A DNA stretch of 64,000 bases from Tenacibaculum ovolyticum DSM 18103 (GTDB lineage Bacteria; Bacteroidota; Bacteroidia; Flavobacteriales; Flavobacteriaceae). Where the stretch lies: positions 1 to 64,000 of the forward strand of contig NZ_AUMF01000016.1 of the NCBI RefSeq assembly GCF_000430545.1, given 5' to 3'. The position numbers were made by a program, and so were the translations under genes. The notes under the pieces are model-generated. The model was not told the DNA's origin. It did not search any database and saw nothing but the letters and a program-made list of their open reading frames with translations. Numbering within the stretch: position 1 is the first letter of the stretch; every line of letters starts with the position of its first letter. Of this stretch, positions 1 to 64,000 are shown piece after piece.

Positions 1-20
1 CCCATAGGCTTATGTATAGT

Positions 21-40
21 TCCCGACCTTCGGGTCGGGA
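21..40 (+). other. UUCG-capped hairpin upstream of 5S rRNA
   Basis: An 8-bp perfect stem (21-28 with 33-40) closes a TTCG tetraloop. It lies about 75 bases before the 5S gene and is probably a structure in the 23S-5S spacer transcript, such as a processing element. No 23S sequence is recognisable in the window itself. Confidence 0.6.
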
Positions 41-116
41 CGCAAACTCTTTTGATAATTTACGATATGATTTTACTAATATGTTAACTTATACAGTTGA
101 AATATACTGAACGATT

Positions 117-225
117 TAAGGTGATTATCGCAATGGGGCTCACCTCTTTCCATCCCGAACAGAGAAGTTAAGCCCATTTGCGCCGATGGTACTGCCAATG
201 GTGGGAGAGTAGGTCGTTGCCTTTC
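117..225 (+). rRNA. rrf: 5S ribosomal RNA
   Basis: The internal blocks are typical of Bacteroidota 5S rRNA: the GGGGCTCACCTC segment, CCGAACAGAGAAGTTAAGCCC (here from about 155) and the TGGGAGAGTAGGTCG 3' part. The start AAGG near 118 can pair with GCCTT near 220, forming the terminal helix. An intrinsic terminator follows directly, so this is the last gene of an rRNA operon entering from the left edge. The exact ends are uncertain by a few bases. Confidence 0.95.
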
Positions 226-230
226 TTTTA

Positions 231-264
231 AACCTCAATCTATAACTAGATTGAGGTTTTTTTT
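231..264 (+). terminator. rRNA operon terminator
   Basis: An 11-bp perfect inverted repeat (231-241 with 248-258) is followed by a T-run to 264, just after the 5S gene. This is a standard intrinsic terminator. Confidence 0.9.
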
Positions 265-535
265 GCGCTAAATTGAAATCAAAACAAACAATTAGTATTT
301 AATAAAACTACCAATCTAAGGGGTATGAGAATGTTGTTTTAATAAGAGTTGAATTTATAAGAATCTGTCATTAAGTACTTTTACTAAAGTATTGTTTGAG
401 TAATATAATAGTGATTATAGCTGACTAATAAATGCATTTAAAGCTGTTCATTTTAGGTTTATATCAATGTGGCAGATGTGGTTTAAATAGATGTATTCCT
501 ACTTAATATATTTTGACGATAGATTTTTGGGTTTA
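265..535. other. Intergenic stretch, no gene recognised
   Basis: AT-rich DNA between the rRNA terminator and the YggS fossil. I see no open frame, RNA gene or repeat here. Confidence 0.6.
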
Positions 536-680
536 TCATGTCGTTTCATTCCAGTAATAACTATCAGGATAAATACGTTCGCCAAATATAGCAGTTCCTA
601 CTCGTACGATTGTAGCTCCTTCTTCAATAGCAATTTCTAAATCACCACTCATTCCCATAGATGTGACTTTAAGTTTTTAC
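536..680 (-). pseudogene. Fossil of YggS/PLPBP-type PLP-binding protein, 3' end only
   Basis: Read on the minus strand, about 45 codons end at a TGA (536-538) and encode [20 protein letters not shown] followed by VGTAIFGER, the conserved C-terminus of the YggS/PLPBP family of PLP-homeostasis proteins. Reading towards the N-terminus, similarity ends near 680 and the rest of the gene (normally about 220 residues) is absent. This is therefore a truncated relic, not a functional gene. The well-preserved codons suggest loss by recent deletion rather than slow decay. Confidence 0.8.
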
Positions 681-917
681 ATCGAAATTTTAAATTTCCC
701 TTAAATAAAATAATGTAATACATGTTGATATTCTTACAAATTAAACGTACTTCCAAACGTTTAGTTTAAACATTATTTATATAATGTGGTTCATTTAGAA
801 ATTTTAGAAAAAACTTGTTTCAAAATTTTTAAAAAAGACTAGTCAATAAGTATTAAAGTTTCATTAGATCAATAGCAAATTGATCTAAGAATTTACATGT
901 AAGTCGTTAAAAAGTAA

Positions 918-960
918 AAAGTACTCTAAAATTCATGAATTTTAGAGTACTTTTTTTTTT
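918..960 (+). terminator. Strong intrinsic terminator-like hairpin
   Basis: A long near-perfect inverted repeat around AGTACTCTAAAATTC (stem about 918-934 with 938-953) is followed by ten T residues. No intact gene precedes it, so it is probably left over from a deleted gene. Confidence 0.75.
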
Positions 961-1096
961 CAATTAGTTATTTTATATAGATTAATATACTTTCGATGAC
1001 GAGACAATATCAAAAAAATTAAAGAGCATTGAGTTTTAGAAATGAAAAACTAGAAGTTGTTTGGACACATTCGAGTAACATCACTTAAGTGTATAG

Positions 1097-1265
1097 CAAT
1101 TGTTAGAAGGTCAAGAGTCTGGAATTACTATTGCATAACAATTAGGGGATAGAGGTTTTGAAGCGATAAAAAAATAATGATCCTTTATTTGCTATTGATG
1201 GTAATCCTACATTTTCAGGATTAAATCAATGAGACCTAACGAAATTGAATCCATTCAAATTTTAA
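1097..1265 (+). pseudogene. Fossil of SusC/RagA-type TonB receptor plug domain
   Basis: Broken frames show pieces of a SusC plug domain: LLEGQESGITIA (1100-1135, then a stop), NDPLFAIDGNPTFSGLNQ (1176-1229, then a stop) and, after a frameshift, PNEIESIQILMDG (1235-1273, then a stop). The order matches the SusC family pattern of a VxGQVxGV segment, then PLxVIDG, then NPNDIESIxVLKDA. Stops and frameshifts make it non-functional. It lies just before the GH92 genes, so it is probably what remains of the receptor of a former glycan-utilisation locus. Confidence 0.65.
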
Positions 1266-1392
1266 TGGATGGTTAAACAAAATTCGGGGTATTAAATTAG
1301 CGTTTGAATTAGTTATTATCTTAAGAGACAATATTCCGTAAGGGTGTTGTTTTTTATTTAAAAAAAACAACAAAAATCTTATCAAAATTTTA

Positions 1393-3735
1393 ATGAGTAC
1401 TATGATTTTATCAAAAATTAAAGAAACAGTAATTTTCACACTATTATTGTCAACTTTATTTTCATGTAAGAAAGAAAAAGTAGAAAACATTGCAAGTAAG
1501 CCTAAAACAGATTACACAAAATATGTAAATCCTTTTATTGGTACGAGTAAAATGGGGCATGTGTTTCCTGGTGCAACAGCGCCATTTGGTATGGTACAAC
1601 TAAGTCCACAAACCAATTTTGAAGTGATGTTTCATGACAACGGAAAATACAACGCTGAAACTTATGAATATTGTGCAGGTTATCAACATCGTGATTCTAC
1701 GATTGTAGGTTTTGCACATACCAATTTTAGCGGTACAGGGCATGCCGATTTAGGAGATTTTTTAGTGATGCCAACTACTGGAGATTTAGTTCTTGAACCT
1801 TTAAAAACAGTAAAAGGTAAAAAAGGCTTTTATTCTGCTTTTTCGCACGATAAAGAAGAAGCTTCTCCTGGGTATTACAAAGTTGATTTAGATAGTTACG
1901 GAATAAAAGCAGAACTTACTTCTAGCGAACGAGTTGGTTTTCATAAATATACATTCCCTAAATCAGATGATGCTCATATTATTTTAGACATGGTGTATAA
2001 TGTATATCATCATGATAATAAAAATGTATGGACATTTATTCGTGTTGAAAACGATTCTTTAGTTACTGGTTATAGACAAACTAAAGGTTGGGCAAGAACT
2101 AAAAAAGTGTTTTTTGCAATGCAGTTTTCAAAACCTTTTAAAAGTTATGGTCATAAAAAGTATAACAAAGAAACATATGACGGTTTTTACAGACGTTTTA
2201 ATCAAAGTGAAAATTTTCCTGAGATGGCAGGAAAAGATATCAGAGCCTATTTTAATTTTGATACAGAAGAAGGTGAGAAAATTAATATTAAGTTTGCTCT
2301 TTCTCCAGTAAGTACCAATGGTGCATTAAAAAATTTAGAAGCTGAAATACCGCATTGGAATTTTAATAAAACGAAAGAAGAAACCAAAATTAAATGGAAT
2401 AATGAACTTTCAAAAATAGAAGTTACTTCTTTAACAGAAGGAGATAAAACAAATTTTTATACAGCGATGTATCATTCCAATCTTTCTCCAATACTATATG
2501 AAGATGTAGATGGGAAATACAGAGGTTTGGATCAAAATATTTATACTTCTGAAGGTTTTACTAACTATACAATTTTTTCACTTTGGGATACTTACCGTGC
2601 CTTACACCCATTATTCAACATTACACAACCAGAACGTAATAATGATATGATAAAATCTATGCTAGCACATCATGATCAAAGTGTTCATAATATGCTGCCT
2701 ATTTGGAGTCATTACGCAAATGAAAATTGGTGTATGATAGGATATCACGCCACATCAGTTATTGCTGATGCTATGGCTAAAAACGTTGGTGATTTTGATC
2801 ATAAACGAGCATTACAAGCTTCTGTAAACACAGCAAAAGTGCGTTATTTTGCTGGTTTAGGAGATTATATGGATTATAAATATGTACCAGATGATAAAAG
2901 TAGTTCTTCGGTTTCAAAAACATTGGAATATGCATATAATGATTGGTGTATTGCGCAAATGGCAAAAGAAGTAAATGCACCTTCTGTTGAAGATGAATTT
3001 AGAAAACGTTCAGAATATTATAAAAATGTGTATGACTCTTCAATTGGTTTTATGCGTCCAAAATTAGCAGATGGTACTTTTAGAAAAAACTTTGATCCAA
3101 TGGATACACATGGACAAGGTTTTATTGAAGGAAATGCATGGAATTATGGGTTATATGTACCGCAAAATATTAACAAAATGATTAGTATGATGGGAGGTAA
3201 AGAACGTTTTGCAAAAAAATTAGATTCTTTATTTACCATGGAAATAGAAGAAAAATATATTGCAAACCACGAAGATATTACACGTGATGGTATTATAGGT
3301 AATTATGTGCATGGTAATGAACCAGGACATCATATTCCTTATTTATATAATTGGACAGGGTATCCTGAAAAAACACAAGCACGTGTTCGTATGATCATGA
3401 ATACTATGTATGCTCCAACAGTTGAGGGCTTATGTGGAAATGATGATGCAGGTCAAATGAGTGCTTGGTATATTTTTAGCTCTTTAGGGTTTTACCCTGT
3501 AACTCCAGGAGCTCCTGAATATGCTTTAGGTAGTCCGCTTGTTAAAGAAGCAATTATTCATTTAAATAATGGTAAAACATTAACTATAAAAACCGAAAAT
3601 CAGCATAAAGAAAATATTTATGTACAAAAAGTAGTCATTAATGGAAAGGAAATTACTGAATCTATATTACGTCACAAGGATATTATAGAAGGAGGTACTA
3701 TTACCTTTCATTTAGGAAATAAACCTAAAAAATAA
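1393..3735 (+). CDS. GH92 family alpha-mannosidase, lipoprotein
   Basis: Predicted exo-acting, Ca-dependent alpha-mannosidase of glycoside hydrolase family 92. The N-terminus is a signal peptide ending in LFSC, a lipobox, so the enzyme is probably anchored in an outer or cell-surface membrane. GH92 landmarks: NPFIGTSKMGHVFPGATAPF near residue 50, GFAHTNFSGTGHADLGD, HGNEPGHH (H640-E643 region, the family's catalytic acid) and GLCGNDDAGQMSAW (D684/D685, the base region). The length of 780 residues is typical. ATG 1402 is an alternative start giving the same signal peptide. A second GH92 gene follows after 40 bases. GH92 enzymes cut alpha-1,2/1,3/1,4-mannosides; the linkage cannot be told from motifs alone. 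Confidence 0.92.
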   Translation: MSTMILSKIKETVIFTLLLSTLFSCKKEKVENIASKPKTDYTKYVNPFIGTSKMGHVFPGATAPFGMVQLSPQTNFEVMFHDNGKYNAETYEYCAGYQHRDSTIVGFAHTNFSGTGHADLGDFLVMPTTGDLVLEPLKTVKGKKGFYSAFSHDKEEASPGYYKVDLDSYGIKAELTSSERVGFHKYTFPKSDDAHIILDMVYNVYHHDNKNVWTFIRVENDSLVTGYRQTKGWARTKKVFFAMQFSKPFKSYGHKKYNKETYDGFYRRFNQSENFPEMAGKDIRAYFNFDTEEGEKINIKFALSPVSTNGALKNLEAEIPHWNFNKTKEETKIKWNNELSKIEVTSLTEGDKTNFYTAMYHSNLSPILYEDVDGKYRGLDQNIYTSEGFTNYTIFSLWDTYRALHPLFNITQPERNNDMIKSMLAHHDQSVHNMLPIWSHYANENWCMIGYHATSVIADAMAKNVGDFDHKRALQASVNTAKVRYFAGLGDYMDYKYVPDDKSSSSVSKTLEYAYNDWCIAQMAKEVNAPSVEDEFRKRSEYYKNVYDSSIGFMRPKLADGTFRKNFDPMDTHGQGFIEGNAWNYGLYVPQNINKMISMMGGKERFAKKLDSLFTMEIEEKYIANHEDITRDGIIGNYVHGNEPGHHIPYLYNWTGYPEKTQARVRMIMNTMYAPTVEGLCGNDDAGQMSAWYIFSSLGFYPVTPGAPEYALGSPLVKEAIIHLNNGKTLTIKTENQHKENIYVQKVVINGKEITESILRHKDIIEGGTITFHLGNKPKK

Positions 3736-3775
3736 AAAAGTACAATGAGAAGTTATTCAAAAAACCATTATTCTG

Positions 3776-6721
3776 ATGAAAAAAATAGTTTTAAGTCTTG
3801 CGGTTATCTTAATAATAGCTTGTACAAAAGATAGTACAAAAACACCTGTAGATTATGTAGATGTTTTTATTGGTACAAAATCTCCTGGGCACACTTATCC
3901 AGGAGCTACATTGCCTTTCGGTATGGTACAATTAAGTCCAGATACGAGAAACGATCACACAAGCTGGCCTACATGTGCGGGTTATGATTATACAGATGCA
4001 TCTATCTTTGGCTTCTCACATACACATTTATCTGGAACAGGAGTTCCTGATTTAGGTGATATTTTATTAATGCCAACAACTGGTAAAATTCATAAAGAAA
4101 CAGGAACTATTGAAAATACTGAAGCAGGATACCGTTCTAAGTTTAAACATGAAAATGAAACTGCTTCTCCAGGGTATTACAGTGTTATTTTAGATGATTA
4201 TAATGTAAAAGCTGAGTTAACTACTACATTAAGAACAGGTGTACATAGATATACATTTCCAGAAACCGATGCTGCTCATATTATTATAGATTTAGAGCAT
4301 AGGGATCCTGTTATTGAAGCAGTGTTTAATATTATAAGTGATACTGAAATTTCTGGATATCGTAGATCAAAAGCTTGGGCAGGGAATCAACGACAGTATT
4401 TTGTAGCTAAGTTTTCAAAGCCTTTTGTTTCTTATGAAGTTCTTCATGGAAATACAACTTCTTCAGAAGGAAAAAAGTTCAAAAATAAAAAAATAATAGC
4501 GGCTTTAAATTTTGATGCCTCAAATAGTGAAATTTTAGTACAAGTAGCTCTTTCTGCGGTTAGTATTGAAGGCGCTAAAAAAAATTTAGATGCTGAATTT
4601 GCTAATTGGAATTTTAACAAAGTAAAGAAGGATGCTAAAGAAATATGGAATAAATCATTAAGCAAAATAGCGATTACTGATACGAATGAAGATAAAAAAG
4701 AAATATTTTACACTGCATTATATCATAGTCTTTTAACGCCAAATTTATATAGTGATGTAGATGGGAAATACAGAGGTATGGATGATGGTATTCATATTGC
4801 AGATGATTTTAATAACTATACGGTTTTTTCACTTTGGGATACTTTTCGTGGACTTCACCCTTTATTAACTATTGTAGAGCCTGAGGTTACTAGAGATATT
4901 GTAGTAACTCTTCAAAAAAAGTATGAACAATTTGGAGAACTTCCTATGTGGGAATTAGCAGGGAATGATACGCGTTGTATGATTGGTTATCATGCGGTTT
5001 CTGTGATGGCTGATGCCTATGTAAAAGGAATTACTAATGTCGATGCAAATAAAGTGCTAGAAGCCATGGTTGCCAGTGCAAATGTAGAAAAAAGAGGTAT
5101 TAATTATTATACTCAATTAGGTTTTGTACCTACAAATAAAAGCAGCCAATCCGTTTCAAAAACATTGGAATATGCATATGATGATTGGTGTATTTCCCAA
5201 ATGGCAAAAGCAATTGGGAATACTAAAATTTATGAAGAGTTCTCTAAAAGAGCACGTTTTTTTGAAAACTTGTTTGATGCGGAAACTAATTTCATGCGCC
5301 CTAGGTATTCTGATCGAAAATGGTATGAAGATTTTGATCCAACTTCAGTAGGACAAACATATAATTTTAATTTTACCGAAGGAAATTCATATCAATACAG
5401 CCTTTTTGTTCCGCATGACATAGCTACCATGGTGAACTTAGTAGGAGGGGAGAAACAATTTGATAAATGGTTAGATAATTTATTTAATGCATATTCAAAA
5501 CAGGAAGAAGAAGATTCAGACGTTTCTGGTTTAATTGGTCAGTACGCACATGGCAATGAGCCAAGCCATCATATTGCTTACTTGTATAATTATGTAGGTA
5601 AACCATGGAAAACACAAGAAAAAGTTCATGAGATATTAAACAAGTTATATACATCTGAGGCAGATGGTTTATGTGGTAACGACGATGCAGGTCAAATATC
5701 TGCTTGGTATGTATTAAGTAGTTTGGGCTTTTATTCTGTAACTCCAGGAAGCCCGTATTACGTTATTAGTAGTCCAACTTTTACAGAGACTACTCTTAAT
5801 TTAGATAATGGCAAAAAATTTACTATTAAGGCAAATAATGCTTCAAAAGAAAATATTTATTTTTCTTCTTTAACTTTAAATGGAAATCCATATCCATACT
5901 CTTATTTAAAGCACGAAGATATTTTAAAAGGAGGTGAATTGATTTTTGAAATGACTAATAAACCAAATAAACAATGGGCTACAGAAAAAGAATATTGGCT
6001 ACTTTCTGATACTCAAAAAATAGTTAAAATTCCATACCTAAAATCTGATCACAATGTGTTTTTAACTGATTTGATTATTGATTTAGATTGTGATACAAAG
6101 GGTGCGGAAATTTTTTATACCACAGATGGTTCAGATCCATCAAAACAGAGTGAAAATTTTACAAAACCTTTTAAAATTAATAAAAGTACCACTGTAAAAG
6201 TAAAAGCTTTTCATAACAGTTTAAATCCAAGTTATACTGCGACTTATACATTAGAAAAGCAAAAACCAGTTAGTGATATAGATAAAAATGAATTGATACA
6301 AGGGCTTAATTATAATTACTACGAAGGTATTTTTCGCTCGGTTTATGATTTTTCAAGAGAGAAACCAATATGTATAGGTACGATTAATAATGTTAACATT
6401 TCTAAAAGATTACGTGATGAATGGATCGGTTTTTATTTTGAAGGTTATATTGATATTCCTAAATCAGGAACTTATAATTTTGAAATAGCAGCAAATGATG
6501 GAGCTCAACTTTTAATTGATGGAAAAGAGTTATTTGAAAGTGATGGTAGAAAGTCTTTTAGTTTTACTCAAAAAAATGATATAATTCTATCTAAAGGATT
6601 ACATCGATTTGAAGTTAAGTATTTTCAATGCTCTGATAATATTGGTATATCTGCATTTTGGCGAGGACCTAATTTTGAAAGACAAGAAATTCCAATAACT
6701 TCTTTTTATAGTAAACGATAA
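3776..6721 (+). CDS. GH92 alpha-mannosidase with CHB_HEX_C and PA14 domains, lipoprotein
   Basis: Second GH92 enzyme (residues about 25-740) with the same landmarks: FIGTKSPGHTYPGATLPFG, HGNEPSHH (E595) and GLCGNDDAGQISAW (D636/D637). The signal peptide ends in IIAC, a lipobox. Unlike its neighbour it has a C-terminal extension: a chitobiase/hexosaminidase C-terminal type domain at about 766-828 (IFYTTDGSDPS motif) and a PA14-like beta-barrel at about 840-975 (YFEGYIDIPKSGTYNFEIA, DGAQLLIDGKELF). PA14 domains in glycosidases usually bind carbohydrate. The two enzymes look like diverged tandem duplicates, and the extra domains suggest they act on different parts of a mannan or glycoprotein glycan. 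Confidence 0.92.
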   Translation: MKKIVLSLAVILIIACTKDSTKTPVDYVDVFIGTKSPGHTYPGATLPFGMVQLSPDTRNDHTSWPTCAGYDYTDASIFGFSHTHLSGTGVPDLGDILLMPTTGKIHKETGTIENTEAGYRSKFKHENETASPGYYSVILDDYNVKAELTTTLRTGVHRYTFPETDAAHIIIDLEHRDPVIEAVFNIISDTEISGYRRSKAWAGNQRQYFVAKFSKPFVSYEVLHGNTTSSEGKKFKNKKIIAALNFDASNSEILVQVALSAVSIEGAKKNLDAEFANWNFNKVKKDAKEIWNKSLSKIAITDTNEDKKEIFYTALYHSLLTPNLYSDVDGKYRGMDDGIHIADDFNNYTVFSLWDTFRGLHPLLTIVEPEVTRDIVVTLQKKYEQFGELPMWELAGNDTRCMIGYHAVSVMADAYVKGITNVDANKVLEAMVASANVEKRGINYYTQLGFVPTNKSSQSVSKTLEYAYDDWCISQMAKAIGNTKIYEEFSKRARFFENLFDAETNFMRPRYSDRKWYEDFDPTSVGQTYNFNFTEGNSYQYSLFVPHDIATMVNLVGGEKQFDKWLDNLFNAYSKQEEEDSDVSGLIGQYAHGNEPSHHIAYLYNYVGKPWKTQEKVHEILNKLYTSEADGLCGNDDAGQISAWYVLSSLGFYSVTPGSPYYVISSPTFTETTLNLDNGKKFTIKANNASKENIYFSSLTLNGNPYPYSYLKHEDILKGGELIFEMTNKPNKQWATEKEYWLLSDTQKIVKIPYLKSDHNVFLTDLIIDLDCDTKGAEIFYTTDGSDPSKQSENFTKPFKINKSTTVKVKAFHNSLNPSYTATYTLEKQKPVSDIDKNELIQGLNYNYYEGIFRSVYDFSREKPICIGTINNVNISKRLRDEWIGFYFEGYIDIPKSGTYNFEIAANDGAQLLIDGKELFESDGRKSFSFTQKNDIILSKGLHRFEVKYFQCSDNIGISAFWRGPNFERQEIPITSFYSKR

Positions 6722-6888
6722 GTTTAAAAATATTTAAAGTATTAGTAAGTGACAATTTATTAATTAGCTGAAGAGTAATGATAATAAATCTTTTTTTGCT
6801 AAAAAAAATATAAACTTTTCTGTGCATTCAAAATATAAAAATAAAATAACCTTCACTTTTTATGAATAAAAAAATAAAATTTAAACAA

Positions 6889-8430
6889 ATGAAAAAAATT
6901 ACTTTGCTTATAGCTATGCTATCCATTGTTTTTGCAGGATGTGAAAACAAAAGTAAAAATGTAAATCCATTTAAACAAGGCTATAAAAATATTGTAGATG
7001 AACAAACGATAATAAAAAGTGAGCAATCAAGTTTTAGTAAAACTGAAAGTTTAAAAAAGGTATTTGATACAGATAGAAATACCAAGTTTTTGGTTAATAA
7101 ACCTAAGAATATAATAATTGTAAAAAATAAAGCTAAATCAGTACTTAAAAAGTATGCGATTACCTCGGCTAATGATGCTCCAGGGAGAGATCCTAAAAAT
7201 TGGACATTAAAAGGATCAATAGATGGTGTTTCTTGGAAGATTTTAGATAAAAAAAATAATCAAAAGTTTAAAAAAAGAGGTATAACTAATCAATATTTTT
7301 TAAAAAGTAATGAGGAGGCATATTCTATGTATAAACTAGAGGTAGAACATTCACATACTTCTGTTTTTGGAGACGATTATCTACAAATAGCAGAGATTGA
7401 ATTGGTTGCTTTAACTAATGAGCCAGTTGCTGAGTTCACAGTAAATTCTACCAAAGCAAAAATAAAAGATACAATTTACTTTAAAGATGTATCAGCAAAT
7501 TCACCAGATACTTGGCATTGGGTTTTTGATAATGGAATACCTAATACAAGTAATTTACAAAATCCGACTGTTGTTTATAATATACCAGGTAATCATAATG
7601 TTACCTTAATTACAAAAAATAAGTTTGGGATAGATACTTTATTTATAAAAAGAAAAGTAAAAGTTTATGACCCTAAAAACCCGTGGAAAGGTTTTTATTA
7701 CCCTGAGATAACATTAACACCAACGGATACGGTTTCTGATGGTTATAAGAGAGCAATTTCTGTAATTCCAGATTTTAAAAAGGCGATTAATGAAGTTACT
7801 TTAGGTGTTTGTAAACAATTGTATCGTAATATATCCGAAGTCCCTGACTTTGAAAAAGTAAACTTCACTTTTAATTGGAGTAATGTTTTGGCTGCTAGAG
7901 GAGGTAATGGATCAGCTATGGAGCTTTGGTTTAGTACAAAATATATTCAAAATGCATTAAAAAATGAACCAGATGGGGCTGTAAAGTATGAACTGTATGG
8001 TGTACTTTGGCATGAATTAACGCATGGTTATCAGTTTAGCCCATCAACTGTTGATAATCAATATAAACGAGGATATGATTATTTTGCTTTTCTGGAAGGA
8101 GAAGCAGATTTAGTAAGAATTAATGCAGGGTATCATAAAACAAGACATCCTGATTTGGGAGTTGATAAACATAAATATCTTTCGGGGTATACTTCTTCGG
8201 GGTTTTTCTTAAAATGGATTGTAGATACTTATGATGATGATTTTATTTATAAGTTTAATGCTTCTGTAAAAACTATTAAACCATGGAGTTATAAATTAGC
8301 AATACAAGAAATTTTAAATAAGGATATTGATGATTTATGGAAAGAGTATGAAGAATATATAGCTACTTATAATAAAAATAAGAAGTCTATAAAGAAGAAA
8401 AGAATAGATTGGATTAATATGGAGGGGTAA
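6889..8430 (+). CDS. Basic-secretory-protein family metallopeptidase, lipoprotein with F5/8C-like and PKD domains
   Basis: The first in-frame ATG is at 6862, but ATG 6889 directly precedes a clean lipoprotein signal peptide (MKKITLLIAMLSIVFAGC) and is preferred. The N-terminal third resembles a discoidin/F5-8C carbohydrate-binding fold, with NWTLKGSIDGVSWKILD typical of these modules. A PKD domain follows (FTVNSTKAKIKDTIYFKD, DTWHWVFDNG, YNIPGNHNVTLI). The C-terminal half is a plant/bacterial basic secretory protein domain with the zinc-binding HELTH (H375-H379) and a downstream FLEGEAD. It is likely a surface peptidase acting beside the GH92 enzymes, perhaps on mannosylated glycoproteins; that role is inferred from the neighbours only. 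Confidence 0.8.
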   Translation: MKKITLLIAMLSIVFAGCENKSKNVNPFKQGYKNIVDEQTIIKSEQSSFSKTESLKKVFDTDRNTKFLVNKPKNIIIVKNKAKSVLKKYAITSANDAPGRDPKNWTLKGSIDGVSWKILDKKNNQKFKKRGITNQYFLKSNEEAYSMYKLEVEHSHTSVFGDDYLQIAEIELVALTNEPVAEFTVNSTKAKIKDTIYFKDVSANSPDTWHWVFDNGIPNTSNLQNPTVVYNIPGNHNVTLITKNKFGIDTLFIKRKVKVYDPKNPWKGFYYPEITLTPTDTVSDGYKRAISVIPDFKKAINEVTLGVCKQLYRNISEVPDFEKVNFTFNWSNVLAARGGNGSAMELWFSTKYIQNALKNEPDGAVKYELYGVLWHELTHGYQFSPSTVDNQYKRGYDYFAFLEGEADLVRINAGYHKTRHPDLGVDKHKYLSGYTSSGFFLKWIVDTYDDDFIYKFNASVKTIKPWSYKLAIQEILNKDIDDLWKEYEEYIATYNKNKKSIKKKRIDWINMEG

Positions 8431-8495
8431 AAGGTAATAGCTTTATTGACTAAGTTTGCATAACAATAGTCGTAAATTTAAAAGTATAGATCAAA

Positions 8496-10358
8496 TTGAA
8501 TATTTTTTATAGAACATTATTGATAATAGTATGTCTTCATGGTAGTTTGTTGCTTCATTCACAAACTACCAGAAAAGATTCAATACATGATTATTTTAAG
8601 CGAGTTAAAGCTTTAATTGATGAAACAAATAAATTAAAAAAGGAAGAATTACCTGATAAGGTACTCTTAAATAAGGTAGAAAGCACAGAAGATAGAGAAA
8701 AGGTAGATGTACTCTTGGATCTTTATACATTTTATAAATACAAAAACATTAGTTATGCGAGTAAGTATAATAACGAAGCTTTAGAACTTTCTACAAAAAT
8801 AAAATATAAAAAAGGTGAATTAGAAGCAAGTTGTAACAATGCTTATCTATTGTTTGTCAACGGGGCTTTTGAAGAATCGATTAGTTTATTAAATAGAATT
8901 GACTTACCGACAAATTATGCTACTTTTCCTAATTTACATTCAGATGTTATTTGTTTAAAATCATACATTTACTCAGAAAAGGGGGAGTATGATATTGCTT
9001 TAGACGTATCTTTAAAATTATTAAGTTTAGGAGAAAAAGATAATAATGATTACGTTTTAATGAGAGCACATGGTGCATTATTTCATTATTATTTAAGAAA
9101 TGAAAATTATTCTAGAGCATTAAATCATTGTTTAAAAGGTTTAGACTATATAATTAAAATTGAAGAAGTTCAATACCTATATTTTAAAATTGATGAAATT
9201 GCTAGGCTCTTATTTAAACTAGGCGATACAGAAGAAGCTATAAAAACTTATAAATTCTATTTAAAGTTAGAAAGTGAAATGCCTCATTCAGGAGGGTATA
9301 TACAAAGTATTGTATATATGAATATGTCTGATATTTATACTTCAAATAATCAATTTAATGAAGCTCAAAATTATATATCAAAAGCTTTAAATCTAAATTA
9401 TAAAAATGATTTTAGATTTAGAATTCCAAGAGCTCTAATTTTACAAGCTAAGTTATATTTAAAAGAGAAAGATACTATAAAAGCAATAGAATTTTATGAG
9501 AAAAGTTTAAGTGCAGCAGAAGATATTAATGCTTTTGATGTAGTTCAATCGACAAGCAAAATTTTAGGAAATTTACATGAAAAAAAAGGAGATCCTTCTA
9601 AAGCTTACGAGTATATAGCGTTGCATAACTCTATTAAAGATTCACTTTTCACAAATGAAAAAGAGCAAAAAATTGTTATTCTAGAAGCAAAAAGAAAGTT
9701 AAAAGAGATTACACAAAAACAAAAAATTTTGGCACTTGAAAACAAAGCTCAAAAAGCTAAAATCCAAACGATAATAAGCATTTTATTAGGAATATTTATT
9801 TTAAGTTTAATAGTAGTTTTTGCATATTTAAAAGTAAAAGGTAAAAATAAATTATTGTATATAAGAACAGTTGAGTTAGCAAAAATTCAATTAGAAATGC
9901 GTGATAAAATTGCAAAATTAGAAAGTAAATATTGTTTACAAGAGGTTAATCAGTCAGAGCAATTTTTAACAAAATCAAGTACAAATAATGTAATAGATGA
10001 CAATGTAAAAGCAATTATATTGAATAAATTAAATAAACTAGAAAAAGAATTATTTTTTATTGATCAAAATTGTACACTTAGAAATATTGCAGCGGAATTA
10101 AAAACAAACCCAAAGTATTTATCGCAGGTAATTAATCAAGAAAAAAAATCTAATTATAGTAATTACATAAATGAGTTAAGAATAAACTATTTATTAACGA
10201 AGTTACTTAAAGAAAAAGATTTTAGAGAAAGCAAATTAAGCTATATAGCGGTATCTATAGGTTATAATAATTTGAATACGTTTAATGCAGCTTTTAAGAA
10301 AAGACAAGGGATATTGCCATCTTATTTTATTAGAGAACTGATACAAGAAACTACTTAG
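8496..10358 (+). CDS. TPR membrane sensor with C-terminal AraC-type HTH
   Basis: The frame opens with TTG directly after a stop (8487-8489), and no ATG follows until well past the signal-like segment NIFYRTLLIIVCLHGSLLL, so a TTG start is likely. Residues about 60-400 form tetratricopeptide-like helical repeats expected in the periplasm. One membrane helix lies near 425-447 (IISILLGIFILSLIVVFAYL), and a short coiled segment leads to an AraC-type DNA-binding domain at about 540-615. This layout is common in Bacteroidota regulators controlling polysaccharide genes. It ends the GH92/peptidase cluster and probably regulates it; the ligand is unknown. Confidence 0.8.
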   Translation: MNIFYRTLLIIVCLHGSLLLHSQTTRKDSIHDYFKRVKALIDETNKLKKEELPDKVLLNKVESTEDREKVDVLLDLYTFYKYKNISYASKYNNEALELSTKIKYKKGELEASCNNAYLLFVNGAFEESISLLNRIDLPTNYATFPNLHSDVICLKSYIYSEKGEYDIALDVSLKLLSLGEKDNNDYVLMRAHGALFHYYLRNENYSRALNHCLKGLDYIIKIEEVQYLYFKIDEIARLLFKLGDTEEAIKTYKFYLKLESEMPHSGGYIQSIVYMNMSDIYTSNNQFNEAQNYISKALNLNYKNDFRFRIPRALILQAKLYLKEKDTIKAIEFYEKSLSAAEDINAFDVVQSTSKILGNLHEKKGDPSKAYEYIALHNSIKDSLFTNEKEQKIVILEAKRKLKEITQKQKILALENKAQKAKIQTIISILLGIFILSLIVVFAYLKVKGKNKLLYIRTVELAKIQLEMRDKIAKLESKYCLQEVNQSEQFLTKSSTNNVIDDNVKAIILNKLNKLEKELFFIDQNCTLRNIAAELKTNPKYLSQVINQEKKSNYSNYINELRINYLLTKLLKEKDFRESKLSYIAVSIGYNNLNTFNAAFKKRQGILPSYFIRELIQETT

Positions 10359-10640
10359 TTTTCTAAAATAAAGAGGTTGTAACTACCTATAATTTTTTAC
10401 TTAATTTTATACTTGTCTGACTACTTTTTTTAGATTGTAGAGTCGGTAATATATTTATTATGATAAAAAATAACGTATTTCTACATATAAAAACACAAAA
10501 AATAAGTCTTAAACGCTAAGATTATTGGGTTGTTTAGGAGGAGAAATAGTTTTTTTTAAAAAAAAAGTAAAATAAATTAGGATATTAACTTTTTATAATT
10601 GAATATTTGCAGACACGAAGTTCAATAACTTATTGACAAT
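10359..10640. other. Intergenic stretch before metY riboswitch
   Basis: AT-rich spacer with poly-A/poly-T runs near 10550-10570. A degenerate minus-7-like TATTTG at about 10605 may drive the riboswitch transcript. The corresponding place before metH also has TATTTGCA. No gene seen. Confidence 0.45.
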
Positions 10641-10761
10641 GTTATCAAGAAAGGTGGAGGGATTAGACCCTGTGAAGCCTTAGCAACCCTTTGTTTTAGA
10701 CAAAGTAGGTGCTAAATTCTACTTAATTTTAGATTCATTTATCTAAAATTGGATAGATAAC
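10641..10761 (+). promoter_or_regulatory. SAM-I (S-box) riboswitch controlling metY
   Basis: The aptamer has the conserved S-box core: GTTATCAAGAAAGGTGGAGG, then GATTAGACCC, GAAGCCTTAGCAACC and AGGTGCTAAATTC. P1 is GTTATC (10641-10646) with GATAAC (10756-10761). Downstream, a 9-bp hairpin lies at 10767-10790. TCTTTATAAC (10796-10805) can pair with GTTATCAAGA (10641-10650) with one mismatch, an alternative to P1. No T-run follows the hairpin, so the expression mechanism is unclear. Expected role: binding SAM turns off metY and probably the genes behind it. Confidence 0.93.
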
Positions 10762-10885
10762 TCAAAAGTAATTACTCATCTGTAATTACTAAAATTCTTT
10801 ATAACATTTTTCTAGTAAGTACATTCATTTTATGGATGCATTTGGCTTTTGTTTTAATTTTTTATTAACTCAAAAAACAAGAAAA

Positions 10886-12160
10886 ATGAGTACACAAAAA
10901 TTTGCAACCAATGCGTTGCACGCAGGACATGATGTAAAACAAACAGGAGGTACAAGAGCAGTTCCTATTTATCAAACAACATCATATGTTTTTAATGATT
11001 CAGATCATGCAGCAGACCTTTTTTCATTAAAAGAACTTGGATTTATTTATACACGTTTAAATAATCCAACAAACCAAGTTTTACAAGAACGTTTAGCAGC
11101 TATAGAAGGTGGTATCGGAGCTGTCGTTTTTGCTTCAGGAACATCAGCAATTTCAACAGGACTATTAACATTGTTAAAAGCAGGTGATCACATTGTAGCT
11201 TCTAGTAGCTTATATGGTGGAACATACAATTTATTAAGCGTTACATTACCTAGATTAGGTATTACAACAACTTTTGTTGATGCTTCAAACCCAGATAATT
11301 TTGCTTCAGCTGTGCAAGATAATACCAGAGCTTTCTTTGTAGAATCGTTAGGAAATCCAAAATTAGATGTATTAGATTTAGAAGCTATTTCGATACATTC
11401 AAAAGCAGCCAAGGTTCCTTTTATTGTAGATAACACAGTGGCAACTCCTGCATTATTAAATCCAATTAAACACGGAGCTGATATTGTAATTCACTCATTA
11501 ACAAAATATATTGGAGGTCAAGGTACTTCTTTAGGTGGTGCAATTATTGATGCTGGAACTTTTAATTGGGCAAATGGTAATTTTCCTGAATTTACTGAAC
11601 CTTCAGCGGGTTACCATGGTTTAGTATATCATGAGGCTTTAGGAGCAGCCTCTTATACTTTTAAATTAATTTTAGAAGGATTACGAGATTTTGGAGGAGC
11701 ATTAAGTCCAACAAACGCGTTTAACATTATTCAAGGATTAGAAACATTAGAAGTTAGAATTAAAAAGCATAGTGAAAACGCATTAACTTTAGCTAAATGG
11801 TTAGAAGAGCAAGATAAAGTAGTTTGGGTTAATTATCCTGGTTTAGAGAGTAGTAAATACAAGAAATTAGCTGATAAATATTTACCAAATGGGCAAAGTG
11901 GTATTGTAACTTTTGGAGTAGAAGGAGGTTATGAGGCAGCAAAAACAATAGCTGATACAACTAAACTATTTTCATTATTGGCTAATATAGGTGATACTAA
12001 ATCTTTAATTATTCACCCAGCAAGTACAACTCATCAACAGTTAAGTAATGAAGCACAAGCAAGTGCTGGAGTTTCGCAAGATTTAATAAGATTATCTGTA
12101 GGGCTTGAAAATATTGAAGATTTAAAAGCTGACTTAAAAGAATCATTTTCTAAAATATAA
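10886..12160 (+). CDS. metY: O-acetylhomoserine sulfhydrylase (MetY)
   Basis: PLP-dependent enzyme of the Cys/Met metabolism family that makes homocysteine from O-acetylhomoserine and sulfide. ATG 10886 begins MSTQKFATNALHAGHD; an in-frame ATG at 10832 would add 18 non-conserved residues and is rejected. Diagnostic parts: QTTSYVF, the FASGTSAIS loop and the PLP lysine in VIHSLTKYIGGQG. The insert EFTEPSAGYHG is typical of MetY rather than MetB/MetZ. Its 424 residues match the family. It follows a SAM riboswitch by 125 bases and precedes the gene that makes its substrate. Confidence 0.93.
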   Translation: MSTQKFATNALHAGHDVKQTGGTRAVPIYQTTSYVFNDSDHAADLFSLKELGFIYTRLNNPTNQVLQERLAAIEGGIGAVVFASGTSAISTGLLTLLKAGDHIVASSSLYGGTYNLLSVTLPRLGITTTFVDASNPDNFASAVQDNTRAFFVESLGNPKLDVLDLEAISIHSKAAKVPFIVDNTVATPALLNPIKHGADIVIHSLTKYIGGQGTSLGGAIIDAGTFNWANGNFPEFTEPSAGYHGLVYHEALGAASYTFKLILEGLRDFGGALSPTNAFNIIQGLETLEVRIKKHSENALTLAKWLEEQDKVVWVNYPGLESSKYKKLADKYLPNGQSGIVTFGVEGGYEAAKTIADTTKLFSLLANIGDTKSLIIHPASTTHQQLSNEAQASAGVSQDLIRLSVGLENIEDLKADLKESFSKI

Positions 12161-12258
12161 AAAGATAATAGTCTAAGACCGAATGTTTTTGAGTTTTTTG
12201 AAATGAGAAAATAATTCTATGTAAATCGTTCGGTTTTAAATATTAAAAAAATAACAAA

Positions 12259-15200
12259 TTGAGAGATAATCTACCTTATATAAATATTCTTAAGTTTAGT
12301 ACTGAAAGCAATGCTTTTTTTGATGAAATTCCGTTAAGCTATGAAGTTTTTGGAAGAGAATTAGGTACTGCCCCTGTAATATTAATTAATCACGCATTAA
12401 CAGGTAACAGTGATGTTGCCGGTGAACATGGTTGGTGGAAAGACCTAGTTGGGCAAGAAAAAGTAATAAATACTGAAGCATACACTGTTTTATCTTTTAA
12501 TATTCCTGGAAATGGGTATGATGGTTTTTTAATTGATGAGTATAAAAAATTTGTTGCTCGTGATATTGCAAGATTATTTTTATTAGGAATTAAAGAACTT
12601 AAAATAAATAAATTATTTGCTTTAATTGGAGGTTCTTTAGGAGGAGGAATTGCCTGGGAAATGGTTGTGTTGCAACCACAAATTACTGAACATTTTATTC
12701 CGATTGCTACCGATTGGAAATCTACTGATTGGTTGATTGCAAATTGCCAAATACAAGAACAGTTTTTAACAAATTCGAGTAAACCTGTTCATGATGCTCG
12801 TATGCATGCAATGTTATGCTATCGTACACCAACTTCTTTTAAAGAGCGTTTTAAGCGCTCAAAAAATGAAGATTTACAAGTGTTTAATGTTGAGAGTTGG
12901 TTGTTACATCATGGTGAAAAATTACAAGAGCGGTATCAATTAGCTTCTTATAAATTAATGAATCAATTGTTAAAAACGATTGATGTCACAAAAGGTAGAG
13001 TGCATCAAAAAGTATTAGAAACTATAGATGCTAATATTCATATTATAGGAGTTAATTCTGATTTGTTTTTTACAGCAGAAGAGAATAGAGAAACTTATAA
13101 ACAGTTAGCTTCCATTCATAGTAATGTAACCTATAGCGAAATTAATTCGGTACATGGTCATGATGCTTTTTTAATAGAATACGAACAATTAGAAAAAATT
13201 ATTGAACCAATATTCAATAAAAATTCAAAAAATAAAAAAATGAAAATTTTAAAATTTGGAGGGAAATCATTATCTAATGAAGGAATACAAAATGTAGTTT
13301 CTATTATTGAAGATAAAATTAATGAAGGAGAAAAAATAGCTGTTGTAGTTTCTGCTAGAGGTAATGCAACTGATGAGTTAGAAGGTTTACTAGAGAAAGC
13401 TTCAAAGGATGAGCCCTATAAAGAACATTTAGAATTATTTAGAAATTATCAAACTAAAATAACACCATTAGTTGATTTTTCTAATGAATTTTTAAGGTTA
13501 GAAGAGCTATTTGAAGGGGTTCGTTTGTTAGGTGATTACAGTGAAAAAATAAAAGATGAAGTACTTGCTCATGGTGAGTTATTATCAATAAAAGTAGTTT
13601 CAGAATTATTAAATGAAAGAAATGTAAATGGGCTCGTAACTGACGCAAGAGAGTTATTAAAAACTGATGAGAGTTTTGGTAATGCTTTGCCAATAATAGG
13701 ATTGTCAAAAGAAAATGTAATTCATCATTTTAAACAATTTAAAGAGAATACAGTAGCTATAATACCAGGCTTTATTGCCTCTAATTTGAAAGGTGAAACA
13801 ACCACACTAGGTAGAAATGGTAGTAATTATACAGCTTCATTAATTGCAAATTATTTAGATGCAGAAGAGTTACAAAATTACACACATGTAGATGGAATTT
13901 TTACAGCAAATCCTGATTTAGTTTCAGATGCTATAAAAATAGAAGAACTATCATTTTCTGAAGCAAACGAATTAGCAAACTTTGGAGCAAATATTCTACA
14001 TGCAAAAACAATTATTCCATTATTAGAAAAAAACATTAACCTACGTATTTTAAATACATTTAATCCAAAAGATAATGGAACTTTAATTACAGCTAAATCT
14101 ACATCTAAAGGAATAAAATCACTTTCTGTTTTAGATAAAGTAGCGTTATTAAATTTTGAAGGAAGAGGTTTATTAGGAAAAGTAGGTGTCGATGCACGTA
14201 TATTTAGAGCCTTAAGTAATGCTGGAATTAGTGTAAGTATAATTTCACAAGGTTCATCAGAGCGAGGTATTGGTTTGGTAATTGATAAAGATAAAGCAGA
14301 AGAAGCTGTTAAAGTTTTAGAGCAAGAATTTGAAAATGATTTATATACAAAAGATGTAAATCAGATTTCAATTGTAGATGATGTATCAGTAATTTCTATA
14401 ATAGGGCAAGATTTAAGTGAATTTCACCACCCTTATAATTCTTTAATAAAGAACCAAATTGTGCCTTTATTATTTAATAATACTATTTCAGGTAAAAATG
14501 TAAGTATTGTTGTTAAAAAAGATGAATTACATAAAGCACTTAATGTAATTCATGGTCAAGTTTTTGGAATAGCAAAAAAAATAAACATAGCAGTTTTTGG
14601 AAAAGGCTTAGTTGGTGGTACTTTAATAAATCAGATAATAGAAAGCTCTAAATCGGTTTTAGAACGACGAAAAATTCAATTAAATATCTTTGCGATAGCA
14701 AACTCTAAAAAAGTATTGCTAAATAAAAATGGAGTTGCTGAAAATTGGGAACAAAACTTAGAGGAAAGCGCTAATGATAGTTCAATAGTAAATTCGATTA
14801 TAGCATATTCAAAAAAGCATCATTTAGAAAATTTAATTGCAGTAGATAATACAGCAAGTAGTGATTTTATAAAAAATTACATTCCTTTAGTTGAAGCAGG
14901 TTTTGATTTGGTTTCTTCAAATAAAATAGCAAATACAGTTTCGCATTCATTTTATAAAGAATTAAGAACATCATTAGATAAAAACAACAAATCATATTTA
15001 TATGAAACAAATGTTGGTGCTGGCTTACCATTAATTGATACAATAAAATTATTACATGATTCAGGAGAAAACATAACTCGTATTAGAGGTGTATTTTCAG
15101 GATCGTTAAGTTACTTATTTAATAAGTTTTCTTCTGAAGAAATACCATTTTCAACAGTATTACAAGAGGCAATAGATAGTGGATTTACTGAGCCAGATCC

Positions 15201-15657
15201 TCGTGAAGATTTATGCGGGAATGATGTAGCAAGAAAATTATTAATTTTAGCTAGAGAGTTAGATTTAGAAAATGAGTTTGAAGATATTTCTATTGAAAAT
15301 TTAATTCCAAATGAATTTAGAGATATTACTTCAAAAGAATTTTTAGCGAATTTAGATAAATTAAATTCTCATTTTCAAAATGAAAAAGAACTTCAAAAAG
15401 AAAACCATGTGTTGCGATATATTGGAGACTTGCATGGAGATTTACAGCAAAGTAAAGGAAAATTAGATGTTAAATTAGTTTCTGTGCCGGTAGTTTCACC
15501 TTTAGGAAGTTTAAAAGGTTCGGATGCTATTTTTGAAATATTTACAGAATCATATGGTGAGCAACCTATTGTAATTCAGGGAGCAGGAGCAGGAGCAAAA
15601 GTAACAGCAAGAGGTGTTTTTGGAGATATATTACGATTAGCAAAAAATAATAATTAG
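12259..15657 (+). CDS. MetX-ThrA fusion: homoserine O-acetyltransferase + aspartokinase + homoserine dehydrogenase
   Basis: One uninterrupted 1132-residue frame starting at TTG 12259; no earlier or nearby ATG exists and the MetX fold begins at once. Residues 1-327 are an alpha/beta-hydrolase MetX: INHALTGN oxyanion loop, nucleophile S126 in GGSLGG, D268 in NSDLFF, H301 in GHDAFL. M328 begins the ThrA-like part: aspartokinase (KFGGKSLSN, where most family members have KFGGTS), two ACT-like regions near 610-770, then homoserine dehydrogenase (AVFGKGLVGG, SSNKIANT, GFTEPDPREDLCGNDVARK). The fused protein would make O-acetylhomoserine from aspartate semialdehyde and also phosphorylate aspartate, directly feeding MetY and MetZ on either side. 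ATG 13240 could also start ThrA alone. Confidence 0.9.
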   Translation: MRDNLPYINILKFSTESNAFFDEIPLSYEVFGRELGTAPVILINHALTGNSDVAGEHGWWKDLVGQEKVINTEAYTVLSFNIPGNGYDGFLIDEYKKFVARDIARLFLLGIKELKINKLFALIGGSLGGGIAWEMVVLQPQITEHFIPIATDWKSTDWLIANCQIQEQFLTNSSKPVHDARMHAMLCYRTPTSFKERFKRSKNEDLQVFNVESWLLHHGEKLQERYQLASYKLMNQLLKTIDVTKGRVHQKVLETIDANIHIIGVNSDLFFTAEENRETYKQLASIHSNVTYSEINSVHGHDAFLIEYEQLEKIIEPIFNKNSKNKKMKILKFGGKSLSNEGIQNVVSIIEDKINEGEKIAVVVSARGNATDELEGLLEKASKDEPYKEHLELFRNYQTKITPLVDFSNEFLRLEELFEGVRLLGDYSEKIKDEVLAHGELLSIKVVSELLNERNVNGLVTDARELLKTDESFGNALPIIGLSKENVIHHFKQFKENTVAIIPGFIASNLKGETTTLGRNGSNYTASLIANYLDAEELQNYTHVDGIFTANPDLVSDAIKIEELSFSEANELANFGANILHAKTIIPLLEKNINLRILNTFNPKDNGTLITAKSTSKGIKSLSVLDKVALLNFEGRGLLGKVGVDARIFRALSNAGISVSIISQGSSERGIGLVIDKDKAEEAVKVLEQEFENDLYTKDVNQISIVDDVSVISIIGQDLSEFHHPYNSLIKNQIVPLLFNNTISGKNVSIVVKKDELHKALNVIHGQVFGIAKKINIAVFGKGLVGGTLINQIIESSKSVLERRKIQLNIFAIANSKKVLLNKNGVAENWEQNLEESANDSSIVNSIIAYSKKHHLENLIAVDNTASSDFIKNYIPLVEAGFDLVSSNKIANTVSHSFYKELRTSLDKNNKSYLYETNVGAGLPLIDTIKLLHDSGENITRIRGVFSGSLSYLFNKFSSEEIPFSTVLQEAIDSGFTEPDPREDLCGNDVARKLLILARELDLENEFEDISIENLIPNEFRDITSKEFLANLDKLNSHFQNEKELQKENHVLRYIGDLHGDLQQSKGKLDVKLVSVPVVSPLGSLKGSDAIFEIFTESYGEQPIVIQGAGAGAKVTARGVFGDILRLAKNNN

Positions 15658-15718
15658 GCATTAATGTCATAAAAATATAAGAGGTATTGCATAAGTAGTA
15701 CCAGTAAAAATAATAAAT

Positions 15719-16885
15719 ATGAGTAAGAATTTTGAAACACAAGCGATAAGAACACAAACAGAACGTTCACAATTTTCAGAGCATTCAACACCATTATATT
15801 TAACATCTAGTTTTGTTTTTGATGATGCAGAAGATATGAGAGCATCATTTGCAGAAGAAAAAGAGAAAAACTTATATAGTAGATTCTCAAATCCTAATAC
15901 TACAGAATTTGTTGATAAAATAGTTGCTATGGAAGGTGCTGAAGCTGGTTATGCTTTCGCAACAGGTATGGCAGCTGTGTTTTCTACATTTGGAGCATTG
16001 TTAAATGCAGGAGATCATATTGTTTCATGTCGTTCAGTTTTTGGATCTACTCATAGTTTATTTACCAAATATTTACCAAAGTGGAATATTGAAACTAGTT
16101 ATTTTAATATTACTGAAGTAGATACAATTGAGAGTTTAATTAAACCAAATACTAAAATTTTATATGCTGAAACTCCAACAAATCCAGCTGTAGATATTAT
16201 TGATTTAGAATTGTTAGGTGAGATAGCAAAAAAGCATGGTTTGTTATTGGTTATAGATAATTGTTTTGCTACTCCGTACCTACAAAATCCTATTAAGTTT
16301 GGAGCTGATTTAGTTTTGCATTCAGCAACTAAGTTAATTGATGGACAAGGAAGAGTTTTAGGAGGTGTAGCTGTTGGACGTAAAGATTTAATAAAAGAAA
16401 TTTATTTATTTTCAAGAAATACAGGGCCAGCAATGTCTCCTTTTAATGCATGGGTTTTATCAAAAAGTTTAGAAACATTAAGTATTCGAGTAGATAGGCA
16501 TTGTGAAAATGCTTTAAAAGTAGCCAACTTTTTAGAAGAACATCCGAAGGTAAATTTAGTAAAATACCCTTTTTTAAAATCGCATCCTCAATATGAAATA
16601 GCAAAAAAGCAAATGAAATTAGGTGGTAACGTTGTTGCTTTTGAAATTAAAGGAGGTATTACTGCGGGAAGAAATTTCTTAAACGCAATTAAAATGTGCT
16701 CATTGTCTGCAAACTTAGGTGATACAAGAACAATTGTAACGCACCCAGCATCTACAACACACAGTAAATTAAGTATTGAAGATCGATTAGAAGTGAGAAT
16801 TACAGATGGGTTAGTAAGATGCTCTATCGGTTTAGAAAATGTAGTAGATATTATTAATGATTTAAAACAAGCTTTAGAGAATTAA
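15719..16885 (+). CDS. Trans-sulfuration PLP enzyme, MetZ/MetB type
   Basis: A 388-residue member of the Cys/Met metabolism PLP family, closest by motif to O-succinylhomoserine sulfhydrylase (MetZ) or cystathionine gamma-synthase. It shows STPLYLTSSFVF, YSRFSNPNT, FATGMAAV, VIDNCFATP and the PLP lysine in LVLHSATKLIDGQGR. It lies 61 bases after the metX-thrA fusion, so its likely substrate is the O-acetylhomoserine made there. This gives two candidate homocysteine- or cystathionine-forming enzymes in one operon. Motifs alone do not separate sulfide from cysteine as the sulfur donor. Confidence 0.85.
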   Translation: MSKNFETQAIRTQTERSQFSEHSTPLYLTSSFVFDDAEDMRASFAEEKEKNLYSRFSNPNTTEFVDKIVAMEGAEAGYAFATGMAAVFSTFGALLNAGDHIVSCRSVFGSTHSLFTKYLPKWNIETSYFNITEVDTIESLIKPNTKILYAETPTNPAVDIIDLELLGEIAKKHGLLLVIDNCFATPYLQNPIKFGADLVLHSATKLIDGQGRVLGGVAVGRKDLIKEIYLFSRNTGPAMSPFNAWVLSKSLETLSIRVDRHCENALKVANFLEEHPKVNLVKYPFLKSHPQYEIAKKQMKLGGNVVAFEIKGGITAGRNFLNAIKMCSLSANLGDTRTIVTHPASTTHSKLSIEDRLEVRITDGLVRCSIGLENVVDIINDLKQALEN

Positions 16886-16913
16886 CAATTAAATAAAAGT
16901 GTATTTTTGTAGT

Positions 16914-17321
16914 ATGCTTTCTAAAAAAACAAAATACGGCTTAAAAGCGCTAGCATTTATTGCTAGGCAAGAAAAAGGAGATAAAGTTCAAATAGCAACG
17001 ATCTCTAAGAGCGAAAATATTTCTCATAAATTTTTAGAAAGTATATTACTTACCTTAAGAAAAGCTGGGTTTTTAGGAGCTAAAAAAGGAAAAGGTGGAG
17101 GTTACTATATGTTAAAAGAACCATCAGAAATAAAAATGACAGATGTTATTAGAACCCTAGAAGGACCTATAGCAATGTTACCTTGTGTAAGTTTAAATTA
17201 CTATGAAAAGTGTAGTGATTGTCCTGATGAAGATGCATGTTCTGTTCACAAATTAATGATACAAGTTAGAGATAATACTTTAAAAGTACTTCGAAATAAT
17301 ACACTAGCTGATTTAGTTTGA
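16914..17321 (+). CDS. Rrf2-family transcriptional regulator
   Basis: ATG 16914 starts MLSKKTKYGLKALAFIAR, the standard Rrf2 N-terminus; an ATG five codons upstream (16899) is less likely. A winged HTH is followed by GKGGGYYM and a cysteine group (CVSLNYYEKCSDCPDEDAC) in the place where IscR/NsrR/RsrR proteins hold an Fe-S cluster. CymR-type Rrf2 proteins instead sense O-acetylserine through the cysteine synthase complex. Its position between methionine synthesis and sulfate reduction makes it the likely regulator of the operon starting 118 bases downstream. An operator-like site lies at 17407-17429. Confidence 0.88.
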   Translation: MLSKKTKYGLKALAFIARQEKGDKVQIATISKSENISHKFLESILLTLRKAGFLGAKKGKGGGYYMLKEPSEIKMTDVIRTLEGPIAMLPCVSLNYYEKCSDCPDEDACSVHKLMIQVRDNTLKVLRNNTLADLV

Positions 17322-17385
17322 TTCTAAATAAGGTTTTAATAAATTAATTTTTTTAATAAATGTTTTTTAATTTAAAATGAATAGA

Positions 17386-17393
17386 TACATTTG
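17386..17393 (+). promoter_or_regulatory. Minus-7 box (TAnnTTTG) of the sulfate-reduction operon
   Basis: TACATTTG is an exact match to the Bacteroidota minus-7 consensus. It would start transcription near 17400, about 39 bases before the first gene. The minus-33 element upstream is not clear (T-rich 17362-17368). Confidence 0.6.
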
Positions 17394-17406
17394 TTGAATC
17401 TTAAAA

Positions 17407-17429
17407 CCTAGTTACCCGATAGGGAATAG
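17407..17429 (+). promoter_or_regulatory. Operator-like imperfect inverted repeat
   Basis: CTA-GTTACCC-GAT-AGGGAA-TAG is an imperfect inverted repeat beginning a few bases after the predicted transcription start of the DUF2061-cysHDN operon. An Rrf2 gene lies immediately upstream, so it is a natural candidate target. No second copy was found in the window, so the assignment rests on position and symmetry only. Confidence 0.45.
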
Positions 17430-17438
17430 AATTTAAAA

Positions 17439-17690
17439 ATGATTTTAGAACAGTTAATAGAAAGAAAGAAAAATTATAAATCTGATAAAAACTCAGAAAA
17501 TCCATGGAGAAGTTTCGTTAAATCGGTTAGTTGGAGAGTAATTGGAACTATTGATACAGTTTTAATTTCTTGGTTAATAACTGGAGAACTAGCATTAGCT
17601 TTTTCTATAGGGAGTATAGAGTTGATAACAAAAATGGTTTTGTATTTCTTTCACGAGAGAATTTGGAACAAAATAAAATGGGGAAAATAA
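17439..17690 (+). CDS. DUF2061 small membrane protein
   Basis: An 83-residue protein with the DUF2061 signature: NPWRSFVKSVSWRVIGTIDT followed by two hydrophobic helices (LISWLITGELALAFSIGS) and FFHERIWNKI. DUF2061 proteins are often found beside sulfate assimilation genes. The first 20 residues are polar and charged. Its stop overlaps the cysH start by one base, suggesting coupled translation. The function is unknown; a role in sulfate or sulfite transport or membrane association of the pathway is possible but unproved. Confidence 0.85.
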   Translation: MILEQLIERKKNYKSDKNSENPWRSFVKSVSWRVIGTIDTVLISWLITGELALAFSIGSIELITKMVLYFFHERIWNKIKWGK

Positions 17691-18316
17691 TGAGCTTACA
17701 AGATGAATTTAATGTTGAAGAGTTAAACAAAGGACTTGAGAAATTAAGTCCAAAAGAAATTGTAGAATGGGTTTTTGAGTTAAACAAGAAAACAATAATT
17801 ACTACTAATTTTAGACCTTACGAGGTAGCTCTTTTACATTTAGTAACTAAAGATAATCCATCAATAAAAGTTGTTTGGTGTGATACAGGTTATAATACCC
17901 CTCAGACATATAAGCATGCAGAAGAGTTAATCGATAAGCTGAGTTTAAATGTTCGTTTATATGTGCCAAAACAAACTGTGGCTCATCGTAATATAACTAT
18001 GGGACTTCCTTCTGTAGAAGATGAAAATCATGAAAAATTTACAGAACAAGTAAAGTTAGAGCCTTTTAAAAGAGCAATGGCTGAACATCAACCAGAAATA
18101 TGGTTTACTAATTTACGTAAAGGGCAAACAGCTTTTAGAGATAGTATTGGGGTAATTTCATTTAGTAAAGAAGGAATTTTAAAAGTAAGTCCTTTTTATA
18201 ACTGGTCAGATAAAGATTTAGATGAGTATTTAAGCGACAATAAACTACCAAACGAGTTTAAATATTTTGATCCAACAAAAGTAGAGAGTAACAGAGAGTG
18301 TGGTTTACATATTTAA
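17690..18316 (+). CDS. cysH: Phosphoadenylyl-/adenylyl-sulfate reductase (CysH)
   Basis: Member of the PAPS reductase/adenine nucleotide alpha-hydrolase family that reduces activated sulfate to sulfite. The start ATG 17690 overlaps the previous stop (TAATG); the longer frame from 17570 only re-reads the DUF2061 gene. Features: TTNFRPYEVALLHL in place of the usual PP-loop, VVWCDTGYNT, WFTNLRKGQT, and the catalytic C-terminal RECGLHI. The two Cys-Cys motifs that bind the 4Fe-4S cluster of typical bacterial APS reductases are absent, which points to the cluster-free PAPS type. At 208 residues it is short. No APS kinase gene is present in this cluster. Confidence 0.88.
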   Translation: MSLQDEFNVEELNKGLEKLSPKEIVEWVFELNKKTIITTNFRPYEVALLHLVTKDNPSIKVVWCDTGYNTPQTYKHAEELIDKLSLNVRLYVPKQTVAHRNITMGLPSVEDENHEKFTEQVKLEPFKRAMAEHQPEIWFTNLRKGQTAFRDSIGVISFSKEGILKVSPFYNWSDKDLDEYLSDNKLPNEFKYFDPTKVESNRECGLHI

Positions 18317-18326
18317 TAATTTTATT

Positions 18327-19232
18327 ATGAGTACAAGAACAATAAAAGTAGGCCCTTTAGAAAGTGAAGCCATATATATATTTAGAGAAGTAGTTTCTCA
18401 GTTTGAAAAACCAGTATTGTTATTTTCAGGAGGAAAAGATAGTATAACATTGGTAAGACTTGCTCAAAAAGCATTTTATCCAGCAAAAATCCCTTTTCCT
18501 TTAATGCATATAGATACAGGGCATAATTTTCCTGAAACTATTGAATTTAGAGATCGTTTAGCAAAAGAGTTAGGTGTTGAATTAATTGTTAGAAACGTTC
18601 AAGACAATATTGATAAAGGAAGAGTAAAAGAAGAAACAGGTAAGTACGCTAGCCGAAACATGCTACAAACCGAAACATTATTAGATGCAATTGAAGAGTT
18701 TGGTTTTGATGCATGTATTGGTGGCGCGCGTAGAGATGAAGAAAAAGCAAGAGCAAAAGAACGTATTTTTTCTGTTCGTGATGATTTTGGTCAATGGGAT
18801 GAAAAAAATCAACGACCAGAATTGTTTGATATGCTAAATGGAAGAATTGATTTAGGACAAAATGTACGAGTTTTTCCTATTTCAAATTGGACAGAGCTAG
18901 ATGTTTGGTCATATATTAAAAGTGAAGAAATTGAAATTCCATCAATTTACTTTGCACATAAAAGAGCTACTTTTTTAAGAGATGGATTAATATGGTCAGC
19001 AGAAGACGATGTTGTTTATAGAGATGAAAATGAAGAGGTAGAAGAAAGAATGGTGCGTTTTAGAACTGTTGGAGACATGAGTTGTACAGCAGCTGTACTT
19101 TCTGATGCTGTTGATATAAATACAGTTGTAGATGAAATTAAAGTATCAACTATATCAGAGAGAGGTGCTCGTATAGATGATAAACGATCAGAAGCAGCAA
19201 TGGAGAAACGTAAGCAACAAGGGTATTTCTAA
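18327..19232 (+). CDS. cysD: Sulfate adenylyltransferase subunit 2 (CysD)
   Basis: Small catalytic subunit of ATP sulfurylase, making APS from ATP and sulfate together with CysN. ATG 18327 gives MSTRTIKVGPLESEAIYI; the upstream ATG at 18300 lies inside cysH. PP-loop SGGKDSITL, MHIDTGHNFPET, GGARRDEEKARAKER, FPISNWTELDVW and the C-terminal RKQQGYF are all family hallmarks. At 301 residues it is full length. It follows cysH by 10 bases. A small perfect palindrome (19231-19252) separates it from cysN. Confidence 0.96.
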   Translation: MSTRTIKVGPLESEAIYIFREVVSQFEKPVLLFSGGKDSITLVRLAQKAFYPAKIPFPLMHIDTGHNFPETIEFRDRLAKELGVELIVRNVQDNIDKGRVKEETGKYASRNMLQTETLLDAIEEFGFDACIGGARRDEEKARAKERIFSVRDDFGQWDEKNQRPELFDMLNGRIDLGQNVRVFPISNWTELDVWSYIKSEEIEIPSIYFAHKRATFLRDGLIWSAEDDVVYRDENEEVEERMVRFRTVGDMSCTAAVLSDAVDINTVVDEIKVSTISERGARIDDKRSEAAMEKRKQQGYF

Positions 19233-19252
19233 AATTCACTAAAGTGAATTTT
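19231..19252 (+). other. Hairpin between cysD and cysN
   Basis: AAAATTCACT-AA-AGTGAATTTT is a perfect palindrome across the cysD stop. There is only a four-base T-run, so it is more likely an RNA-processing or partial attenuation hairpin than a full terminator. Confidence 0.45.
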
Positions 19253-19315
19253 CCATTTAACTAAAGCATTTTAGTCTTTAGTAATTTAAATATAGGCAAA
19301 TAGTAAAATATAGCT

Positions 19316-20584
19316 ATGAGCCAAAAGCATAAAAAAATGAATGTATTAAAAATAGCAACAGCAGGTAGTGTAGATGATGGTAAAAGTACCTTAATCGGAC
19401 GTATTTTATATGACACTAACTCATTAACAGATGACAAGCTAGAAGCAATTGAAGAAAAAAGTAAGCAAAGAGGTTTTGATTATTTAGATTTTTCATTAGC
19501 TACAGATGGTTTAGTTGCAGAAAGAGAACAAGGTATTACGATTGACGTAGCACATATTTATTTTTCGACCCCAAAAACGAGTTTTATTATTGCTGATACT
19601 CCAGGGCATATTGAGTATACACGAAATATGGTTACAGGAGCTTCAAACTCACAAGCATCAATTGTGTTAATTGACGCACGTAATGGAGTAATTGAGCAAA
19701 CTTACCGTCACTTTTTTATAAATACACTATTAAGAGTTGAAAACGTAGTTATAGCTATTAATAAAATGGATTTGGTTGATTTTTCAGAAGAAAAATTTAA
19801 TCAAATAAAAAATGAAATTGAATATTTAGCAGGTAAAAGCTCTTATAAAAGTCAAAAATTAACTTTTATACCTATGTCAGCTTTACAAGGAGACAACGTT
19901 GTTAAAAAATCAGAAAATACACCTTGGTATAAAGGAGAAACATTATTAGACCATTTAGAAGGTTTAGTTTCTGAAGATTTACAAGAAAAGTCTCAAACAC
20001 GTTTTCCTATACAAACTGTTATACGACCTAAAACAGATAAATATCATGATTTTAGAGGATATGCAGGTAAAATTTATGGAGGAGATTTAGCTGTAGGAGA
20101 TTCGGTAACCGTATTACCATCAGCAACAGCATCTAAAATAAAGAGTATTCACTTCTTTGATAAAGAGTATTTAGAAGCTAAAAGAGGAAGTTCGGTAACA
20201 ATTACTTTAGAAGATAATGTAAATGTAAGTAGAGGTGATATGTTGGTGAAAACAAATGAACAACCAACAGTTGCTAAAGAATTAGATGCAACTATTTGTT
20301 GGATGGATAAAGATCCTTTAGAAGCTTCTAATAAGTATTATGTAAAACATGGAGTAAACGATGTGCAAGCAAAAATCATGTCATTATCATCCATTATAAA
20401 AACTGATTTTTCAGGAGCAGAAGAAAATCCATCACAATTAACATTAAATGAAATTGGAGATGTAACTTTAAAATTAAGTAAACCATTATTTTTTGATTCT
20501 TATGATAAAAATAAAGCAAATGGAACTTTTATTTTAATCAACCCAAAAACAAATAATACTGCCGGAGTTGGCTTTATTAAGTAA
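19316..20584 (+). CDS. cysN: Sulfate adenylyltransferase subunit 1 (CysN), without APS kinase domain
   Basis: GTPase subunit of ATP sulfurylase. G motifs: GSVDDGKST (G1), DTPGH (G3) and NKMD (G4); switch region [20 protein letters not shown]. Two beta-barrel domains follow as in EF-Tu relatives. At 422 residues it ends where CysN/CysC fusion proteins would continue into APS kinase, so it is the CysN-only form. It is preceded by cysD and followed after 11 bases by a ferredoxin. Confidence 0.96.
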
Positions 20585-20595
20585 TTCAGAATAGT

Positions 20596-20943
20596 ATGGC
20601 AATTATAATAACCGACGAATGCATCAATTGTGGGGCATGCGAACCAGAATGCCCAAATACAGCTATTTATGAAGGGGCTGAAGATTGGAAATATAGTGAA
20701 GGAACTTCATTAACAGGAAATGTTAAATTAAAAGATGGTATTGAATTAGATGCAGATGAAACACAAGAAGCTGTATCTGACGAATATTATTTTATAGCAC
20801 CTGATAAATGTACAGAATGTATAGGGTTTCATGAAGAACCACAATGTGCGGCGGTATGCCCAGTAGATTGTTGTGTGCCAGATGACAACCATGTAGAAAC
20901 AGAAGAAGAATTATTGGCAAAACAAAAATTCTTACATAATTAA
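20596..20943 (+). CDS. 4Fe-4S dicluster ferredoxin
   Basis: A 115-residue soluble protein with [12 protein letters not shown] near residues 9-20 and a second set CTEC...[10 protein letters not shown] near 75-98, enough for two clusters. It resembles the YfhL/Allochromatium-type ferredoxins with an insertion between the last cysteines. Placed between cysN and the siroheme sulfite reductase, it is a likely electron carrier for sulfite reduction, together with the FNR and 2Fe-2S ferredoxin downstream. Confidence 0.9.
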
Positions 20944-20977
20944 AAAGTAACGCTTACGAGCTTTAAGATATACAGTA

Positions 20978-23083
20978 ATGCAAAGTTTTAGAACCGAAAT
21001 AGAAAACCCAATTGTAGAAAAAGATATTCTAGAATTAGAGAGAAAAATCCAACTTTTTAAAGAAGGAAAAATAGACGAAGAACGTTTTAGAAGTTTACGT
21101 TTGGCAAGAGGAGTTTACGGTCAGCGTCAATTTGGAGTACAAATGATTCGTATAAAATTACCTTATGGTAAAGTTACTAGCGAACAATTACATAGAATTT
21201 CAGACGTTTCAGATGAGTATTCTCGTGGAAGATTACATATCACTACAAGGCAAGATATTCAAATACATCACGTAAGTTTAGATAGAACGCCAGAATTATG
21301 GGCGCAACTAGAAAAAGATGATATTACCTTAAGAGAAGCTTGTGGTAATGCAGTAAGAAATATTACAGCATCAGAAACAGCTGGGATTGATGTAAATGAG
21401 CCTTTTGATGTTTCACCATATGCAGATGCTACGTTTAAGTTCTTTTTAAGAAATCCTATATGTCAAGAAATGGGACGTAAGTTTAAAATGTCTTTTTCAG
21501 GAACAGATGATGATACTGCTATTAGTTTTATTCATGATCTAGGATTTATTGCAAAAATAAAAACTGAAAACGGAGTAACTAAAAAAGGATTTAAGGTCTT
21601 ATTAGGTGGTGGTTTAGGATCACAGCCAAGACATGCAGATGTTATTTACGACTTTTTAGAAGAAGATGTTTTAATACCAACAATTGAAGGTGTTTTAAGA
21701 ATTTTTGATCGATTTGGAGAGCGTGCAAAAAGAGCAAAAGCAAGGTTAAAGTTTTTAGTTAAAGAATTAGGTGTTGAAGCTTTTTTACAATTAGTTTCTG
21801 ACGAAGTTAATGCTTTAGAGAATAAAACATTTAAGGTAGATACAACTGAATTTGAGAAGCCTATACTTTTTCAAGAAATAGCAATCCCTTCAGTAAAAAT
21901 TGAAGATGAAGATGCTTATGGAAAATGGAAAGAAACGAATGTAATTAAACAAAAACAAGAAGGTTTATTTGCAATTGGAATTAAAGTTCATTTAGGAGAT
22001 TTTTACACTCCAAAAGCAAGATTGTTAGCCGATTTAGTTAAAAAGTATGCAGCAAATGAAATTCGTTTAACATTACGTCAAAATATTTTAATTCGTCATA
22101 TTAAAGAAGAATTGTTACCTTTTTTCTATGTAGAATTACAAAAATTAGGCTTTGCAAAAGCAGGTTATAATTCTACAGCTGATATTACAGCGTGTCCTGG
22201 AACAGATACTTGTAATTTAGGTATTTCTAGTAGTACAGGAATTGCTGTTGAGTTAGAAAAAGTATTAGAAGAAGAGTACCCAGCATATTTAAACAATAAA
22301 GAAATAGCTATTAAAATTAGTGGATGTATGAATGCATGTGGGCAGCATAATATGGCGCACATTGGTTTTCAAGGAATGTCTATAAAAGTAGGTAATTTAC
22401 AAGCACCGGCTTTACAAATTTTAATAGGAGGAGGTATATTAGGTGATGGAAAAGGTCGTTTTTCTGATAAGTTAGTTAAAATTCCAAGTAAAAAAGGACC
22501 AGAAGCATTACGCGTCTTGTTAAATAATGTTGCTGAAAATCAACAAGAAAAAGAAACTTTTTTAGAATATTACGATAGACAAGGAAAAACGTATTTCTAC
22601 GATTTATTAAAAAAATTATCTGATACAAGTGATTTAGTACCAAGTGATTTTATAGATTGGGGACATTCAGAAAACTACGTAAAAGCAATTGGAGTAGGAG
22701 AATGTGCAGGAGTAGTAATTGATTTAATCGCAACACTTTTATTTGAAAGTGAAGAGAAAATAACCAATTCAGAAGAAGCATTAAAGGAAGGTTTATTTTC
22801 TGACAGTATTTATCATTCATATACATCTTTAGTTAATACAGCAAAAGCATTATTAATTGCAGAAAATGTAAAAACAAATACACAAGCAGGTATTATTACT
22901 AGCTTTCAAGAGCATTTTATAGCTACAGATAAAGTTAGTTTAGAGACCAGTTTTGAAGATTTTGTATATCAAATAAAGAAAGAAGCACCAACAAAAATAT
23001 TTGCAGAGAGCTATTTAAACGATGCGAAAGCATTTTATAAAAAGATTGATGCTTATAGAAAAACAGCAGTAAGTAATGTATAA
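20978..23083 (+). CDS. Ferredoxin-type sulfite (nitrite) reductase with C-terminal helical extension
   Basis: Siroheme/4Fe-4S reductase of the nitrite/sulfite reductase family. Duplicate half-domains are visible: GQRQFGVQMIRIKLPYG and LHITTRQDIQIH in the first, RLTLRQNILIRHI in the second. The cluster ligands are TACPGTDTCNLG and SGCMNACGQHNMAHIGF. Residues about 540-701 form an additional alpha-helical domain that resembles the HEPN-like tail of flavobacterial sulfite reductases; this is from memory. Because its neighbours are cysDNH, siroheme genes and ferredoxins, sulfite rather than nitrite is the likely substrate. Its end overlaps the next gene by 8 bases. Confidence 0.9.
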   Translation: MQSFRTEIENPIVEKDILELERKIQLFKEGKIDEERFRSLRLARGVYGQRQFGVQMIRIKLPYGKVTSEQLHRISDVSDEYSRGRLHITTRQDIQIHHVSLDRTPELWAQLEKDDITLREACGNAVRNITASETAGIDVNEPFDVSPYADATFKFFLRNPICQEMGRKFKMSFSGTDDDTAISFIHDLGFIAKIKTENGVTKKGFKVLLGGGLGSQPRHADVIYDFLEEDVLIPTIEGVLRIFDRFGERAKRAKARLKFLVKELGVEAFLQLVSDEVNALENKTFKVDTTEFEKPILFQEIAIPSVKIEDEDAYGKWKETNVIKQKQEGLFAIGIKVHLGDFYTPKARLLADLVKKYAANEIRLTLRQNILIRHIKEELLPFFYVELQKLGFAKAGYNSTADITACPGTDTCNLGISSSTGIAVELEKVLEEEYPAYLNNKEIAIKISGCMNACGQHNMAHIGFQGMSIKVGNLQAPALQILIGGGILGDGKGRFSDKLVKIPSKKGPEALRVLLNNVAENQQEKETFLEYYDRQGKTYFYDLLKKLSDTSDLVPSDFIDWGHSENYVKAIGVGECAGVVIDLIATLLFESEEKITNSEEALKEGLFSDSIYHSYTSLVNTAKALLIAENVKTNTQAGIITSFQEHFIATDKVSLETSFEDFVYQIKKEAPTKIFAESYLNDAKAFYKKIDAYRKTAVSNV

Positions 23084-23849
23084 TAAGATTCCGAAATTAA
23101 CCGTTGTTGGCGCTGGTCCAGGAGATGTAGATTTAATTACGCTAAAAGCTATTAAAGTTTTAAAAACTGCAGATGTTGTTTTGTATGACGCCTTGGTTAA
23201 TGAAGAGTTATTAGATTTTATAAACCCAAATGCAGAATTAATTTTTGTAGGAAAACGTAGAGGTTGTTATAAATACCAACAAGAACAAATAAACGAGTTG
23301 ATTGTTGAAAGAGCAAAAACTCATGGACATGTAGTTCGTTTAAAAGGCGGTGATCCTTTTATTTTTGGAAGAGGAGCAGAAGAAATGGAGTTTGCAGCAG
23401 CCTTTAATATAGAAACAGCAATGGTTCCAGGTATTTCATCTTCTTTAGCAGTACCAGCATATCAAAATATACCTGTTACAAAACGTGGAAGCGCAGAAAG
23501 TTTTTGGGTAATTACAGGTACAACAAAAGAACATAAACTATCTAACGATGTAGCTTTAGCAGCAAAATCTAAAGCTACAGTAGTTGTGTTAATGGGAATG
23601 GGGAAACTAGCTGAAATAGTAGCATTATTTCAAAAAGAAGGTAAAAATGAATTACCAGTAGCTATAATTCAAGACGGAACAACTTCTAGAGAGAAGGTAG
23701 GTATTGGAACTGTAGATACTATTTTAAATATTGTAAAAGAAAATGAGTTAAGTAACCCTGCAATTATTGTTTTAGGAGAAGTTGTAAAACATAGAGAAGC
23801 TTTAAAAAAGGCAAAAGAAGAATATTCAAGAGAGTTAATAGCTGTATAA
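23076..23849 (+). CDS. cobA: Uroporphyrinogen-III C-methyltransferase (CobA/SUMT)
   Basis: First step of siroheme synthesis: SAM-dependent methylation of uroporphyrinogen III to precorrin-2. Signatures: VVGAGPGDVDLITLKA, VVLYDALV, VGKRRG, VRLKGGDPFIFGRGAEE and VPGISSSLAVPAY. At 257 residues it is a stand-alone SUMT. The start overlaps the sulfite reductase end and its stop overlaps the next start by one base (TAATGG), so the three are translationally coupled. It supplies the sulfite reductase cofactor. Confidence 0.96.
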   Translation: MYNKIPKLTVVGAGPGDVDLITLKAIKVLKTADVVLYDALVNEELLDFINPNAELIFVGKRRGCYKYQQEQINELIVERAKTHGHVVRLKGGDPFIFGRGAEEMEFAAAFNIETAMVPGISSSLAVPAYQNIPVTKRGSAESFWVITGTTKEHKLSNDVALAAKSKATVVVLMGMGKLAEIVALFQKEGKNELPVAIIQDGTTSREKVGIGTVDTILNIVKENELSNPAIIVLGEVVKHREALKKAKEEYSRELIAV

Positions 23850-24421
23850 TGGAACAAAACGAATTATATCCAATTTTTTTAAAAACCAAACAGTTAGAAA
23901 CACTTATTGTAGGAGGCGGTTTTGTAGCTTTAGAGAAATTAACATTTTTATTAAAGTCAAGTCCAAATTCTAAAGTAACAATGGTTTCTACATTTTTTAG
24001 AGAGGAAACACAAGCGTTAGCAAATAAGTTTGGTATACAAATGGTTATTAATAAGTATGATAGCTCTTTTTTAAAAAATAAACACATGGTTATTGCAACA
24101 ACAGACAATGTTGATGTAAACGTGCAAGTTTATAAAGATTGTAAGCAAAGAAATATTTTAGTAAATGTAGCTGATAATCCACCATATTGTGATTTTTTTA
24201 TGGGAGGTATTGTAACAAAAGGAAATGTGAAAATTGCAATTTCTACCAATGGTAAATCACCAACTACAGCAAAAAGATTACGACAATTCTTTGAAGAAAT
24301 AATTCCAGAAGACATTAATGAATTAGTTCAGAATTTAAATAAGTTCAGAAAAACAATTAAAGGAAACTTTGAAAATAAAGTAGTGCAGTTAAATCAATTA
24401 ACAAAAAGTTTAATAAGTTAA
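23849..24421 (+). CDS. Precorrin-2 dehydrogenase / sirohydrochlorin ferrochelatase (SirC/Met8-like)
   Basis: A 190-residue protein matching the N-terminal half of CysG: Rossmann motif VGGGFVALEKL, VIATTD, NVADNPPYCDFFMGGIVTKG and ISTNGKSPTTAKRLR. It oxidises precorrin-2 to sirohydrochlorin and may also insert iron, completing siroheme. Shorter than Met8/CysG-B because the C-terminal helical part is reduced; no separate SirB chelatase is seen in the window. Coupled to cobA by a one-base overlap. Confidence 0.9.
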   Translation: MEQNELYPIFLKTKQLETLIVGGGFVALEKLTFLLKSSPNSKVTMVSTFFREETQALANKFGIQMVINKYDSSFLKNKHMVIATTDNVDVNVQVYKDCKQRNILVNVADNPPYCDFFMGGIVTKGNVKIAISTNGKSPTTAKRLRQFFEEIIPEDINELVQNLNKFRKTIKGNFENKVVQLNQLTKSLIS

Positions 24422-24495
24422 AAGATTGTAACTTGTTATAAAATAAGAAATAAAAGAATTAAAGTTCCTGTATCGCAGGAATAATACAAATACCA

Positions 24496-25551
24496 ATGAT
24501 ACATACAGATATATTAATTATAGGGGCAGGACCTACAGGATTATTTACCATTTTTGAAGCAGGATTGTTAAAATTAAAATGTCATTTAATAGACGCATTG
24601 CCACAACCAGGAGGACAGTGTTCAGAAATATACCCTAAAAAACCTATTTATGATATTCCAGCATATCCAGAAATTTTAGCAGGAGATTTAACTGATAAGT
24701 TAATCGAACAAACAAAACAGTTTAAACCTGGTTTTACTTTAGGAGAAAGAGCAAATACCATTGAAAAACAAGAAGACGGAACTTTTATCGTAACGACAAA
24801 TAAAGGAACAAAACATCAAGCACCAGTAGTTGCTATTGCAGGAGGTTTAGGTAGTTTTGAGCCACGTAAACCACCGATTCCTAATATTGCTGATTTTGAA
24901 GATAAAGGAGTTGAGTATATTATTAGAGATCCAGAATTATATAGAGATAAAAAAGTAGTAATATCAGGAGGAGGAGATTCAGCTTTAGACTGGGCAATCT
25001 TTTTATCTGACGTAGCATCTGAAGTAACGTTAATTCACCGTAGAAATGAGTTTAGAGGAGCTTTAGATAGTGTAGATACAGTACAAGAGCTAAAAAACTT
25101 AGGAAAGATTAACTTAATTACTCCAGCTGAAGTAAAAGGAATTTTAGGAAAAGAACACGTTACTGGTGTTGCTGTTGAGAAAAAAGGAGAAGAACCTTTT
25201 ATTATAGATACAGATCATTTTATACCATTATTTGGTTTGTCTCCAAAATTAGGACCTATTGCAAATTGGGGGCTAGAAATTGAGAAAAACGCTATAAAAG
25301 TTAACAATGCTTTAGATTATCAAACAAATATTCCAGGTATATTTGCAATTGGAGATGTAAATACATATCCAGGAAAATTAAAATTAATTTTATGTGGATT
25401 TCACGAAGCAACTTTAATGTGTCAAAGTGCTTATAAACGTATTCATCCAGATAAAAAATATGTAATGAAGTATACTACTGTAGGTGGTGTTGAAGGTTTT
25501 GATGGAACTAAAAAAGAAGCACCAAAAGCAGTTGTAAAAGCAATTCAATAA
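24496..25551 (+). CDS. Ferredoxin-NADP reductase, thioredoxin-reductase-like type
   Basis: FAD/NADP-binding flavoprotein of the YumC-type FNR family: GAGPTGLFTIFEAGL (FAD), QPGGQCSEIYPKKPIYDIPAYP, SGGGDSALDWA (NADP), IFAIGDVNTYPGKLKLI. It lacks the CxxC pair of thioredoxin reductase, which is diagnostic. At 351 residues it is full length. It would pass electrons from NADPH to the ferredoxin encoded 20 bases downstream and so to sulfite reductase. A small hairpin (TTCCTG-tatcg-CAGGAA, 24465-24481) precedes the start. Confidence 0.93.
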   Translation: MIHTDILIIGAGPTGLFTIFEAGLLKLKCHLIDALPQPGGQCSEIYPKKPIYDIPAYPEILAGDLTDKLIEQTKQFKPGFTLGERANTIEKQEDGTFIVTTNKGTKHQAPVVAIAGGLGSFEPRKPPIPNIADFEDKGVEYIIRDPELYRDKKVVISGGGDSALDWAIFLSDVASEVTLIHRRNEFRGALDSVDTVQELKNLGKINLITPAEVKGILGKEHVTGVAVEKKGEEPFIIDTDHFIPLFGLSPKLGPIANWGLEIEKNAIKVNNALDYQTNIPGIFAIGDVNTYPGKLKLILCGFHEATLMCQSAYKRIHPDKKYVMKYTTVGGVEGFDGTKKEAPKAVVKAIQ

Positions 25552-25571
25552 AACGATTTAATATTATTATA

Positions 25572-25901
25572 ATGTCAGATATCAACATAAAAATAACAGA
25601 TAGAGAAGGAGTACTTCATGAAATTTTAGCGCCAACAGATATGGCAATGAATTTAATGGAAGTAATTCGTTCATACGAATTAGCAGAAGAAGGTACTGTT
25701 GGTGTTTGTGGTGGTATGGCAATGTGTGCTTCCTGTCAATGTTATGTGAAATCAGAGCATGAATTACCAGAAATGGGAATTGATGAAGATATGATGCTTG
25801 CAGAAGCGTTTCACGTAGAAGATAATAGTCGTTTAGGTTGTCAAATTCAAATGAAGCCAGAATTAGAAGGATTAGAAGTTGAATTAGCACCTGAAATGTA
25901 A
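25572..25901 (+). CDS. 2Fe-2S ferredoxin, adrenodoxin type
   Basis: A 109-residue ferredoxin with the adrenodoxin-class cysteine pattern [14 protein letters not shown] and RLGCQI near the C-terminus. Likely the direct partner of the upstream FNR. The operon therefore encodes both a 4Fe-4S and a 2Fe-2S carrier; which one feeds sulfite reductase is not known. One base separates its stop from the next start. Confidence 0.93.
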
Positions 25902-25902
25902 C

Positions 25903-26643
25903 ATGTCATTAAATAATTATACACTTACTTTAAAAGATACCGTAGAAGAGTTTACAAAGAAATTATTTTACGCCCTTTTTGATGAGCAGTATTATAAAGA
26001 GAATATAAAAACGGTAGAAAATTTATTTTTCGATATAACTGGTAAATTAGATATAAAAGAAGCAAGTATAACTTGGTTACTTTATAAAGCTAAATTTAAA
26101 GAAATTCGTCATAAATTAGATTTAGATGCTATTGCTTTTGAAAAAACCGACCCAGCTGCAAAAAGTTTAAGAGAGGTGTATTTAGCATATCCTGGCTTTC
26201 ATGCGATAGCAGTGTACCGTTTAAGTCATGAATTAATAAAATTGAAAGTACCAGTTTTACCAAGAATGATGAGCGAGTACACGCATGGGGTAACAGGTAC
26301 TGATATTCATCCAGGAGCAACTATAGGAGATTCTTTTTTTATAGATCATGCTACAGGAATTGTTATTGGTGAAACTACATTGATAAAGGAGAATGTAAAA
26401 ATTTATCAAGGGGTAACATTAGGAGGAATTCAAGTTAAAAAGAGTTTAGCAGAAACAAAAAGACACCCAACAATAGAAAGTAACGTAACTATTTATGCGA
26501 ATGCTACTATCTTGGGAGGTGAAGTTATTATTGGTGAAAGTAGTATTATAGGAGCTAATGTATGTGTTACTGAATCAGTACCACCAAATTCATTAGTGAT
26601 TTATCAATCAGAAAATAAAATTGTTTCAATAGAAAAAAAGTAA
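25903..26643 (+). CDS. cysE: Serine O-acetyltransferase (CysE/EpsC type)
   Basis: Makes O-acetylserine, the acceptor for sulfide in cysteine synthesis. The N-terminal half is helical and the C-terminal half is a left-handed beta-helix with hexapeptide repeats: [63 protein letters not shown]. The PG insert loop and DIHPGA are typical of SAT. At 246 residues it resembles the EpsC form. It lies next to the cysteine synthase gene, whose product normally forms the cysteine synthase complex with it. Confidence 0.94.
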
Positions 26644-26646
26644 ATT

Positions 26647-27537
26647 ATGAAGGCAAAAAAAATAACTGACTTTGTTGGAAATACACCTTTAATTGAGGTA
26701 AGTAACATCCTTAATAAAAAAGGGGTACGATTGTTTTTAAAATTAGAAGGAAATAATCCAGGAGGAAGTGTTAAAGATAGAGCTGCTTATAATATGATTT
26801 TTGAGGCTTTAAATCGAAGAAATATAAAAAAAGGAGATCATTTAGTAGAAGCAACTAGTGGAAATACAGGAATTGCTTTAGCTTTTATATCTAAAGTATT
26901 AGGGTTGCATATGACATTAGTAATGCCTGAGAATGCAACTGAAGAAAGGGTTAAAACAATGAAGGCTTACGGAGCTGAAGTTTTATTAACATCTAAAGAA
27001 GAAGGAATCGAAGGAGCTAGAGATTTAGCACAAAAGCTACGATATAAAGAAGGGTACTTTATGTTGAATCAATTTGAAAATAATGATAATTGGAAAGCGC
27101 ATTATAAAACCACAGGGCCAGAAATTTGGAAAGATACTGAAGGGGAGGTAACTCACTTTGTATCAGCTATGGGAACTACAGGAACCATAATGGGAGTTTC
27201 TACCTATTTAAAAGAACAAAATCCAAATATTCAAATTATTGGAGCACAACCATCTGATGGTTCAAGAATACCAGGAATTAGAAAATGGTCGGAAGAGTAT
27301 TTGCCAAAGATTTTTGATAGATCAAAAGTTGATGAAATTATTGAGGTAAGTGAAAATCAGGCAAGAAATCAGGCACGTAAATTAGCGAGTCAAGAAGGTG
27401 TTTTTGGTGGAATGAGTAGTGGAGGTGCTGTACATGTTGCGCTTCAAGTTGCAGAAAAAATAGAAGAAGGTATTATTGTAGCTATTATTTGTGATATTGG
27501 CGATCGATATTTATCATCAAATTTATATAATTATTAA
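26647..27537 (+). CDS. cysM: Cysteine synthase (CysM type)
   Basis: PLP-dependent O-acetylserine sulfhydrylase, last gene of the sulfate-to-cysteine operon. PLP lysine in PGGSVKDRAAYNM; TSGNTGIALA; MPENATEERVKTMKAYGAEV; GTTGTIMGVSTYLKE; a C-terminal GVFGGMSSGGAV. The EERVKTMKAYGAEV and short C-terminus favour the CysM (B) isoform, at 296 residues. It starts three bases after cysE. Confidence 0.93.
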   Translation: MKAKKITDFVGNTPLIEVSNILNKKGVRLFLKLEGNNPGGSVKDRAAYNMIFEALNRRNIKKGDHLVEATSGNTGIALAFISKVLGLHMTLVMPENATEERVKTMKAYGAEVLLTSKEEGIEGARDLAQKLRYKEGYFMLNQFENNDNWKAHYKTTGPEIWKDTEGEVTHFVSAMGTTGTIMGVSTYLKEQNPNIQIIGAQPSDGSRIPGIRKWSEEYLPKIFDRSKVDEIIEVSENQARNQARKLASQEGVFGGMSSGGAVHVALQVAEKIEEGIIVAIICDIGDRYLSSNLYNY

Positions 27538-27602
27538 AAAAATGGTGTAAAAACAAAAAAAGTTTGTTTATTTGCACTGTAGTTCATTAACTTAATACGA
27601 AT

Positions 27603-27722
27603 GTTATCAAGAAAGGTGGAGGGATTAGACCCGTTGAAACCTTAGCAACCCTCTGTGTAAACAGAGAAGGTGCTAAATTCTACTTTTATGCTGTTGTAAT
27701 TTCAGTATTAAAGAGAGATAAC
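27603..27722 (+). promoter_or_regulatory. SAM-I (S-box) riboswitch controlling metH
   Basis: The second S-box aptamer shares GTTATCAAGAAAGGTGGAGG and CCTTAGCAACC with the metY copy. P1 is GTTATC (27603-27608) with GATAAC (27717-27722). It sits 51 bases upstream of the metH start and controls the expression platform listed separately. Confidence 0.94.
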
Positions 27723-27742
27723 GGAAAGAATACTCCTCTTTT

Positions 27743-27771
27743 CCTGATAACTTCTACTATAAAATATCAGG
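27743..27771 (+). promoter_or_regulatory. Ribosome-site sequestering hairpin of the metH riboswitch
   Basis: CCTGATA (27743-27749) pairs with TATCAGG (27765-27771), burying the AGG just before ATG 27773. TGATAAC (27745-27751) is also the exact complement of GTTATCA (27603-27609), the 5' P1 strand. P1 formation with SAM bound would free CCTGATA to block the start; without SAM the P1 strand could hold it and leave the start open. Confidence 0.7.
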
Positions 27772-27772
27772 A

Positions 27773-28765
27773 ATGTCAAAAATTTATAAAGAAATACAAA
27801 AACGAATTCTCGTACTCGATGGAGCTATGGGAACTATGCTACAAGCATATAAGTTTACTGAAGAGGATTTTCGAGGAGAACGATTTAAAGAATATCCAAC
27901 ACCACTACAAGGCAACAATGATTTATTGTCTATAACGCAACCTAAGGCAATTAAAGAAGTGCATGCAAAATATTTTGAAGCAGGTGCAGATATTATAGAA
28001 ACGAATACTTTTTCAGGGACTACTATTGCAATGGCCGATTACCAAATGGAAGATTTGGTATATGAATTAAATTATGAGTCTGCAAGAATAGCGAAAGAAG
28101 TCGCGAATGAATTTACCACAAAAGAACCCCACAAGCCAAGATTTGTAGCAGGCTCAATTGGACCAACAAATAGAACTGCAAGTATGTCTCCAGATGTTAA
28201 TGACCCTGGTTATAGAGCGGTTACTTTTGATGAATTACGCATAGCCTATAAACTACAAGTTGAAGCTTTGATAGATGGTGGTGCTGATCTTTTATTAGTA
28301 GAAACTGTTTTTGATACATTAAATGCTAAAGCAGCTTTATTTGCAATAGAAGAAGTAAAGGATGAACGTAAAATTGACATTCCAATAATGTTAAGCGGTA
28401 CGATTACCGATGCAAGTGGTAGAACTTTATCAGGACAAACAGCTGAAGCATTTTTAATTTCGGTATCTCATATTCCATTATTGTCTGTAGGATTTAATTG
28501 TGCACTAGGTGCTAATTTATTACAACCACATTTAGAAGCAATTTCATCAAAAACAGAATTTGCGATATCTGCGCATCCTAATGCAGGACTACCAAATGCT
28601 TTTGGAGAATATGATGAAACTGCTGAGGAAATGGCAGATCAAATTGAAGATTATTTAAAGAAAGATTTAATCAATATTATAGGTGGGTGTTGCGGAACAA
28701 CACCTGAGCATATTTCTGCAATTGCAGAATTAGCAGCTAAATATCAACCAAGAAAATGCAAATAA
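27773..28765 (+). CDS. metH: Methionine synthase MetH, homocysteine-methyltransferase subunit
   Basis: Corresponds to the N-terminal module of cobalamin-dependent methionine synthase, which binds homocysteine through zinc. Motifs: [47 protein letters not shown], and the zinc cysteines in VGFNCALG and [13 protein letters not shown]. At 330 residues it stops at the end of that module and overlaps the following gene by 10 bases in another frame, so the enzyme is split in two chains, a common arrangement in Bacteroidota. Confidence 0.95.
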
Positions 28766-31434
28766 AACAAGATAAATATTTAAAGCTATCAGGTTTAGAA
28801 CCTTTAATTTTAAGTGAATATACTAATTTTATTAATGTAGGTGAACGGACTAACGTTGCTGGTTCTAGAAAATTCTTACGATTAATAAAAGAAGAAAAAT
28901 TTGATGAAGCATTAGCAATTGCTAGGCATCAAGTAGAAGGAGGCGCACAAATCATTGATGTAAATATGGATGATGGTTTGATTGACGGAAAGGAAGCAAT
29001 GGTTCGTTTTTTAAATTTGATTGCTGCCGAACCAGATATTTGCAGAGTTCCATTAATGATCGATAGTTCGAAGTGGGAAATCATTGAAGCAGGTTTACAA
29101 GTTGTACAAGGAAAATGTGTTGTGAATTCTATTTCTTTAAAAGAAGGAGAAGAAAAATTCATATGGGAAGCAACTCAAATAAAACGTTATGGAGCAGCAG
29201 TAATTGTAATGGCATTTGACGAAGTTGGTCAAGCTGATAATTATGAAAGAAGAATTGAAATTGCTGAACGATCTTATCGAGTTTTGGTTGATAAAGTTGG
29301 TTTTGCATCCGAAGATATTATTTTCGATTTAAATATTTTTCCTGTAGCAACAGGAATGGAAGAGCATCGTAAGAATGCTATTGATTTTATTGAAGCAACA
29401 CGTTGGGTTAGAGAAAATTTACCAAATGTAAGTGTAAGTGGAGGTGTGAGTAATGTGTCATTTTCATTTAGAGGAAATAATACTGTTAGAGAAGCAATGC
29501 ATTCTGTTTTCTTGTATTATGCTATTCAGGCAGGAATGAATATGGGAATTGTAAACCCTGCATTGTTGGAGATTTATGATGATATTCCGAAAGATTTATT
29601 AGAACATATTGAAGATGTTGTTTTAGATCGTAGGGATGATGCTACTGAGCGTTTATTAGATTTTGCTGAAACAGTAAAAGGTGTTAAAAAACAAGATGAA
29701 ACAAAAGTTTTAGAATGGAGAAGTTTCCCTTTACAAGAAAGAATTACACATTCTTTAGTGAAAGGAATAGATGAATTTATTATTGAAGATGTAGAACAAG
29801 CAAGACAAGAATCTGAAAAACCAATTCAGGTAATAGAAGGTCATTTAATGATTGGAATGAATGTGGTTGGAGATTTATTTGGTGCAGGGAAAATGTTTTT
29901 ACCTCAAGTTGTAAAATCAGCTCGTGTAATGAAAAAAGCGGTAGCGTATTTAAACCCATTTGTTGAAGCAGAAAAAGGAGAGAAGCAACAAGCTTTAGGT
30001 AAAGTTTTAATGGCAACGGTAAAAGGTGATGTGCATGATATTGGTAAAAATATTGTGAGTGTTGTTTTAGGATGTAATAACTATGAGATTGTTGATTTAG
30101 GAGTTATGGTTCCGCCAGAAAAAATTATTGAAGCTGCTAAAAAAGAGAATGTAGATATAATTGGTTTATCTGGCTTAATTACACCTTCGTTAGATGAAAT
30201 GGTGTATTTGGCAAAAGAAATGGAGCGCCAAGATTTTTCGGTGCCTTTGTTAATTGGTGGAGCAACAACATCAAAAGCACATACGGCTGTAAAAATAGAT
30301 CCACAATATAAAAATGCTGTAGTGCATGTAAATGATGCTTCAAGAGCAGTAACTGTTGTAAGTGATTTATTAAATAAAGAAACAAGTAATGCTTACGTAA
30401 CGAAATTGAAAAAAGATTATGATGAGTTTCGTGAAAAGTTTTTAAAGAGAGGAAAAACCAAAGCATATGTTTCTATAGAAGAAGCCCGTAAAAGGAAGCT
30501 TAAAATAGATTGGGAAACTACGATAATTGGAAAACCGAAAGAATTAGGTATTCAAACATTAGAACAAGTAAGTTTAAAAGAACTACTGCCGTTTATTGAT
30601 TGGAGTCCATTTTTTAGAAGTTGGGATTTACACGGTAAATACCCAGATATTTTAACTGATGAGGTAGTTGGTGAACAAGCAAGGCAATTGTATGAAGATG
30701 CGAAGGTGATTTTGGATAAAATAATTACGAAACAATTATTAAAACCAAAAGCAGTATTTGGGTTATTTGAAGCAAATACAATTAATGATGATGATATTTC
30801 TATTCAGAAAAAAGGTGAAGAAATTGCTGTTTTTAGAACCTTACGTCAACAACTTAAAAAGAGAGAAGGAAAACCAAGTATTGCTTTGTCAGATTTTATA
30901 GCACCAAAAGAATCTAAAAAGCAAGATTATATGGGAACATTTTGCACGGCTATTTTTGGAGCAGATGAATTGGCGAAAACGTATAAAGAAAAAGAAGATG
31001 ATTATAATGCAATTATGGTACAAGCAATTGCTGATCGTTTTGCTGAAGCATTTGCAGAATATTTACACCATAGAGTTAGAACTCAACATTGGGGATATGC
31101 AGCTGATGAAACATTATCAAATGATGAATTAATAAAGGAAACTTATAAAGGAATTCGTCCTGCACCAGGTTATCCAGCCTGTCCAGATCATTTAGAAAAA
31201 GAAACGATTTGGGATTTATTAAAAGTTGAAGAAAAAATAGGAGTAACATTAACAGAAAGTCTAGCAATGTGGCCTGCAGCAGCAGTTTCAGGGTATTATT
31301 TTGGTAATGAAGAAGCAAAATATTTCGGGTTAGGAAAAATTACAGATGATCAAGTACGTGATTTTGCTAATAGAAAAGGAATTAAGCTAGATAAGGCTAG
31401 AAAATGGCTTCATCCTGCAATAGCTGACAATTAA
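28756..31434 (+). CDS. metH: Methionine synthase MetH, folate/B12/activation subunit
   Basis: Carries the remaining MetH modules: pterin-binding domain ([19 protein letters not shown] to about 300), B12-binding cap and domain with D425-V-H427-D-I-G (histidine ligand of cobalt), [13 protein letters not shown], and the SAM-dependent reactivation domain with [12 protein letters not shown] near residue 800. At 892 residues it completes the enzyme with the upstream chain. It transfers a methyl group from methyl-tetrahydrofolate, made by the metF product downstream, to homocysteine. Confidence 0.96.
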
Positions 31435-31445
31435 AAATAAACATA

Positions 31446-31688
31446 ATGAGTGTAAAATTCATAGAATTAAATTTAAGGAATCACATTATTTCTCATGGAT
31501 ATGATGAAAATAATAAAGAGATAACTGAAGAATTTATTGCAGATGTTTTCTCACCAAAAACAATTGCCATTAGTAGAATTAAATCCTTGAGTGATAAATA
31601 CGTTTTAACAGATTATATAGATGGTAGATGGATTTATTGGGAATATGAAGAATCGTACGAATTGGTTAAAAACGAATTATTAAAATAA
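31446..31688 (+). CDS. Conserved-looking small protein, unknown function
   Basis: An 80-residue acidic soluble protein starting 11 bases after metH. It begins MSVKFIELNLRNHIISHGYD and ends YEESYELVKNELLK; no known motif, signal peptide or membrane helix. Codon use and tight spacing match the operon, so it is probably a real gene. A role in methionine synthesis is only suggested by location. Confidence 0.65.
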   Translation: MSVKFIELNLRNHIISHGYDENNKEITEEFIADVFSPKTIAISRIKSLSDKYVLTDYIDGRWIYWEYEESYELVKNELLK

Positions 31689-31808
31689 TAATATAAAACA
31701 TAAAAAATAAAGCGTATTTAATTAACAATAAATTATCCTTTAGGTAAGATTAAAACTGAAAAACGATAGTAATTTTGAAGCATAAAAAAATCAATAAAAT
31801 TAGAACAA

Positions 31809-31895
31809 ATGAAAAAGTATAGTTTAGAGATTAAGTTTGTGATTCAGATACTTATAATGTTTACGGTGTCATTATTTATAGCGTCATTTATGTAG
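31809..31895 (+). CDS. Possible 28-residue single-helix membrane peptide
   Basis: ATG 31809 to TAG 31895 encodes MKKYSLEIKFVIQILIMFTV followed by SLFIASFM: a short positive N-terminus and one hydrophobic helix. It lies in the 232-base gap before metF in the same direction. Such small membrane proteins are easily missed, but short hydrophobic frames also occur by chance in AT-rich DNA. Confidence 0.35.
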   Translation: MKKYSLEIKFVIQILIMFTVSLFIASFM

Positions 31896-31920
31896 TTAAA
31901 TATGCCTTTGTACTTAAATT

Positions 31921-32877
31921 ATGAAGGTAACTGAACATATTAAAAAAGCAAAAGGGAAAACATTATTCTCATTTGAAATAATTCCGCCAAAAAAAGGAAA
32001 TAACATTCAAGATTTATATAATAATATAGATCCGTTAATGGAATTTAATCCACCTTTTATAGATGTAACAACATCTAGAGAGCAACATTTATATATTGAC
32101 AAAGGAAACGGATTATTAGATAGAAAAATAACCAGAATGCGACCAGGAACAGTAGGTATTTGTGCGGCAATAAAACACAAATATGATGTTGATACTGTAC
32201 CGCATGTTTTGTGTGGAGGATTTACCAAAGAAGAAACAGAATATCTGTTGGTAGATTGTCATTATTTAGGTATTGAAAATGTAATGGCTTTACGTGGAGA
32301 TGCAATGAGTCATCAACGTTATTTTGAACCATGTAAAGATGGCCATAAATACGCATCTGAGTTAGTAAATCAGATCCAAAGTTTAAATAAAGGAAAATAT
32401 TTACACGATGTAGTTGAAGCGAATCATAAAGCTGATTTTTGTATTGGTGTTGCTGGTTATCCAGAAAAACATTTAGAATCACCATCTTTACAAACAGATT
32501 TAAAGCGATTGAAAGAAAAAATAGATGCAGGTGCTGATTATGTGGTAACTCAAATGTTTTTTAACAATCAAAAGTATTTTGAATTTGTAGATGCAGCAAG
32601 AAAAATAGGAATTACAGTACCTATTATTCCAGGAATTAAGCCAATCTCGGTTAAACGTCATTTACAATTATTACCACAAGTATTTAAAATAGATTTACCA
32701 GAAACTTTAATAAAATCAATAGATAGTTGTAAAAATAATAAAGAGGTAAGACAAGTTGGTGTAGAATGGTGTATACAACAATCTCAAGAATTGTTAGCAG
32801 CAGGAGTACCGCTATTACATTACTACTCTATGGGAAAAAGTGATAATGTTAAAGCGATTGCTAAAGCATTATTCTAA
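31921..32877 (+). CDS. metF: Methylenetetrahydrofolate reductase (MetF)
   Basis: FAD-dependent reduction of methylene- to methyl-tetrahydrofolate for MetH. Family features: FSFEIIPPKKGN at the N-terminus, DVTTSREQH, LRGDAMSHQ, FCIGVAGYPEKHLESPS, DYVVTQMFFNNQKYFEFVD and PIIPGIKPI. At 318 residues it is full length. It is the last gene of the methionine block; the following gene is convergent and ends two bases away. Confidence 0.95.
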   Translation: MKVTEHIKKAKGKTLFSFEIIPPKKGNNIQDLYNNIDPLMEFNPPFIDVTTSREQHLYIDKGNGLLDRKITRMRPGTVGICAAIKHKYDVDTVPHVLCGGFTKEETEYLLVDCHYLGIENVMALRGDAMSHQRYFEPCKDGHKYASELVNQIQSLNKGKYLHDVVEANHKADFCIGVAGYPEKHLESPSLQTDLKRLKEKIDAGADYVVTQMFFNNQKYFEFVDAARKIGITVPIIPGIKPISVKRHLQLLPQVFKIDLPETLIKSIDSCKNNKEVRQVGVEWCIQQSQELLAAGVPLLHYYSMGKSDNVKAIAKALF

Positions 32878-32879
32878 AA

Positions 32880-34442
32880 TTATCTTTTATTTTGAATAAG
32901 TTTTTGCTTTATAATTACTGCAACTGGTTTATTTTCTATTTTAGATTCTAGCCAAGAAAGTATGTCTAAATATAAAAAAGCTCTTTTCTCATAAGGATGA
33001 TTTTCATAAATTTTTAAACGATCATATATCTTTTTAAACTCTTTTTTAATTTGATGAGGAAAAACATCACCTAGCGCTTTTATTGATGAAATGAATTCTT
33101 TTTGAACTTCTTGAAGATTTTCCATTTTTAATAAAAAGCGATAGGTGTCCTTAAATTGTCTTTCAAAATCGTAATCTAAACCACATTCATAATGCGCAAT
33201 TAAGCTTAAAATTCTAGCAAAACATTGTAAATCTTCAGCAACATGAATTTTTTTAGATTTAATAATTTTATTTAAATAAAAAATACACTCTTTATTTTTG
33301 TTCATACCAAAGTATAAACTGGCTATTTTATAAAATAAAACAACAATGTGATGGTTATCAAGCCTGTTTTTATATATTTCAATTTTAGTATTTATTGTTT
33401 CTACTAAATATTCACCTTCAGAAAAACTACCCTCTAAAAAATGTAAGTGTAATTTATTAGCATAATAATATTGAAAAATTAAAATTTCGGTATTACTATT
33501 TATTGGTATTAAGTTATTTTCAATTTCTTTTTCAAAAAAAGTTAGCTCTTCTTTAAATTTAGAATAGTGTTTTATAAAAAATAAACTTTCTAGTAAGTAA
33601 TTTTTTCCTTTTAGATAAAAAACGGGGTGAATAGCAATGTTTTTAGAATTGTTTTTAAATAAATCTACCCATTTGTTAGCATATTTATAACTTTGAAGAA
33701 AATCTTGTGTTAAAAAACTATGCCATAAATTAGCTTTATATAGCCATAACCTTTCTCTAAAACCTAAGTTGTCATATTCATAATTAGGTAATTTAGATTC
33801 AAAATAAAAATTAACTTTTTTAAGCTCGGCATCATTTCTTACATATCCAGTTTTTAATAAAGTACCGTATAACTGTAGCGATAAATTAGAAAGCTTACTA
33901 GCAATTACGTTTTGCTGACTTAATTTTTTAGCCTGAATAGTTAGTTCATCAGCCCTAGTACTAATACTCCTAGTTATGTACTGACTTTCAATAACTTTTT
34001 CTAACTCAACAATTTCATAAGCAATATTTTTTTCCTCATTATCAATAGCAGTATTCTTAGCTTTGTCTAATAATTTTAAACTTTGCTTATATAGTCCTTT
34101 TTGATATAGGATAGTAGCAAAATCTAGTAGCTCTCTTATTTGAATTCTTATATTTTTATGAGCAGGGTTCATTCGCAAACTAATTAATATTTGCTTATAT
34201 AAATGAGCTTTTAAATTAGAAAGTTGTTGTTTACTGACAATACCGCTTTTTATAATTATTTTTTCATCATACTTTTTTTGTTTGTCTAAAAACTTAAAAA
34301 GAGAAAAAAATTTAGCGTCATTATTTCCATCTAAACGACCTACATAAAGATTAAATTGACGCTTTTCAGACTTAGATAAAGATTTTATTAAAACAAAAAG
34401 AGCATCGTTTTGTTGGTTGGATAGTGTAATGAGTTTCTTCAT
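32880..34442 (-). CDS. Large helical (TPR-like) protein, unknown function
   Basis: A 520-residue protein, rich in Leu, Lys and Asn and almost entirely predicted helix, with no signal peptide. The N-terminus MKKLITLSNQQNDALFVLIK is followed by SLSKSEKRQFNLYV; segments such as ILYQKGLYKQSLKLLDKAKN look like degenerate tetratricopeptide repeats. No enzymatic motif seen. Proteins of this type recur in Flavobacteriia, but I cannot name a function. It is transcribed divergently from leuA, sharing a 132-base intergenic region. Confidence 0.75.
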   Translation of the reverse strand: MKKLITLSNQQNDALFVLIKSLSKSEKRQFNLYVGRLDGNNDAKFFSLFKFLDKQKKYDEKIIIKSGIVSKQQLSNLKAHLYKQILISLRMNPAHKNIRIQIRELLDFATILYQKGLYKQSLKLLDKAKNTAIDNEEKNIAYEIVELEKVIESQYITRSISTRADELTIQAKKLSQQNVIASKLSNLSLQLYGTLLKTGYVRNDAELKKVNFYFESKLPNYEYDNLGFRERLWLYKANLWHSFLTQDFLQSYKYANKWVDLFKNNSKNIAIHPVFYLKGKNYLLESLFFIKHYSKFKEELTFFEKEIENNLIPINSNTEILIFQYYYANKLHLHFLEGSFSEGEYLVETINTKIEIYKNRLDNHHIVVLFYKIASLYFGMNKNKECIFYLNKIIKSKKIHVAEDLQCFARILSLIAHYECGLDYDFERQFKDTYRFLLKMENLQEVQKEFISSIKALGDVFPHQIKKEFKKIYDRLKIYENHPYEKRAFLYLDILSWLESKIENKPVAVIIKQKLIQNKR

Positions 34443-34536
34443 AACGTACTTGTTTTCAGTCTTTTGTGTTTTAATTTTTCAATTTTAATGTCGTAGGCAA
34501 TAAGTTTGTAAACGACTTATTGAAGAATCTAATATA

Positions 34537-34544
34537 TACATTTG
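34537..34544 (+). promoter_or_regulatory. Minus-7 box (TAnnTTTG) of the leu operon
   Basis: TACATTTG, identical to the box before the cysH operon, lies 31 bases before the leuA start. The minus-33 TTG is not well placed (candidates at 34506 and 34520). Confidence 0.5.
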
Positions 34545-34574
34545 GATTAATAAAAGGTAAATAAATTAATAGAG

Positions 34575-35750
34575 ATGCAAAACGATAAAGTCCAAATTTT
34601 TGACACCACTTTACGAGACGGAGAGCAAGTCCCTGGATGTAAATTAGATACTAAACAGAAGTTAGTTATTGCTGAAAGACTTGATTTTTTAGGAGTTGAT
34701 GTTATTGAAGCGGGTTTTCCTGTTTCTAGTCCAGGAGATTTTGCATCAGTAAGTGAAATAGCTAAGATTGTAAAAAATGCTACAGTTTGTGGGTTAACAA
34801 GAGCGATTGAAAATGATATTAAAGTTGCAGCAGAAGCTTTAAAATACGCTAAATTACCTAGAATTCACACAGGAATTGGAACTAGTGACTCTCATATAAA
34901 ATTTAAATTTAACTCAACAAGAGAAAAAGTAATTGAACGTGCAATTGGTGCAGTTTCTTATGCTAAATCATTTGTAGAAGATGTAGAGTTTTATGCAGAA
35001 GATGCTGGTAGAACAGATAATGCTTTTTTAGCTAAAATATGTGAGGAAGCAATTAAAGCAGGTGCAACTGTTTTAAATATTCCTGATACTACAGGATATT
35101 GTTTGCCAGAAGAGTATGGTGCTAAAATGAAATATTTACGAGAGAATGTAAAAGGTATTGAAAATGTAATTTTATCTTGTCATTGTCATAATGATTTAGG
35201 AATGGCTACAGCCAATTCTATAGCAGGAGTTATGAATGGAGCACGCCAAATAGAATGTACAATTAACGGTATAGGAGAACGTGCAGGGAACACTGCTTTA
35301 GAAGAAGTAGTTATGGTTTTAAAACAACACCCGTATTTGAATTTACAAACAGACATTAATACTCAGCTATTGTATGATACAAGTATAATGGTTCGTGAAA
35401 GTATGGGAATGCCAGTACAGCCAAATAAAGCAATTGTAGGAGCAAATGCATTTGCACATAGTTCAGGAATTCATCAAGATGGTGTGATAAAAAATCGCGA
35501 AACATATGAAATAATGGACCCTGCTGATGTAGGTGTAACTGAAAGTGCTATTGTATTAACAGCAAGAAGTGGTAGAGCAGCATTAGCATATAGAGCTAAA
35601 AAAATAGGATACGAGTTAACCAAATTACAATTAGATTCAGCTTATAAAACTTTTTTAAATTTTGCTGATAAACAAAAAGAAGTAATTGATGACGATCTTC
35701 ATTTAATTATGCAAAAAGTAAATAAAATATCTAAAATAGTAATGGCATAA
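34575..35750 (+). CDS. leuA: 2-isopropylmalate synthase, short form (LeuA)
   Basis: First committed step of leucine synthesis, condensing acetyl-CoA with 2-oxoisovalerate. TIM-barrel motifs: [13 protein letters not shown] at residues 9-21, [29 protein letters not shown] (metal-binding HxH), [16 protein letters not shown] and SSGIHQDG. At 391 residues it lacks the C-terminal regulatory (LeuA allosteric dimerisation) domain of about 110 residues found in the 500+ residue enzymes, so leucine feedback of the classical kind is not expected. Homocitrate or citramalate synthase is unlikely because leuCDB follow. Confidence 0.9.
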
Positions 35751-37132
35751 TGGGAAAAACATTATTTGATAAAGTATGGGATGCCCATGTGGTAGATTCA
35801 ATAGAAAATGGTCCACAGATTTTATATATAGACAAACATTTAATTCATGAAGTTACAAGCCCTCAGGCTTTTAATGAATTGAAGGAGCGTAACATACCAG
35901 TTGCACGTCCAAATAAAATTGTTGCAACGGCAGATCATAATACGCCAACAGAAAACCAACATTTACCAGTTAAAGACGAATTGTCTAGGAATCAGTTAGA
36001 ACAATTAACGAAAAATTGTAATGAAAATGATATTACTTTATATGGCTTAGGACATAAAAATAATGGAATTGTACACGTTATAGCTCCAGAATTAGGGGTT
36101 ACACAACCAGGAATGACAATGGTTTGTGGAGATAGTCATACCTCTACACATGGTGCTTTTGGTACAATTGCTTTTGGTATTGGTACAAGTCAAGTAGCTC
36201 AAGTATTTGCAAGTCAATGTTTATTATTACAAAAACCTAAGAGTTTACGAGTTTCTGTTAATGGAAAATTAAAGAAAGGAGTATCTCCTAAAGATGTTAT
36301 TCTTTATATTATAGCTCAATTAGGAACCAATTCAGGTACAGGTTATTTTTGTGAATATGCAGGAAATGTATTTGAAGAAATGTCTATGGAAGGTCGTATG
36401 ACAGTTTGTAATATGAGTATTGAAATGGGAGCAAGAGGAGGAATGATTGCACCAGATGAAACTACTTTTAATTATGTAAAAGATAGAGAATTTGCACCAA
36501 AAGGAAGTGAATTTGAAAAGAAAGTAGCTTATTGGAAAACATTACCATCAGATGCTGATGCTAAGTTTGATCAAGAATATAGTTTTAATGCAGAAGACAT
36601 TGAACCAATGCTTACTTATGGTACAAACCCTGGTATGGGGATTAAAATTTCAGAAACCATACCTAATGAAGTTGATGCTTCTTTTGAGAAATCATTAGCA
36701 TATATGAACTTTAAAAAAGGGGAAAGTCTTATTAACAAAGAAGTTAATTATGTGTTTATAGGTAGTTGTACTAATTCTAGAATAGAAGATTTTAGAGAAG
36801 TAGCTAATTATGTAAAAGGAAAGCAAAAAGCAGGAAATGTAAATGCTTGGTTAGTACCTGGCTCACAAAAAGTAGCGCAACAAATTCAAAATGAAGGACT
36901 ACAAACTATTTTTGAAGAAGCAGGTTTCGAATTACGACAACCAGGATGTTCAGCTTGCCTAGCAATGAATGATGATAAAATTCCTGAAGGAGAATATTGT
37001 GTTTCTACCTCTAATAGAAATTTTGAAGGAAGACAAGGACAAGGAGCAAGAACAATTTTAGCAAGTCCTTTAATGGCAGCCGCAACTGCAGTAGAAGGAA
37101 AGATTATTGATATAACGAAACACTTAAATTAA
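35750..37132 (+). CDS. leuC: 3-isopropylmalate dehydratase large subunit (LeuC)
   Basis: Aconitase-family subunit binding a 4Fe-4S cluster. Motifs: [59 protein letters not shown] and [12 protein letters not shown]. Length 460 is standard. Its ATG overlaps the leuA stop by one base, giving coupled translation. Confidence 0.97.
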
Positions 37133-37133
37133 G

Positions 37134-37712
37134 ATGGAAAAATTTGTAAAATTAATTGATACAGCAGTTCCATTAACAACTGAAAATGTAGATACAGATC
37201 AGATTATTCCTGCTCGATTTTTAAAAGCTACAGATAAAAAGGGGTTTGGAGATAATGTATTTAGAGATTGGCGTTTTCATAAGGATGGAAGCATAAATAA
37301 CGAATTCATTTTAAATAATAAAAACTATAACGGAAGTATATTAATTGCTGGTGATAATTTTGGATGTGGATCAAGTAGAGAACATGCAGCATGGGCTTTA
37401 GCTGGTTATGGATTTAAAGTAGTTATAAGTAGTTTTTTTGCAGATATTTTTAAAGGAAACGCATTAAATAATGGTATCTTACCAGTACAAGTTTCTAAAG
37501 AGTATTTAGAGAAATTACTAAAAAAAGTAACAGAGAAGCCAGAAGCAGTTGTAATTATTGATTTAGAAGAGCAAGTAATTAAAACAGATGTTGGTATTAG
37601 TAAATTTGAAATTAATCCATATAAAAAATTATGTATGATTAATGGATATGATGACATTGATTTTCTAGTAAGTAAAAAAGATAAAATAGAAGCTTTTGAA
37701 GCATCATTATAA
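37134..37712 (+). CDS. leuD: 3-isopropylmalate dehydratase small subunit (LeuD)
   Basis: Swivelling domain partner of Leu[42 protein letters not shown] and NNGILPV. Length 192 is standard. It follows leuC by one base, so the two subunits are made together. Confidence 0.97.
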
Positions 37713-37723
37713 AAAATATAAGA

Positions 37724-38839
37724 ATGAAATTTAATATAGCTGTAATTCCAGGAGACGGTATTGGACCAGAAGTAACGATACAAGCTCAAAAAGTTTTAGA
37801 AGCAGTTGCAAATGTATACGATCATACGTTTATATTTAAAGAAGCGTTAATGGGCGCTTGTGCTATTGATAAAACAGGTAATCCTTTGCCTGATGAAACA
37901 ATTACTTTGTGTAAAAAAAGTGATGCTATTTTGTTTGGTGCTATTGGAGATCCTAAATATGATAATGATCCAACGGCAAAAGTTCGTCCAGAACAAGGTT
38001 TATTAAAACTAAGAAAAGAGTTAGGTTTATTTTGTAACGAACGACCTGTAAAAGCATACCAGCAGTTAATTGAAAACTCTCCGTTAAAAAGAGAAATTAT
38101 TGAAGGAACTGATATTACAATTTACAGAGAGTTAACAGGAGGAATTTACTTTGGAATTAAAGAAATTAGTGATGATAAGCAAATAGCTTTTGATGGATGT
38201 TCTTATTCAGTAGAAGAAATAGAACGTATTGCTCATTTAGCTTTTAAGGCAGCACAGAAAAGACGTAAAAAACTAACATTAGTTGATAAAGCAAATGTTT
38301 TAGAAACTTCAAGATTATGGAGAAAAACAGTTACTGCTTTAGCTAGTAATTATCCTGATGTAGCGTTAGATTTTATATTTGTAGATAATGCAGCAATGCA
38401 GTTAATTTTAAACCCAAAACAGTTTGATGTAATTCTTACCGAAAATTTATTTGGAGATATATTATCTGATGAAGCTAGTGTTATTGGAGGATCTATAGGT
38501 TTATTAGCATCGTCATCTATAGGAAAAGAGAATGCGTTGTTTGAGCCAATTCATGGATCTTTTCCACAAGCAAAAGGAAAAGATATCGCAAATCCATTAG
38601 CATCTATTTTATCGGCAGCAATGTTATTAAAGCACCTCGGTTTAAACGAAGAAGCTTTAGCGATTGAGAGCGCTGTTGAAAAATCATTAGAATTAGGAAT
38701 AACTACAGAAGATATTAGTTCTGATAAGAATTTTGGAACAAGTAAAGTTGGAGATTTTATTGCAGATTATATTTACAATCAAGAAGATAGTAACCTCAAC
38801 TTTCAAAATATTCATACAGGTCAGAGTACAATTATTTAG
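37724..38839 (+). CDS. leuB: 3-isopropylmalate dehydrogenase (LeuB)
   Basis: NAD-dependent decarboxylating dehydrogenase, third step to leucine. IAVIPGDGIGPEVT, ELTGGIYFG, DKANVLETSRLWR, DNAAMQLI, NLFGDILSDEASVIGGSIGLLAS and EPIHGSFPQAKGKDIANP are family signatures. At 371 residues it is full length. It ends the leuACDB operon and is followed by a clear terminator. The ilv genes usually linked to leu genes are not in the window. Confidence 0.97.
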   Translation: MKFNIAVIPGDGIGPEVTIQAQKVLEAVANVYDHTFIFKEALMGACAIDKTGNPLPDETITLCKKSDAILFGAIGDPKYDNDPTAKVRPEQGLLKLRKELGLFCNERPVKAYQQLIENSPLKREIIEGTDITIYRELTGGIYFGIKEISDDKQIAFDGCSYSVEEIERIAHLAFKAAQKRRKKLTLVDKANVLETSRLWRKTVTALASNYPDVALDFIFVDNAAMQLILNPKQFDVILTENLFGDILSDEASVIGGSIGLLASSSIGKENALFEPIHGSFPQAKGKDIANPLASILSAAMLLKHLGLNEEALAIESAVEKSLELGITTEDISSDKNFGTSKVGDFIADYIYNQEDSNLNFQNIHTGQSTII

Positions 38840-38862
38840 ACGCTTATAAAAGAATACATTTT

Positions 38863-38912
38863 AAAACACTACTATAATTTTCATTTTGATAAATTATAGT
38901 AGTGTTTTTTTA
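38863..38912 (+). terminator. leu operon terminator
   Basis: AAACACTACTATAATTT (38864-38880) pairs with AAATTATAGTAGTGTTT (38891-38907), followed by more T residues. A strong intrinsic terminator 25 bases after leuB. Confidence 0.92.
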
Positions 38913-38998
38913 TAATCTATTAAATAATTAATTAAAGAATGTGTATTTATTTTTAATAAAAACCTGTTTTTTATGTGTTTAATTACGTCTTTCGTCTA

Positions 38999-39034
38999 TT
39001 TTGTTAAATTATTTTCATTAAATTTTGTATTTTG
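38999..39034 (+). promoter_or_regulatory. Probable gltB promoter
   Basis: TTTTG at 38999-39003 and TATTTTG at 39028-39034 resemble the Bacteroidota minus-33 and minus-7 elements, with slightly long spacing. The start codon is 22 bases further down. Confidence 0.4.
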
Positions 39035-39055
39035 CTGAATATAATTTAATTTAAG

Positions 39056-42000
39056 ATGAAGAGACAAGGTTTATATTTACCCGAATTTGAACATGAAAAT
39101 TGTGGTGCAGGTTTTATATGTAATTTGAATGGAGAGAGGACGAATCAAATTATACATGATGCTCTAGAAATTTTAGTGAAATTAGAGCATAGAGGAGGAG
39201 TTAGTTCTGATGGAAAGACAGGAGATGGAGCAGGTTTGTTAATTGATATTCCTCATGCTTATTTTAAAAGAGTCTGTAACTTTTCTTTACCAGCACAAAG
39301 AGAGTATGCAGTTGGAATGGTTTTTCTTCCCAAAAACTTAAATCAATACAATTTTTGTAAAACAACTTTTGAAAAAGAGCTAGTATCTCAAGGGCTTTCT
39401 ATTTTAGGTTGGAGAGAGGTTCCTGTCGATTCTTCTCAGTTAGGAGAAATAGCATTAGCATCTGAACCAAATATAGAACAACTTTTTATTGATAAAGCAA
39501 AAGATATAAGTGAAGCTACTTTTAAAGCAAAATTATATGCAGCACGTAAAATAGCAGAACATATAATTAGAAAATCTAAAATTTCTGAAAGTGCATATTT
39601 TTACGTTCCAAGTTTGTCTATAACAACCATTATCTATAAAGGTATTATAATGCCAGAAGATATTGGTCCTTATTATAAAGATTTACAAGAATTAGATTTA
39701 GTTACGCGTTTAGCATTAGTACATCAACGTTTTTCCACTAACACAATGCCAACATGGGAGTTAGCACAACCTTTTAGACATATGTGTCAGAATGGAGAAA
39801 TAAACACATTACGAGGTAATGTAAGTCGAATGAGGGTACGAGAAGAAATCATGAAAAGTGATGTTTTCGGCCCTCAAATCGATAAATTATTCCCAATAAT
39901 TTTGCCAGGTAAATCCGATTCAGCTTCTATGGATATGGTTGTTGAATTGTTAACACATACCGAACGGTCATTACCAGAAATTATGATGATGATGATTCCT
40001 GAAGCTTGGGAAAAACATGAAACAATGTCTGAAGCTCGAAAAGCATTTTATGAATACAATGGTTGTATTATGGAACCTTGGGATGGGCCTGCATCTGTTC
40101 CTTTTACAGATGGAGATTATATTGGTGCTTTATTAGATAGAAATGGTTTAAGACCATCAAGATATACTGTAACTAAGAGTGGTAAATTAATTATGTCTTC
40201 AGAGATAGGGGTTGTTGATGTAACTCCAGAAGATGTAAAAAAGCATGGAAGATTAGAGCCAGGAAAAATGTTTCTGGTTGATATGAATGAAGGTAGAATA
40301 ATTGAGGATGAGGAAATAAAAAGTAAAATTGTTTCAGAACGACCTTATCAAGAATGGTTAGATAAAACACGATTGCATTTAAAAGATGTTCCTTATACAA
40401 GTGAAACTTGCCCTATAGAATCTATTGATATAAAAACACGTCAACGCTTATTTAATTATACTTTTGAAGATATTCAAGAGGTAATTACGCCAATGGCTCA
40501 AGTAGGTAAAGAAGCTTTAGGATCAATGGGAATTGATACTCCTTTAGCTGTTTTATCAGATAGACCTCAATTAATATCAAATTATTTTAAACAATTATTC
40601 GCGCAAGTAACAAATCCACCTTTAGATGGAATTCGTGAAAAAATTGTAACAGACATAAGTTTAAACTTAGGAAAAGATAGAAATATCTTTAGTATTACAG
40701 AAAGACAATGTAGAAAGTTAGAAATTCAAAACCCTGTTATTTCTAATGATGATTTAGAAAAAATTAGAAACATTTCTGTTGAAAGTTTTAAAGCTGAAAC
40801 ACTTCAAATTTTATATCCAAAAGCAGAAGGTCTTAACGGATTAGAAAATGCTCTTGACAATATTATTATTCAAATAGAAAAAGCATTAGAAAGAAAGACA
40901 AATATTATTATTCTCTCAGATAGAGGTGTAAATCAAGAATTTGCTCCAATTCCGGCGTTATTAGCCTGTTCGTTTGTTAATCACCAATTAAACCGATTAC
41001 GTAAGCGTTCTTTTTTTGATATTATTATCGAATCGGCAGAACCACGTGAACCACATCATTTTGCAACTTTATTTGGTTATGGAGCAAGTGCAATTAATCC
41101 GTATATGGTAAATGAAATTATTCGATCTCAAGTAAACGAAGGTTTTATTGTTGGAATGGATGAGCAAAAAGCTGTTGATAATTTTAATACAGCAATAGGA
41201 AAAGGAATCTTAAAAGTGATGAATAAGATCGGAATCTCAACATTACATTCGTATAGAGGTTCTCAAATTTTTGAAATAGTTGGTTTTAATTCTCAATTTG
41301 TAGAAAAATACTTTCCGTATACTGCATCAAGAATTGAAGGTATTGGTTTATATGAAATAGAAAAAGAAATAGACCAGCGTTATAAACAAGCATATCCTAA
41401 CAATCAAATAGATAAAAATTTAAGTTTAAATATTGGAGGTGATTATAGATGGAGAAGAAATGGTGAACGTCATTTATTTAATCCTACAACTGTAGCAAAA
41501 CTGCAACAAGCTGTTAGATTAAGTGATCAAGATAGTTATGATGTATATGCAAAAGCAATTAATGAGCAATCGGAAAGTTTAATGACTATTCGAGGACTGT
41601 TTCAGTTCGATAATTTAGATCCTATTCCGCTAGAAGAAGTAGAACCTTGGACAGAGATTGTGAAACGTTTTAAAACAGGAGCAATGTCATATGGATCTAT
41701 TTCTCGTGAAGCTCATGAAAACTTAGCAATTGCAATGAATAGAATTGGAGGAAAATCTAATTCAGGTGAAGGAGGTGAAGATAGAAAACGTTTTCAAAAA
41801 GATGTAAACGGTGATAGTAGAAATTCAGCAATAAAGCAAGTAGCATCAGGTAGGTTTGGAGTAACTTCTCATTATTTATCAAGTGCAAAAGAGATTCAAA
41901 TAAAAATGGCGCAAGGTGCTAAGCCTGGTGAAGGAGGGCAATTACCTGGTGAAAAAGTATTACCGTGGATTGCTGCCGCAAGAAACTCAACTCCTTTTGT

Positions 42001-43567
42001 AGGTTTAATTTCACCACCACCACATCATGATATTTACTCAATAGAAGATTTAGCACAATTAATTTACGATTTAAAAAATGCAAATCGTGAAGCAAGAATT
42101 AATGTGAAATTAGTTTCTGAAGTTGGTGTAGGTACTATTGCAGCTGGTGTTGCAAAAGCAAAAGCAGATGTTGTTTTAATTTCTGGTTATGATGGAGGTA
42201 CAGGAGCTTCTCCACTTACTTCTTTAAAACATGCAGGTTTACCTTGGGAACTTGGTTTAGCAGAAGCGCAACAAACATTGGTTTTAAATAATTTAAGAAG
42301 TAGAATAGTTGTAGAGTGTGATGGGCAATTAAAAACAGGTAGAGATGTTGCGATCGCGGCACTATTAGGTGCTGAAGAATTTGGTTTCGCTACCGCTCCT
42401 TTAGTAGCTTCTGGGTGTATTATGATGCGTAAATGTCATTTAAATACTTGTCCTGTAGGTATTGCAACTCAAGATAAAGAATTGCGTAAAAATTTTAAAG
42501 GAACTCCAGAACATGTAATAAACTTCTTTTATTATATCGCTGAAGAGTTAAGACAAATAATGGCGCAACTTGGTTTTAAAACCTTAAAGGAAATGGTTGG
42601 TCAAACGCATAAAATAAATGCAAATAAAGCAATTAAACATTATAAAGCAAAAGGGTTAGACTTGTCGAGTATTTTACATAGACCTACTGGTTATAAGAGT
42701 ATGATTCTTAAAAATACAGAAGGGCAGGAACATAACTTAGAAAATGTATTAGATTTTACAATTTTAAAAGATTCTCATAGAGCTTTGTATAGAAAAGAAA
42801 AAATGAATCTTACGTATCCAATAAAAAATACAAATCGTACAGTTGGAGCAATAGTTAGTAATGAAATATCAAAAATTTATGGACATTTAGGTTTACCTGA
42901 AGATACCTTGAATATTAATTTTACAGGCTCAGCAGGACAAAGTTTTGGCGCTTTTGGCGCGTATGGATTAACATTTACAGTAGCAGGTAATACCAATGAT
43001 TATTTAGGAAAAGGATTATCGGGGGCAAAATTGATTGTAAAAAAACCTGATAAGGCAGATTTTATAGCAGAACAGAATATTATTGTTGGGAATGTTTGTT
43101 TGTTCGGAGCAGTAGCAGGTCAGGCATATATTAACGGAATTGCAGGAGAGCGTTTTGCTGTTCGTAATTCTGGAGCTACGACTGTTGTAGAAGGTGTTGG
43201 AGACCATTGTTGTGAATATATGACAGGAGGTAAAGTTGTTGTTTTAGGAAAAACAGGAAGAAATTTTGCAGCAGGTATGAGTGGTGGAATTGCATACGTT
43301 TATGATGTAGAAAATGAATTTATAAACGGACTCTGTAATACAGAAACAATCGAGTTTGAAGATATTTCAAATGAAGATGCTGAAGAATTAAAGTTAATAA
43401 TAGAGAAGCATGTTTTATATACTGGAAGTAAAAAAGCTGTAGCAATTTTAGCAGATTGGAATACTAGTTTAAAAAACTTCGTAAGAGTAATGCCAATTGA
43501 ATATAAACGAGCTTTAAAGCGTTTAGAAACAGAAGAAACAATGTTTGAAGAACTAACAATAGCATAA
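39056..43567 (+). CDS. gltB: Glutamate synthase large subunit (GltB)
   Basis: Makes glutamate from 2-oxoglutarate and glutamine. C16 in [13 protein letters not shown] would become the N-terminal nucleophile of the glutaminase domain after removal of a 15-residue propeptide. Central and FMN-binding domains follow ([54 protein letters not shown]), then the 3Fe-4S motif [15 protein letters not shown], and a C-terminal beta-helix with GxxxG repeats (about 1250-1480). At 1503 residues it is full length. gltD follows after four bases. Confidence 0.97.
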
Positions 43568-43571
43568 TGTC

Positions 43572-45035
43572 ATGGGAAAAGTAACAGGATTTAAAGAGTT
43601 TGAAAGACAAGATGAAACATACACTGCTGTAAAAGAACGTGTAAAAAATTATAAAGAATTTACAATCGCTCTTTTAGAAAAAAAATTAGAGAAACAAAGT
43701 TCTCGTTGTATGGATTGTGGTGTTCCTTTCTGTCATAGTAGTTGTCCGTTAGGTAATCTAATTCCAGATTTTAACCATATGGTACATCAAGGAGAATGGA
43801 AAAAAGCTTCGTGGTTATTACATTCAACAAATAATTTTCCAGAATTTACAGGACGGTTATGTCCAGCTCCATGTGAAAAATCATGTGTATTGGGTATTAT
43901 TGAAGATCCTATTTCTATTGAAAATATTGAAAAAAATATTGTAGAACGTGCTTTTAAAGAAGGTTGGATTAAGCCGCAACCCCCAAAAACAAGAACAGGA
44001 AAAACAATTGCTGTTATTGGTTCAGGGCCTGCTGGTTTAGCAACAGCTCAACAATTAAATAGAACGGGGCATATGGTAACAGTTTTTGAAAGAGACGATG
44101 AGGTTGGTGGTTTATTACGTTATGGAATCCCTAATTTTAAATTAGAAAAAGGTATCATAGATCGTCGTGTCGCAATTTTAGAAGCTGAAGGAATTGTATT
44201 TAAAACTAATGTAAACGTTGGTGTGAATTATGAAGTAAAAGAGTTGAAAGTTTTTGATGCTATTGTTTTATGTGGAGGTGCTACAGAAAAGCGTAGTTTG
44301 CCAACGCCAGGTATAAATGCTAATGGGGTAGAACAGGCAATGGATTTTTTAACACAACAAACAAAAGTATTGTTTGGTAAAGAGGTGAAAAATCAAATAA
44401 TGGCTACAGATAAAAATGTAATAGTTATTGGAGGTGGAGACACAGGTTCAGATTGTATTGGAACATCAAATAGACAAGGAGCAAAGTCGGTAATAAATTT
44501 TGAAATTATGCCTAAACCTCCGGGGCATCGTTCACCAACGACACCTTGGCCGTATTGGCCTTTACAATTAAAAACATCATCTTCTCATGAAGAAGGCGTA
44601 GAAAGAAATTGGTTAATTAATACAAAAGAGTTTGTAACTGATAAAAATGGTAAATTAATAGCTTTAAAAACGATTAACGTTAAATGGAAAATGATTCCTG
44701 GGCAACGACCTCTACTTGTTGAGGTTGAGGGAACAGAAAAAACATGGCCTTGCGATTTAGCTTTACTGGCTTTAGGTTTTACTGGTCCTGAGAGTACGCT
44801 GGCTGATAAGTTAGTTATTAAAAAAGATTCCCGATCTAATTATAAAGCTGAATATGGAAAATATCAAACAAACATTCCAAATGTATTTGCTGCAGGAGAT
44901 ATGCGTCGTGGACAATCATTAATTGTTTGGGCAATCTCTGAAGGTAGGGAAGCTGCAAGACAGGTTGATCTTTATTTAATGGGGAAATCTGAATTGCCTT
45001 CTAAAGATATTAGTGGTGATTTGGTAAGTCTTTAA
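43572..45035 (+). CDS. gltD: Glutamate synthase small subunit (GltD)
   Basis: FAD/NADPH-binding electron-input subunit for GltB. The N-terminal Fe-S region has SRCMDCGVPFCHSSCPLGNL and GRLCPAPCEKSC; FAD motif VIGSGPAGLATAQQL; NADPH motif VIGGGDTGSDC; C-terminal VFAAGDMRRGQSLIVWAI. Length 487 is standard. It ends the operon, and a convergent bidirectional terminator follows. Confidence 0.97.
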   Translation: MGKVTGFKEFERQDETYTAVKERVKNYKEFTIALLEKKLEKQSSRCMDCGVPFCHSSCPLGNLIPDFNHMVHQGEWKKASWLLHSTNNFPEFTGRLCPAPCEKSCVLGIIEDPISIENIEKNIVERAFKEGWIKPQPPKTRTGKTIAVIGSGPAGLATAQQLNRTGHMVTVFERDDEVGGLLRYGIPNFKLEKGIIDRRVAILEAEGIVFKTNVNVGVNYEVKELKVFDAIVLCGGATEKRSLPTPGINANGVEQAMDFLTQQTKVLFGKEVKNQIMATDKNVIVIGGGDTGSDCIGTSNRQGAKSVINFEIMPKPPGHRSPTTPWPYWPLQLKTSSSHEEGVERNWLINTKEFVTDKNGKLIALKTINVKWKMIPGQRPLLVEVEGTEKTWPCDLALLALGFTGPESTLADKLVIKKDSRSNYKAEYGKYQTNIPNVFAAGDMRRGQSLIVWAISEGREAARQVDLYLMGKSELPSKDISGDLVSL

Positions 45036-45114
45036 TAAATGAATATTATGTGATGTATTATTGTATAATAAACGATACTATTCTCTTTTTTGAAGAATTA
45101 TATCTAATAAAATA

Positions 45115-45150
45115 AAAATCTCAAGTTAATAATTAACTTGAGATTTTATA
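45115..45150. terminator. Bidirectional terminator between gltD and esterase
   Basis: AAAATCTCAAGTTAAT (45115-45130) and ATTAACTTGAGATTTT (45132-45147) form a 16-bp perfect stem with A and T runs on either side. It serves the convergent genes gltD and the esterase. Confidence 0.88.
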
Positions 45151-45181
45151 ATTTATATAGATTGTAGAAAAGTCTTATTAG

Positions 45182-46294
45182 TTACTTTGACTGTAATACT
45201 TTGTCTAAAGCTAATTTTGCATGTGTACTGTTAGGATACCATTTCACATTCATTTTTAAAAGTTTTATAGCACTCTTATTTAATTTCTTCTTAATGCAAT
45301 AGTTGGCTATCCAATCTACTCTCGCTTCAGAAGGTTTCATTTGGGTTCCTATTTTTTTTGATAGTGTTTTAAATTGAGAGGCTAGAATTTCTGGATTTTG
45401 AGCAACTGATTTAATAGGAGCTTGGTAATTTTCGAAAATAAAGCGTAAACCTTTAAATTCAGCAGGTAAAGAAACAGTACCATGATCTTCATTTTTGAAA
45501 AAATTAAAGGCCCATCGTAATTTTAAATTAGATGCATCTTTTAATAAAGAATGAAATTTCTCAATTTTTTCTAAATGTTTAGTTACGTTTTTTTTATTGA
45601 GTTTTGTGTAGTTGTTTTTTGGTTGTATTAAGTTATCTGCCCTTGCTAAATAAAGAGACTTTTTGTTAAACTGTTTTTTAGTAAGTTTTTCTTTGCCTTT
45701 TTTTAAAAAATAAGCATTATCCCACCATATACTTGGGTCTATTGAGATGTAAGCATCAAATAATTCAGGTTTTTCTAGTAAAGCATTTAAAACCGCGATC
45801 CCTCCAAAAGAATGCCCAATAAAAATAGAAAACTCACTAGTTTTATATTTTTTATTGATCGTTGGTTTTAATTCACTTTCTATGAAATTTAAAAACTTAC
45901 TATTATCTCCACTTGTTGGAAAGTTTTTTAAACCACTATTTGGTTTATTCATTTTCGTAGGTGTGTAATCTTTGGCTCTATCTTTACTTATAATTCCTAC
46001 CATAATCATTTCTGGTAATGAACCATAGGGCCCTTTAATTAAAAAATCATGTATACCTGTTATTGAATGAAAATGTCTACTTCCGTCTAAAAAATAAACC
46101 ACAGGGTATTTTTGAGGAGCATAAATTGTATCATTATAACTAGGAGGTAGATATACCCAGTAATCTTTTTCTTCATTCATTTTTTTTGAAAAAAGACGAT
46201 GCTTTGTTCCTATTTCTATCTTTTCTTGCGCTATTGTAGTTTGTGAAAAGAAACAAATAGTAAGTAATATTATAAAGGCTGATAAGTGTTTCAT
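45182..46294 (-). CDS. Secreted esterase, siderophore-esterase-like alpha/beta hydrolase
   Basis: A 370-residue protein with a cleavable signal peptide (MKHLSAFIILLTICFFSQTTIAQ). The esterase-D/Fes-like fold shows YWVYLPPSYN, YPVVYFLDGSRHF, the nucleophile elbow GHSFGG and FKNEDHGTVSLPAE, holding the catalytic histidine. A short C-terminal helical part (about 320-370) looks like a TPR remnant. It is transcribed after a TonB siderophore receptor, so hydrolysis of an imported ester siderophore is a reasonable guess; other esters are possible. Confidence 0.8.
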   Translation of the reverse strand: MKHLSAFIILLTICFFSQTTIAQEKIEIGTKHRLFSKKMNEEKDYWVYLPPSYNDTIYAPQKYPVVYFLDGSRHFHSITGIHDFLIKGPYGSLPEMIMVGIISKDRAKDYTPTKMNKPNSGLKNFPTSGDNSKFLNFIESELKPTINKKYKTSEFSIFIGHSFGGIAVLNALLEKPELFDAYISIDPSIWWDNAYFLKKGKEKLTKKQFNKKSLYLARADNLIQPKNNYTKLNKKNVTKHLEKIEKFHSLLKDASNLKLRWAFNFFKNEDHGTVSLPAEFKGLRFIFENYQAPIKSVAQNPEILASQFKTLSKKIGTQMKPSEARVDWIANYCIKKKLNKSAIKLLKMNVKWYPNSTHAKLALDKVLQSK

Positions 46295-46310
46295 TTATTA
46301 TGGTTTAAGA

Positions 46311-46350
46311 AACAAACTCTCTTAAATTAACTTTAAGAGAGTTTGTTTTT
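46311..46350 (-). terminator. Hairpin between siderophore receptor and esterase
   Basis: AACAAACTCTCTTAAA (46311-46326) pairs with TTTAAGAGAGTTTGTT (46332-46347). Read on the minus strand it follows the receptor stop and is trailed by TTTCTT, a weak U-tract, so it may reduce read-through into the esterase gene. Confidence 0.65.
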
Positions 46351-46361
46351 TGTAAAAAAGA

Positions 46362-48686
46362 TTAAAATTTATAACTAAAAGTAATAACAGTATTCTTTGT
46401 TCTTTGTGGTTGTATATTGGCTCCCATATTTGCCCAATACTTCTCGTTAGTTATATTATTAAACTTAAGTCCTACTCTAAAGTCATTATGATCATAGAAT
46501 AATGAAGAGTTTATAACTGTGTTTCCGGGAATGGTTAACTTATTTCGATCACTTAAAAAAGAATCACTTGTATGGTTAAGACCAAAACCAAAACCAAGAC
46601 CTTTTAAAACAGTTCTGGGTAATTTATAGCTTGTCCAAAAATTTAAAGTAGTTTCAGGTGAAGCATAAGGAGTATTTCCTATAATTGATTCTTTTCCTTC
46701 TAAATATTCACTATCATTATAACCATATCCAGCGATTAAATTCCATCCTTTAAAAGGGTTTGCTATTAATTCTGCTTCAAATCCTTTACTAGCTCTTTTA
46801 CCATCCTGAATTCTAGACCAATCACCTTTATTATTTTCCCATCTTACGGCATCGTCTATTATAATATCGTAGTAGCTTAAAGTAAAACTCAATTTGTCAT
46901 TAAACAATTCACTTTTTATACCAGCTTCAATTTGTGTTGCATGTTCAGGGTTAAATTTAGTCGTTTCTTCTGCTGTAATTTCTGGAGCAACGTTTTTAAA
47001 TCCATCCATATAATTAGCAAAAACAGATACTTTATCTTTTACAATTTGGTATACAGCTCCAAACTTTGGAGATAAAACAGTTTGTTTGTATTCATCTTCT
47101 TTATTGTTAAACCAATCTACACGTAAACTCGCCATTATTGATAGATTTTGAGTAACTTCGGTAACGTTTGAGGCGTATACACCAAAACTAGATTGATCTC
47201 TTTGACCAATTCTAAAGGCATCATTTTGTGCTAGAAGCGCTTCATACTTTTTAGAGTTAAAATCTAGTTGAGGAGTATTTGCTCCAATACTATCATATAT
47301 TAATTGTGTTCTTCTGTAGGGAGTTTTTATCTGATAATTGTCAATACCTACTAATAGTTTATTATTTACATTTCCAACTTTAAATTGACCTTTAATGTTT
47401 TGTTGTATTTGTGTTATGTAAAATTGACTTGTAATATTCATAATCCTTCTTTTAGCTTCACTATTATTAAAGAAGTCTAAAAACAGGTAATTAGCGTTAT
47501 TATCAACATTAGAAGAAGATACTATTGTTTGTGATTCCCAATTGTCAGATATTTTATAATTTGCTTCAGCAAAAATACTGTAAGAGTCAGATGTACTGCT
47601 TAAATAATCACTACCGTATGAATTATCAAAGTTGTAGTTTAAATCTTCAATATTAGTGATTTTAGAACGACTTATATTAAAGTAAGTACTAGGTGAATTA
47701 TTTTTATAAAACTCTCCTTCTATTGTTAATTGAAGTCTTTCAGATGGTTTATAAGTTAATGTTGGCGATACAAAAAGATTTCTTGTTAAGCCATAATCTT
47801 GAAAGCTATGTTCGTTATGTTTTGCTGCATTAACTCTAAAAAGAACCGTTTTTTCTTTGTTAAGAGGAGTGTTAATATCTGCAGTAATACGAGATAAACT
47901 ATTACTACCTGTATTGTAGGTAATAGTTCCTTTAAATTTATCATGTGCTTTTTTAGTAACACGATTAACAACACCACCATATGAGTTTGTTAAATGATTT
48001 CCAAATAAAGTACCAGACGGCCCTTTTATAACCTCTAAACGTTCAAGATTAGCAGGGTCAGTACCAGTAACAAACGCTGTTGAAACACCATTTCTCATAG
48101 CAATATCAGCACTAAAACCACGCATGTTAAACCTAATTCCAGTTCCTCCAGAACCAACACCTTTCATTACATTATTAATACCTGGGGCATTTAGCAAAGC
48201 AGCTTCTACATCAACAGCTTGCGTTTCTTCTAATAAAGCAGAAGTTATTACTGAATAAACCTGAGGGTTCTCTATATTTTTTAAAGGAAGTCGTGCTACA
48301 TATTTTGTTTCTTTTCTATTGAATTTGTTTTTTCGTTTTGATGTAATTGTTATTTCATTTAATACTTCTTGACTTATACTTAAGACTATATTATCAATAG
48401 TAATTGTTTTGTTTTCAATTACTGTAACTTCTATTGACTTGTTATTTAGTCCAATAACAGAAAAATTAATTTTTTTAAGACCAACTGGTATGTTTGTTAT
48501 TTCATAGTTCCCGTTCTCATTTGATACTGTACCTTTATTTGAGTTTTTGATGTAAACAGATACATTTTTTGCAGGTTGATTATCGTTTGTTAATAATCGT
48601 CCTTTTATGTTACCTGTTTGTGATACAGCTAGTGCAGACCATAAACAAGTTATAATGAAGGTTAAAATAAATTGCCTTTTATTCAT
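46362..48686 (-). CDS. TonB-dependent siderophore receptor
   Basis: A 774-residue outer-membrane receptor. Signal peptide (MNKRQFILTFIITCLWSALA), then a carboxypeptidase-regulatory-like domain (GRLLTNDNQPAKNVSVYIKN, residues about 25-110), a plug with RFNMRGFSADIAMRNGV and LERLEVIKGPSGTLFG, and a beta-barrel ending in a terminal aromatic residue (VITFSYKF). RGFSADIAMRNG and the GPSGTLFGN segment are typical of ferrichrome/coprogen-type siderophore receptors. A divergent AraC regulator and a downstream esterase support an iron-uptake role. Confidence 0.92.
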   Translation of the reverse strand: MNKRQFILTFIITCLWSALAVSQTGNIKGRLLTNDNQPAKNVSVYIKNSNKGTVSNENGNYEITNIPVGLKKINFSVIGLNNKSIEVTVIENKTITIDNIVLSISQEVLNEITITSKRKNKFNRKETKYVARLPLKNIENPQVYSVITSALLEETQAVDVEAALLNAPGINNVMKGVGSGGTGIRFNMRGFSADIAMRNGVSTAFVTGTDPANLERLEVIKGPSGTLFGNHLTNSYGGVVNRVTKKAHDKFKGTITYNTGSNSLSRITADINTPLNKEKTVLFRVNAAKHNEHSFQDYGLTRNLFVSPTLTYKPSERLQLTIEGEFYKNNSPSTYFNISRSKITNIEDLNYNFDNSYGSDYLSSTSDSYSIFAEANYKISDNWESQTIVSSSNVDNNANYLFLDFFNNSEAKRRIMNITSQFYITQIQQNIKGQFKVGNVNNKLLVGIDNYQIKTPYRRTQLIYDSIGANTPQLDFNSKKYEALLAQNDAFRIGQRDQSSFGVYASNVTEVTQNLSIMASLRVDWFNNKEDEYKQTVLSPKFGAVYQIVKDKVSVFANYMDGFKNVAPEITAEETTKFNPEHATQIEAGIKSELFNDKLSFTLSYYDIIIDDAVRWENNKGDWSRIQDGKRASKGFEAELIANPFKGWNLIAGYGYNDSEYLEGKESIIGNTPYASPETTLNFWTSYKLPRTVLKGLGFGFGLNHTSDSFLSDRNKLTIPGNTVINSSLFYDHNDFRVGLKFNNITNEKYWANMGANIQPQRTKNTVITFSYKF

Positions 48687-48753
48687 TTTTATTTAGATTA
48701 AATATTAATTGTTTTTTCAGGCAAAAGTAAAATCTTATTTTTGTTCGTTGACA

Positions 48754-48785
48754 ACGTAAAAAGTCATAAATAATACGCAAAAAGT
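48754..48785. promoter_or_regulatory. Direct-repeat operator candidate for the AraC regulator
   Basis: ACGTAAAAAGT (48754-48764) and ACGCAAAAAGT (48775-48785) differ at one position and start 21 bases apart, two helical turns. They lie between the divergent receptor and AraC genes, as expected for a pair of AraC-type half-sites. Confidence 0.6.
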
Positions 48786-48806
48786 AAGTTTTAAAAGTAA
48801 TAGATT

Positions 48807-49787
48807 ATGAAGTCGGTATTAAGAGGAGAGATGTATGGAAAAGGAAAATTGATAAAAGAATACCCTATTGATTTTAAGGTTGATAAATTTTTTGAAAAAG
48901 ATCTAGAAATAGATAACATTAATGAAAAAGGAACAATAAAAACAATTAAATTAAAAGGGGTAAGAATTATATTAAGAGATATTAAAACAACCCCTTTTTC
49001 TATTGAAGTTTCTCATGATTTTCCTTTTTTTAAACTTCAGTTTGAAATTGAAGGATCGAGTTTATACACACCTAAAAATAGTAATAACAATCAGGTTTAT
49101 ATTTCTAATGGTAGCTATAATTTATTTTATATACCAAAAGTAGATGGAGTTTTAACATATAATACAACATATAGAAAAACAGTTGAAATTGTTTTTACTG
49201 AATGGTATTTAAAAACATTGATAGGAAATGATTTTAAAGATGATTTAGTTGAGTTTGGCAAAGCTATTTCAAATAAGAAAATGTTTAAAATGTGGGAAAA
49301 CAGTATGCCTATATCTGTAGAAATGCAAAAATATTTAGAAGAAATAATAGATTGTAAGTATACAAAAGGTTTAAAAGAAGCTTATCTAAGAACAAAAATT
49401 AATGAACTTTTATTAATGTTATTGGCTAAGACCAATGAAAAGGATTATAAGAATAAGACACTAAAAGTTAGTGATAGCAAACAGATTATTGAAATTGAAA
49501 ATTATATTCGAACTAATATAAAAAAAGAACTAACAATAAATGAACTGTCTTTGAAATTTGGAATAAGTGTAACTAAATTAAAAAATAATTTTAAAACAGT
49601 TTATTCTAGAACTATTTTTAAACACTTAACATTTTTGCGGATGGATAAGGCTAAAAAGATGTTAGAAAAAGGGATTCCTGTTTCTGAAGTTTCATATGAT
49701 GTTGGTTATCGAAATCCGCAGCATTTTACAGTTGCATTTAAAAAAACGTATAAAGTGCTACCTAGTATTGTATTTGAGAAAAAATAA
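48807..49787 (+). CDS. AraC-family regulator of the siderophore receptor (PchR-like)
   Basis: A 326-residue regulator with the double HTH of the AraC family at the C-terminus (about 225-322: ELTINELSLKFGISVTKLKN and PVSEVSYDVGYRNPQHFTVA). The N-terminal half lacks a signal peptide and membrane helix; it resembles PchR-type ligand-binding regions of siderophore-sensing activators. It is divergent from a TonB siderophore receptor with 120 bases between, so it probably activates that gene. It carries its own terminator. Confidence 0.88.
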   Translation: MKSVLRGEMYGKGKLIKEYPIDFKVDKFFEKDLEIDNINEKGTIKTIKLKGVRIILRDIKTTPFSIEVSHDFPFFKLQFEIEGSSLYTPKNSNNNQVYISNGSYNLFYIPKVDGVLTYNTTYRKTVEIVFTEWYLKTLIGNDFKDDLVEFGKAISNKKMFKMWENSMPISVEMQKYLEEIIDCKYTKGLKEAYLRTKINELLLMLLAKTNEKDYKNKTLKVSDSKQIIEIENYIRTNIKKELTINELSLKFGISVTKLKNNFKTVYSRTIFKHLTFLRMDKAKKMLEKGIPVSEVSYDVGYRNPQHFTVAFKKTYKVLPSIVFEKK

Positions 49788-49789
49788 AA

Positions 49790-49827
49790 TAGAAGTTCTC
49801 TTAATTTATTTAAGAAACTTCTTTTTA
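49790..49827 (+). terminator. Terminator of the AraC-type gene
   Basis: AGAAGTT-CTCTTAA pairs with TTAAG-AAACTTCT (49791-49821) with a small loop and is followed by TTTTT, three bases after the stop codon. Confidence 0.8.
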
Positions 49828-49996
49828 ATTCTATTCTGATTTTAACTGGGGATATTTTTAATATACAAGTGTTTCTTTAAAGTTTCTGAAAATAATGCTT
49901 AAGTGTTTTGGTATGACTAGGAAAAATAAGCCCTTTTTTCCTACTCAATAAAATAGTATTTTTCTCTCAATTTGTTTTAAAACTGGATGATAGTTG

Positions 49997-50575
49997 CTAT
50001 TTGTTCATTTCACCTAGTTTTTCAACCTTTTTTAACCACTTTTCTCTAAATTTTTCTTTAGAAAGTCTTATAGGTTCTATGGTTGTAATTCGTACTTTTT
50101 TTACTCCAATAAAGTTTAAAGTTCCTTTTTTAATAGCGTTATGACTTGGGTTTCCATAAATCCACTTATAATACCATGCTGGTTGGTCTAGTGTACAAAT
50201 TATTCTTGCTGTTTTCCCAATAAAACAAGCATCGCTAAATAATGAGTTATCTCTTTTGACAAAAGCAAATCCAGGAAGTAAAACTCGATCTAAAAAACCT
50301 TTCATTATTGCAGGAACAGCACTCCACCAGATAGGATATACCCAAACTAAATGATCAGCCCATTTTAATTTAACTTGTGCTTTTAATAAATCTGGTTCTA
50401 ATTCTGTACGCCTTCTATATCCAAACTCTAGGTTTGGGTTAAAGTTTAAATCTCGGATATTAATTTCTTCTATCTTAGCATTTGAAAATTCAACTCCTTT
50501 TTTATAGGAGTTAGAAAGTGCAAAACTGAAGCTTTCTTTGTCTGGATGTCCGTTTATAATTAGTATTTTTTTCAT
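49997..50575 (-). CDS. NAD(P)H oxidoreductase, flavodoxin-like fold (MdaB/KefF type)
   Basis: A 192-residue quinone-reductase-like flavoprotein: ILIINGHPDKESFSFALSNS at the N-terminus, DHLVWVYPIWWSAVPAIMKGFLDRVLLPGFAF in the FMN/dimer region. It reduces quinones or related electrophiles in the cytoplasm. It is the last gene of a three-gene minus-strand group behind a Crp-type regulator, from which it is separated by a small membrane protein gene five bases upstream. Confidence 0.88.
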   Translation of the reverse strand: MKKILIINGHPDKESFSFALSNSYKKGVEFSNAKIEEINIRDLNFNPNLEFGYRRRTELEPDLLKAQVKLKWADHLVWVYPIWWSAVPAIMKGFLDRVLLPGFAFVKRDNSLFSDACFIGKTARIICTLDQPAWYYKWIYGNPSHNAIKKGTLNFIGVKKVRITTIEPIRLSKEKFREKWLKKVEKLGEMNK

Positions 50576-50580
50576 CTGCT

Positions 50581-50904
50581 TTAAAAGTATTTTTTTATTT
50601 TATTTTCAAATTGAGTGTTTGTTAAGTTCTCTATTTTGAAAAATTTATAAAGAATAAAGCAAGCAGGAAGGGTTAAAAAGAAATTACAAATAATAAAGGA
50701 GGCAACACTACAAAAAATAGCTAAGATTTGTAAGCCTTGTTCACCGATATAATTTTGCGCTATAAAATAATAATAGGTGGTTTCAGAATAATTATAAAAT
50801 TTAATTGATAGCTCATAGAGTAACCAAATTGGGTAAAACCATTTTCTAATAGATTCCCACCATTTTCCCCATACTGATTTGAGTTGTTTATTTTTTTCTT
50901 CCAT
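50581..50904 (-). CDS. Small membrane protein, unknown function
   Basis: A 107-residue protein with a charged, Trp-rich N-terminus (MEEKNKQLKSVWGKWWESIR) and probably two membrane helices around residues 23-40 and 60-92. I do not recognise a family. It lies between a Crp-type regulator and a flavodoxin-fold oxidoreductase, five bases from the latter, so co-transcription is likely. Confidence 0.65.
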   Translation of the reverse strand: MEEKNKQLKSVWGKWWESIRKWFYPIWLLYELSIKFYNYSETTYYYFIAQNYIGEQGLQILAIFCSVASFIICNFFLTLPACFILYKFFKIENLTNTQFENKIKKYF

Positions 50905-50959
50905 TTTTTATTGTTTTCACAAAAGTCAAACTAATGGAAGAATTATCATTTGATATAAA

Positions 50960-51541
50960 TCAAATTCGGTTTTTGGGGTTTCTAATTCTGCTTAGGGTTT
51001 CAAGTGTCATTCCTAAATAGGATGCAATATGGGTGAGTGGAATTCTATTTGAAATTTTAGGATAAATACTTAATAAGTGCTTATATCTTTCAGCTGCTTT
51101 GTTAAATTGAATAGTATATAACCTTTCACATAAACCTAACATGGTTAGTGTTACAACTTTGCTAATAAAACGCTCAAAATCATGGTGTTTGTTAGAGAGG
51201 TTATCAACGGTGTCTTTTGAAAATTCAATAACGATAGAATCTTCAATAAATTCAATATAATGAGGGCTTGGTTCTTCACTAAAAAAGCTAACTATCGAGG
51301 CCATTATTTCGTTTTCAAAAGTAAACCAATCTGAAATATCTTTACCATCTTTTAAATAATATGCTCTTGAGCAACCTTTTACAATTAAGTAGCCTTTTTT
51401 AGAAAATTGTCCTTCTCTAACAATTATCTCTCCTTTTTTAAATGTGCAAATTTTAGAGTTAGCAATGAGTTCTTGCTTACATTTATTTGATAAAGGAGAG
51501 TAAATTTCTCCAATTTTATTTAATGTTTTTTCAATATCCAT
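50960..51541 (-). CDS. Crp/Fnr-family transcriptional regulator
   Basis: A 193-residue protein with an N-terminal cyclic-nucleotide-binding fold (FKKGEIIVREGQFSKKGYLIVKG) and a C-terminal Crp-type HTH (IPLTHIASYLGMTLETLSRI). It has no cysteine set for an Fe-S cluster, so it is not a classical Fnr. This short form is common in Bacteroidota. It probably controls the oxidoreductase genes that follow it. Confidence 0.88.
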   Translation of the reverse strand: MDIEKTLNKIGEIYSPLSNKCKQELIANSKICTFKKGEIIVREGQFSKKGYLIVKGCSRAYYLKDGKDISDWFTFENEIMASIVSFFSEEPSPHYIEFIEDSIVIEFSKDTVDNLSNKHHDFERFISKVVTLTMLGLCERLYTIQFNKAAERYKHLLSIYPKISNRIPLTHIASYLGMTLETLSRIRNPKNRI

Positions 51542-51916
51542 TTTTATATACCTATCTTAAGTAATTTATAAAAAGGTAGGTTGTTTATCTCTTGAAATAA
51601 TCTTTGCTTTTGTAGATTTAAAAAAACACTCAATTATTGAGTAGAATATTGAAAATCTATTATAGAATTTATCAGTGTTTGAGCCCATTTTTTTATTTAT
51701 TTGCAACAGATTATTCTTATGAATAGCGTACTTGTTTCATAAAACTAAAATAGTTAAAAAAGTAATGTTTTGTAGTGTTTAAGAAAAAAATAAACAATAG
51801 TTCGGTTTATTTTGTGGTAGATTAAGGTTTAGATAGTATTTTAGATTAAATTTATTCTTTTTTAAATACCGAATAATAAATTTAAAAAAATCATATCTAG
51901 ATAAACTACTAATAAT
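51542..51916. other. Intergenic stretch between divergent genes
   Basis: AT-rich DNA holding the promoters of the Crp-type gene (leftward) and the 51917 gene (rightward). No RNA gene, repeat or convincing ORF seen. Confidence 0.55.
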
Positions 51917-52585
51917 ATGAATAAAATTCTGATACCATTTGTAATTCTTTCTTTTTTCTTGAGTAATCAAAAAGATAAAAACTTGAATTTTGTAAAAATT
52001 AATGAGAAAGTAAAAGAAAAGGAAGAAGTTGTTTCTTTGATTGATACAGTTTCAAACGGGAAGTTTTTGAAAATTTATTCAATTGAAAAGGGTAGAGGAA
52101 GTTTGATCGCAGAGTATGGGAATAAAGAGATAAAGCATAAGGTTAATTTACGTGGAGAAAAATATCGACTACTTAGAGCATCTTCAAATGTTGAATGGAT
52201 TACTGAAAAAAGTTTTTCTGTAGTAGGAGGTTGTGGTTCAGGTTGTAAATATGTTATGATTTTTAACATAGATAGTAAGGAGCCGTTAATTGAAGAGGTT
52301 TTGTATTATCTAAAAAATGACGGACAAACTAGTTTTGAAACTGATAATCCGAATTTATACATTGCGACTAATAAAAAAAATCAGGGTGGTTTAAGTTTCG
52401 TTATTGTAGATACTGATAGTCAAAAAAGAGATCTTATTTCTTTGCCAAAGAAATGGAATCGTGGGTTAGGTACTGTTTTTAGTGTTGTTGATAAAATTAA
52501 AATTAAAAACTCGAAAATTGATGTTTATCAAAATCAAGAAAACGGAGAGATAAAAAAAGTTAGCAAAAAAATAGTATTAAAATAA
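51917..52585 (+). CDS. Secreted protein of unknown function
   Basis: A 222-residue protein with a short hydrophobic N-terminus (MNKILIPFVILSFFLSN) that could be a signal peptide. It contains VVGGCGSGCKYVMIFNIDSK near residue 108, with two cysteines three residues apart, and otherwise mixed alpha/beta sequence. No family recognised. It is isolated from its neighbours and directly precedes the accessory island. Confidence 0.6.
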   Translation: MNKILIPFVILSFFLSNQKDKNLNFVKINEKVKEKEEVVSLIDTVSNGKFLKIYSIEKGRGSLIAEYGNKEIKHKVNLRGEKYRLLRASSNVEWITEKSFSVVGGCGSGCKYVMIFNIDSKEPLIEEVLYYLKNDGQTSFETDNPNLYIATNKKNQGGLSFVIVDTDSQKRDLISLPKKWNRGLGTVFSVVDKIKIKNSKIDVYQNQENGEIKKVSKKIVLK

Positions 52586-52632
52586 TTATAAGTTAGCTAA
52601 TAAAGTAGTGTTCTTTAATTGGAAAGGGGGGG

Positions 52633-52789
52633 CTTATGATAAAAAAAATATTCTGGTATTGCCTAAATAAGTAGTTTTTATCTAAAAAATAAAAGCTCAA
52701 AATACGAAGTAGTAGCATTTTGAGCCTAGAATAAAATTGTATAAACTTAATGAAGAACTTATTTGGGGTTTACCTCAGTTTTTTGTTGT
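52633..52789 (+). mobile_element. Fossil 3' end of an IS110-type element
   Basis: This 157-base segment aligns without gaps to 56233-56389, the 3' end of the intact IS110 copy, exactly 3600 bases away. It includes the last transposase codons (AYDKKNILVLPK then TAA, against TYDEKYVSVLSK in the intact gene), the GCTCAAAATA hairpin and the end TTTGTTGT. Both copies lose similarity at the same base, which marks the element's right terminus. The rest of this copy has been lost. Confidence 0.85.
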
Positions 52790-52847
52790 CCAACGTTATT
52801 CTTGTAACAAATAATTATTTTTATCGTCTTCAGATTAAATAACTGAT

Positions 52848-53603
52848 ATGAATTACCCACTAATCAAACCTAAATATTACTTCTCTTTATTTAAAGAAAT
52901 TCTCCACTTCATTAAAAATCCTACAAACGATAAAAACAGCACAAAATCAACAAAGCAGAAAATTTTTGATACTATTGGTTTACTGATTTTAAAAATGCTT
53001 TTCTTGATTCCTGTTGTTTTGTTTTTTGCAGTTGTATATGATCCAGAAAACATACAAAAGGGAAATATGTCTGAACGTTTTACTCCAATTATACTTTTGT
53101 TAGTAGGAGTAGTAATTCTGCCGTTTCTTGAAGAAACTCTTTTTAGGCTTTCATTAATATTCAAACCCATTTATTTGGCTTTGACATCAAGTGTTTTTTG
53201 CTATTATATTTTGACTAAACTTGTATTTTATACCAAAATTAGCTCTGTAGATGAGAGTTTTTTTATAAGGATTGCTGTTTCAACTTCATTAGGAATAGTT
53301 CTTTATTTTATATTCAATATCAAGTCAATAAAAAATGGATTGATTATCTTTTGGAGTAATAACTTTAGAGGTATTTATTATATCGTTTGTTTGTTTTTTG
53401 CTTGGTTACATTACTCGAAATACGAGTTAAACTGGACTAATACTCTCTTACTTCCTATTCTAACTTTACCACAATTAATGAGTGCCATAATTTATGGATA
53501 TATTAGAGTATCTTTTGGATTTCGATATCCATTATTATTGCATATGTCAAATAATTTAATAGGGTTTAGCATGTCTTTTTTGCTATCTACAGATTTAATT
53601 TAA
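52848..53603 (+). CDS. CPBP (Abi) family intramembrane protease-like protein
   Basis: A 251-residue membrane protein with the three CPBP motifs: E95-E96-x3-R100 (LEETLFR), F184-x3-H188 and H232-x3-N236. About six hydrophobic helices. CPBP proteins are type II CAAX-prenyl endopeptidase relatives; in bacteria many are linked to bacteriocin immunity or phage abortive infection. It sits alone as a cassette in the accessory island, between the IS110 fossil and a palindromic repeat. Confidence 0.82.
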   Translation: MNYPLIKPKYYFSLFKEILHFIKNPTNDKNSTKSTKQKIFDTIGLLILKMLFLIPVVLFFAVVYDPENIQKGNMSERFTPIILLLVGVVILPFLEETLFRLSLIFKPIYLALTSSVFCYYILTKLVFYTKISSVDESFFIRIAVSTSLGIVLYFIFNIKSIKNGLIIFWSNNFRGIYYIVCLFFAWLHYSKYELNWTNTLLLPILTLPQLMSAIIYGYIRVSFGFRYPLLLHMSNNLIGFSMSFLLSTDLI

Positions 53604-53626
53604 CTAACTAGGACTAACTTTGTTAA

Positions 53627-53820
53627 TGTTAGCTTCGGCTCAGTGTATGAAACGTAGCGTGTAAAAAGATACTACATTTTTGGGTTTAGCACATAGTCAA
53701 TTTTTTATAATTTAACTTACCCGTTTTTAAAGCTAAATTAAAAACTTGGTAGCCTTAATGAATGAGTACAAGTATTTGTTTTTGAAGTGATTGATTTTGT
53801 TTTATATATCACTTAAATTA
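53627..53820. repeat. Long imperfect palindromic repeat, diverged copy
   Basis: Left end GTGTATGAAACGTAGCG and right end TTTGTTTTATATATCACTTAA resemble the ends of the better copies at 54897 and 58383. As at 54897, it is followed on the right by an IS1182-type transposase tail. More diverged than the other two copies. Confidence 0.5.
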
Positions 53821-53833
53821 GTGATTTAATAAA

Positions 53834-54049
53834 AAAAATAAATTTAAGAGTTCTAAATTAGAAAGGATAAAACAAGCAAATAAGGTAATACACTTATCTG
53901 CTGTTGCTTATAATTTAAAGAAATACTTAAAATCCATTATTAAAAAGGAGAAAAATGATAGAGGAGTATCGTTTTTACATATTTTATCTAAATATGTCTT
54001 TAAAAACAAACAAATGTTTGTTTTAAGCTCACTTGATTTTAGTTTTTAG
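53834..54049 (+). pseudogene. Fossil C-terminus of an IS1182-type transposase
   Basis: An open frame without start (about 65 codons) reads KLERIKQANKVIHLSAVAYN then LKKYLKSI, matching the C-terminal QANK...LAAIAYNLKKYLKF signature of IS1182-family transposases, to a TAG at 54047. The catalytic part is absent. Confidence 0.7.
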
Positions 54050-54067
54050 AAAGCCTGCACAAAAAAT

Positions 54068-54094
54068 AAAAGCCCTAAAAGGGGCTTTTTTTAT
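54068..54094 (-). terminator. Terminator of the TPR lipoprotein gene (bidirectional)
   Basis: AAAAGCCC (54068-54075) pairs with GGGCTTTT (54082-54089), with T runs on both strands. It lies 59 bases past the TPR gene stop on the minus strand. Confidence 0.75.
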
Positions 54095-54152
54095 CGTTGT
54101 TTTTATAAGATTATTGGCTTGTGTAGCGGTTACCATTGTTAGCCACTGCCTT

Positions 54153-54884
54153 TTATTTTTTGCAGTATTTTTTAATTCTATTATTAGATATTGAGTCTCC
54201 GTGTCTAGCCGCAATTATCCAGTCTTTACATCCTCCAATTTTGTCTCCAGTTTTAAACTTTGCAATTCCTCTATAGCGGTATTTCCAGGCTTTATTTGGA
54301 TTGTTTTCGTCTTTTTTGGTAAACCTAAGATATTTGTAATCTTCCATTGCACCATTATAATCTTTGAGCTCAACCCTCAAAGTACTTCTCCAACTTCTGG
54401 CTAGGTAATAATTATTCCATATGTTGATTGCGTTATTAAAGTCTGCATGTGAGCCGTTATAATCAGCTAGCTTATATTTTAGCGTTCCTCTGAAAAAATA
54501 GAAGTTTGATTTATTAGGGTTTATTAAAATAGCATTGTCAAAATCTGATAATGCACCTACAAGGTCTCCTAAATTTTCTTTTGATATTGCTCTATCCCAA
54601 TATGCATATCCAGTATTAAATACTGAATCGATTTCAATTGATTTTGTAAGGTCAATTATTGCAAGATTATGATTTTCATTTCGAGCATGAAGATTCCCTC
54701 TTCTCCAATATAGTTCGGCTGAATTTTTATTCCATTTGATTCCGCTATTGTAAATTTTCATAGCTCCCTCATGATTATTTATTAATTCCTCCCGATGTCC
54801 TTTTTCTGCAATATTATTAGCCCACTTGACAGAACAACTAGTCAACAGTAATGCAAAAATCAGTATTTGAAATATATTTTTCAT
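54153..54884 (-). CDS. TPR-repeat lipoprotein
   Basis: A 243-residue protein with a lipoprotein signal (MKNIFQILIFALLLTSC) followed by about five tetratricopeptide repeats: GAMKIYNSGIKWNKNSAELY, LAIIDLTKSIEIDSVF, GALSDFDNAILINPNKSNF, GSHADFNNAINIW and GAMEDYKYLRF. It ends in GGCKDWIIAARHGD, seen in other TPR proteins of Bacteroidota. A protein-protein scaffold; partners unknown. It is a single-gene cassette in the accessory island. Confidence 0.82.
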   Translation of the reverse strand: MKNIFQILIFALLLTSCSVKWANNIAEKGHREELINNHEGAMKIYNSGIKWNKNSAELYWRRGNLHARNENHNLAIIDLTKSIEIDSVFNTGYAYWDRAISKENLGDLVGALSDFDNAILINPNKSNFYFFRGTLKYKLADYNGSHADFNNAINIWNNYYLARSWRSTLRVELKDYNGAMEDYKYLRFTKKDENNPNKAWKYRYRGIAKFKTGDKIGGCKDWIIAARHGDSISNNRIKKYCKK

Positions 54885-54896
54885 TTTTGGGTTGTA

Positions 54897-55091
54897 GCTA
54901 ACGGTTAGTATAAGAAACGTAGGGCAGGTTATAAGTACTTTCGTTTCGGTTTATTACTGAGCTAAATATAAATATTTTGCTTCTATTTTTAGTTTAAATG
55001 CCAAATTTTATATTTAGCAGACTTCATAAATAAACACAGAACTTTGGAGTTAACACAAATGCCCTATGTTTTTTATACATCTTAAGTTAGC
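54897..55091. repeat. Long imperfect palindromic repeat, copy 1
   Basis: Bounded by GCTAAC (54897-54902) and its complement GTTAGC (55086-55091). GTATAAGAAACGTAGGGCA (54908-54926) pairs with TGCCCTATGTTTTTTATAC (55060-55078), and an inner GCTAAATATAAA/TTTATATTTAGC pair is present. The same design occurs at 58383-58577. It has no coding capacity. It may be a cassette boundary similar in form to integron attC sites, or a MITE. Confidence 0.75.
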
Positions 55092-55094
55092 AAT

Positions 55095-55145
55095 TTAATA
55101 AAAAGGTTAAATTTAAGAGTTATAAATCAGAAAGAATAAAAGAGA
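55095..55145 (+). pseudogene. Short second fossil of the IS1182-type tail
   Basis: The frame reads KFKSYKSERIKE against KFKSSKLERIKQ in the copy at 53834, and both follow a palindromic repeat right end. Similarity fades where the IS110 left end begins, suggesting that IS110 inserted here. Confidence 0.5.
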
Positions 55146-55301
55146 GAATTAAGGTTAATTTATACGGTGAAGCATTGACTTCGACAACATTGGTAATCCT
55201 CTCTCTTTTCTACTAAAAACCACGTTCAGTTCTGTGAGACCTAGATCTCGATTTCAAGTTGTTGTGAGTCAAGTAGACTATTCTTTCATAAATCATTTCT
55301 T
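55138..55301 (+). ncRNA. Candidate bridge RNA region of the IS110 element
   Basis: The 164-base non-coding left end folds into two hairpins. Stem 1: AAAAGAGAG (55138-55146) with CTCTCTTTT (55201-55209), with a large internal loop and an apical GAAG/CTTC stem. Stem 2: apical GAGA-cctaga-TCTC with flanking loop strands. The loop strands contain TCAGTTCT (55226-55233) and TTGTTGT (55259-55265), both also present in the element's right end (56375-56389), as expected if one loop reads donor DNA. IS110 bridge RNAs are known from this location; the assignment here is by structure and position. Confidence 0.6.
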
Positions 55302-56270
55302 ATGAATAAATATAAGGAAATTTTTGGAGTTGACATTAGCAAAGACGTATTTGATATTCATGGAAGTAAAAGCGGTCATGATCAATTTGAAAATAATGCA
55401 TCTGGTTTTAAGTCTTTTCTAAAAAGTCTTTCTAAAGAATCATTAGTTGTAATGGAAGCAACAGGTTATTATCATTATCGGTTAGCTCAGTTTTTATTTA
55501 AACAAAATATTTTAGTTTCAGTAGTAAACCCTTTATCAGTAAAGCGATTTATTCAAATGAAATTAGCTAAAGTAAAAACAGATAAAAGTGATGCAAAAGC
55601 TATTTGTGAATATGGTCAAATCAATGATGTTCCGTTATACAATGCACTAACGGATGTTCAAAGTGAATGCTTACAATTGTTTCGTTTAATGGATAGTTTT
55701 TTAAAGAAAAGAAGAGCAACAAAGAATAAAATACATGGAGAAGAGGTTTTAGGTATTCCATCAAAATGGGTTTATCGTTCTTTAAAAAGAGATAAAAAAC
55801 ATTTAGATAAAGAGTTAAAAGGAATTGAAGAAAGGTTATTGTCTCTAGTGAAAAAAGAGCAGCAAGTACAGTTAACATTATTAACAAGTATTCGAGGAAT
55901 CGGGCTTAAAACAGCTTTATTTATGCTTATAATCACCGATGGTTTTACCAAGTTTGAAAGCTCGAAACAACTTTGTAGTTATGTTGGTATAACGCCTACA
56001 ATACGAGAGTCAGGGAGTAGTGTAAGAGGTCGAAGTAGCATAAGTAAAGTTGGTAATAGAAAGTTACGGAATCTTTTGTTTTTATGTTCCTTTAATGCAT
56101 GCAAACACAATAAAGCATGTAGAGATATTTATGAGCGTATTGTAAACAAAGGGAAGAGTAAAAAACTAGCTTTAATAGCTGTTTCAAATAAGTTAATCAA
56201 ACAAAGTTTTGCTATTGCAAAATCGGGTTTAACTTATGATGAAAAGTATGTTTCCGTTTTGTCAAAGTAA
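55302..56270 (+). CDS. IS110-family transposase (bridge-RNA-guided recombinase type)
   Basis: A 322-residue protein with the N-terminal RuvC-like DEDD domain (D11 in GVDISKDVFD, E52 in VVMEATGYY, D94 and D97 in KTDKSDAK) and the C-terminal transposase domain with TSIRGIGLKTA, CSYVGITPTIRESGSS (conserved serine near 237) and SKVGNRKLRNLLF. Both domains are complete, so the enzyme may be active. IS110 recombinases act with a bridge RNA encoded at the element's end. Confidence 0.94.
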   Translation: MNKYKEIFGVDISKDVFDIHGSKSGHDQFENNASGFKSFLKSLSKESLVVMEATGYYHYRLAQFLFKQNILVSVVNPLSVKRFIQMKLAKVKTDKSDAKAICEYGQINDVPLYNALTDVQSECLQLFRLMDSFLKKRRATKNKIHGEEVLGIPSKWVYRSLKRDKKHLDKELKGIEERLLSLVKKEQQVQLTLLTSIRGIGLKTALFMLIITDGFTKFESSKQLCSYVGITPTIRESGSSVRGRSSISKVGNRKLRNLLFLCSFNACKHNKACRDIYERIVNKGKSKKLALIAVSNKLIKQSFAIAKSGLTYDEKYVSVLSK

Positions 56271-56406
56271 GTAGTGTTTATCAAAAAAATAAAAGCTCAA
56301 AATACCAAGTAGTAGCATTTTGAGCCTAGAATAATATTGTATAAATTTAATGAAGAATTTGTTTGGTTTTTACCTCAGTTCTTTGTTGTATGTCGTTTTT
56401 TATTCA

Positions 56407-57072
56407 TTAAATAATAGCGTTTTGTCGAATAATTCGATTTCCATTAATGTCTAATGAATAATAGGTTCCATCAAAAGAATCTCTTATTGCTGTTATCACT
56501 TCTGGCTCACCACTAAATATTTTTATCCAAATTGAATAAAACCCACTTCCCTTGGCAGTAAGTGCAATTTGATTTGCCATTTCTGGTGTTGATTTACAAT
56601 TCCAGTTTTCCAGAGATTTTTTGGCAATTAACCAAGCTTGAAGTCTAAAAATCCATCTTGAATCTGCATCAGTTGGTTCATTAGGAAAACCAGGATTCCT
56701 ATCCAACCCCATAAGTTCTATGGTATTTAAAGCTTCTATTTGAATATTGGCATTAAGAACTCCAATTCCAGCAGTCTCAGAATAATCAAAAGCTAAGTCT
56801 GAATTATCTTTATCAGGCCATATATAACCATTTCTGGATGGATTACGAGCTCCTTTAATAGTATTACAATATTTACAAGACAGCAGAAGATTGTCCCAGC
56901 TTAGTGGATCACCTCCATTGTTACGGGGAACTATATGTTCTACTTCTATCATATTGGTAATAGGCATTTCACAATATGAACAATACCATCCAATTTGTTT
57001 TCCTAAATCATTTCTTGCTTCCTTGTATTGATTGTAATTTTTAGGAGCGGTTCCTTTATCTACTGGTCTCAT
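56407..57072 (-). CDS. HNH endonuclease, PtuB-like (Septu defence)
   Basis: A 221-residue nuclease. The zinc/HNH core is C31-x2-C34, EVEHIVPRNNGG (H46), WDNLLLSCKYCN (N61, C66, C69). The N-terminal MRPVDKGTAPKNYNQYKEAR resembles the retron/Septu-associated HNH family. It directly follows an AAA ATPase gene whose stop overlaps its start by one base. That pairing is the PtuA-PtuB layout of the Septu antiphage system, in which the nuclease degrades nucleic acid when the ATPase is triggered. Confidence 0.82.
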   Translation of the reverse strand: MRPVDKGTAPKNYNQYKEARNDLGKQIGWYCSYCEMPITNMIEVEHIVPRNNGGDPLSWDNLLLSCKYCNTIKGARNPSRNGYIWPDKDNSDLAFDYSETAGIGVLNANIQIEALNTIELMGLDRNPGFPNEPTDADSRWIFRLQAWLIAKKSLENWNCKSTPEMANQIALTAKGSGFYSIWIKIFSGEPEVITAIRDSFDGTYYSLDINGNRIIRQNAII

Positions 57073-58349
57073 TAATCTTTAGAATTTTTTATTCTTTCTT
57101 GTTCCAATAGAGCATCAAATGCAGGATTCATAGAAAATGGCTTTAATAATTTTGAAAGTTTATTTTTATCTTCATTGTTGATTTTATCACCTTTGGAAAT
57201 GGCAGATAAATAACCCTTAGCTGAATTATAGAGTTCTGTTTTTTTATTACTCCATTGTGGCATTTCTATTTTTTGCAAAAATTCAGCAATGTCTTCTATA
57301 CTTAGGTCACTAGCTCCTTGTATTCTACTTAAAGAACAATTATCCAAAACAATCAGCTGATTCATACTTGCTTCTTGAATAAGAAATGGAGAATGAGTAG
57401 TTACAATAAATTGGGTTTTAGGGAAATTCTCTAAAAGTTTATTTAATACTGTCTTTTGCCATTTAGGGTGTAAGTGTAAATCTAGTTCGTCTATTAAGAC
57501 AATACCGGGAGTGTTTTCAAATACAGTAGCTCCTAAGTGTGGGTTAAGTTTGGCATATCTCCAGGCCAAATCTGAAATCAAAGCAAAGAAGCTTCTTAAT
57601 CCATCACTTAGAAAATTGAATGGCAGAATTCTACCATCATTAAATTTCAAACTTACCCCACGATTTATATCAGGATTGAAATCATAAAAAACATCAGAAC
57701 AATCAGGTATAGATTTTATGATAATATTCTTGACGACCTCAAATGAATCATCTTTTTCTTTTCTTTGCATTTGAGACAACTCTTTCGAAATAAACCAGTA
57801 ATTAAAGTATTCTAAATCTGCAAGAGCATTTAAACTTCCGATATATCCTCTAAATCTTGAGCCAATTCCTTTCGGTTTTCTAATTAAACTTTCTAATTTT
57901 CTAGGTTTGATAAAGGCATTGTTTCGAAGTGATGAGTAAGATGCTATTACTGGAAGAATTACCTCCTTGTTTTGTCTGACATTGTCTTGTAAGGTTGCTC
58001 CAATTTCTTTGAAAATATTTGATTTTCTTGTTTGCGCTCCACCGTTAATAGATTCTTTATTCCTTGTCCATTCGATGTGTCTATCATTGAATAAACCTGA
58101 TGAAGTAACCTTTAATGGCAATGCATATTCTTGATTAGGAAGAATCCTAATTTGTTCTTGCTTTACTGTAGATACAGGTACGTGTTGGATTCCAACAAAT
58201 AAAGAACCTATTGCTAGATTAATAGCTTCTAAAACAGCTGTTTTTCCACTTCCATTATCTCCAATGATAATATTAAGATTTGAATCTAGTTCTAGATTTA
58301 GTTCTTCAATACCACGAAAATTTGTTATCGAAATGGATTTAAGTTTCAT
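57072..58349 (-). CDS. AAA ATPase, PtuA-like (Septu defence)
   Basis: A 425-residue SMC/OLD-like ATPase: Walker A GDNGSGKT (30-37), a signature-like FLSDGLRSF (246-254), Walker B IVLIDELDLHLHP (283-295) and the H-loop TTHSPF (317-322). No TOPRIM domain follows, so it is not an OLD nuclease; the nuclease is the separate HNH gene downstream with a one-base overlap. This is the Septu PtuAB arrangement. No reverse transcriptase is nearby, so it is not a retron Ec78-type operon. The cassette is flanked by GTTGTATGTC (56385-56394) and its complement (58383-58392). Confidence 0.85.
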   Translation of the reverse strand: MKLKSISITNFRGIEELNLELDSNLNIIIGDNGSGKTAVLEAINLAIGSLFVGIQHVPVSTVKQEQIRILPNQEYALPLKVTSSGLFNDRHIEWTRNKESINGGAQTRKSNIFKEIGATLQDNVRQNKEVILPVIASYSSLRNNAFIKPRKLESLIRKPKGIGSRFRGYIGSLNALADLEYFNYWFISKELSQMQRKEKDDSFEVVKNIIIKSIPDCSDVFYDFNPDINRGVSLKFNDGRILPFNFLSDGLRSFFALISDLAWRYAKLNPHLGATVFENTPGIVLIDELDLHLHPKWQKTVLNKLLENFPKTQFIVTTHSPFLIQEASMNQLIVLDNCSLSRIQGASDLSIEDIAEFLQKIEMPQWSNKKTELYNSAKGYLSAISKGDKINNEDKNKLSKLLKPFSMNPAFDALLEQERIKNSKD

Positions 58350-58382
58350 AATTAATTTATAATTTATTTTCGTTTCTCAAAT

Positions 58383-58577
58383 GACATACAACGTTTCGTA
58401 TAATAAACGTAGGGTAGGTTAGAAGCACTATGTTTAGTTTTATTACTTAGCTAAATATAAATATTTTGATTTTATTTTTTACTTAAAAGACCAATTTTAT
58501 ATTTAGCGGACTTTCTTAATATTTCTAATGTTCAAATTTAACAGAATTGCCCTATGTTTTTTATACTTTGTTGGCAG
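58383..58577. repeat. Long imperfect palindromic repeat, copy 2
   Basis: GTATAATAAACGTAGGG (58398-58414) pairs with GCCCTATGTTTTTTATAC (58549-58566); the outer ends CAACG and TTGTTGGC are also partly complementary. The internal GCTAAATATAAATATTTT and TTTATATTTAGC are shared with copy 1 at 54897. It separates the Septu pair from the NTPase/HEPN pair. Confidence 0.75.
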
Positions 58578-58595
58578 TAGTTTTTGTTTTCAACT

Positions 58596-59423
58596 TTAAG
58601 ATAGTTGGTATTCAGTCTTAATTAGGTTTTTACATTTAACCCAACTACCAGATTCAGGAATTGTATTGTTAGCCTTGTCAATTTTAGAATGGAAAATTCG
58701 CCATGTCTTCTTGAAATATTCATTTTCTATTTCAGTTGTCCAAGTTGGATTACGCCATGAAGTAGCCCATCTATTAGCCATAACTTCAAATAATTTTTGA
58801 TTATACGAAACAACGAGTGTAGTGCAAATTGAAGCAATCTTCTGCAATTGTCCGTAACCAATAGTTATGAATTGTTCTTTATTTGAAGATGGTAAATCTA
58901 ACATTAGAGCATTTTTTCCAGCTAAAATTCTTGCTGAATGTACTATTCCATGTCTTAATTCACAAATTTTATTAAATTCATTGAGAATAGGAACTAAATC
59001 GCTTTTGTTTAATTCTGTTCCAATGTATTTGCGTGTCATTTCTATTATTTTTTTTGAATCTGAAAACGATACGTGTTCAAATGCACCTCGCTCTATTGAT
59101 TCATTTGGATGCCATAAAACAGATCCAAAATTTATGTTGTTTTCGGCAGCTTTTTTCTTTGATTGTGGGCAAATGATAATCATTTTACCTAATATAGATC
59201 GAAAATAATTTTCGGTAGTTGAAATTATTGCTATAGCGTTCATAGAACCATGCCAATCTGTTGAAACCATAGATGGTGCACTAAGAGCTAGTATTGTTCT
59301 GACCTCATTGTAAAAGTCATCAATAGGGGAATTACCAGAATTCATTTTATCTTGAACAAAATCAGTAAGATTACCAAGTTGTTCTTGTCCTACAGTTTGT
59401 GATATGAGTTTTTTCCAATCCAT
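58596..59423 (-). CDS. HEPN-type protein with RX4H motif, paired with NTPase
   Basis: A 275-residue mostly helical protein. ICELRHGIVHSARIL contains R157-x4-H162, the RX4-6H signature of HEPN ribonucleases, in a helix-rich context typical of the fold. No signal peptide or membrane helix. Its start overlaps the stop of the NTPase gene by one base (59423), so the two are made together. By analogy with other NTPase-HEPN pairs it could be a toxic RNase unleashed by the NTPase. The family is not one I can name, and the activity is inferred. Confidence 0.68.
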   Translation of the reverse strand: MDWKKLISQTVGQEQLGNLTDFVQDKMNSGNSPIDDFYNEVRTILALSAPSMVSTDWHGSMNAIAIISTTENYFRSILGKMIIICPQSKKKAAENNINFGSVLWHPNESIERGAFEHVSFSDSKKIIEMTRKYIGTELNKSDLVPILNEFNKICELRHGIVHSARILAGKNALMLDLPSSNKEQFITIGYGQLQKIASICTTLVVSYNQKLFEVMANRWATSWRNPTWTTEIENEYFKKTWRIFHSKIDKANNTIPESGSWVKCKNLIKTEYQLS

Positions 59424-61111
59424 TAAGCAAAAAATTCTTCAGCGTAAGACTTAATTCTATTTGCCCATTTTGGTCCAATTTGAGGTACCATTCGTAACTG
59501 TTTATTATCAGTATCCATTAATAAATCTTTTATACAATTGATATTTGAATTCTCTTTAATAGAGTTTGCTCTGTTAATTGTAATTGGTAATAATGTAATG
59601 TCTTGTTTAACAATACTTTCAAATATTGAGGCATCTTTTAATTTTGTTCCACAACTAGAACAAAATTTAGACTCTTCCGAAATTCTTGGTGTATTACAAT
59701 TAGGACATGCAGGTAAAGAAAGCTTAAACGTAGTGTCACCATCCAATTCAGAGAGTATACCACTGACAGAATATCTAGGGTAATGATGGTTTGGTCTATT
59801 TGCAAAAGCAATACTGTATTTTTCTACATTTACACCTCTACTACTGAAAAAGACATTACGATCAATAATACCTGAATAGTGTAATTCATAAAGTTCATAA
59901 GCTCCTTTGTCTCCACGGTTACTTATACCTTGATATGAAACTAAGCCAGCATATTGAAAGAATCCTAAAACTTTTGTTAGCTCAGATGGAACTGGGCGTT
60001 GTATAGCGATTATTCCACTTTGTTTTTCTGGACTTCCTCCTTTATTAAAGTCTTTATTAATACTAAGAAAACGTTCATAAACACTTCCACCTATGTCTAT
60101 GAACCTTTCATACATAGGAAGTTTTATTCGTAATGAATCATATATTTGATATGTGCGATTGAAATTATCTTTAATAACTCTTAAAACTTCTTTGTTTGTG
60201 AGTTTGATTGTAAAGCTAGTGTCAGAAATATCTGACTTGTAGAATTTTGAGATCATATTCAATAACGACCTTGGTATACCATAAGCAGCGAAACATAATA
60301 AATTTAAATTATTTTTAGTTTCTAGAAGCTTATTAAATGGAATTTCTCCTATTCTTGTCTTTAATAAAGAGTGCATGAATTCAAGATATCCTTCGGAAGT
60401 AGGTTTTAACCAAACATCTATTTCTTCAGCATCATGTCCAATGTGGAATGAAGAAGAATAATTTGTTACTCCAGGATATACTGCGGCTTTTGGAGAAATA
60501 ATCTTTGTCTTGAGTTCTCTAAAAAATTCAAAGAAATCTTGCTGTTGTTCAGAAGAGAATGCGTGACCAGCATCATCTAGTAAAAGAACACATCTAGTTA
60601 AATTTAGTTCTTTGACTACAATTTCAATCGTTTCAATTAATAGAGCAGAAGTGAGGGTTTCACTTTGAATGTCATCGATATTTCCTAGTTCTAATAATTT
60701 GATTACTGACTCAATTCGACCTTTATTCTTAAAAGGTTTTACTTCAATATTTTTGAAGTTTTTATTCTCTAATGATTCATATAAACCGAAAAGAACTTTA
60801 TAAAGTAACCATTGATTAAACCAATGTGCAGCGTTAGTGTTATTTCTATATAAAGGTTCTAATTTTAAAGATGATTTATAATTGACATAAATAGGCAAAG
60901 CTTTTGAATTCGAATCATTAAGTAATTTCTGATTAACTTTAAGTAATAATGTTGTTTTACCACATCCTCTAGGACCAGTAATTAGTTTAGCTCCAGCTTG
61001 ACTAAGTTTTCGTATAATATTTCCTTCTTCATGTAAGGTAGTTGCCCATTTTTCAAATGAGTCTTGTGAAAGGTATTCAGCTTGTTCAGTAAAAACTTCT
61101 TCGTTAATCAT
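59423..61111 (-). CDS. P-loop NTPase with zinc ribbon and C-terminal HhH-like segment
   Basis: A 562-residue protein. Walker A GPRGCGKT (46-53) and Walker B VLLLDD (175-180) with a following AGHAFSSEQQQDFF place it near ORC/STAND-like AAA ATPases. A winged-helix-like middle region leads to a zinc ribbon (C469-x2-C472, C484-x2-C487) and a C-terminal PQIGPKWANRIKSYAEEFFA that looks like a helix-hairpin-helix. The zinc ribbon and HhH suggest nucleic acid recognition. It is the first gene of a two-gene operon with a HEPN protein in a defence-like island. I do not recognise a named system with this layout. Confidence 0.72.
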   Translation of the reverse strand: MINEEVFTEQAEYLSQDSFEKWATTLHEEGNIIRKLSQAGAKLITGPRGCGKTTLLLKVNQKLLNDSNSKALPIYVNYKSSLKLEPLYRNNTNAAHWFNQWLLYKVLFGLYESLENKNFKNIEVKPFKNKGRIESVIKLLELGNIDDIQSETLTSALLIETIEIVVKELNLTRCVLLLDDAGHAFSSEQQQDFFEFFRELKTKIISPKAAVYPGVTNYSSSFHIGHDAEEIDVWLKPTSEGYLEFMHSLLKTRIGEIPFNKLLETKNNLNLLCFAAYGIPRSLLNMISKFYKSDISDTSFTIKLTNKEVLRVIKDNFNRTYQIYDSLRIKLPMYERFIDIGGSVYERFLSINKDFNKGGSPEKQSGIIAIQRPVPSELTKVLGFFQYAGLVSYQGISNRGDKGAYELYELHYSGIIDRNVFFSSRGVNVEKYSIAFANRPNHHYPRYSVSGILSELDGDTTFKLSLPACPNCNTPRISEESKFCSSCGTKLKDASIFESIVKQDITLLPITINRANSIKENSNINCIKDLLMDTDNKQLRMVPQIGPKWANRIKSYAEEFFA

Positions 61112-61372
61112 GAATATTTGTCTTTTCGTTTGAACTGTTGTTTTTATTATTATTTATAAAATATGTGAATTTACTAATATTTTTTTTATTTTTAATTACT
61201 GCCAACAACGGGATATATGTACCAGTACATATATTTCCATTATTTTTAATAACAAATTTAACACAATTGATAGAGTTTATGACACCAAACACTAAATTTT
61301 ATAGCGTGTAAAACAATATATAACCCCTGTACTACAAGGTTTAATAGGTAGGTGTTTTAGAGGTAGATAGAA

Positions 61373-61417
61373 TATGTGTAGAATTAAACGTTTAATAGAC
61401 GTTTAATTCTACACATA
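61373..61417. repeat. 19-bp perfect palindrome
   Basis: TATGTGTAGAATTAAACGT (61373-61391) and its exact complement (61399-61417) surround a 7-base loop. There is no T-run, so it is not a standard terminator. Confidence 0.7.
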
Positions 61418-61487
61418 AAAGAAAGAGGTTTTAAGATAGGTTATTGATATTAAAGGAAATTTGTAACATTTTTATAATTAACAAGAA

Positions 61488-61580
61488 AATTTGTACAGTT
61501 TTTTTTAAGATAGTTTTTTATGTACAAGAGTGCAGTGTTCAATGTACAGTTTTTAATGGATTAGAAAAAACTGTACAAAT
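61488..61580. repeat. Four TGTACA sites in mirror-symmetric spacing
   Basis: TGTACA occurs at 61492, 61521, 61543 and 61572, spaced 29, 22 and 29 bases. The outer pair lies in the inverted repeat ATTTGTACAGTTTTTT/AAAAAACTGTACAAAT. It could be a large hairpin or a set of operator half-sites. Confidence 0.6.
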
Positions 61581-61644
61581 GCATTTTAATTTTTATTAAT
61601 AAATTTTTTAAACTCTCTAAAATAATTCTTGATGCGAAATTTTA

Positions 61645-62190
61645 TTACTGAGATTTGGTTATTAGATCTTCATACTCCTTAATTTTTAAATCAAGACGTT
61701 TATTCAAATAATCATTTTTATTAGAAAGCGTTTTTGAAATTAATTTAGCTTCATTACAATAGTTAACAATTTTTTGATGACTCCAATGACTAGGAGGAGT
61801 TTGTAAATTTGTTATTCGATCAGCTATTTTAACCACCCCAACCTCTTTTTGTAATTTATTTATTCGAGATAAACTATCTACCATTCTATCCTGCTTTAAA
61901 AGTATCTGTTCATCTTTCGTTAAGGCGGCTACAGCCTTAGCTATTTCTTCTCCAAATTCATTTTTAATATCTTTAAAACTAGCATCAGTATCTTCAATAG
62001 TATCGTGAAGTATGGCTATTTGTATGGCAAAGTTTATATCAAAACTATTATCATAATGATAAGCCATTAAAACTTCCATGGCTACATTAGAAATATGTAA
62101 AAGGTAATTAGAGTTTGTACCAGGAACTTTTTGTTCGCTGTGTTTTTCTCCAGCATATTTCATTGCTTTTTGATATAATTCTTGTGTCAT
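61645..62190 (-). CDS. HD-domain phosphohydrolase, (p)ppGpp-hydrolase-like
   Basis: A 181-residue protein matching the HD hydrolase domain of SpoT/MESH1: Y-x-KA-MKYAGEKHSEQ, YLLHISNVA, AILHDTIEDTD (metal-binding HD), EEIAKAVAALTKDE and KIADRITNL. No synthetase or TGS domain, so it is a small stand-alone hydrolase. It may hydrolyse (p)ppGpp or a related nucleotide. Confidence 0.85.
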   Translation of the reverse strand: MTQELYQKAMKYAGEKHSEQKVPGTNSNYLLHISNVAMEVLMAYHYDNSFDINFAIQIAILHDTIEDTDASFKDIKNEFGEEIAKAVAALTKDEQILLKQDRMVDSLSRINKLQKEVGVVKIADRITNLQTPPSHWSHQKIVNYCNEAKLISKTLSNKNDYLNKRLDLKIKEYEDLITKSQ

Positions 62191-62344
62191 TTTATTAAAT
62201 TTTAGAGTGTAGATTTTCCATTTTATAGAGCTGATATACGCTAGTATTATACTTAGATAGCCTTTGTATTAATACTGGTTTTTATGAATGATTAGCTAAG
62301 TTATCGAAAAATTACTTTAATTGGATACTATATTTAATAGCACA

Positions 62345-62376
62345 AAAAAATCCCAAAGGTTAGTTTGGGATTTTTT
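62345..62376 (-). terminator. Terminator of the deaminase gene
   Basis: AAAAAATCCCAAA (62345-62357) pairs with TTTGGGATTTTTT (62364-62376); on the minus strand it is followed by a T-run, just after the deaminase stop codon. Confidence 0.85.
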
Positions 62377-62380
62377 GTTT

Positions 62381-62854
62381 TTAATATTCAATTTTATCTT
62401 GTTTCTCAGTCCATTTTTCAAAAGGCTCTAAGGCAATTTTTCTTCCAATTTGTTCAAACGGAATACTTCTTTTTTCATATGGTAATGGAATCTCTTTATA
62501 AATAAATTCATCATCAAAACCTATGTTAGCCGCATCTTGTTGGTTACTACCGTAATATACTTTATCTGGTCTGGCCCAATAAATAGCACCTAAACACATT
62601 GGGCAAGGTTCGCAAGAAGTATAAACAATACAACCGTCTAACTGAAAAGAACCAATGTTTTTACAAGCATCTCTAATAGCAGTTACCTCAGCATGTGCAG
62701 TAGGATCGTTTGTTGAAGTAACTTTGTTATTTCCACGACCTATAATTTTTCCGTCTTTTACAACAATACAACCAAAGGGACCTCCTTCATTATTACTCAT
62801 TCCTTTTAAAGCTGCTTTTACAGCTTCACTCATATACTCTTCGTGTTTATTCAT
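62381..62854 (-). CDS. guaD: Nucleoside/guanine deaminase
   Basis: A 157-residue zinc deaminase: HAEVTAI (H54, E56) and PCPMC (zinc C84 and C87). GPFGCIVVKDGKIIGRGNN and the C-terminal IPLPYEKRSIPFEQIGRK fit the bacterial guanine deaminase (GuaD) form more than tRNA adenosine deaminase TadA. It converts guanine to xanthine for purine salvage. Single-gene unit with its own terminator. Confidence 0.85.
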   Translation of the reverse strand: MNKHEEYMSEAVKAALKGMSNNEGGPFGCIVVKDGKIIGRGNNKVTSTNDPTAHAEVTAIRDACKNIGSFQLDGCIVYTSCEPCPMCLGAIYWARPDKVYYGSNQQDAANIGFDDEFIYKEIPLPYEKRSIPFEQIGRKIALEPFEKWTEKQDKIEY

Positions 62855-63069
62855 TTTTTTGTTTTTTAAAAAAAGGGATTACAAAACTAATTGATTTCTT
62901 TTATCTAATAGGTTAATTAACTTAATTTTTTATGAGCCGCATTTTTTAGATACACTTAATGTTGATATTTTTCTTTTCATACCCGTAATTATGAGCTTCA
63001 TGACATTTTTTTTAAAAGGTGTTGCTAAAATTAACAAATTTGTAAAACAACTGTATAAAACTAACAAAC

Positions 63070-64000
63070 ATGAAATTAGCATTTAAATTTACTTTAAAAA
63101 CAGTACTTATATTGAGTATACTGTTTTTAAGTTCTTGTAAAAAGAAAAAAGAAGAACCTGTTAAAAAAACAACTAAAGTTGCTTATAATAAAGTTGAACT
63201 AGAAAGTTTATGTGAAAGTGATTGGTTTCCGCATTCACAAACTCCCAATCCAGAAGAAGGAGTAGGAAGTCCGTTTGATACCATTAGTACTACCAATGCT
63301 ATTTTTCACCAATGGTCTTGGCAAAAGTTTTTATGGTTAACAAAACCAGTGTATCAAGTAGAAAAATTAGTTGTAGAGTTAGACGGAAAAGATGTTCCGT
63401 TATATATAGGGGAAACTTTACCTTTATTTTTAAATCCTGAGAAAATGCATCAAGTTAATTCAAGTATGCAACCCGTAAAACAAAAAGAAGGAGCAGCTTT
63501 AGTATTAATTGATACGGTACAGGCAGGAAGCGCTCATGGAGTTTTAAAAACTAACCCTGCGTATGGTGAAAATAAAAAATCAGAAACAGTTTTTTATTCA
63601 ATTTACGTAGACCCAATAATGAAAAATGCAGCTACGAAATTTAGAGACTCTATATTAAAAGGAACTTTACCTAAAGATAATTTATCTTCTTTTCCTGTAG
63701 GTTCTTTAGAGTTAAAAGTGTCTTGGGTTGCAAAAAGTGCTATTTCTAAAGATAAAATTAAAAATTATTATACAACTGTAGCTGCTGTAAGTAGAGACGG
63801 AAAGGTGTTTAAAAACACTGAAGTTGCATTATTAGGAATGCATGTGGTTGGAGTGGTAGAAAACCACCCAGAATTTATTTGGGCAACTTTTGAGCATGAT
63901 GATATGGCGCCAAATTATAATTGGAAAGATAATAAAGCAACATCATCAACAAATAAATTATTATTTGCAGAAGGAACAACTACTGGTATTAATGGAATTG
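63070..64000 (+). CDS. Lipoprotein of unknown function, cut by the window end
   Basis: ATG 63070 opens a frame that runs off the window (at least 310 residues). Signal peptide MKLAFKFTLKTVLILSILFL ends in SSC, a lipobox. The mature part contains FHQWSWQKFLWLTKP, NPAYGENKKSETVFYSIYVD, LKVSWVAKS and VGVVENHPEFIWATFEHDD. I do not recognise the family with confidence; the ENHPEFIWATFEH stretch looks conserved and may be diagnostic. The C-terminus is outside the window. Confidence 0.75.
   Translation, partial: MKLAFKFTLKTVLILSILFLSSCKKKKEEPVKKTTKVAYNKVELESLCESDWFPHSQTPNPEEGVGSPFDTISTTNAIFHQWSWQKFLWLTKPVYQVEKLVVELDGKDVPLYIGETLPLFLNPEKMHQVNSSMQPVKQKEGAALVLIDTVQAGSAHGVLKTNPAYGENKKSETVFYSIYVDPIMKNAATKFRDSILKGTLPKDNLSSFPVGSLELKVSWVAKSAISKDKIKNYYTTVAAVSRDGKVFKNTEVALLGMHVVGVVENHPEFIWATFEHDDMAPNYNWKDNKATSSTNKLLFAEGTTTGINGI

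Follow-up and report, generated by a model that had tools for sequence, protein, structure and literature searches.

The adjoining NTPase and HEPN-like genes described here probably constitute an unnamed defense module in which a HEPN RNase is gated by an NTPase. They lie in a 64,000-nucleotide stretch of Tenacibaculum ovolyticum DSM 18103 DNA, which we refer to as the window. Predicted folds, conserved sites, gene pairing, linkage to a methyltransferase, sparse distribution and carriage on mobile DNA were computed here; from these we infer a role in defense, RNA cleavage and control by the NTPase. In most of the relatives identified a methyltransferase gene accompanies the pair, a linkage suggestive of an as yet unnamed type of phage defense that may tell self from foreign DNA. 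The original prediction, made from the window alone, had described an NTPase–HEPN operon in a defense setting; its gene pair, HEPN-like fold, linkage between homologues, Septu and mobile-DNA neighbors and, in the databases and literature searched, lack of a named system have held up, and its CPBP protease neighbor has not.

Both open reading frames are found where they had been placed, on the reverse strand, with base 59423 common to the gene 1 stop and the gene 2 ATG (a one-base overlap). The features discussed below are as follows.

59423-61111, reverse strand: gene 1, open reading frame for a P-loop NTPase of the STAND/ORC-CDC6 clade, 562 aa, with a C-terminal zinc ribbon and HhH-like tail
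60953-60976, reverse strand: Walker A, GPRGCGKT, residues 46-53; G46, P47, R48, G49, G51 and K52 invariant in 32/32 homologues
60572-60589, reverse strand: Walker B, VLLLDD, residues 175-180; D179, D180 and A181 invariant in 32/32
59639-59707, reverse strand: zinc ribbon, residues 469-491; C469, C472, C484 and C487 invariant in 32/32
59447-59599, reverse strand: HhH-like tail, about residues 505-555; weak in the window protein
58596-59423, reverse strand: gene 2, HEPN-like predicted RNase, 275 aa, from the open reading frame, structure model and structural matches
59199-59213, reverse strand: E71-x3-R75 motif, invariant in 33/33; predicted second core helix (56-84)
58938-58955, reverse strand: predicted RNase motif R157-H158-G-I-V-H162; R157, H158 and H162 invariant in 33/33; end of helix 144-162

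Pairing, distribution and genomic setting

A HEPN gene directly follows the NTPase gene in all 38 loci that have a full-length close NTPase homologue (near-copies included), and it is intact in 36 of them. The homologues are linked to each other in these loci, several of which also adjoin modification or defense genes. Scanning from the HEPN side, the NTPase gene adjoins HEPN on the contig in each of 12 confirmed viral loci and is adjacent in three of three further genomic matches (L062, L063 and L065). One other genomic HEPN match, G929 (E 2e-4), was dropped, its ORF being read as an unrelated phosphoesterase; the other two matches from that search are loci already in the set.

The two genes also share a phylogeny. 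Each divides into two deep clades with the same split (support 100/100 for the NTPase and 100/98 for HEPN), and over 16 rows the distances are correlated between NTPase and HEPN (0.875), NTPase and methyltransferase (0.595) and HEPN and methyltransferase (0.705), with 0 of 2000 permutations as high. This distance test omits the near-copies L036, L037, L038, L040 and L044, as well as L034, where the methyltransferase is split. Conservation is given for alignments of 33 HEPN rows (A3) and 32 NTPase rows (A4), which are without the plasmid loci L002–L007, the divergent L008 and the broken or near-copy L010, L011, L028 and L036; A4 also omits the end-cut L027. A 39-row NTPase tree, built by a quick method, restores L002, L005–L007, L010, L011 and L036.

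The family is rare, and it is mobile: members occur in five phyla, and their carriers include plasmids and predicted viral contigs (among them contigs of IMG/VR) as well as chromosomes. Among 97 near relatives searched the pair occurs in the window's own genome only. A scan of genome contigs yields at least 20 loci among the 584 candidate stretches listed. Neither protein matches the INPHARED phage records at the limits used, and no locus was confirmed when viral contigs were scanned with the HEPN sequence of the window alone.

Within the window, the expected Septu-like neighbors are recovered with the PADLOC models for PtuA (E 1.1e-109) and PtuB (E 1.1e-65), as separate genes 246 bp downstream of the NTPase–HEPN pair, and family searches confirm an IS110 transposase nearby. 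The proposed CPBP protease (52848-53603) matches no Pfam family at E ≤ 1e-3, and among NCBIfam models one of CPBP type is reached at no better than E 0.42. The region is not syntenic across relatives, since none of the window genes at 49.9-61.2 kb is found on the 3′ side of a deaminase gene (62381-62854) that is conserved in five relatives (90-93%). In relative L084 the gene of 63070 stands 3′ of the deaminase instead, and in L083 this side has a weak 26% match to a gene at 24.5 kb. A search of relatives for an exact empty site found no clean junction. A cassette bounded by ends resembling ACTGCCAACAACG was considered and rejected: the genome has a single copy of the exact word, 0/14 relatives have it, and the intergenic repeat folds only slightly better than shuffled sequence (z -1.74).

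Methyltransferase linkage and modification context

A dedicated N6-adenine DNA methyltransferase is encoded in 25 of the 26 sister-clade loci of the 39-row tree, mostly just upstream of the pair on the same strand, and NPPF/NPPY is present in all 24 loci with a methyltransferase ORF above 300 bits. Polaromonas and Azonexus are among the environmental hosts of such three-gene loci. The window's clade has such a gene in 0 of 13 loci, some on contigs with less than 2 kb upstream. The window pair has no adjacent methyltransferase, the nearest N6_Mtase ORF in the genome being about 12.9 kb away; the dedicated gene by which a locus would be called restriction-modification-like is thus a property of the sister clade. 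Two members of the window's clade do lie among modification genes: in L014 the pair lies inside a type 1 BREX operon (in the order BrxC, PglX, pair, PglZ, BrxL), and another member follows two DNA methylases. In the window itself, a PADLOC scan of seven proteins finds no BrxC, PglX or PglZ. Neighborhood family searches covered chosen proteins, and most solo loci are annotated as ORF lists.

Judged from sequence, the methyltransferase linkage points to modification-linked sensing, and the larger clade is best read as restriction-modification-like with the RNase as effector. The NTPase would act as sensor and switch of a single anti-invader module, and nucleic acid is probably bound by the zinc ribbon and HhH-like tail. 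The HEPN protein would be a metal-independent RNase, inactive or unassembled until the NTPase is triggered, that then cuts cellular RNA, so that growth stops before the invader can spread. The N6-adenine methyltransferase of the sister clade probably marks self DNA, and the NTPase would fire only on unmodified DNA; the chances of such methylation gating seem roughly even in that clade, and for the window's own pair it is rather unlikely. The window's clade may respond to some other signal, or may draw on methylation from elsewhere, as from BREX in one relative and the methylases in another. It is possible, if tentative, that the whole family works as one such system, in which the methyltransferase marks self, the NTPase inspects for the missing mark, the HEPN RNase halts the cell and the window's clade is a slimmed form that plugs into systems such as BREX.

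The dedicated methyltransferase of the sister clade is the most informative feature of the family and was absent from the original prediction. The one sister-clade enzyme scanned with PADLOC is filed as type II without a restriction partner. If the restriction-modification-like reading is true, some N6-adenine methyltransferases filed in this way have an RNA-cutting partner, and discrimination between self and non-self DNA ends not in a DNA cut but in RNA cleavage and an arrest of growth. With two or three genes per locus, in five phyla, and with clear single-residue tests at R157, H162 and K52, the idea lends itself to direct testing.

An alternative is that the pair is a toxin–antitoxin or addiction module of mobile elements, composed of a HEPN toxin and an NTPase neutralizer or chaperone, that serves plasmid or prophage upkeep and senses no invader. 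Such a module would account for the carriage of the pair on plasmids and viral contigs, the one-base overlap of the two genes and the location of the plasmid copy L002 near genes annotated as HipA-like and ParD/ParE, and HEPN toxins of the MntA–HepT type are among the best structural neighbors of gene 2. We nevertheless consider it improbable: the partner, an ATPase of 562 aa that keeps its Walker motifs and also has a zinc ribbon and HhH-like tail, is unlike a plain antitoxin, an N6 DNA methyltransferase goes with 25/26 loci of one clade, and one copy is found within a BREX operon.

The two predicted proteins

On its structure model, gene 2 encodes a protein with a HEPN-like fold and motif that belongs to a divergent family. 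The claim is kept to this wording because no curated HEPN profile matches above its cut-off, although strictly such a match does not define the superfamily. Pfam HEPN_RiboL-PSP scores 10.9 bits on the window protein, short of its cut-off of 28.4. The 33 homologues share 19 to 42% identity with that protein, and the model reaches E ≤ 0.001 in none of them and E ≤ 1 in six (best 0.0045). The PADLOC Csx1 model matches gene 2 at E 0.012, the family profile finds nothing in PDB sequences at E ≤ 5 and none of three HEPN proteins scanned against PHROGs has a match at E ≤ 0.01.

The predicted HEPN fold is supported by a confident model (pLDDT 91.4, pTM 0.88) with helices at 33-47, 56-84, 144-162 and 190-223 and an insert at 86-134. 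Its best matches are solved HEPN-type proteins, which fill the seven top rows of a VIA-align search: 1ufb (Z 8.6, rmsd 3.2 over 121), 2hsb (Z 7.6, rmsd 3.7 over 122) and 6m6u (Z 7.2, rmsd 3.8 over 119) are examples. Of these, 2hsb is HEPN-type by its title, and we take 1ufb, 6m6u, 5yep, 6m6w, 7bxo and 9oik to be so as well. Unrelated helical proteins come next, none above Z 5.5, and Csm6 stands in row 10. The best Z of 8.6, with none reaching 8 before trimming, is in the range that VIA-align flags for helical bundles. Foldseek finds no match to the model in PDB or BFVD at E ≤ 0.001, the best BFVD row being an uncharacterized phage protein (E 2.6e-3). The moderate Z, together with sequence and Foldseek searches in which no HEPN structure was matched significantly, could mean that the small protein is an all-helical one with no more than a resemblance to HEPN, and with an effector target other than RNA. 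The seven top rows and Csm6 make this very unlikely, and the placement of the conserved residues also argues against it.

The R157-x4-H162 of the original prediction is present as R157-H158-x3-H162, and E71, R75, R157, H158, H162 and N208 are identical in 33/33 homologues. As given in the parts of PMC3710099 consulted, the HEPN motif sits at the end of helix 3 as R-x4-6-H, in which R is followed by a polar residue; the acidic residue of Ex3[KR] is located in helix-2. Gene 2 agrees with this description in motif position, in the polar residue and in the helix that bears E71-x3-R75. Because R157/H162 and the NTPase motifs are invariant across homologues, they represent more than chance.

Gene 1 encodes a member of the STAND/ORC-CDC6 clade in which both Walker motifs are intact, consistent with the P-loop NTPase that had been proposed. 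The ORC-CDC6-like family PF24389 scores 40.7 bits over the whole protein against a cut-off of 27 (24.6 bits for the best single stretch, in a genome search) and is found at E ≤ 0.001 in 32/32 homologues. The structure model (pLDDT 87.5) best matches 2qen (Z 16.5, rmsd 4.4 over 321), and its matches comprise archaeal AAA+/STAND-type ATPases, NLRs, CED-4, Cdc6 and TnsC. PDB sequence searches with either protein or with profiles give no useful relative, and the NTPases match PHROGs by zinc-ribbon or P-loop only. The zinc ribbon is supported by its four invariant cysteines and by Zn_Ribbon_1 (E 7.5e-5), at 22.8 bits just below the Pfam cut-off of 25. The HhH-like tail is the less certain part of the predicted architecture, with weak matches in the window protein to RuvA (E 0.14) and RNAP alpha (E 0.51) profiles and HHH_5 in 2/32 homologues at E ≤ 1e-3. 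A replication or partition device, in which an ORC-CDC6-like ATPase acts on the DNA of the mobile element and the helical protein is a non-catalytic helper, would suit the ORC/Cdc6 and TnsC-like matches and the mobile location but is highly improbable, as such a helper has no obvious need of R-H-x3-H and E-x3-R, both invariant in 33/33, and one copy lies within a BREX operon.

Relation to known systems

Neither PADLOC-DB 2023 nor NCBIfam June 2026 has a model of a named defense system that matches most of either protein. The window pair has short, low-scoring matches only, and relatives are likewise low-scoring (PADLOC with the L029 pair; NCBIfam with the NTPase and HEPN of L014, L019, L035 and L040). 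As the original prediction had supposed, no named system with the same layout appears in the portions of the literature searched either.

The closest parallels combine an ATPase with modification or with a nuclease. In the sections of Anantharaman et al. 2013 (PMC3710099) compared, HEPN RNases tied to restriction-modification have the R-x4-H, polar residue and Ex3R that are shared by gene 2, and MAE_28990-HEPN accompanies ParB and a methylase; here HEPN adjoins an ATPase, with a methylase in one clade. None of the families in those sections is partnered by an ORC-CDC6/zinc-ribbon/HhH NTPase. The DUF499-centred BREX-related type 1 (Hma) systems, as described in parts of PMC12839542, unite a STAND/ORC-Cdc6 ATPase with a DNA methylase, and many members also have a HEPN RNase. 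Their HEPN is fused to a DUF499 ATPase, and they act mainly through a helicase-nuclease effector, whereas HEPN is a separate gene in the pair described here and a helicase or DNase is never a fixed partner.

MADS (methylation-associated defense system) likewise has a methylase and an ATPase. The window NTPase has a weak match to PADLOC mad8 (E 1.4e-4, over residues 37-81), mad2/MAD2/MAD5 match the sister-clade methyltransferase weakly and far below NCBIfam cut-offs, and no other MADS component is present among the window proteins scanned. Septu (PtuAB) is also a two-gene ATPase and nuclease design, but its ATPase is of the AAA_21/AAA_15 type and its partner is an HNH protein; the window pair matches PtuA at the P-loop only (15.9 bits).

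A more distant relative of the NTPase, ORC-CDC6-like and matching PF24389, is located in an Ssp/Pbe-type phosphorothioate island of Planktothrix (L008) and is 26.6% identical over residues 6-400. It differs from the family in matching no zinc-ribbon family, in the absence of a HEPN partner and in being associated with phosphorothioation as the modification, and it adjoins SspC, SspD and a PbeA-like helicase.

The gene pair and its neighbors

An ORF check placed the NTPase and HEPN-like genes at the coordinates originally predicted, with base 59423 common to both (TAATG), which is the one-base overlap proposed. The Septu-like pair thought to lie beside them is identified by PADLOC as a complete Septu pair.

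59423–61111, minus strand: NTPase gene
58596–59423, minus strand: HEPN-like gene
57072–58349: PtuA (PADLOC E 1.1e-109)
56407–57072: PtuB (PADLOC E 1.1e-65)

The Septu pair is directly next to the HEPN gene, starting 246 bp downstream of it, and an IS110 transposase lies beyond, further downstream. Genes for an HD-domain protein and a deaminase are located upstream of the NTPase–HEPN pair. The CPBP protease claimed as another neighbor finds no confirmation in Pfam, and its NCBIfam match is faint (E 0.42).

An intergenic element occurs in two imperfect copies (54943–55078 and 58432–58566; 83% over 90 nt, 93% over 29 nt), one before IS110 and the other between ptuA and the HEPN gene. The 3′ end region of IS110 is involved in an 83% repeat (52633–52815 versus 56233–56415), of which the first copy, just before the gene at 52848, is perhaps an IS110 remnant. 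Two intergenic palindromes upstream of the NTPase gene, at 61373–61417 (22-bp arms 1 nt apart) and 61489–61580 (20-bp arms 52 nt apart), are possible terminators or regulatory sites.

Anatomy of the two proteins

The Pfam family PF24389 (ORC-CDC6-like) exceeds its cut-off for the entire window NTPase (40.7 versus 27 bits), with a best single stretch of 24.6 bits, under the cut-off, in the genome search; it matches 32/32 NTPase homologs at E ≤ 0.001. The structure model (mean pLDDT 87.5) aligns best with two ATPases from archaea, 2qen (Z 16.5; rmsd 4.4 over 321 residues) and 2fna (Z 15.2; rmsd 4.7 over 319 residues), followed by plant NLRs, CED-4, Cdc6 and TnsC and, lower, by BrxC and Avs3; these alignments cover approximately residues 1–443. 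Top Foldseek matches are Cdc6/Orc1 proteins and a plant resistosome. Across the 32 rows, neither the Walker A and Walker B motif residues nor the four cysteines of the zinc ribbon vary. The tail can still be described as HhH-like, as first proposed, yet HHH_5 matches just 2/32 homologs; we infer that the tail binds nucleic acid.

For the HEPN-like protein, sequence profiles are by themselves indecisive. HEPN_RiboL-PSP scores 10.9 bits against the window protein (cut-off 28.4) and is the only Pfam family to match more than one of the 33 homologs (6/33 at E ≤ 1, best 0.0045). The protein's predicted structure has high confidence (pLDDT 91.4, pTM 0.88). In VIA-align its first seven rows are 1ufb (Z 8.6), 2hsb (7.6), 6m6u (7.2), 5yep (6.9), 6m6w (6.7), 7bxo (6.6) and HepS 9oik (6.4), although Z values of this size can also occur among helical bundles. 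The entry 2hsb is HEPN according to its title, and we take the other six to be HEPN-type proteins as well. Rows 8 and 9 are ROQ domains and row 10 is Csm6 (Z 5.5); a Foldseek search with the same model gave no significant match.

The deciding point is the site. Residues R157, H158, H162, E71 and R75 are invariant in 33/33 homologs, and in the model R-H-x3-H lies at the end of helix 144–162 and E-x3-R within helix 56–84. Anantharaman et al. 2013 (PMC3710099) describe HEPN domains in which helix 3 ends with R-x4-6-H and the R is followed by a polar residue, usually N, D or H; helix 2 contributes the acidic residue of an Ex3[KR] motif, and helices 2 and 3 are separated by an insert. Because the invariant residues and their helix placement match this arrangement, we assign the protein as HEPN-like.

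Linkage and distribution

Scans with the NTPase alignment gave at least 20 loci in genome_contigs and 16 in viral_contigs. From plasmid searches came four further intact pairs (L002, L005, L006 and L007) as well as 38 Piscirickettsia records; the two inspected, L003 and L004, are decayed remnants (the NTPase tail and a split HEPN) close to genes for terminase and portal proteins. A full-length close NTPase is present in 38/44 loci, near-copies counted, and the predicted linkage holds in 38/38, the HEPN gene lying directly downstream; it is intact in 36 of these 38, with a split copy in L010 and one disrupted by an ORF insertion in L011. The remaining six loci are the window's own (L001), the two plasmid remnants, L027 (NTPase cut by the contig end, HEPN beside it), L028 (an NTPase fragment without HEPN) and L008 (a divergent NTPase relative without HEPN). 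Conversely, a viral scan from HEPN confirmed 12 loci, 12/12 on contigs that the NTPase scan had found and with the NTPase adjacent.

HEPN protein and profile surveys matched 1/97 near relatives and 1/395 genomes of the phylum, both being the window's own genome. Surveys elsewhere matched 3/399 genomes of one order (survey center included), 3/391 of one class (the center, one known genome and one spurious match) and 1/297 of another order (the center). The NTPase is adjacent in both new genomes of the 399-genome survey and in a second copy in genome G491. Record titles and tree labels place the family in Bacteroidota, Bacillota, Verrucomicrobiota, Pseudomonadota and Myxococcota. Because it is rare, scattered, and found on plasmids and predicted viral contigs, the pair looks like a horizontally moving module.

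The genome of L015 holds a second NTPase–HEPN pair (L065:2949–5388), whose NTPase start resembles, by eye, those of L032 and L033. In the interrupted HEPN gene of L011 (L011:10668–13111), the inserted ORF is 411 aa long and looks like a putative IS110-type transposase. In Clostridium (L013:641–5427), two uncharacterized genes (992 and 597 aa) precede the pair, the former matching the PADLOC candidate PDC-M26A (E 1.2e-22).

Methyltransferases, mechanism and known systems

Two deep clades are common to the NTPase and HEPN trees (support on the window's side 100/100 and 100/98), with 13 rows of the 39-row NTPase tree on the window's side and 26 on the other. An N6-adenine DNA methyltransferase of ~400 aa accompanies 25/26 sister-clade rows, the exception being L015. 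Twenty-two loci have it upstream in the same orientation; in L016 it comes immediately after the HEPN gene and overlaps it, and in L017 and L034 it is divergently oriented. In three loci (L006, L034 and L039) the enzyme is broken into two ORFs. All four copies tested exceed the cut-off of Pfam N6_Mtase and three of them also that of Eco57I, and NPPF/NPPY is present in 24/24 copies scoring over 300 bits. PADLOC was run on one copy (L019): a model for type II methyltransferases matches its full length (E 5.7e-80) and one for type I specificity subunits its C-terminal residues 262–401 (E 6.1e-6), so that, judged from sequence, this enzyme may include a target-recognition domain of its own. Between NTPase, HEPN and methyltransferase, pairwise distances correlate at 0.595 to 0.875 (16 rows; 0/2000 permutations as high). 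A dedicated methyltransferase was found in 0/13 window's-side rows, of which L010, L031 and L032 hold <2 kb of upstream sequence.

According to PMC3710099, PMC12839542 and PMC8195603, NTPases of the STAND/ORC-CDC6 clade work in immunity as switches driven by NTP and as machines acting on nucleic acids, and HEPN RNases frequently serve as suicidal effectors. The anatomy of the pair suggests an NTPase that acts as sensor-switch and a HEPN protein that acts as effector, which is most likely how the pair works. In the methylase clade, hiding self DNA from the sensor would be the simplest reason for keeping a DNA methylase, giving a restriction-modification-like system whose restricting arm would cut RNA.

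Neither PADLOC 2023 nor NCBIfam June 2026 has a model that covers the window pair or the relatives scanned, in agreement with the expectation that it is not a named system. The literature searched, which lay outside preprints, most subscription papers and supplements, holds related ideas and no description of this NTPase–HEPN pair. Within this literature, the nearest published architecture is a DUF499-centered BREX-related type 1 family, in which HEPN is fused (PMC12839542). DefensePredictor (PMC13092281) reports validated systems that contain HEPN domains and others that contain P-loop domains; the present family may overlap with these.

In L014 (Lachnospiraceae) the pair is embedded in a type 1 BREX operon, flanked by pglX and pglZ (BrxC, PglX, PglZ and BrxL matched). 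This arrangement may be among the unlisted cases of PMC12839542, since that paper reports BREX-embedded HEPN genes in general. The L011 NTPase is identical to that of L014. Elsewhere, two methylases, a truncated Eco57I and a C5 enzyme, precede the pair (L009), or a D12 methylase lies nearby on the opposite strand (L032). The Planktothrix relative (L008:6001–7614), which has no zinc-ribbon match and no HEPN partner, belongs to a cyanobacterial phosphorothioate island of the Ssp/Pbe type, which also encodes SspC, SspD and a PbeA-like helicase. Given these BREX, methylase and phosphorothioate neighbors, DNA-modification genes are recurring company of the NTPase family.

For the window pair, the nearest N6_Mtase ORF is ~12.9 kb off (615 aa, contig positions about 73971–75818). 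This Eco57I/N6 methylase is convergent with a 277-aa gene without Pfam match (L060:12175–14819, on the window's contig G000:C11 at about 73.2–75.8 kb), and, outside the window, the two may make up a restriction-modification pair of type II.
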